Source: a virus. Taken from it: a stretch of 23,544 nucleotides of DNA. Where the stretch lies: IMG/VR virus record IMGVR_UViG_3300048589_000696, positions 1 to 23,544 of that record; one strand, 5' to 3'. The notes under the pieces are model-generated. The model saw nothing but the letters and a program-made list of their open reading frames with translations, had not been told where the DNA came from and did no database searches. The stretch's first letter is position 1, and every line of letters begins with the position of its first letter. Position numbers and translations under genes: made by a program. Positions 1-23,544 of the stretch are shown piece after piece.

Positions 1-43
1 CCATCGTGACCGATGCCGATAGAATCCAACCAACGCACAACCG

Positions 44-1108
44 TCAGTAGTAACCGGTCACGTTGAACCGAAACGACCGGTCACGATGAGCGAAATGCGC
101 ACCGCGAGGCAAGGCCTCAAAGATCGGCCGTAAAAACTCGTCGATCCACGCATCGGTTACAGCGAAGCGCTCGCTGTCAAGAACGAAATCGGCGCGCTTG
201 CTGAAGAGCAACACCGGTGCCGGCACGTTGCACGCCTCGATCAGCATTCTGCTGAAGTAGGCGCCTGTGCCGCGGCGCGGTACGCACTGCAGCTCCTCAT
301 CAGCCAACTCGACAACGGGATAGTCCGCGTAGGCCCCGGCGCGAAACTTGATTTCCGCCTCAGACGACCATTCGAGACCGCGCACCAGGCAGATGCGCTT
401 GTAGAGGCCCATGCGCAAGGCGTCGTCGAACGTGACCCGGTGCAGCGACCAGGGCAGCTTGCCAGCCTTGCAGTCGCGCACGTAGCCGTTGAACGGGTTT
501 TCTTCGCCGTTGTGCGTGCCGCCGATGGAGATCCGGCCGCCCCAGATACGGAACGCCAGCGCACCCGCGATCACGGCCTCGAGGTTCTTGTGGTGGCCGG
601 CTTCGTCGATTCGTGCGTGCCCTTGGCGACCGCGCCAGTTGTGCGGTGCAGAGCTCAGCGCGAGGATCTCATGGCCGCTGGCCAGGTGAATCTTGTAAGT
701 CAGGATGTCCTGACGCTCGTTCTCGATGAGCACCTGTTCATAGCCGACGTCAATTTCACCGCATGCCGCGTTGAACCAGCGCGCGAACGTGGCGCAGTCG
801 CCGATGAACTCGGCCGCCATGCCCTGGTTGTAGCCCATGTAGTACTGGCTCATGCCCTTGCGACCAGGGCGACCAGCTTCGAGCACCGCCTCCGCACCCC
901 AGCCGCCCCAGGTGAATCCGATTCGTCGGCCTTTCTCCATCAGGCGCGTAACCGCCATGTCCTCGTGCCAAGCGACCTGATACGGCAGAAGGATGTAGGG
1001 CACCTGTGTGGAATCCACGTCGCCCAGCATCTTGCCAGAACGCTCGTCTTGGATACGGTTGACAAGTTCTAGCGCTTCGTCGCGCTCGTCGCCTGCAATA
1101 CGCTTCAT
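44..1108 (-). CDS. Mu gp28-like terminase large subunit, C-terminus interrupted
   Basis: This encodes the ATPase half of the DNA-packaging motor that drives phage DNA into the prohead. The 354-residue product has a Walker A-like stretch EKGRRIGFT (about residues 58-66) and a Walker B-like ARIDEAGHH (about 165-173), both typical of Mu-type terminases. Mu-type large terminases are roughly 500-550 residues, so the C-terminal nuclease domain is missing. The reading frame stops at 44-46. Re-reading one base back gives LTVVRWLD, which resembles the DLTVxWxLE stretch expected at the start of the nuclease domain, so a one-base deletion or sequencing error is likely. The ATG at 1108 overlaps the stop of the small terminase gene (ATGA), which supports this start. 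Confidence 0.8.
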   Translation of the reverse strand: MKRIAGDERDEALELVNRIQDERSGKMLGDVDSTQVPYILLPYQVAWHEDMAVTRLMEKGRRIGFTWGGWGAEAVLEAGRPGRKGMSQYYMGYNQGMAAEFIGDCATFARWFNAACGEIDVGYEQVLIENERQDILTYKIHLASGHEILALSSAPHNWRGRQGHARIDEAGHHKNLEAVIAGALAFRIWGGRISIGGTHNGEENPFNGYVRDCKAGKLPWSLHRVTFDDALRMGLYKRICLVRGLEWSSEAEIKFRAGAYADYPVVELADEELQCVPRRGTGAYFSRMLIEACNVPAPVLLFSKRADFVLDSERFAVTDAWIDEFLRPIFEALPRGAHFAHRDRSFRFNVTGYY

Positions 1109-1662
1109 TGCGGCGTCTTGCCGATGCCGAGGAACTCAGCGCGCAGCTTTGCCCATTGGTCATCGCTGAGACCGACGGTCTTGGCCACTTTCTCAGTTGC
1201 CGACGCTTGTCGCTTCAACGCGATCTGCTCGATCTCTTGACGCTCCCGCAGACTCACCCTGCGTGCGTCCATCACGTTGCGAGCAGCACGCGCCAAGTCC
1301 CTGACTTCGACGATTGACACATCGTCTGGCTCGTCGTTTGCGCGCAGCGCGACATGCGTTGCCAGGCTCGTCACAGCCTGCGTCAGCAGCGCTCCGCAGC
1401 GGTCATCGGGGTTTTCGCCGAACTCTGAAACCATCGCCCGAGACGCGGCATCGATCTCGCGCATGCGCCCCATCAACTGGTCCATTGACTGACGATAGCG
1501 CCCTAGCGAACTGCGGCTTGGGATGCTCGCTGCGTGGTCAGGGAACTGTCGGCGCAGTATGTCCAGCATTTCGTCCAGGCTGAACTTGTCAGCACGCAGC
1601 AGGCGCTCGATCTCAGCCCTGATCGTATCCGGCGCCATCTTGACAGAGCTGCGGCGGCCCAT
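1105..1662 (-). CDS. Small terminase-like protein, DUF3486 (Mu gp27 family)
   Basis: The 185-residue product begins MGRRSSVKMAPDTIRAEIE and continues with a helical, helix-turn-helix-like region ending in PSRSSLGRYRQSMDQL, the signature of the DUF3486 family found directly before the large terminase in Mu-like phages. It probably recognises phage DNA for packaging. The C-terminal half is rich in charged helices (REIDAASRAMVSEFGE, RDLARAARNVMDARRVSLRERQEIEQ), consistent with an oligomerisation segment. It overlaps the upstream gene by one base (TGATG) and the large terminase by four (ATGA), so the three are translationally coupled. Confidence 0.85.
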   Translation of the reverse strand: MGRRSSVKMAPDTIRAEIERLLRADKFSLDEMLDILRRQFPDHAASIPSRSSLGRYRQSMDQLMGRMREIDAASRAMVSEFGENPDDRCGALLTQAVTSLATHVALRANDEPDDVSIVEVRDLARAARNVMDARRVSLRERQEIEQIALKRQASATEKVAKTVGLSDDQWAKLRAEFLGIGKTPQ

Positions 1663-1958
1663 CAGCGTGGGCTCGGCCGACGCACGCCAGGCACAACGGC
1701 GCGACCCTCGGCCACGTCAACGCCGCGCTCACTGATGATCACCAGCTGCACCGTCGACGTCAGTTCCTCGGTTCGGACGAGCCCCTGCTCACGCAGCCAC
1801 GCCACATCGGTGCGGACTTCGTCGCGCGTCGAAGCGATGCCGAAGTGATTGCACCCATCGGCCAGCACGCTGGTATTCGCCCGCTGCGCGGCGATTTCCG
1901 CGAGACACCGCAGGATCACCAGCCGCCGGTGCTCGCGCACATGCTGATCGAAGCTCAT
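1662..1958 (-). CDS. Mu gp26-like winged-helix phage protein
   Basis: The 98-residue product begins MSFDQHVREHRRLVILRCLAE, has DEVRTDVAWLREQGLV in the middle and ends with VAEGRAVVPGVRRPSPR. I recognise this as the small ArsR-like/VpaChn25_0724-type protein that sits between gp25 and the terminases in Mu-like phages. The fold looks like a winged helix, with helix, helix, recognition helix, then a beta-hairpin around TSTVQLVIISERG. Its molecular role in head assembly or packaging is not established. Overlaps with both neighbours (ATGA upstream, TGATG downstream) place it in the late transcript. Confidence 0.8.
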   Translation of the reverse strand: MSFDQHVREHRRLVILRCLAEIAAQRANTSVLADGCNHFGIASTRDEVRTDVAWLREQGLVRTEELTSTVQLVIISERGVDVAEGRAVVPGVRRPSPR

Positions 1959-2209
1959 CGCTCACGCTCCATCAAGTAGCTCTGAATCACGCGGACGCTC
2001 TGCAGCGTCTGTTCGGCAGTGGCGTCGAGTCCCGCCACCGTCTCCGCCAGCTCACTCACCCGCGTCGTCGTCGCCCGAATGTCCACGCGAAGCCCCTGCA
2101 GGTCTGCATGCGTAGGCATCGCGGTCACCCGCGCCCATAGCCATGCGCACAATGACGCTGTGCAGATCTGCGCGACGATCAGAAGCGTGATGAGGGCGTT
2201 TGCGCTCAT
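1955..2209 (-). CDS. DUF2730 family protein (Mu gp25-like), single TM plus coiled coil
   Basis: The 84-residue product starts MSANALITLLIVAQICTASLCAWLWARV, one N-terminal transmembrane helix, followed by a hydrophilic helix with heptad-like spacing (LQGLRVDIRATTTRVSELAETVAGLDATAEQTLQ shortened). This architecture and its position before the gp26-like gene match the DUF2730/Mu gp25 family. The start at 2209 is chosen over longer upstream options because its ATG overlaps the preceding stop (ATGA) and places the TM helix at the N-terminus. The function is unknown; a membrane-tethered role late in infection is plausible. Confidence 0.75.
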   Translation of the reverse strand: MSANALITLLIVAQICTASLCAWLWARVTAMPTHADLQGLRVDIRATTTRVSELAETVAGLDATAEQTLQSVRVIQSYLMERER

Positions 2210-2754
2210 ACGGCGTCGATCAGCGCGGAACCGTCCCTGAAGCGGTCGTCGACCCACTGCGCCGACCACTCCAGTAGCTCCGCGATAGCGGCAAGCGTCG
2301 ACGACGCACGACGAATAGACGGAGCATTGAGCCGCGCCTCGTAGATCCTGCGCTGCGGCTCAGGCATCGACGCCACCAGCGCGATCAGCGCATCCCACTG
2401 CGTCCCATGCTCCGGGTGCGGCTGGAGCAGCAGCACCTCTTGCGCCACGTGGCGCGGGAGTGAGTCGGGGACTGGCGGTGGCGGGATCGCCTCGACCGCC
2501 AACTGCCGCGTCCACTGCCCGTCGATCAGAGCGTGTGGCGCGGCGACGACTTGCTCACCCGGCCCCGGCGTCGGTGCCTCAGTCTCGGCCAGGTACTGAT
2601 AGCCGACTGTTGCCAACTGCTCGCTCGTCGGCGGATCGGACCAGACGGTGCGAATGCCCTGCTCAGGATTCGCCGTAGATCCGATGCGCGGGAATAGGCG
2701 CAACAGTGCGCGCAGGTTGATATTTTCGCCTGTTGTTGCGTTTACGATAATCAT
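2206..2754 (-). CDS. Tail-fibre-cassette protein, possible fibre chaperone
   Basis: I do not recognise this 182-residue protein with certainty. It begins MIIVNATTGENINLRALLRL, has a proline-rich middle (ETEAPTPGPGEQ, EAIPPPPVPDSLP) and ends in a helical domain with IYEARLNAPSIRRASSTLAA and LEWSAQWVDDRF. The size, the proline-rich linker and the position immediately after the LamG-like tail gene fit a tail-fibre assembly or attachment protein. It overlaps the upstream gene by four bases and the downstream DUF2730 gene by four. No catalytic motif is visible. Confidence 0.5.
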   Translation of the reverse strand: MIIVNATTGENINLRALLRLFPRIGSTANPEQGIRTVWSDPPTSEQLATVGYQYLAETEAPTPGPGEQVVAAPHALIDGQWTRQLAVEAIPPPPVPDSLPRHVAQEVLLLQPHPEHGTQWDALIALVASMPEPQRRIYEARLNAPSIRRASSTLAAIAELLEWSAQWVDDRFRDGSALIDAV

Positions 2755-3506
2755 GTCAGATCCGAATGCCTGCGCTGTTGCGAGTTGAGAAAATCAATTG
2801 CATCGGCGTTATTGACAATTTGCTCGATCACACCGGGTCCGCGCCACATTCTAAGAGCGGCGAAAGCACCGTTTAGATAGCTGCCGTTTGTTGTTGACGT
2901 TGAACCGATAGTAATTGGCACACTACCGTTTCGTACGCCGGTGTCTATCGTGGCTGTAACGGCTGCTGCAGAGCCAACTTTTATGCCTATCTGGTCTGCG
3001 ATAGGATCGTGCCAGATTAACGCCGGTGTCCATGTAGTGTCCGGGAAGTCACCGGAGCCTGCTGTTACTACAACAGCGCCCTCTCCAAGAATCGGCTTTC
3101 CAACGATCCAGGACAGCGCAGACCCCGTGAAATAAAATGAGTATGATCGCGCGTTTCCTGAACCGACAATTAAATTTCCAGACGTAGTCCTGCTCAATAT
3201 TGCGACTGCTGAACTGCCGTTACGGTACAACCACATATGTGCAGCCCACTCTTCGTTACTGATATATTGCCAGGTTGCAAAAGGCACTGTGAAAAATTCA
3301 GAGTTAGCTGCAATAAATTCTCGCGCGTTATATCCAGCGGTTGCGCCTATCGTTTGCCCAACAGTATTTTGGTCAGTGAAATCGCGGCCGTTGCCGCTGC
3401 TGTCTATTGCGTCGCCCGATGCTTCTTCGAGATCCAGCGATAAGATCAGATTAGACAGCAGGCCGAGCCCAGTCGAACGCCGAAAGAACGTGCCGCCGCG
3501 CCTCAT
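2751..3506 (-). CDS. LamG/concanavalin-like putative receptor-binding tail protein
   Basis: The 251-residue product is beta-rich and contains the elements of a concanavalin A/LamG-like jelly roll: LDLEEASGDAIDSSGNGRDFT near residues 24-44 (the usual DSSGNG motif), an EEWAAHMWLYRNG strand region, and FAALRMWRG near the C-terminus. Such domains bind glycans and are common at the tips of phage tails. It lies directly after the long repetitive fibre gene, which fits a fibre-tip or receptor-binding role. Its base composition is markedly lower in GC than its neighbours (two 60-base lines counted at 43% and 48%), a sign of recent exchange. The start at 3506 overlaps the upstream stop. Confidence 0.65.
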   Translation of the reverse strand: MRRGGTFFRRSTGLGLLSNLILSLDLEEASGDAIDSSGNGRDFTDQNTVGQTIGATAGYNAREFIAANSEFFTVPFATWQYISNEEWAAHMWLYRNGSSAVAILSRTTSGNLIVGSGNARSYSFYFTGSALSWIVGKPILGEGAVVVTAGSGDFPDTTWTPALIWHDPIADQIGIKVGSAAAVTATIDTGVRNGSVPITIGSTSTTNGSYLNGAFAALRMWRGPGVIEQIVNNADAIDFLNSQQRRHSDLT

Positions 3507-4702
3507 GCCGTGTCACCACCGACGATGACCGAATCGGGCTCATCGCACTCCCACCAGATATAGCTCGGCGCGGCTGCGCTGCCAGTGTGCCCGGTGCTCG
3601 CTGCGGATGGCGTCACTACCATGTCGCCTGTCACGCTCCACGTAATCGCGCCAGCGCCCGGTGCTCGCTCGATCCATCCGCCCGTGCCCTGAGTAAGCGT
3701 GGCCGGGAATACGATGCTGTTGGCCCCTGCATTCGTGAATCGCACGCACTTGCCAGCGTCGGCGTCGTCGAGCGTGTGCGCGTTTGCGGCGTCTGGGGCG
3801 ATGTAGACGAGCGTCGGCATGCCAGACGATGGCAAGCCCGTGGCGTTGGTCAGCACCAGCGCAGACGGCGTGCCGAGTGCCGGCGTGACAAGGGTCGGAG
3901 AGGAGGCGAACACCAGCGCGCCGGAGCCGGTCTCATCGGTGATCGCTGCAGCTAGGTTTGCGCTGGACGGCGCTGCAAGGAATGTCGCGACGCCGGTTGC
4001 TGGGGGAGTAGTTGCGAGTACCGTAAGCTCCAGCAGCGTCCGAATCGCCGACGCCGTAGCCCCGCCAAACACCAGGGCGCCCACAGCCCCAGCTCCGAGG
4101 TTCGTCACCGCGGCCGCGACGTCGGTCAGGTCTGACAAATTGCTCGACTTCGCGAGCTTGCCGGCCAGCGCATTCGTAATCGTCGTCGCGAAATTCGGAT
4201 CGTCGCCCAGCGCGGCAGCCAGCTCGGCGAGCGTATCGAGCGCGCCAGGTGAGCTGTTGATCAGCGCTGCGATTGCGGAGGCGACAAACGCGGTGGTGGC
4301 CAGTTGCGTGTTTGCGGTGCCACCCGCAGCCGTCGGCGCGGTCGGGGTGCCGCTCAGTGCAGGCGACGCGAGCGGCGCGAGCAGCGCCAGGGCTGCGGTC
4401 AGCCCAGCGACACCCGTAAGCGGGTGCGCATCCGCGGCCGCGGCATGCGTGGCGTCGGCTGCGGTGGCGAAAGCTCGATCGCCGTGCGGATCTGCTGCTG
4501 CGGCATGCGTGGCTACAGTCCCCGCAGGCTCACCGGGATCCGCCCACACCGTGTCGTGGTCTGCCCCCGTTGCCTTGGCAAGCACCTGGCCGGCCGTACC
4601 GCCCACCGGTACGCCATGCCCGGTCGGCCCGGCCGGGCCCGGCGCAAAGCCTGGCGTCACCTCGACGACATGATCCACAACCTCGACTTCCAACCCGCTC
4701 AT
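3503..4702 (-). CDS. Tail fibre with collagen-like and fibre-repeat segments
   Basis: The 399-residue product shows a typical phage fibre build: a beta-rich N-terminal attachment segment (MSGLEVEVVDHVVEV), a short collagen-like run PGFAPGPAGPTGHG (about 17-30), a duplicated THAAAAD motif (about 65-71 and 85-91), a fibre repeat TPTAPTAAGGTANTQLATT (about 119-137) and the DTLAELAAALGDDPNF segment (about 156-171) seen in many trimeric fibres, then a low-complexity Ala/Thr/Gly shaft. The C-terminal part (from about VYIAPD) is a small beta domain. The start at 4702 is preferred because it overlaps the upstream stop (ATGA) and follows a GAGGA ribosome-binding site; longer starts add an unrelated basic peptide. 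Confidence 0.75.
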   Translation of the reverse strand: MSGLEVEVVDHVVEVTPGFAPGPAGPTGHGVPVGGTAGQVLAKATGADHDTVWADPGEPAGTVATHAAAADPHGDRAFATAADATHAAAADAHPLTGVAGLTAALALLAPLASPALSGTPTAPTAAGGTANTQLATTAFVASAIAALINSSPGALDTLAELAAALGDDPNFATTITNALAGKLAKSSNLSDLTDVAAAVTNLGAGAVGALVFGGATASAIRTLLELTVLATTPPATGVATFLAAPSSANLAAAITDETGSGALVFASSPTLVTPALGTPSALVLTNATGLPSSGMPTLVYIAPDAANAHTLDDADAGKCVRFTNAGANSIVFPATLTQGTGGWIERAPGAGAITWSVTGDMVVTPSAASTGHTGSAAAPSYIWWECDEPDSVIVGGDTA

Positions 4703-5082
4703 ACCGTCTTCCTCGGCACCGCGTTGATCGCTCCGTGGATCCACACCCGGGTGGGCTCGGCGCCGCCTGCCTCGCTGATCCGCACGTCGTACCACCAGGT
4801 GCGCACTCGGCCGAGGAATGGCATCGCGACTGTCACGGCTTTGGGAATCCGGATCCGGATGTAGCCGTCCGCGTCAGTCGTGATGCTCCCGTCAGTCGTG
4901 CTCGCAGAAGCCAGCAACGCGCCGCTCTCGTGCGGCTCGCTGCGGATCTGCAGATCCACGACCAAACCCACCGCGCTGCGATAGAGACCATCACCATGCG
5001 GCGGCGCTGGGTTCTTCACGCGCAACACCAGGTCCCAGGTCGCGCCCTGGTACAGGTCCTGGTCGAAGCGCGCGAATCGCAT
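4699..5082 (-). CDS. Small beta-rich phage tail-cassette protein
   Basis: The 127-residue product (MRFARFDQDLYQGATWDLVL...) is predicted to be a beta sandwich, with many alternating strands such as GLVVDLQIRSEP, GYIRIRIPKAVT and RTWWYDVRISEAGG. This style is common in small phage proteins encoded beside tail fibres that act as adaptors or decoration modules. It sits two bases after the preceding gene's stop and overlaps the fibre gene by four bases, so it belongs to the fibre cassette. The exact role is inferred from position only. Confidence 0.5.
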   Translation of the reverse strand: MRFARFDQDLYQGATWDLVLRVKNPAPPHGDGLYRSAVGLVVDLQIRSEPHESGALLASASTTDGSITTDADGYIRIRIPKAVTVAMPFLGRVRTWWYDVRISEAGGAEPTRVWIHGAINAVPRKTV

Positions 5083-5083
5083 T

Positions 5084-5782
5084 TCAGCGCTTGCCGAACG
5101 TGGTCGGGGTCAGCGGCTGCGTGGCGCGGCCGCTCGTCATGAGGAAGTGCAGCAGCGAACGCTCTGCCAACTGCGCCATGTCGGATGCCCAGAATCCCCG
5201 CGAGCGCACGCGCTTGTTGAGGTCGACCAGATCATCGTTCACTGCGAATGCATCAGGGATGGCATCCCCCATGCGCAGATCACCGTCCTCGTTGAGGTAG
5301 ACCCTGAAAGCCGGCCATGCAAAGCCCTTCTTGGCACCGCCAATGAGGGCGTTGCTGAACCGTGCGTTTGCGCAGTTCGTGCCGATGGTCCGTCGCTGCT
5401 CGATCGTGATCGTCGTCAGCGCCAGCGCGTCCTGGATGAACACCCACGGTTGCGCTGCACGATCATTCCCCCACCGTCGCGTTGCCTCATCGTCAGACGC
5501 GACGGCCTTGGCGATCGCATCGTCCCAGGCACGCACGCGCACTGCGCCATCGGCACGCGGAGAGCTGATGCCGCTGGCCAGATAGACCACACCCTCGGTG
5601 ACCGGCGCGCCAGAGCGTTGCACCTGCTCCGGGATTGCCTCGTCCAGCGTCCAGCCCAGTTCGGCCAGGCGCAACACGATCATCTGGGACTGCCCCAAAC
5701 GATCATTCAACGCCGCGAGCAGATCTGCGGGCGAGTTGTAGATCGTCAGTAACTCACGCGCCTGTTGCTGATTCACGTCCAT
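5084..5782 (-). CDS. Unrecognised late phage protein
   Basis: I do not recognise this 232-residue protein. It starts MDVNQQQARELLTIYNSPAD with a helical N-terminus (NDRLGQSQMIVLRLAELGW), then a mixed alpha/beta body with WGNDRAAQPWVFIQDAL and FRVYLNEDGDLRMGDAIPDA, and ends in a helical segment AQLAERSLLHFLMTSGRATQ. No TM helix, signal peptide or catalytic motif is evident. The start at 5782 has a strong AAGGAG ribosome-binding site seven bases upstream, so the longer ORF is rejected. Position between the spanins and the fibre cassette suggests a virion or fibre-associated role. Confidence 0.55.
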   Translation of the reverse strand: MDVNQQQARELLTIYNSPADLLAALNDRLGQSQMIVLRLAELGWTLDEAIPEQVQRSGAPVTEGVVYLASGISSPRADGAVRVRAWDDAIAKAVASDDEATRRWGNDRAAQPWVFIQDALALTTITIEQRRTIGTNCANARFSNALIGGAKKGFAWPAFRVYLNEDGDLRMGDAIPDAFAVNDDLVDLNKRVRSRGFWASDMAQLAERSLLHFLMTSGRATQPLTPTTFGKR

Positions 5783-5786
5783 TCGA

Positions 5787-6122
5787 CTACTCCTTTTCCG
5801 GCACTGGCAGAGCGCCAATCGCCGCCTTGTCCGCGTTGCACGAATCCAGTTGCGCCGCCTCGCTGCGGCACAACGCCTCAAGCTGCCGGTTGCAGATCAC
5901 CGCGTTGCCCTCGGCGTCGAAGCACAACGGCGCCGGCTTCGCCGCATGCGGCGTGGGTTCGGTCAGCTCGGTCGGTACCGCCACGTACTGCGTCGGCCCC
6001 GGCACGCGGACGATCTGTGGCTCAGCGAGCTGGATCTGCGGGCGCAGTGCCGAGCAGCTCGTCAGAGAGAGCACGGCACACAGCGCCATCAGCCCAAGCA
6101 CGACAATCGGATTTCGTTTCAT
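5787..6122 (-). CDS. Rz1-like outer-membrane lipoprotein (o-spanin candidate)
   Basis: The 111-residue product has a lipoprotein signal peptide: KR, a hydrophobic core VVLGLMALCAVLSL, and the lipobox LTSC at about residues 20-23. The early mature region is proline-rich (AEPQIVRVPGPTQYVAVP), as in Rz1 proteins. It starts inside the 3' end of the upstream i-spanin-like gene, overlapping it by about 100 bases in another frame, which is a classic Rz/Rz1 arrangement. It would bridge to the inner-membrane partner and fuse the membranes at lysis. It carries an extra cysteine-containing C-terminal region (CFDAEGNAVICN), which makes it longer than minimal Rz1 proteins. Confidence 0.65.
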   Translation of the reverse strand: MKRNPIVVLGLMALCAVLSLTSCSALRPQIQLAEPQIVRVPGPTQYVAVPTELTEPTPHAAKPAPLCFDAEGNAVICNRQLEALCRSEAAQLDSCNADKAAIGALPVPEKE

Positions 6123-6507
6123 AGATCCTCCGGATCACTTCTTCCCGCATGGCACGCTCGCCCTCGGCAGCCTTCCGCGCGCGGTCGCGCTGGCGCAGCG
6201 CCTGCTGGTACACCTGGTCAATGCGCTGGTGCTCTCCGCGACACGCGTGCAGTTCGTTGCCAAGCAGGCCCACCGTCGTGTTCACGCGCGCGTTCGTCTC
6301 GGCGCACAGGCTGATCTGCGCGGCGCCGTTTGCCTCTGACGCAGCCAACTTCGTACTCAGATCCAGCGCCACGCGCGCAGTGCCTCGAAACTGCTGGTAG
6401 TTCACGAACACCGACAGCACCAGCAGGAGCGCGAGCACAAGGCACGCGACCGCCAGCGCGCCAACCAGCTTGGCGCCACCGGTGGCGATCAGGCGATCAC
6501 CGAGCAT
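6022..6507 (-). CDS. Rz-like inner-membrane spanin
   Basis: The 161-residue product has one N-terminal TM helix (about residues 14-33, LVGALAVACLVLALLLVLSV), a long periplasmic helical region (TKLAASEANGAA..., HQRIDQVYQQALRQRDRARKA) and the C-terminal pattern DCRAWADGAVCRALSDELL typical of Rz-family i-spanins. It works with the lipoprotein encoded by the overlapping gene to disrupt the outer membrane. The ATG overlaps the end of the preceding gene by 11 bases. Confidence 0.7.
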   Translation of the reverse strand: MLGDRLIATGGAKLVGALAVACLVLALLLVLSVFVNYQQFRGTARVALDLSTKLAASEANGAAQISLCAETNARVNTTVGLLGNELHACRGEHQRIDQVYQQALRQRDRARKAAEGERAMREEVIRRIYETKSDCRAWADGAVCRALSDELLGTAPADPAR

Positions 6508-7099
6508 CGCTGACCACCTGCCACACGTCCGGCGCTTCCGATGCCCACGTAATGGGGGTCTCTGCCCAAGTAATGGGGCTCACATCGCAGCGCCTGGCCA
6601 GCTCAACCGATTCGACGATCAGCGCCTGTTGATCCTTGACCAGGCGGTCGAAGTCGCGAAGGGACTCGACCAGGCCGGCATTCGCCGACCTGCAAGTCTC
6701 GAAGCTGGCTTTCGCAGCCTCGGCAGCTTCTTCCGCGTCGACCGCACGCTGCAGCGCCACGTAGACTTCACGCTCGCGCTCGTCCCACAGCTTCTGGGCA
6801 TCACCGCCGGCTTCCAATGTCGCCGTCCAGAAGGCTTCCAACGCTGTGAGCTGCTTCCGCTGGTCGATCAAGTCTTGCTTGAGTCCTTCGTTTGCCCAGC
6901 CCAGTTCGAAATTGAACTCGCGCTGGTCAGCGAGGGACGCCGCAGTCTCCGCAAGCTCTCGCTCCTGCCACACAACCACGCCCAGCAAGCAAACCAGCGC
7001 CAACGCGAACGCCCAACCAGTCAGTCGCCACGACTTCGCCAGCCGTTCCGCCCGCTCCGCGCGCAGCCGCAGTGCCTGCGCGTCCAGGTATTGACTCAC
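6497..7099 (-). CDS. Membrane-anchored coiled-coil protein in the lysis cassette
   Basis: The 200-residue product has a basic amphipathic start (SQYLDAQALRLRAERAERLAKSW), one TM helix (about 25-43, WAFALALVCLLGVVVW) and a long coiled coil (ALEAFWTATLEAGGDAQ, YVALQRAVDAEEAAEAA). Near the C-terminus is a tandem PITWA repeat (SPITWAETPITWASEA). This topology resembles a spanin, so the cassette has two i-spanin-like proteins in a row; only the downstream one has the typical Rz C-terminus. I choose the GTG at 7099 because it overlaps the lysozyme stop as GTGA; a GTG five codons upstream is an alternative. Confidence 0.6.
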   Translation of the reverse strand: MSQYLDAQALRLRAERAERLAKSWRLTGWAFALALVCLLGVVVWQERELAETAASLADQREFNFELGWANEGLKQDLIDQRKQLTALEAFWTATLEAGGDAQKLWDEREREVYVALQRAVDAEEAAEAAKASFETCRSANAGLVESLRDFDRLVKDQQALIVESVELARRCDVSPITWAETPITWASEAPDVWQVVSDAR

Positions 7100-7890
7100 G
7101 TGGTTGGACACGTCGCGCTCCCCGGCCAGCCGGCCGACAAGTAGAGGGGTTCGAGCTGCAGCAGAATGCGGCGTGGGTAGTCCCGGTTCTCCCGGATCGC
7201 CCACGCCGCGCGCTTGGAGTACTGCTCAACATGGTCGAACCATCTGGCAGGATCGGACCCCTTATCCGACGCCAGACGTCGATCGCGGCTGAGCCACCCC
7301 AAGCCACCGTTGTAAGCACTCAGCGTCATCGCCCAGCGGTCGCACGGCGTCGCCGCGTCAGCGAGCTGGCGGTGCAGATGCCGCATGTAGCAGGCCTGCG
7401 CGCGGATCGACCAGCGCGCGTCCCATACATTCGGCGGGCCGAGGTCAGCGCACACGCCCGGAATCCAGGCCGCCGTCGCCGGCGTGAACTGCGCCAGGCC
7501 CTGGGCATACGGTGACCGCGCATCAGTTCGCCAGTGCGACTCCTGGTGCAACTGCGCAGCCAGCAGCGCCACCGGCGCCGACAGACCGAATCTGCCTACC
7601 GCCTCGCGCTCCAGCAACTTCGCGTAGCCGTCCGCGCGCACCGGAATTCGCGGCGGCTCAGCCGTGGCCGCAGCCGCGCCAGTGCACATCGACAGCAACC
7701 CGACACAGATCGCGGCCATCGACAGCCACTTCGCGCCGCGCAGATAGCGCAGCTCGTTCTCGTCCTTCTCAAGCCATTCGTTGAACGGCCCCAGTGGGAT
7801 GTTTGGGAAGGCGGCTACAGCCACCCAGACCCACGTCACCAGCAGCGCAACGATCAACAGCAGCGTCGCCAGCGCGCTCACAGCGTCCAT
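7096..7890 (-). CDS. Lytic transglycosylase (SLT family) with N-terminal membrane segments
   Basis: This is the phage endolysin. The SLT domain shows the catalytic glutamate in QLHQESHW (E117), followed by SPYAQGLAQFTPATA, the ARWSIRAQACYMRHLH helix and SAYNGG, all hallmarks of soluble lytic transglycosylases that cleave peptidoglycan. The 264-residue product begins with two hydrophobic segments (about 5-28 and 56-75), the second ending in GAAAATAEPP and resembling a signal sequence. An internal start at MAAIC (58) would give a secreted enzyme without the first segment. The start overlaps the holin-like gene by 13 bases. Confidence 0.85.
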   Translation of the reverse strand: MDAVSALATLLLIVALLVTWVWVAVAAFPNIPLGPFNEWLEKDENELRYLRGAKWLSMAAICVGLLSMCTGAAAATAEPPRIPVRADGYAKLLEREAVGRFGLSAPVALLAAQLHQESHWRTDARSPYAQGLAQFTPATAAWIPGVCADLGPPNVWDARWSIRAQACYMRHLHRQLADAATPCDRWAMTLSAYNGGLGWLSRDRRLASDKGSDPARWFDHVEQYSKRAAWAIRENRDYPRRILLQLEPLYLSAGWPGSATCPTT

Positions 7891-8216
7891 CCGGCAGCCA
7901 GCATGCCAAAGCCAATGCAGATCGCCCGCGCGTTGATCGCGTTGCCACGCGCGATGCCCTGCAGCTTCTGCGGGTCACCGATCGGAATCAGGAGGGAGCC
8001 GAACAGGTTGCCGGCGAACGCACCCAGCGCCAGCCGGCACAAGATCCACACCGCGATCGCCGCGCGCTCCGGCGCGATCATCCACACCACGATGAGGCAC
8101 ACCACGAACAGCCCCAGCACGGGCCATCCGGTCATGAACTCATGCACTGCCGCCTCAGTCGGCGACAACGGAATCGGCGCCTCACCCGGCGCCTGGCCCT
8201 CGCGCTGCTCTCCCAT
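7878..8216 (-). CDS. Putative holin
   Basis: The 112-residue product has a short hydrophilic N-terminus (MGEQREGQAPGEAP) and two to three hydrophobic stretches (about 30-47 VLGLFVVCLIVVWMIA, 51-77 AIAVWILCRLALGAFAGN, and 97-111 AICIGFGMLAAGW). It directly precedes, and overlaps, the lytic transglycosylase gene, so holin is the best functional guess. No family signature is recognised. It is the first gene of the leftward late/lysis cluster, and an inverted repeat lies immediately upstream of its ATG. Confidence 0.6.
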   Translation of the reverse strand: MGEQREGQAPGEAPIPLSPTEAAVHEFMTGWPVLGLFVVCLIVVWMIAPERAAIAVWILCRLALGAFAGNLFGSLLIPIGDPQKLQGIARGNAINARAICIGFGMLAAGWTL

Positions 8217-8218
8217 CG

Positions 8219-8246
8219 CTGCACCCCGCTCAATTGACGGGTGCAG
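8219..8246 (-). promoter_or_regulatory. Inverted repeat at the head of the late/lysis operon
   Basis: CTGCACCC (8219-8226) and GGGTGCAG (8239-8246) form a perfect 8-bp inverted repeat around a 12-bp spacer that contains the small palindrome TCAATTGA. It ends two bases upstream of the holin ATG and covers the region where its ribosome-binding site (GGGGTG) must lie. It could be an activator or repressor site for late transcription, or an RNA hairpin that hides the ribosome-binding site. Nothing else notable is seen in the 77-base gap. Confidence 0.4.
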
Positions 8247-8293
8247 GTTCGCGTGAGTGGAGGGCTAGGGTCTTGTGACGTGGGTCGAAGAAC

Positions 8294-8785
8294 CTAAAGA
8301 AGCGAAACGAGCAAGAAGTACTTTCTTCCTGCGTGAGCGAGTGTGTAGGTCCCAAGCGATGCAAGGAACAATGACGAAACGCTCATGACACGCACCGTCA
8401 ATTCGTCTGGCACTGCTCGCGACAGCGAAGCGACCAATGCCAGTGAAACGAAAAAGACAACACCGGACATCGTCTCTATCAAAAGGTAATCAAGGTGTCC
8501 CTTGGATCGCAGCTTCGCAACAAACTCGCGATCCAGAACCGTTGCAAGCAACGTCGCGGCAGAAAGTAGAAAACCACCAAGAACGCCGCCAACGCCGGCC
8601 AACGAGTCCGCCAGGTCTCCAAGACCTTCTGGGGTCGCGACAATCACAATTGGGGAGGCAGCAGCGGTGATCAGGATGGACGCAGCGCACCGAAAGGACA
8701 ACTCCCTCCAGAAGGGGCGCCAAGGGTCATTGCGTCTACCCGCGGACGGTGAGCGCACTTGAGAGGATCCTGTATGCAACATCAT
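8294..8785 (-). CDS. Four-TM membrane protein, partner in a two-gene accessory module
   Basis: The 163-residue product has about four TM helices (roughly 33-51, 60-84, 105-121 and 131-151), separated by a charged loop DREFVAKLRSKGHLDY. The N-terminus is basic and cytoplasmic in appearance. I do not recognise a family. It overlaps the end of the upstream 268-residue gene by 50 bases, implying coupled expression; a shorter start inside the ORF is possible. Pairing of a soluble protein with a small multi-TM protein is a recurring design of phage-exclusion and anti-phage systems, but this function is inferred from architecture and location only. Confidence 0.6.
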   Translation of the reverse strand: MMLHTGSSQVRSPSAGRRNDPWRPFWRELSFRCAASILITAAASPIVIVATPEGLGDLADSLAGVGGVLGGFLLSAATLLATVLDREFVAKLRSKGHLDYLLIETMSGVVFFVSLALVASLSRAVPDELTVRVMSVSSLFLASLGTYTLAHAGRKYFLLVSLL

Positions 8786-9542
8786 GATTCATGCTCTGAA
8801 GCAGCGTCGGAATGGGCGCGACGTACTTAACGCGATCTTCCAACAAGTCTATGGGATCAACGTGTTCACCAGGCATGAACGTCACTCGTGCACGGTCAAC
8901 GAGGTTCCGTGTGACCAAGCCACGGAACTTGTCCAGAACGCTTCGAGACAGCGGCCTGTTGTCCAATCTAAGGTCGACACCGAAGCGAACATCCATGAAA
9001 TGAGCGTGAGTGTCCTTGATCGCCTGGAGTTGGCTGCGTTGCCAGTCGCTGACGTCATGGGGGACTGTGCCAGCGGTAGCTGCGACCCGAATGTGAAACT
9101 CCTTAATCGCATCCTGATGCTCCTCCAAGCGGCGCCAGCCCTCGTCCGCCACTAGCAGGCCAAGCTCGATATCTATGCCTTCCATGTCTAGGAACCGTCG
9201 AAGCAACCCAGGACCACCGATCGCACGAGAACCTATCCACAACAACCATTCCCGGCTTCCGTCGACAAGGAAGAAGCCGCGATATCCAAGACCCTGATTC
9301 GGACCGAGCCCAAGCTCCTCGTCGTCCCCTCCGATAGTCGACTTCATCGGAAGGTCAGTCTGCTGAGTCTTGCGAATATGGCCGAACAAGCTCGTAGCCC
9401 TTGGGGTCAGATATCGAATCTCAAAAACTTTGCCGTCATCAGAAAGATTGCGCTGTTGGCGCATCAGCTTCGTCATTGCAGCGGAAATCTCGGCAACTGA
9501 CGCACCCGTAAATCGATAGAAGTCGACCGTTACATTGCCCAT
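8736..9542 (-). CDS. Unrecognised 268-aa protein of the accessory two-gene module
   Basis: The product begins MGNVTVDFYRFTGASVAEIS and appears to have a beta-rich N-terminal half (VFEIRYLTPRATSLFGHIRK, NQGLGYRGFFLVDGSREWLL, then GPGLLRRFLDMEG) and a helical/beta C-terminal half (RLEEHQDAIKEFHIRVAA, DVRFGVDLRLDNRPL). The pattern of a strand pair before GLGYRGFFLVD and a following helix recalls large, poorly described families of prophage/defence proteins, but I cannot name one with confidence. No nuclease, NTPase or TM signature is visible. A GAGGGGG ribosome-binding site precedes the ATG, which overlaps the upstream gene by 13 bases. One 60-base line counted at 45% GC, lower than the early genes. 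Confidence 0.65.
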   Translation of the reverse strand: MGNVTVDFYRFTGASVAEISAAMTKLMRQQRNLSDDGKVFEIRYLTPRATSLFGHIRKTQQTDLPMKSTIGGDDEELGLGPNQGLGYRGFFLVDGSREWLLWIGSRAIGGPGLLRRFLDMEGIDIELGLLVADEGWRRLEEHQDAIKEFHIRVAATAGTVPHDVSDWQRSQLQAIKDTHAHFMDVRFGVDLRLDNRPLSRSVLDKFRGLVTRNLVDRARVTFMPGEHVDPIDLLEDRVKYVAPIPTLLQSMNHDVAYRILSSALTVRG

Positions 9543-10009
9543 TTGTGCCCCCTCACCTTAGATCCGCGGAGCGTTATCGACAGTGCCGCAACCCACATTA
9601 GCGAAGCAATCCCGATTGGCACTGCGCCAGCGAACACCACCCCACCCGCCGGCACGCCGGAGCGCAACTGCAGCAAACCGAAGGCCACGTTGAAAAAAGC
9701 CGCAGCCAGCAGCAGCGCAGCCCCAATGTTCAATGGCACCACCCACCGCCCCATCACCCGCAGCTCGCGCCGTGCGCGATCGCGCACCAGGTCGGCGCCG
9801 CAGCACGGGCAGCTGGCCGCACAAGTGGCGACGGTCCACCCGCACACGGCGCATGGCTCGCAGCGCGCTGGGTCGAGCTTGCGCGCGAGCAAGCGCTCGG
9901 CGAGTTCGCATCGCTGCAAAAGAATCAGGTCGCGCCCTGCGACCTGGTTGTTGGAACCGGCTACATCGATCTGTGTCACGCAACCCCCCTGTGGGTTGAC
10001 CAAAGGCAT
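9530..10009 (-). CDS. Zinc-ribbon, two-TM protein with an NQVAGRD motif
   Basis: The 159-residue product has an N-terminal motif VAGSNNQVAGRDL (about residues 16-28), a zinc-ribbon-like set of CxxC pairs (CEPCAVCGW and CPCCGAD, about 50-73) and two TM helices (about 89-110 and 116-142). Almost the same motif, VTGDANQVAGRDI, ends the phage repressor encoded about 1.6 kb away. The ATG at 10009 is preferred over a GTG at 10147 because the extra 46 residues look unlike protein and contain a 16-bp palindrome better explained as an operator. The role is unknown; a membrane effector or sensor is possible. Confidence 0.6.
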   Translation of the reverse strand: MPLVNPQGGCVTQIDVAGSNNQVAGRDLILLQRCELAERLLARKLDPARCEPCAVCGWTVATCAASCPCCGADLVRDRARRELRVMGRWVVPLNIGAALLLAAAFFNVAFGLLQLRSGVPAGGVVFAGAVPIGIASLMWVAALSITLRGSKVRGHKWAM

Positions 10010-10047
10010 GTAGTCCGCCGCAGGCGCTGGAACTCGCACCGAATCGT

Positions 10048-10063
10048 GTAGGAAATTTCCTAC
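10048..10063. promoter_or_regulatory. 16-bp perfect palindrome, likely operator
   Basis: GTAGGAAATTTCCTAC is a perfect palindrome located 38 bases upstream of the chosen start of the zinc-ribbon/2-TM gene. It sits in a 191-base stretch (10010-10200) that otherwise holds no gene I support. Such palindromes often bind dimeric HTH repressors. I see no convincing -35/-10 pair beside it. No second copy was noticed in the window. Confidence 0.45.
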
Positions 10064-10200
10064 GTCATGGCGCGAAGATCCCTGATAGACACCGGTGGTC
10101 GCACGGGTTGAGACTGTATCTACCCCGCCCGGAAGCCAAATCCTCACGGACCTGGCCGCAGAGGTTCACCGCGGCAAAGCTGTGCCGGGTGGGGCCTTAC

Positions 10201-10776
10201 TTACTTGTCACCAGGCTCTTTTGGCAAAAGGTCGGCTGCGGTGACGGTAGGCAGGTAACGCTTGATAGCCTCAAGGATCTGGGCCTCCTTGGCCTTGACC
10301 ACAGTTCCATCCGACTTGCGGACCTGTGCTACCCATCCGAACGTCGTGTGCATTGACTTGGCGTCGGCTTCGCTGTCAAAGCGAACGTTCCACCGCCAGT
10401 TTGGATAGATCGACCCGCCCGCAGCGATGTCGGCCACCTCGATAGCGCTCAGCGTCGCGAGGCGATTTCCAAAGACATCGATCAGCAGGAACCGCACTTC
10501 GACTGCCGTGACGGGTTCCGATGCGGTCAAATCGTCCTTGGTCGACTCCCACGAGTAGCGGCGGTCGGCGTAGGCTGTCTTGATGCCAGCCACTTCTGTG
10601 AGCTTGACGGGAATCCCGGGCACATCGATCACGTAGTGCATCCGCGTCAAAGTCGACTTTTCGTTCAGCACCACATAGCCAAGCGAGAGCTTCAACGGAT
10701 CGCCCTCCCGCGACCGCAGCTCGGCCGCGGCAGCCTGAATCGATACCGCGCACAGCAGCAGTGCAATCATTCGCAT
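10201..10776 (-). CDS. Secreted/periplasmic protein of unknown function
   Basis: The 191-residue product has a clear signal peptide, MRMIALLLCAVSIQAAAA, with likely cleavage before ELRSREG. The mature part is beta-rich (LKLSLGYVVLNEKSTLTRMH, TAVEVRFLLIDVFGNRLATL, YPNWRWNVRFDSEADAK) and looks like a single immunoglobulin-like or beta-sandwich domain followed by a helix (KEAQILEAIKRYL). The start is set by GGAGGT at 10781-10786, five bases before the ATG at 10776; the longer ORF overlaps the SLATT gene and lacks support. It follows the SLATT gene by 29 bases and may be co-expressed. A lysogenic-conversion or superinfection-exclusion role is possible. Confidence 0.65.
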   Translation of the reverse strand: MRMIALLLCAVSIQAAAAELRSREGDPLKLSLGYVVLNEKSTLTRMHYVIDVPGIPVKLTEVAGIKTAYADRRYSWESTKDDLTASEPVTAVEVRFLLIDVFGNRLATLSAIEVADIAAGGSIYPNWRWNVRFDSEADAKSMHTTFGWVAQVRKSDGTVVKAKEAQILEAIKRYLPTVTAADLLPKEPGDK

Positions 10777-10805
10777 AAAGACCTCCGAGGTTGGCTTGAT
10801 CGCGA

Positions 10806-11351
10806 TCACGTGTGGGGTACTAGCTGCGCAAAGCAGCGGGCTAGCCAGGTCATTGCCGGCCATTGGTCGGCAGGGTATCCGTCATGCCGCATCAACTCAC
10901 GGTGGCACCGCCGCACCAGTAACGGCATCGAAGGCGGTTCATCGGCTTCGATGGCACGGCGCTCTGAGACGAGCTTCACGTACTCAGCTTCGGTCGCAGG
11001 CTCGATCGCCAGAAACGCGCGCTCCAGCGCAATGAATCGTCGCGCCAGCTCACCGTAATCGGCAGCCTTCCTCGCGAAACCCATAACGCTGTCCATCGCT
11101 GCGCCAACGGCGACCAGAAACGAAAGCAAGACAGCAATCTCTTTGCCGTTGGACATGTCGGTCATCAGCGCCACCACCGTCGCCGATCCCAAGACCGCCG
11201 AAAAGCCGGCGACCAATGTATGCAGCCGGTCGAAGAAGCGGCGCCGTTCAGCGTGGTAGCGGCTGGAGAGCCGCAGATCAAACGAGAGCAAGTGCCAGCG
11301 CTCGTCCAAAGACATGCCTGTCAATCGTTGTTGGGTGCTTTTCGTGTCCAC
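10806..11351 (-). CDS. SLATT-domain two-TM protein
   Basis: The 181-residue product has the features I associate with the SLATT domain: an N-terminal helix with SSRYHAERRRFFDRLHT (about 29-45), two adjacent TM helices (about 46-63 and 71-90), then a long helix with FARKAADYGELARRFIALE (about 92-110) and a helical tail. SLATT proteins are predicted pore-forming effectors in bacterial conflict systems, usually next to nucleotide-signalling or other sensor genes. Here it follows a 53-residue protein gene by 21 bases and lies just downstream of the repressor. The start is a GTG with AAGGAG six bases upstream. The family call is from remembered motifs. Confidence 0.7.
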   Translation of the reverse strand: MDTKSTQQRLTGMSLDERWHLLSFDLRLSSRYHAERRRFFDRLHTLVAGFSAVLGSATVVALMTDMSNGKEIAVLLSFLVAVGAAMDSVMGFARKAADYGELARRFIALERAFLAIEPATEAEYVKLVSERRAIEADEPPSMPLLVRRCHRELMRHDGYPADQWPAMTWLARCFAQLVPHT

Positions 11352-11372
11352 GTCACGCTCCTTGATATCGAC

Positions 11373-11534
11373 TCACCCTCCCGGCGGCTTGTCGTCGGAT
11401 CTTTCCGGCGGCTTCGTTGGGCCTGGGTCAAGTCGTTGCACGGTCGTCGATCGCTGATCGACGGGTTTGACGCTCTCGACCATTCGTTTCTTGATCTCAT
11501 CAGGCTGAATGGGGCGCGGCTTATCGTTGCTCAT
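11373..11534 (-). CDS. Small 53-aa proline-rich protein upstream of SLATT
   Basis: The 53-residue product starts MSNDKPRPIQPDEIKKRMVE and ends with a proline-rich charged tail (DPGPTKPPERSDDKPPGG). It is hydrophilic with one short helix, has no TM segment and matches no family I know. The start at 11534 has GAGGT just upstream; the longer ORF start is unsupported. Its position 21 bases before the SLATT gene and 58 bases after the repressor suggests co-transcription with both. It could be an inhibitor or trigger of the SLATT protein. Confidence 0.5.
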   Translation of the reverse strand: MSNDKPRPIQPDEIKKRMVESVKPVDQRSTTVQRLDPGPTKPPERSDDKPPGG

Positions 11535-11592
11535 GTGGACCTCAGAAGTCAGTTGACGGGCGTCATAGAGTCTTGCTTGGGCGCGAAATCTC

Positions 11593-12198
11593 TCACTTTT
11601 GCTTCTTGATCTTCGGGGCCGCATGGATGTCGCGGCCGGCGACTTGGTTGGCGTCGCCGGTGACTTTCACCATACGGGGTGACCTTCCAAACGACTCGAC
11701 TTCGGACGTCTCGTTCTGGTCAATTCGAAGGACTCGCGTGGCGATCTCGCCATCGGACATATCCGCAGCGCGCAGGCTCTCCAGATAGGTCGCCACCTCG
11801 GCCTTGGCCAGCTTGATGTCGTCATCTGAGCCAGACCCGTAGCTCAGCACCTTGTTGTAGATCAGGCCGAGCACCCGTGGGTTGGCGTGGCCCTTGACGC
11901 GCACCTGCTCGTCTACAGCGGCCTCGATCGCGTGGCAGATCCAGGCTAGGCGCTGCGGGTCGACTGCAGTGCGCCTCGCAACAAGTACATACCCGACGTC
12001 ACCACCAAGGCGACCCAAGGCGGACACCAAGAGAGCGCCCGGCTGCTTCCTACCAGCCTCAATCACGCGCACCTGTTCGGCGCTGTAGCCCACGCTGGAA
12101 GCCACTTCCACACGGCTTAGACCCAGCCGCTCTCGCTCTTCCTGGAAACGGGCACCGATGCCTGCAACGGCCCCTTGACTGTCAAACGATTGAACCAT
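11593..12198 (-). CDS. HTH lysogeny repressor candidate with C-terminal NQVAGRDI motif
   Basis: The 201-residue product has an Xre-type helix-turn-helix near the N-terminus (FQEERERLGLSRVEVASSVG then SAEQVRVIEAGRKQP, about 17-52), a helical middle domain, and a C-terminal tail ending VTGDANQVAGRDIHAAP plus a basic KIKKQK. No S24 peptidase motif is visible, so it is not a LexA-type self-cleaving repressor. It is divergent from the Ner-like gene across a 92-base AT-rich control region, the position of the Mu c repressor. The ATG at 12198 follows AGGAATAGTA. The motif shared with the zinc-ribbon/2-TM protein is unusual for a repressor. Confidence 0.75.
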   Translation of the reverse strand: MVQSFDSQGAVAGIGARFQEERERLGLSRVEVASSVGYSAEQVRVIEAGRKQPGALLVSALGRLGGDVGYVLVARRTAVDPQRLAWICHAIEAAVDEQVRVKGHANPRVLGLIYNKVLSYGSGSDDDIKLAKAEVATYLESLRAADMSDGEIATRVLRIDQNETSEVESFGRSPRMVKVTGDANQVAGRDIHAAPKIKKQK

Positions 12199-12290
12199 TA
12201 CTATTCCTATCGAAGCGTTAACACAACTATAGATTGCACAACGCAACCGCATAACTTATTCATTCAAACGTCTAACGTCAGAGCGCCCCA
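12199..12290. promoter_or_regulatory. Divergent early/repressor control region
   Basis: This 92-base gap between the repressor and the Ner-like gene is AT-richer than its surroundings. It contains short dyads such as TTGC-N5-GCAA, the palindrome GTTAAC, and repeated AACGTC/TAACG words that could be operators. On the minus strand TATAGT is a good -10, with a weak TTATGC 17 bases upstream. On the plus strand I see only weak matches (TTGCAC, 17-base spacer, TATTCA). It is expected to hold the early and repressor promoters. Confidence 0.6.
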
Positions 12291-12569
12291 ATGAACAAGC
12301 ACGAAATTCGCTATCGCTTGGCGCTGCTGGGCATCAAGCAGTCCGACATCGCGAGACAACTCGGCGTACCCGCCAGCACCGTGAGCATGGTGTTCGCCGG
12401 AACGGCTCGCTCGGCGGACGTGGAAGAACTCGCGGCGCAATTGCTCGGCGTCACCCTGCACCAGATGTTCCCGAACTGGTACGCGCCGAACAATCGCCGC
12501 ATTCGGCGCCGGCCCGAGAACGCCGGTACTCGCCTTGCGTCCGCGCTCAGCGCCCTGCAAGCGGCTTGA
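12291..12569 (+). CDS. ner: Ner-like early repressor, HTH
   Basis: The 92-residue product begins MNKHEIRYRLALLGIKQSDI with a helix-turn-helix ARQLGVPASTVSMVFAGTAR (about 21-40), followed by DVEELAAQLLGVTLHQMFPNWY, the size and C-terminal region typical of Ner/Nlp proteins. In Mu, Ner turns down early transcription and blocks the repressor promoter during lytic growth. It is the first gene of the rightward early operon and faces the lysogeny repressor. The basic tail (NNRRIRRRPENAG) may add DNA contacts. Confidence 0.8.
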   Translation: MNKHEIRYRLALLGIKQSDIARQLGVPASTVSMVFAGTARSADVEELAAQLLGVTLHQMFPNWYAPNNRRIRRRPENAGTRLASALSALQAA

Positions 12570-12602
12570 TTCGCCAACCCTCCACCGACCGGAGCCACAC
12601 CC

Positions 12603-12869
12603 ATGCGTAACCCATCGTTGCACGAAACATCCCTCTCCATCCTTTCCGTCGCCGCCGCAGTGCTGGGACTCGCCATCGCTGGCGTGCCCCTCGCGGTGCT
12701 GATCGTGCACGGCCAGCCCATCGACATCGCCGTCGGCGCTGGCCTGCGCGCACTGTGTGCATACGCCTGCCTGCTGCTGTTTGTCGCGGCTACGGCGTTC
12801 CTCGCCTTTGCGGCGGCCGCGGTGGTGGCGGGTTTCCTTGGCGCGGCACGTCGCCGGGTGGGGCGCTGA
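12603..12869 (+). CDS. Small two- to three-TM membrane protein
   Basis: The 88-residue product is mostly hydrophobic, with stretches at about 10-35 (LSILSVAAAVLGLAIAGVPL), 43-60 and 60-80 (FVAATAFLAFAAAAVVAGFL), ending in a basic tail (AARRRVGR). It follows the Ner-like gene by 33 bases, with CGGAG upstream of the ATG. I do not recognise it. Small membrane proteins early in phage operons often act in superinfection exclusion or membrane attachment; that is inference. Confidence 0.55.
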   Translation: MRNPSLHETSLSILSVAAAVLGLAIAGVPLAVLIVHGQPIDIAVGAGLRALCAYACLLLFVAATAFLAFAAAAVVAGFLGAARRRVGR

Positions 12870-12872
12870 TTC

Positions 12873-13448
12873 ATGGCTCATCCATCTCATCGCAATGGCC
12901 CTAGTTTCGTCGCTTGCGAACACCATTCGCAAGGACAAAACACGGCGCAGATTGGACCGGCAGCCAAGGCGCCGCCGCCAAAGCCGCGCCGGAATTGGAA
13001 AGGTCTGCGTGCCAACTCCCTGCCGCAAGCAATGGAGCTGTGCCTGACCTACGCCCGAGAGACCGCCAACCTGTCGGTGGAGCGCATTGCCGACCGGATG
13101 GGGCAGCCCAGCCATTGGGTGCTCTACAAGTGGATGCAGGACGGATCGATGCCTGCGCGGATGATCCGCCCCTTCGAGTTTGCTTGCGGCTGCGAGTACG
13201 TCACCCGCTTCATCGCCGCCAGCGCGCACAAGCTGCTGATCGACCTGCCCAGCGGCCGTCACGCCGCCCCCGGCGATATCCAGGCCGTGCAGGAAGCCTG
13301 CACTGCCGCAGTGGGCGCGCTCATCGCCTTCGCCGCCGGCCGCACCGCGGCCGACGACACCCACGCCGCACTCACCGTCGCCCTGGAGCGCCTCGCCGCC
13401 GAGCGCGCCGAAGTGGAGCGGCACTTCGCGCCTGAGCTGCCATTGTAG
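12873..13448 (+). CDS. Early phage regulator-like protein
   Basis: The 191-residue product has a disordered N-terminus rich in Pro/Lys/Gly (QIGPAAKAPPPKPRRNWKG), then a helical region AMELCLTYARETANLSVERI with ADRMGQPSHWVLYKWMQDG, which looks like an HTH of the type found in phage CII-like or similar early regulators. The C-terminal half is helical with Ala-rich segments (ALIAFAAGRTAADDTHAALT). Similar proteins occur after ner in transposable phages, but I cannot name the family. The start is four bases after the previous stop and has a weak ribosome-binding site; a later start is possible. Confidence 0.55.
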   Translation: MAHPSHRNGPSFVACEHHSQGQNTAQIGPAAKAPPPKPRRNWKGLRANSLPQAMELCLTYARETANLSVERIADRMGQPSHWVLYKWMQDGSMPARMIRPFEFACGCEYVTRFIAASAHKLLIDLPSGRHAAPGDIQAVQEACTAAVGALIAFAAGRTAADDTHAALTVALERLAAERAEVERHFAPELPL

Positions 13449-13455
13449 CAAGACC

Positions 13456-14085
13456 ATGTCTGAGCGCACACGGCACCAAACTGACCTGTTTCCGGAAACG
13501 CTGCTGGTCGAGATCCGCAATGGAGTCTTGGTCACCAGTTCACTGACGGTGGCCAAGTACTTTGGCAAGCAGCACAAGCATGTACTTCGGGATATTTCTA
13601 TCGTGCTCGCCGACGATGACGATCTGAACTTCGGCCCGGCCAACTTTGAGCTGTCGAGCTACCTACGCAACGATGGGCGCCCGTCGAAACTGAGCCCAAA
13701 ATTGGGCCCAGATATCGACGTCACTCGGGGGAATCAGAGCGCAAAATTGCGCTCAGTTTCCGGGCAGCAAAGCCCGATGTACTACCTCACAGAGGAAGGT
13801 TTCGCCTTCCTCGCGATGGGGTTCACCGGGCGCCCCGCCCGCGCCCTGAAGAAGCGCTTCCTGCGCGCCTTTGTCGATATGCGTCGCCAACTGGCATGGC
13901 ACACCGAGCGCTTCGCACGTGCCCTTGATGAGCTGCATCCCTCACTACGGCCAGTCGTTGAAGGCACCGAGCAGGGCCACAGCCGGGCTGACATCGCCGC
14001 GCCGCTGGGTAAGTCGCCGGCTTCTGTCACCTATCACCGCCGTACCGCCCGCCGTCTTGGCCTGCTGCGGGGCGCGCGGGCATGA
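13456..14085 (+). CDS. Rha-family phage regulatory protein with an in-frame insert
   Basis: The 209-residue product carries the Rha (pRha) domain: VTSSLTVAKYFGKQHKHVLRD (about 26-46), then FELSSYLRNDGR (about 64-75), then PMYYLTEEGFAFLAMGFTGR (about 107-126) and KKRFLRAFVDMRRQL. Rha proteins are phage regulators linked to growth control and IHF dependence in some lambdoid phages. About 25 residues between the second and third blocks (about 77-101) come from a palindromic DNA segment absent from the family pattern as I know it. The C-terminus adds an HTH-like part (ADIAAPLGKSPASVTYHRRT). Confidence 0.8.
   Translation: MSERTRHQTDLFPETLLVEIRNGVLVTSSLTVAKYFGKQHKHVLRDISIVLADDDDLNFGPANFELSSYLRNDGRPSKLSPKLGPDIDVTRGNQSAKLRSVSGQQSPMYYLTEEGFAFLAMGFTGRPARALKKRFLRAFVDMRRQLAWHTERFARALDELHPSLRPVVEGTEQGHSRADIAAPLGKSPASVTYHRRTARRLGLLRGARA
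13686..13760. repeat. Nested inverted-repeat element inside the Rha gene
   Basis: GAAACTGAGC (13686-13695) and its exact reverse complement GCTCAGTTTC (13751-13760) bracket 75 bp. Inside lie two related hairpins with AA loops: GCCCAA-AA-TTGGGC (13694-13707) and GAGCGCAA-AA-TTGCGCTC (13737-13754). The span equals exactly 25 codons, so the Rha frame is preserved. The two hairpins have the same plan (arms ending in CAA, loop AA), which suggests duplication or a small palindromic element. Confidence 0.6.
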
Positions 14086-14399
14086 CCGACAACACCGACA
14101 CCTACCGCCTCAACGACGCCCAGCAGCGCATCGCGACCATCCTTTTCATGCTCGCCGGCAAAGAGATGGATGGCCTGGCACAAGGCGCCATCTGCAAGGC
14201 TGGCAAATGGGCCGGCTCGAAAGTCCACAACGACTTGCGCAACCTGCGCCATGCCGGGCTTGTTGAGCGCCTGGAAAACGGCAACTGGTGCTTGAGCCCA
14301 AAGCTGGTCCAGATCGCAATGGCCCACGAACAGGGCATGGCGCGCATCGAAGCGCGCCACGCCGAAATCCGTCAGCGCTACTCCCGTCAACCCAACTGA
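14082..14399 (+). CDS. Small winged-helix early protein
   Basis: The 105-residue product has a helix-turn-helix followed by a wing: YRLNDAQQRIATILFMLAGK, then GAICKAGKWAGSKVHNDLRN as turn and recognition helix, then LRHAGLVERLENGNWCLSPK as wing. This is a typical MarR/IclR-like winged-helix layout. The C-terminal helix MARIEARHAEIRQRY is charged. It probably binds DNA and could regulate early genes or assist replication. The start overlaps the Rha gene stop (ATGA). Confidence 0.65.
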   Translation: MTDNTDTYRLNDAQQRIATILFMLAGKEMDGLAQGAICKAGKWAGSKVHNDLRNLRHAGLVERLENGNWCLSPKLVQIAMAHEQGMARIEARHAEIRQRYSRQPN

Positions 14400-14408
14400 G
14401 AACCGACC

Positions 14409-15236
14409 ATGCCACGCCAGGAAATCGCACCCGCCACCATTGATGGCAACTTCGCCAGTCAGTCCACGCCTGAGGATCTGCGCAAGCGGACTGAGATTGC
14501 TGCTTTTGAAAACCAGACCCCCGAAGACGAGATCGCCAAGCGTTACGGGTACGAGCGCTTTGACCGCGCATTTATTGAGAACCAGGTCTGGGCCGGCGCT
14601 GAATGCATCGCCAGACGCCAGTACGAGGTGGGCATGGGCATCGCCCTGCTTGCCGAGGTCGATGGCGACTCCCACCAAAAGGTCTGCGAACGGCTACAGC
14701 TCAATCGCGCGTTTGGATACCAGTGCGTGCGCTTCTACCGCTTGGTCCAGCAGGCACCGAACACCCTGACGTTTGCCCGCAGAAACTCGGTCTGTGCCGC
14801 GCTGGAGCTCGCCGTTTTACCAGTCGATGAGGCCGACAAGATCATGCGCGACACGCTGGAAGACAGCGATCCGCTTGACCGAATGACGGTGAAGGATGTT
14901 CGTGCGCTTGCGCGCAAGCAACGCGATCTGTTGGCTGCCAAGGATGAACTCATCGGCACCAAAGACCAGAAGATCAACGCACTGGATCGCGACCTGCGCA
15001 CCTGGAAAAAGTCGGAGGCGCGAGAGAAGGCCGAAGTGATCCTGCAGGACGCCTACATTCAGGAAGTGGTGATCAGATCTGCGTGCGCGAAGCTGGAGGC
15101 GGCTGCTCGCAAAGCCCTGGCCGAGTACGGAGACAGCCAGACCCCACTGGATGACGACACCCGCGAGCAGATCAACGAGCTGGTGGCCCTGGCCAACGCA
15201 CACACCGCGCGACTGAACATCCTGATCCAGAGGTAA
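14409..15236 (+). CDS. Early phage protein, DUF3102-like with coiled coil
   Basis: The 275-residue product resembles DUF3102-type phage proteins in its central region (VWAGAECIARRQYEVGMGIA then QKVCERLQLNRAFGYQCVRF, about 60-115), where a sensor-like helix bundle precedes an HTH-like segment. The second half is a long charged coiled coil (ARKQRDLLAAKDELIGTKDQ to RTWKKSEAREKAEV) ending in a helical bundle. It lies immediately upstream of the transposase, three bases away, suggesting a role in DNA handling such as partition or transposase regulation. The start has no Shine-Dalgarno and shares a 13-base leader with the gene at 17013. Confidence 0.55.
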   Translation: MPRQEIAPATIDGNFASQSTPEDLRKRTEIAAFENQTPEDEIAKRYGYERFDRAFIENQVWAGAECIARRQYEVGMGIALLAEVDGDSHQKVCERLQLNRAFGYQCVRFYRLVQQAPNTLTFARRNSVCAALELAVLPVDEADKIMRDTLEDSDPLDRMTVKDVRALARKQRDLLAAKDELIGTKDQKINALDRDLRTWKKSEAREKAEVILQDAYIQEVVIRSACAKLEAAARKALAEYGDSQTPLDDDTREQINELVALANAHTARLNILIQR

Positions 15237-15239
15237 GCG

Positions 15240-17006
15240 ATGAACGCGCGCGACTTCGCCAAATCCGATCTTTTGCGCGAGCTGAAAGTTCAGCTCGACG
15301 CGACGCCGCATGGCGGCAAGGCGGCTCTGGTGCAGTCGGCTGCGGACCGGATGGGTGTAAAGCCGGTCACCATCCACCGCTGGCTCAAGGGCAAGGCTGA
15401 CCGCGTGACCGGCCGCAAGCCGCGCAAGGACAGGGGCGACAGCCGCTTGCCGGTCGAACAGGCGAAGTTCTTGGCGTCCATGCTGGCCCAAGGTGGACGC
15501 CGCAACGGCAAACAGGTGACCACACTGAAGACGGCGCTCGCTATAGCGCAGGCCAACGGCATGGTGGATCGCACGATCAGCCTGAGCACCGCCGAACGCA
15601 TCCTGCGCGATGCGCAGCTGCTGCCTCGCCAGCTCAGCAAAGCAGCGCCGCACACGCGGCTGCGGTCGCTGCATCCCAACCATGTGTGGCAGATCGACCC
15701 CTCGCTGTGCGTCGTCTATTACGAAGGCGGCCGTGTGCGCATCCTCGACACAGCCACCAAGTTCTACAAGAACAACACCGCGTACGTCGAAAAGATGAAC
15801 CCTTTGCGGGTGTGGCGGTACGTGCAAACCGACCACACAACAGGCGCCATCTACGCGCGCTACTACGCGCTGAAGGGTGAGTCCAGCGAGTCCGTGTTCG
15901 AGTTCCTCATGGATGCGATGGCGCCGCGCGATCCGCGTCACATCATGCGCGGCGTGCCCTGGCAACTGGTGTGGGACGCAGGATCAGCCAACAAGTCGCA
16001 TGCCGTCCAACACATGCTGACTGCACTGCAAGTGCGCCATTGGTCGCACGTGCCAGGCAACCCGCGGGCAAAGGGTCAAGTCGAGCAAGGCAACAACCTG
16101 GTTGAGCTGGATTTCGAGGGCCGGCTGCCGTTTTGCGCTGTGCCGTCCGTCGAAGAGCTGAATAGCCACCTGGACGAGTGGCTGGTCGCCAAGAACTCCG
16201 AGCCGTTCTACCGTGACGGCAAGCTGCTGGGATCGCGCTACGGCTTGTGGCAGATGATCCGCGCCGAGCAACTGCGGTTCCGCCCTGAGCGTGCTCAGTG
16301 CGAACTGCTGCTGCAAAGCAAGCCTGAGCCGCGCGTGGTGCGTGGTGACCTGACGATCAGCTTCTCGGTCAAGGGTCATGGATCGGCCAGATACAGTGTT
16401 GAACACATCGAAGGGATCTCCAACGGCGACACCGTCGATGTCGTTGTCAGCGCCTACCACGCGCCGAACATCTGCATCCTGCGCAAGGACGACGAAAACC
16501 GCGTGCGCTACGTGGAATGCACGCCACAACAGGTCGACCACTTCGGGTTCCCGATAGACGCACCCGTGATTGGCGAACGCTTTGCGGCCAAAGCCGAAAC
16601 GCCCGCCGACACCAGGCGCAAGGATCTCGCCGAGATTGCTTACGGCACGCGCGACCTGGCTGAAGCACGCAAGGCCAAAGACAAGGGCGTTGTCCCGTTT
16701 GACGGGCGAATCGACCCCTTCAAAGACATCCGCGAAGCCGCCGCCTTGGCGCCGTCGCACATCGTCCGCCGCGGTACCGAGCTGCACGTGCCCAACCCGG
16801 TGCAGATCGAGCTGAAACCCCTTTCCTTGGTCGAGGCCCTCCAGAACCTGCGGGTTCTGTTCGGCCGATCCATCAAACCCGAGGAGCGCGAGCTTCTCAC
16901 CCAGTGGTACCCCAGTGGCGTCCCGGAGACGGATCTCCAGGACATCGTCAACCGCTTGTCGCAGCCCATCCAGGAGGAACGCCCGCGACTCGCAATCGTC
17001 AGGTAA
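15240..17006 (+). CDS. Mu-like DDE transposase
   Basis: This 588-residue enzyme integrates and replicatively transposes the phage genome by cutting and joining DNA ends. It has an N-terminal DNA-binding HTH (AADRMGVKPVTIHRWLKGKA, about 35-53), an RNase H-like catalytic core with D153 (WQIDPSLC), D246 (LVWDAGSANKS) and E282 (RAKGQVEQGN), then a beta-barrel region and a C-terminal domain expected to contact the ATPase partner. Length and motif order match MuA/BcepMu-type transposases. The next gene starts six bases downstream and the ATPase is two genes further on. The probable binding sites are the 22-bp-spaced repeats at 23492-23535. Confidence 0.93.
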   Translation: MNARDFAKSDLLRELKVQLDATPHGGKAALVQSAADRMGVKPVTIHRWLKGKADRVTGRKPRKDRGDSRLPVEQAKFLASMLAQGGRRNGKQVTTLKTALAIAQANGMVDRTISLSTAERILRDAQLLPRQLSKAAPHTRLRSLHPNHVWQIDPSLCVVYYEGGRVRILDTATKFYKNNTAYVEKMNPLRVWRYVQTDHTTGAIYARYYALKGESSESVFEFLMDAMAPRDPRHIMRGVPWQLVWDAGSANKSHAVQHMLTALQVRHWSHVPGNPRAKGQVEQGNNLVELDFEGRLPFCAVPSVEELNSHLDEWLVAKNSEPFYRDGKLLGSRYGLWQMIRAEQLRFRPERAQCELLLQSKPEPRVVRGDLTISFSVKGHGSARYSVEHIEGISNGDTVDVVVSAYHAPNICILRKDDENRVRYVECTPQQVDHFGFPIDAPVIGERFAAKAETPADTRRKDLAEIAYGTRDLAEARKAKDKGVVPFDGRIDPFKDIREAAALAPSHIVRRGTELHVPNPVQIELKPLSLVEALQNLRVLFGRSIKPEERELLTQWYPSGVPETDLQDIVNRLSQPIQEERPRLAIVR

Positions 17007-17012
17007 CCGACC

Positions 17013-17258
17013 ATGCCCGACCACAATGCAAAACCCGCTCCCAAGCGGTTTGATCCTGATGACCTCGATCTGCCCGTCGCCGTTGCGGCGATGGACGCGA
17101 TCGACGAATACGTGGGCGAGCGCTCCGGCGCTGGCCGCCTGAACGTGGTGCTCGCAAAGCAGCGCATTGCCGCGCTGCACGCTTACCTCCACATCATGGC
17201 CGAAGAGATCGGCGTCGAAGTCGAGCGCTCGATGCGCGCCGAGGGAGTGCCGTCGTGA
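17013..17258 (+). CDS. Small acidic early protein
   Basis: The 81-residue product (MPDHNAKPAPKRFDPDDLDL...) is helical, with VAVAAMDAIDEYVGERSG and LNVVLAKQRIAALHAYLH. I do not recognise it. It sits between the transposase and a small winged-helix gene and is part of the same transcript, its stop overlapping the next start (GTGA). The start has the same leader, AACCGACC before ATG, as the gene at 14409 and no clear Shine-Dalgarno. Confidence 0.5.
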   Translation: MPDHNAKPAPKRFDPDDLDLPVAVAAMDAIDEYVGERSGAGRLNVVLAKQRIAALHAYLHIMAEEIGVEVERSMRAEGVPS

Positions 17259-17470
17259 GCACGTCCCCCCAGTTCACAGGTCTGCAAGTCAGGGTGTGGC
17301 GATTCGTTGCCGATCAACCTGGTGGCACCACGACTGATCGCGACGTCTACACCCATTTCGGCCGGCTGCCTGCAGGCACCGTCCACAACGCACTGCTGGT
17401 GCTGGCGAATGCCGGCCGCATCGATCTCAGCGAAGCTGGAACTCGGCTGACTGCGCGGGGCATGTCATGA
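17255..17470 (+). CDS. Small winged-helix protein upstream of the MuB-like gene
   Basis: The 71-residue product, started by GTG at 17255, has LQVRVWRFVADQPGGTTTDR, then DVYTHFGRLPAGTVHNALLV as turn and recognition helix, then NAGRIDLSEAGTRLTARG as wing. It looks like a minimal winged-helix DNA-binding domain. It overlaps both neighbours by four bases and immediately precedes the transposition ATPase, so a role in target choice or early regulation is possible. Confidence 0.55.
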   Translation: MSTSPQFTGLQVRVWRFVADQPGGTTTDRDVYTHFGRLPAGTVHNALLVLANAGRIDLSEAGTRLTARGMS

Positions 17471-18684
17471 GCCGCCGCCCCGACCAACTCACGCACCCGC
17501 CGATCGGTCTGCGCACGGCGTTGCGGGTCTCGGGTGTCTCGATGCGCGCACTCGCGCGCTTGTGCGCTGGGGTGCGTGGCCGCAACGGCCAGACCATCAG
17601 CCAGACCAGTCTGCATTACCTGGCGCGCAACGGCCTGTGGCCATCTGGCTACGACGTCGACCAGCTGCGCGAGGTAATCGAAACAGCGCTGAGGAATCTC
17701 GGCGTCAGCACCGCAGGAATCTGGGAGCCCGAGGCGGACACCTCGGGCTCCGAGCCCCGAAACCATGAAACGCCAGATCCCAACCAGGAAGGCGTCACAC
17801 AACCCATTCCGGAGCCTGAAATGCTATCAGAAGCAGCACGACGCCACTTTGGCCTGGCGCGCCACCCGTTCGTCAATGAGATCGACGGGCCGCAGGACCT
17901 TATGTTCAGCCGCGACGCGCGCTATGTGCGTGAAGCGATGTACTACGCCGCCAAGCACTGCGGGTTTCTCGCTGTCATCGGTGAATCCGGCGCCGGCAAG
18001 TCCGTTCTGCGCAAGGACCTGATCGAGCGGCTCAAGCGCGGCGACGAGAACGTCACGGTCGTGCAGCCGAAAGTTCCGGACAAGAGCCAGCTCACGGCGC
18101 ATCACATCTGCCATGCGATCCTTGCGGACATCAGCGTCCAGACGCCCAAGGCCAGCCTGGAGGCGCTCGCGCGCCAGGTGGAACGCGCGCTGCTGGATAG
18201 CGCCGCAGCAGGCCGAACCCACGTCCTGCTGATCGAGGAGGCTCACGATCTCACGATATCCGCGCTCAAGTACCTCAAGCGGTTCTGGGAGATCGAGGAC
18301 GGCTTCCGAAAACTGATCGGGATTGTGCTGATCGGGCAGACCGAACTGAGTCAGCTGCTCGATGAGCGCCACAACCCGAAACTGCGCGAAGTGATCCGCC
18401 GCTGCGAAGTGGCCACCCTGCGCCCGCTGGGCGACGACGTGCGCGCCTACGTGGAGCACAAGCTGCGCCGCGTCATGGACAAGTCGCGCGGACTGGAAAC
18501 CGTCATGGACCCCGGCGCCCTGGACGCCGTCCGCCAGCGCCTGCTGTGGCCGCGCCAAGGCAGCAAAGTGCCCGAGGACCAGAGCTACCCGCTCAACGTC
18601 CACAACCTGGTGGTGCGCGCGATGAACGCCGCCGTAGACCTGGGTTACGAGCGCGTCACGGCAGAACTGGTGCGGGAGGCGTGA
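17467..18684 (+). CDS. MuB-like AAA+ transposition ATPase
   Basis: This 405-residue ATPase binds target DNA and activates the transposase. It has an HTH-like N-terminal region (SMRALARLCAGVRGRNGQTI, about 25-44), a Pro/Glu-rich linker (about 86-119) and an AAA+ core with Walker A GESGAGKS (172-179) and Walker B VLLIEEAH (253-260). It belongs to the MuB/ExeA/TniB type. The sensor region may include IGIVLIGQTEL, where a polar residue after the strand fits sensor 1. The ATG overlaps the preceding gene (ATGA). The long N-terminal HTH extension resembles that of MuB itself. Confidence 0.9.
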   Translation: MSRRPDQLTHPPIGLRTALRVSGVSMRALARLCAGVRGRNGQTISQTSLHYLARNGLWPSGYDVDQLREVIETALRNLGVSTAGIWEPEADTSGSEPRNHETPDPNQEGVTQPIPEPEMLSEAARRHFGLARHPFVNEIDGPQDLMFSRDARYVREAMYYAAKHCGFLAVIGESGAGKSVLRKDLIERLKRGDENVTVVQPKVPDKSQLTAHHICHAILADISVQTPKASLEALARQVERALLDSAAAGRTHVLLIEEAHDLTISALKYLKRFWEIEDGFRKLIGIVLIGQTELSQLLDERHNPKLREVIRRCEVATLRPLGDDVRAYVEHKLRRVMDKSRGLETVMDPGALDAVRQRLLWPRQGSKVPEDQSYPLNVHNLVVRAMNAAVDLGYERVTAELVREA

Positions 18685-19031
18685 TGAGCATTCGACGATT
18701 CACTATCGAGGCGTGCGAGGACTGCAGCGTCATCCTGGACATCGATCTGCGGTTGATGACGCCGGAAACCGCAACCGAGGTCAACAGCTTCTGGATGAGC
18801 GCAGATCGGGTCCTGCAGCTTGCCCAGGGCGATGCCGTACGCGCCGTCGCCCTCCGCGCAGCCCAACGCCTCATTCATGAGCTGATTGCTCACTCGCGGC
18901 CCGAGCTTGCGCTGGAAAATCTCAGCGCAGAGGAAGGCTGGCCGAGGCAGCACGGCATCAGCATCGTCAGCTTCGAGATACCGGACATCGATCTGCACTT
19001 CATGCAGATCCTTGAGGAGAGCGTGCGATGA
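18684..19031 (+). CDS. DUF2528-like phage protein
   Basis: The 115-residue product starts MSIRRFTIEACEDCSVILDI and is alpha/beta, with strands at FTIEACEDCSVILDID and ISIVSFEIPDIDL flanking helices (TATEVNSFWMSAD, VRAVALRAAQRLIHELIA). I associate this pattern with DUF2528, a family found after the transposition genes in transposable phages. The function is unknown. GGGAGG lies just before the ATG, which overlaps the ATPase stop (TGATG). Confidence 0.6.
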   Translation: MSIRRFTIEACEDCSVILDIDLRLMTPETATEVNSFWMSADRVLQLAQGDAVRAVALRAAQRLIHELIAHSRPELALENLSAEEGWPRQHGISIVSFEIPDIDLHFMQILEESVR

Positions 19032-19363
19032 CGCCCGCCCCGTTGCCGCCCATCCTCACCCGCCTGGTCGAGCTGTGCCCCTCGCTGAAAGGGCGCGTCA
19101 GCGGCATGTTTCAAGGCTGCATGCGCAAGGGCAAGGCCACGCCGGCAGCTACCGCCGAGTGGGTGCTCAACACCCTCCGGCGCGAGGCCGAAGAACGCGC
19201 CGCCCAGGGGCCAGCGCGCAAACCCGAGTACCGGAGCGACCGCCAGTACGCGCGCGAAATGCGCGGCTACGAAGCCGCCGGCCCGCGGCTCGACAAGGAG
19301 TACTTGGACGCGCTGTCGACCATCGGCGCGGTGGACCGTGCTCGGCTGGAGTGCGGGTCATGA
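19028..19363 (+). CDS. Hypothetical early phage protein
   Basis: The 111-residue product (MTPAPLPPILTRLVELCPSL...) is helical and strongly charged, with KGRVSGMFQGCMRKGKATPA and ARKPEYRSDRQYAREMRGYE. I do not recognise it. It overlaps both neighbours by four bases, so it is translationally coupled within the early operon. No motif suggests catalysis or DNA binding beyond the basic stretches. Confidence 0.5.
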   Translation: MTPAPLPPILTRLVELCPSLKGRVSGMFQGCMRKGKATPAATAEWVLNTLRREAEERAAQGPARKPEYRSDRQYAREMRGYEAAGPRLDKEYLDALSTIGAVDRARLECGS

Positions 19364-19539
19364 CTCGCCTGTGCAGATGCATCGCAGCAAGCCTTTGTAT
19401 TGCGTGGTCCGGCATTTTTCTTGCGGGAGCCCTGATGTCGTTTTCGAACTGGGCTGCGATGGTATGGGTGGGGCTATGCACGACGGGCGCTGGCGTGTCG
19501 GCCTGCGCAGCCTGGGCGATCTGGAGCGGCCGGACATGA
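19360..19539 (+). CDS. Small 59-aa two-TM membrane protein
   Basis: This short gene encodes MTRLCRCIAASLCIAWSGIF followed by a second hydrophobic segment (WAAMVWVGLCTTGAGVSACA), so about two TM helices and almost nothing else. It is rich in cysteine (six residues). It is supported by four-base overlaps with both the preceding and following genes (ATGA at each end). Its function is unknown; it is the second tiny membrane protein of the early operon. Confidence 0.55.
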   Translation: MTRLCRCIAASLCIAWSGIFLAGALMSFSNWAAMVWVGLCTTGAGVSACAAWAIWSGRT

Positions 19540-20219
19540 CCCGCGCCCAAGCCATCGACAAGGTCAAGAAACTGCTGCGCCTCGGCAAGAGCAGCAACAT
19601 GCATGAGGCGGCCGCGGCGATGCGACAGGCACAATCGTTGATGCGTCATCACGCGCTCGACGAGCAGGAACTGCACGAAACTCAGCCCGACGACACGGCA
19701 GAGGTCGCAACTGCGGCGCGGCGCGGCCGAAAGCCTCCCATTTACGCGCTGATCCTTGCCGACAGCGTTTGCGCAGCGTTCGGAGTGCTCAGTCTGGTGA
19801 GCGGTAACCATGCCTGGCGTGTGCTGTTCTTCGGCCCGGCTTGGCGCGCTCAGATCGCCGAGTACGCCTTCACTGTCCTGCTGCGTCAACTTGAACGTGA
19901 TCGCCGGACACATCTGAACCGCGTGCGCGTCGCGAAGAACAGGCTGGCCCGTGGCGACATGTTCGGCATCGGCTGGGCGAAGGGTGCAGCCGGAGTGCTC
20001 AGCGCCTGGGACATGACGGACGATGATCGAGCGAAAGCGGCGGCTCTGATCGGCCGGAATTATCCACTGTGCAGAACGGAGACCTTCCGTGCGCGCTCCT
20101 CGCCTGCGTCGAAATCGTTGACGCATAACGACCATGCAATGGGACGCGCGCACGGAAGCAAGGCGCGCCTGGATCGCGGTGTGGGCGTGTCGCAGAAGGC
20201 CATCGAGGGCCCGCGGTGA
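19536..20219 (+). CDS. DUF2786-domain protein
   Basis: The 227-residue product starts with MTRAQAIDKVKKLLRLGKSS, then MHEAAAAMRQAQSLMRHHAL, the signature of DUF2786 (helix, LLxLA-like turn, HEAxxAxxxAxxLM). DUF2786 proteins occur in many phages and are of unknown function. The rest has an HTH-like or helical body (IAEYAFTVLLRQLERDRRTH) and GDMFGIGWAKGAAG. The start at 19536 is set by overlap with the stop of the 59-aa gene; longer starts in the same frame contradict it. The C-terminus is basic and probably disordered. Confidence 0.75.
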   Translation: MTRAQAIDKVKKLLRLGKSSNMHEAAAAMRQAQSLMRHHALDEQELHETQPDDTAEVATAARRGRKPPIYALILADSVCAAFGVLSLVSGNHAWRVLFFGPAWRAQIAEYAFTVLLRQLERDRRTHLNRVRVAKNRLARGDMFGIGWAKGAAGVLSAWDMTDDDRAKAAALIGRNYPLCRTETFRARSSPASKSLTHNDHAMGRAHGSKARLDRGVGVSQKAIEGPR

Positions 20220-20782
20220 AACTCACCTGCCCCCATTGCCAGGGCCAGTTCGAGCTGGCGGCCGCGCTGGAGCTGGCCGCCGGCCGCGGCGCGCTGTCGT
20301 CGGCGCTGGCGGTGTCGGGCGATTTAGGGCGGCTGCTGGCGCAGTACCTCGGCATGTTCAAGCCGCCCAAGAAAGCGCTGTCGATGGACCGCGCCGAGCG
20401 CCTGCTGGCCGAGATCGCGCCGCAAATCGAGGGGCAGGTGGTGCTGCGCCGCACCGCGGAGCTGCCGGCGCCGCGGGACCTGTGGATATCGGCCCTGCGC
20501 ACGATGGTCGAGCGCCGCGACAGCGGCGACCTGGAGCTGCCCCTGAAGACGCACGGCTATCTGCTGAAAATCGTATTTGATGCCGCCAATCGAGGCGCAG
20601 CCAAGCAGGAGCGCGAAGTCGAAACCGCGCTGCGTTCCGGCGATCGAAACCGCGCCGCAGACCTGCGAGCGCAGTACCAGGAACGCTTCACCCAGATCCA
20701 GTCGGATCGCCGCCTGAAGCTCATCGACGAACAGCAGGCCAACGAGCGCATCGCTGCGCTCAAGAAGGAATTCGGACAATGA
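20216..20782 (+). CDS. Hypothetical early phage protein with N-terminal CPHC
   Basis: The 188-residue product begins (GTG) MKLTCPHCQGQFELAAALEL, a single CxxC that looks like half a zinc ribbon. The middle is helical (AERLLAEIAPQIEGQVVLRR) and the C-terminus is a charged coiled coil (DLRAQYQERFTQIQSDRRLK, then DEQQANERIAALKKEFGQ). I recognise the general type from transposable phage early regions but cannot name a function. It overlaps both neighbours by four bases. Confidence 0.55.
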   Translation: MKLTCPHCQGQFELAAALELAAGRGALSSALAVSGDLGRLLAQYLGMFKPPKKALSMDRAERLLAEIAPQIEGQVVLRRTAELPAPRDLWISALRTMVERRDSGDLELPLKTHGYLLKIVFDAANRGAAKQEREVETALRSGDRNRAADLRAQYQERFTQIQSDRRLKLIDEQQANERIAALKKEFGQ

Positions 20783-21153
20783 AGACGCCGCTGCCGCAGC
20801 TCGGACGACCGCACCACCTTTTGCTCGCGGTTCTGTCATCCCACCAGGGTTCCGGTAGCGGATTGTCTGCGGCCGAGCTGGTGCGCAACGTCAACCGCGT
20901 CGCTGGCAGTCAGCTGATCACCGAGCGGCACTTGCGGCAACTGGTCGTTGACCTGCGCATGCGCGGTCACCACGTCTGCGCCACGCCAGACCACGGTCAT
21001 TTCATCGCGGCCACTGAGGACGAGCTCATGGCCACGTGCAAGTTCCTGTTTCAACGTGGCATGACCGGGCTGCAGCAGGTCGCCGCCATGCGCAAGGTTT
21101 CACTCCCCGACCTGGCCGGACAACTCCGCATCAACCTGGAGCCACCGGCATGA
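20779..21153 (+). CDS. Winged-helix early phage protein
   Basis: The 124-residue product has a helix-turn-helix region (LSAAELVRNVNRVAGSQLIT, then ERHLRQLVVDLRMRGHHVCA) and a short wing (TPDHGHFIAATEDEL), typical of a winged-helix protein. The C-terminal part (FLFQRGMTGLQQVAAMRKVS) is helical. A DNA-binding role in replication or early control is plausible. It overlaps the preceding and following genes (ATGA). Confidence 0.6.
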   Translation: MKTPLPQLGRPHHLLLAVLSSHQGSGSGLSAAELVRNVNRVAGSQLITERHLRQLVVDLRMRGHHVCATPDHGHFIAATEDELMATCKFLFQRGMTGLQQVAAMRKVSLPDLAGQLRINLEPPA

Positions 21154-21659
21154 ATGACGTCACCCTGATCACCATCGAACAAAGCTGCACCAAGCTGGCA
21201 ACCGCACGCAGCGTGCTCAACGCCAAGCTCATCGCACTGCAGTCCGAAATGGACGCCGTGCGCCGCAACCACCTGCAGAGCATCCGCAAGGCGCTCGCCA
21301 AGGTGGAACAACTGACGACGGACACGCGCGATCTCGTGGCCTCGGCCCCCGAACTGTTCGACAAGCCCAAGACGCAGACGCTTGCCGGCATCAAGGTCGG
21401 CTATCAGCAAGGCAAGTCGCGGCTGGACATTCCGGATGTCGACGAGACGTTGCTACGCATCCAGCGCCTGTTGCCGGCCACCGCGGACATGTACATCAAG
21501 ACCGAGGAAAGCCCGATCCGCGCGACCTTGGCGCAGCTGCCGGCCGCGATGCAAAAGCGCCTGGGCGTGAAGGTGATCGAAGGCGAGGACGAAGTGCTCG
21601 TCAAGCCGCAGGACAGCGAGGTTGAAGCGCTGTGCAAGACGCTGCTGGGCGGTGGGTGA
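21150..21659 (+). CDS. Gam-like host-nuclease inhibitor candidate
   Basis: The 169-residue product begins with a long coiled coil (IALQSEMDAVRRNHLQSIRK...LTTDTRDLVASAPEL), then a beta region TQTLAGIKVGYQQGKSRLDI, then helices with VDETLLRIQRLLPATADMYI and KTEESPIRATLAQLPAAMQK, and ends with VKVIEGEDEVLVKPQDS. This order, helices, then a strand pair before a helix, then a terminal strand ending VKP, resembles Mu Gam, which coats double-stranded DNA ends against RecBCD. The match is by layout, not by exact motifs. The start is fixed by overlap (ATGA). Confidence 0.5.
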   Translation: MNDVTLITIEQSCTKLATARSVLNAKLIALQSEMDAVRRNHLQSIRKALAKVEQLTTDTRDLVASAPELFDKPKTQTLAGIKVGYQQGKSRLDIPDVDETLLRIQRLLPATADMYIKTEESPIRATLAQLPAAMQKRLGVKVIEGEDEVLVKPQDSEVEALCKTLLGGG

Positions 21660-21916
21660 TGAGCCAGCTGCGCTACCGCGAATTCCTCGCGCTGCTGCGG
21701 CATCCACTGGTGCCGCTGGATGCCGACGTCGAGGTCGTGGTGAACGGCGAAGCCAAGCCGGTTGTGCTCGGCATGGTGGGCGACCTGTTGAACAAGGCCT
21801 ATGAGTTCAGCGAAGAAAGGCTGGACTCATGGCTTACGGATGCCGGCATTCAATACAGAGCCAGCGTTAACGTCGGTTGCGTTCGCTACACGCTACGCAT
21901 GAGCGACCCACTATGA
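21659..21916 (+). CDS. Hypothetical small early protein
   Basis: The 85-residue product (MSQLRYREFLALLRHPLVPL...) has alternating strands and helices: DADVEVVVNGEAKPVVLGMV, then FSEERLDSWLTDAGIQYRAS, then VGCVRYTLRMSD. It is not recognised. It overlaps the preceding stop by one base (TGATG) and the gemA start by four. Position next to gam- and gemA-like genes suggests an accessory early role. Confidence 0.5.
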   Translation: MSQLRYREFLALLRHPLVPLDADVEVVVNGEAKPVVLGMVGDLLNKAYEFSEERLDSWLTDAGIQYRASVNVGCVRYTLRMSDPL

Positions 21917-22416
21917 CCGCCAAGCCGCTCCGCGCCCGCGACCTCGCGCAGATTCACATCGCCAAGCAGCAGCTGGGCCTCGATGACGATACGTACCGCG
22001 AAATGCTGTTCACGGTCACCCGCAAGCGCAGCGCCAGCGACCTCGACGCGCACGAACGCAACCAGGTGCTCCAACACCTGATGTCGCGCGGCTGGAAGCC
22101 CAAGCAGACCACTGCGCCGCGCGAACGCGTAGCCAAGGCGCCGCCACAGGTGCGCCTGATCTACGCGCTGTGGGGCCTGCTGGCGCGCAACGGCGCGATT
22201 CAGGACCGATCACCGTCGGCTCTCCGGGCGTGGGTGCGCCATTGGGGCCAGGCGACGCCGGAGGACGTGGGCGAGGGCGCCCCGGAAATGCTCCCCGCTC
22301 CTGTGCGCCACCGCGTCGCCGAGTACCTGATCCAGTGGTGTCTGCGCCTTGGTATCGCCGTCAACGCCGTCGATCGCCAGCCGGTAAAACCCAAGCGCGA
22401 GAAGTCGCACCGATGA
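21913..22416 (+). CDS. gemA: GemA-family protein (Mu gp16, DUF1018)
   Basis: The 167-residue product carries the family signature: RDLAQIHIAKQQLGLDDDTY (about 9-28), REMLFTVTRKRSASDLDAHE (about 29-48) and HLMSRGWKPK, then a central RLIYALWGLLARNGAI and VRHWGQA. GemA in Mu affects host gene expression and DNA supercoiling, and DUF1018 proteins appear just before mor in transposable phages. Here it also directly precedes the Mor-family gene, overlapping it by four bases. Confidence 0.88.
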   Translation: MTAKPLRARDLAQIHIAKQQLGLDDDTYREMLFTVTRKRSASDLDAHERNQVLQHLMSRGWKPKQTTAPRERVAKAPPQVRLIYALWGLLARNGAIQDRSPSALRAWVRHWGQATPEDVGEGAPEMLPAPVRHRVAEYLIQWCLRLGIAVNAVDRQPVKPKREKSHR

Positions 22417-22763
22417 GCGACCGCGTCGTTGATGCCCACGGAGTACTCCACGAAGCGGTCGCACTGCTGACGCGATCGCTCATGGATCGTCGCGTCTGCA
22501 TTGATGATGAGGAAGCCAAGGACATCGCAGAAGCCTGCCTCATTGACACCTGGCGCGAGTTCGCCGGCAGCACCATCTACGTGCGCCGCACCATCGAGAA
22601 CCTGATTCCAGCGCGCGATCGCAAGCTCTACGCCGACCACCAGGCCGGCACACCGATTGTCGAGTTGGTGCGCCGATACAAGCTCAGCGACTCCTATATC
22701 TATCGCGTCATCAAGCGCATCGAGAAGATCGGCGCCCCGGAACAGCAGGCGCTGTTCCCATGA
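22413..22763 (+). CDS. mor: Mor-family transcription activator
   Basis: The 116-residue product has the Mor pattern: N-terminal helices (EAKDIAEACLIDTWREFAGS), the dimerisation strand STIYVRRTIENLIPARDRKL (about 53-72), then the C-terminal HTH GTPIVELVRRYKLSDSYIYR (about 79-98). Mor activates the middle promoter in Mu and starts late expression. Here the likely target is the divergent late arm, perhaps near the inverted repeat at 8219-8246, although I cannot show that. It overlaps gemA and the next gene. Confidence 0.85.
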   Translation: MSDRVVDAHGVLHEAVALLTRSLMDRRVCIDDEEAKDIAEACLIDTWREFAGSTIYVRRTIENLIPARDRKLYADHQAGTPIVELVRRYKLSDSYIYRVIKRIEKIGAPEQQALFP

Positions 22764-23035
22764 GTGCCGAACGCCGCCGCGTTCGTGGTGTTCACGTCAC
22801 CGAGCACGCCATCGTGCGCTACCTCGAACGCCACTACGGCATCGACGTGAAGGCCATCCTGGAAGAGATGGTCTCACCCGAGAACGCCAAGCTGATCCAG
22901 CAATTTCCGAACATGCGGATCGGCATCAAAGGCGATCGCTGGCTCAACGTAAAAGAGGGCTCGGTCGTTACCGTCGAGCCCTCTGACCTACGTCACAAGC
23001 CAGCGGCAGACGTTCGCCGCAATGCTGGCAAATAG
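22760..23035 (+). CDS. Small basic protein at the end of the early operon
   Basis: The 91-residue product has VTEHAIVRYLERHYGIDVKA (an HAxxRxxxR-like motif, about 13-32), then ILEEMVSPENAKLIQQ, then a beta stretch RIGIKGDRWLNVKEGSVVTV. The HAxxR motif with a following strand resembles small phage and toxin-like proteins of unknown function, but no catalytic assignment is possible. It overlaps the Mor gene by four bases and is the last intact gene before a methylase remnant and terminator. Confidence 0.5.
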   Translation: MSAERRRVRGVHVTEHAIVRYLERHYGIDVKAILEEMVSPENAKLIQQFPNMRIGIKGDRWLNVKEGSVVTVEPSDLRHKPAADVRRNAGK

Positions 23036-23059
23036 AGAAGAGGAGCGCCCGCGCCGCGG

Positions 23060-23365
23060 TTGCAGCCGCAACGCGAGCCCCTTTCCACCGCTGAAACGGT
23101 GAATCAGGCCAGGGCTCCCCACCTCGATCCACCGTACTGGGAGACCACCGGCTACGGCGTCCCGTTCGATCTGAGCCAGTACGAACTGATGGCTGATCTG
23201 CTCAGCAAGCTGCAGGGCAAAGCCCTTCTCAGCATCAACGACCACCCCGAGATGCGCCGCATCTTCGCCAGCTTCCCCGTGGTCGAGACTTCACTCCGCT
23301 ACACCATAGGTGCCAGCGGCCGCGACAAGCAGCGCGGTGAACTGATCTACCGCATCAACTGCTGA
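23060..23365 (+). pseudogene. 5'-truncated Dam-type adenine methyltransferase remnant
   Basis: The reading frame contains LDPPYWETTGYGVPFDLSQY (from 23123), then LQGKALLSINDHPEMRRIFA and ELIYRINC, the C-terminal hallmarks of D12-class (Dam-like) DNA N6-adenine methyltransferases, including catalytic DPPY at 23126-23137. A full enzyme is about 260-280 residues and needs an N-terminal SAM-binding FxG motif, which is absent. In-frame upstream sequence back to the stop at 23033 codes no methylase sequence. The fragment therefore looks like a deletion remnant. The only possible start is a TTG (23060), without support. The terminator begins four bases after its stop. Confidence 0.75.
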
Positions 23366-23368
23366 CCC

Positions 23369-23395
23369 CGGAGCGGCCTTGCGCCGCTCCGTTTT
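23369..23395 (+). terminator. Rho-independent terminator of the early operon
   Basis: CGGAGCGGC (23369-23377) pairs with GCCGCTCCG (23383-23391) across a CTTGC loop and is followed by TTTT (23392-23395). The 9-bp GC-rich perfect stem and T-run make a clear intrinsic terminator, immediately after the methylase remnant stop. It would stop early rightward transcription before the phage end. Confidence 0.9.
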
Positions 23396-23454
23396 GCTGC
23401 CCAGAACCGGCGGCTAATTTTCTTCCGCCTGTGCGAACATTCTTCACTTTTGGC

Positions 23455-23482
23455 TTGTCCCACTACGTCCCGTTGCTACACT
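23455..23482 (+). promoter_or_regulatory. Possible outward-facing sigma70-like promoter
   Basis: TTGTCC (23455-23460) and TACACT (23477-23482) are separated by 16 bases; each matches four of six consensus bases. It lies downstream of the early terminator and points toward the proposed phage end. It could drive flanking host DNA or be fortuitous. The rest of 23396-23490 shows nothing I can name. Confidence 0.3.
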
Positions 23483-23491
23483 CTAAATCCC

Positions 23492-23535
23492 CTTATCTCA
23501 AGCCCGTGCTGGACTTATCTCAAGCCCGATCAGCA
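23492..23535. repeat. Two 22-bp-spaced repeats, likely transposase-binding sites at the phage end
   Basis: The 15-base core CTTATCTCAAGCCCG occurs exactly at 23492-23506 and 23514-23528, a period of 22 bp, the length of a MuA-type binding site. The second unit ends in CA (23534-23535), the terminal dinucleotide of Mu-like elements when read into the host. In reverse complement the end would read TGCTGATCGGGCTTG, starting with TG. The placement beyond the early operon terminator fits the left end of a BcepMu-like genome in reverse orientation. Confidence 0.6.
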
Positions 23536-23544
23536 AGCGGGGAG

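Follow-up and report, generated by a model that had tools for sequence, protein, structure and literature searches.

Left terminus of a transposable B3-like phage at the edge of a viral contig, with a candidate packaging-start array

The last bases of the window, by which we mean the whole 23,544-nt stretch of virus record IMGVR_UViG_3300048589_000696, almost certainly form the end of a B3-like transposable phage on its left, early-gene side. Positions 23457 to 23532 hold two tandem transposase-type sites, L1 and L2, and, with less certainty, an adjoining candidate pac array (Table 1). Sequence comparison fixes the phage boundary, the two sites and their spacing, their conservation across the family and the 6-bp target duplications of relatives, and the window end is an ordinary left end for the B3-like family. 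A preliminary description had read this stretch as the left end of a transposable phage, bounded by TG/CA and holding tandem 22-bp transposase-type sites; it was right in kind, and its base-level boundary and duplication length are revised here.

Table 1. Features of the window and flanks of the two closest prophages
Feature	Position	Strand	Evidence or remark
Large terminase, apparently shortened	44..1108	-	58% identical to a relative, residues 2-335
Small terminase, Gp27 family; proposed array reader	1105..1662	-	PF11985, E 1.5e-29
B3-type DDE transposase (A protein)	15240..17006	+	rve domain; 33% identical to B3 transposase over its length
AAA+ ATPase, transposition protein B	17467..18684	+	PF13401; position as in B3
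GemA	21877..22416	+	PF06252
Mor-family late activator	22431..22763	+	PF08765; near left end, B3 order
10-bp-phased YGGGAY array, candidate pac	23457..23492	-	units 23492, 23482 (degenerate), 23472, 23462
L2, second transposase-type site	23489..23510	-	core TGAGATAA 23500-23493; exact repeat, 22 bp from L1
L1, outer transposase-type site	23511..23532	-	core TGAGATAA 23522-23515; core at +11 to +18 in nearly all 36 ends
Terminal TG of phage (CA on + strand)	23531..23532	-	TG at register in 36/36 left ends; independent profile
Flank outside phage, GCAAGCGGGGAG	23533..23544	.	relatives' homology ends at 23532; 6-bp duplications in six relatives
C3 prophage (L084)	right end 40.0 kb away		both ends flanked by AACGGG
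C57 prophage (L083)	right end found by motif alone		both ends flanked by CCGTGC

The genes of the window are arranged as in B3. The B3-type DDE transposase is followed by the AAA+ B protein, GemA and Mor close the early block, which is read in the direction of the left end, and the late genes are divergent. From its left end, B3 carries Mor, GemA and, further in, B and the transposase, then divergent late genes; since the window read backwards has this order, its right edge corresponds to the phage left end. Dozens of B3-type transposases have a left end of the same type downstream of them. Complete B3-like genomes are about 36-40 kb; the record is a 23.5-kb fragment, and its closest full-length relative is 40.0 kb. 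Because the 23,544-base record is the entire virus contig, the opposite phage end lies outside it. At the other contig edge, the large-terminase frame has 354 aa versus 471-486 aa in relatives, with a frameshift or break being possible, and its similarity to a relative ends at residue 335, just short of the edge. The DNA encoding the transposase C-terminus (window 16705-17178) is 91% identical to that of another locus, L004 (8157-8631), and the proteins are 57% identical overall, which on this sequence comparison is mosaic recombination within the transposase gene.

The 15-bp core CTTATCTCAAGCCCG that had been described at 22-bp spacing is present exactly at 23492-23506 and 23514-23528, and a third copy was not found in the record with up to two mismatches allowed. 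These 15 nt at period 22 are the longest exact run in the window at periods of 15-40, and of 200 sequences simulated from a Markov model of the window, only one had a run of at least 15 nt; the repeat is real and a chance origin is unlikely. Its noncoding location past a terminator was likewise borne out, the last plausible gene stopping at 23365 and a G+C-rich hairpin, with TTTT after it, lying at approximately 23371-23398, as judged by eye.

To place the boundary independently, a profile was built from nine other left ends, with the window and its two close relatives left out. This profile matches the window and stops at 23532 (E 8e-4). The full left-end profile, run on fetched loci, yielded 36 non-redundant ends, each of which starts with TG and has a TGAGATAA-type core 10 nt further in; with few exceptions that core occupies +11 to +18. 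The second core is 22 or 23 bp from the first, 23 being the commoner, and the flanks have no strong consensus. The window, where TG lies 10 nt out from the first core and the second core is at 22 bp, falls within this B3-like arrangement of 22-23 bp.

The closest relatives are two prophages in a Lysobacterales MAG (G008), on contigs C57 and C3, whose transposases are 87% and 56% identical to that of the window and whose first 19 nt of the left end are identical to the window's. Both have TGATCGGGCTTGAGATAAG in common with the window, and the sequence outside diverges. In both prophages L2 lies at 23 bp and has changed to GTGACATAA, whereas the L2 of the window keeps TGAGATAA at 22. In this genome every exact copy of the core lies at an end of one of the two related prophages, none apart from a phage, and homology between them and the window stops at the proposed end rather than continuing past it. 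Six related prophages could be followed to both ends; the ends are TG...CA and the duplications are all 6 bp. Besides the two in Table 1 these are GCCTCG, CTAAAA, ACAAAC and ATCAAC, from a further four prophages, in a search that was open to 5, 6 or 7 bp and gave 6 each time. Ends were paired over fifteen prophages and scored with internal repeats, and 10 of the 15 gave no resolved pair. The B3 duplication is also stated to be 6 bp (PMC8705779). The 5-bp duplication assumed in the preliminary description therefore gives way to one of 6 bp, and the corrected prediction from sequence is that GCAAGC (23533 onward), not AGCGG, should precede the opposite TG.

The earlier reading placed the phage end at the CA at 23534-23535, with TGCTGATCGGG as terminus and AGCGG as a 5-bp target. 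That CA is present; the window and the C57 prophage match over three further bases (TGC), so that BLAST extends to 23535, and 5-bp duplications are found in Mu (PMC8705779), with 5-bp repeats also reported for a D3112 relative (PMC6435834). However, the C57 duplication, CCGTGC, itself includes TGC, fixing that end at TGATC, and the C3 prophage lacks TGC. A terminus at 23535 would also give a register of 13 rather than 10, and the duplications of all six relatives are 6 bp. We consider an end at 23535 very improbable, and the BLAST stop was dropped as a boundary because the relatives show the three extra shared bases to be non-phage. The TG register in 36/36 ends, together with the AACGGG and CCGTGC duplications of the two closest prophages, sets the end 3 bp inward, with 23531-23532 as the terminal CA and 23534-23535 as flank. 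Non-phage DNA does lie beyond the end as had been proposed, but it covers 12 bp rather than 23536-23544 alone, and these 12 bases are predicted to be host DNA. The repeat is only 12 bp from the contig end, where a chance repeat or an assembly artefact might be suspected; the same end occurs at prophage edges inside long bacterial contigs and in deposited B3-like phage genomes, which leaves that explanation a negligible probability.

Taken from the outermost base inward, the right ends of B3, PM105 and the six prophages (eight in all) start with TG, followed by a core and by a second core about 22 bp inward. These cores, for example TGACATAA in the closest relatives or CGCGAAAA, have about the same register as in left ends. 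Each end has a tandem pair, the pairs are mutually inverted, and the right cores differ from the left cores. By analogy with the Mu paradigm, transposase subunits would bind L1, L2 and two inverted right-end sites, synapse the ends and cut beside CA, and both 3' ends would be joined to host DNA six bases apart, giving the 6-bp duplication. Because the right-end cores have diverged, looking for the 15-mer in exact inverted form, as originally suggested, would give nothing even in a complete relative. The far end of the window's phage was absent from all records searchable: an exact-overlap search at the left edge of the window reached one record, adding 26 bp, and exact patterns of the window end had no match among viral contigs. 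Four matches to the predicted far end, GCAAGC+TGATGCGCGC, were taken as chance, the second core being missing, and none of 37 viral contigs matching the right-end motif was a phage end when inspected.

Among characterized phages, B3 and PM105 (Beetrevirus, Pseudomonas) resemble the window in left-end gene order, transposase family, Gp27-type terminase and the array described below, and have TG 10 nt outside a TGAGA-type core. Their second core is 23 bp in, their right-end core pair is at 22 bp, and their core is TGAGAAAT versus TGAGATAA in the window, which differs from both phages in its two identical cores, 22 bp apart, and in a further two small ORFs separating Mor from the end. Mu has a TG terminus, a Gp27-type terminase and a 10-bp-phased array (Mu nt 32-67) in common with the window, but its transposase subfamily and end sites are different. 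The D3112 group (Casadabanvirus, Pseudomonas) is made up of transposable siphophages that, like the window, have TG ends and 22-bp sites; the D3112 sites are at 10, 93 and 124 bp (PMC4378225), in contrast to the window cores at 10 and 32, and D3112, unlike the window, has neither PF11985 nor an array at its end.

YGGGAY hexamers are found in left ends on the stretch that separates L2 from the first gene. Successive YGGGA units follow one another at 5, 10, 20, 25 or 30 bp; of 63 YGGGA pair distances, 53 are multiples of 10. At least one hexamer is present in 8/8 left ends defined without the profile (six prophages, B3 and PM105), and none in the right ends of the same eight. The full-length end profile includes the array, which makes array conservation among its matches partly circular, so a profile of the first 42 nt was used: all 14 new ends that it gave were at or above the 99th percentile relative to random places in the same loci. 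In a whole-genome scan of Mu the best array site is nt 32-67, matching at 22 of 24 positions, versus at most 20 in simulated genomes, and the best sites in B3 (nt 44) and Vibrio phage 1.028 (nt 39) are also at the left end. The corresponding scan of D3112 found no array at the end. In the window the top site starts at 23492 (-) with a modest 19/24, one unit being degenerate, and the next best site scores 18. PF11985 was found in Mu, B3, PM105, JBD25 and most prophage genomes tested, and D3112 gave no match. An exception is the L087 prophage of Sedimenticola (genome G011), which has an array-like end and no PF11985 match in the genome; at 5451-5541 (+) its left-end-like sequence is upstream of the transposase and reads toward it, unlike the B3 layout.

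Since Mu and B3 have Gp27 in common but unlike transposase subfamilies and end sites, the array seems, from these sequences, to travel with the Gp27-type small terminase rather than with the transposase type. The limits of the Mu pac site are reportedly nt 32-54. Its mapping by Groenen and van de Putte in 1985 is referenced in PMC5418689. PM105 has long host DNA on the right (PMC4777764), from which its packaging would start at the left. With the exception of G011, the array is found only at the end where packaging would start, in company with PF11985. The Gp27 association, the left start in PM105 and the Mu mapping lead us to propose, with less certainty than the phage end itself, that the array is a candidate pac site at which the Gp27-type small terminase may start packaging, just inside L2. 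Less probably, in our view, the array is instead a further site for transposase or an accessory protein, such as an L3-like site or one that bends the DNA for the end complex. It directly adjoins L2, and further inward transposase sites exist in Mu and D3112-like ends (PMC4378225). Against this, the array is present in Mu, whose end sites and transposase are unlike those of B3, and in Vibrio 1.028, yet not at the D3112 end, and so follows PF11985; it is missing from 8/8 right ends, and its unit is 10 bp as opposed to the 22 bp of the transposase-type sites. The broader form of the packaging proposal, which we regard as evenly balanced, is that Gp27-type transposable phages from Mu to the B3 group have one packaging-start signal, four YGGGAY in exact 10-bp phase inside the left end, that would be read by Gp27 and travel with the terminase and not the transposase. 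We found no paper stating such a common Mu/B3 packaging signal, in a search that did not cover key older papers.

With the end fixed to the base, the duplication becomes testable, and the profile can find B3-like ends in unannotated genomes. If the array is indeed common to Mu and B3-like phages, it would be a concrete sequence for choosing where packaging starts amid a chromosome full of phage copies, and would offer a simple Gp27 binding test.

The C57 prophage, the closest to the window (L186, G008:C57:10809-23314), is 12.5 kb long with both ends and an intact 6-bp duplication, and an internal deletion seems to have removed its late genes. Arrays of the 7-bp units GGGGCAC/GGGGAAC lie beside or around both G008 prophages (C3:59000-59074, C3:99100-99170 and C57:23315-23360). 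Such arrays occur throughout this MAG (279 and 281 pattern matches), and the position of the prophages by them may be chance or target preference. Among deposited phages, L277 (OM835952.1) is deposited as Klebsiella phage KP12 (Vequintavirinae), clone 2; its gene content and transposase make it a 35-kb contig of a Mu-like transposable phage, and the record looks misassigned. The top listed match to the window transposase in the phage collection (37.5%) is a protein called "hypothetical" in Microcystis phage Mae-JY22 (L222, PP438414.1:12171-13946), and Mae-JY22 is therefore probably transposable.
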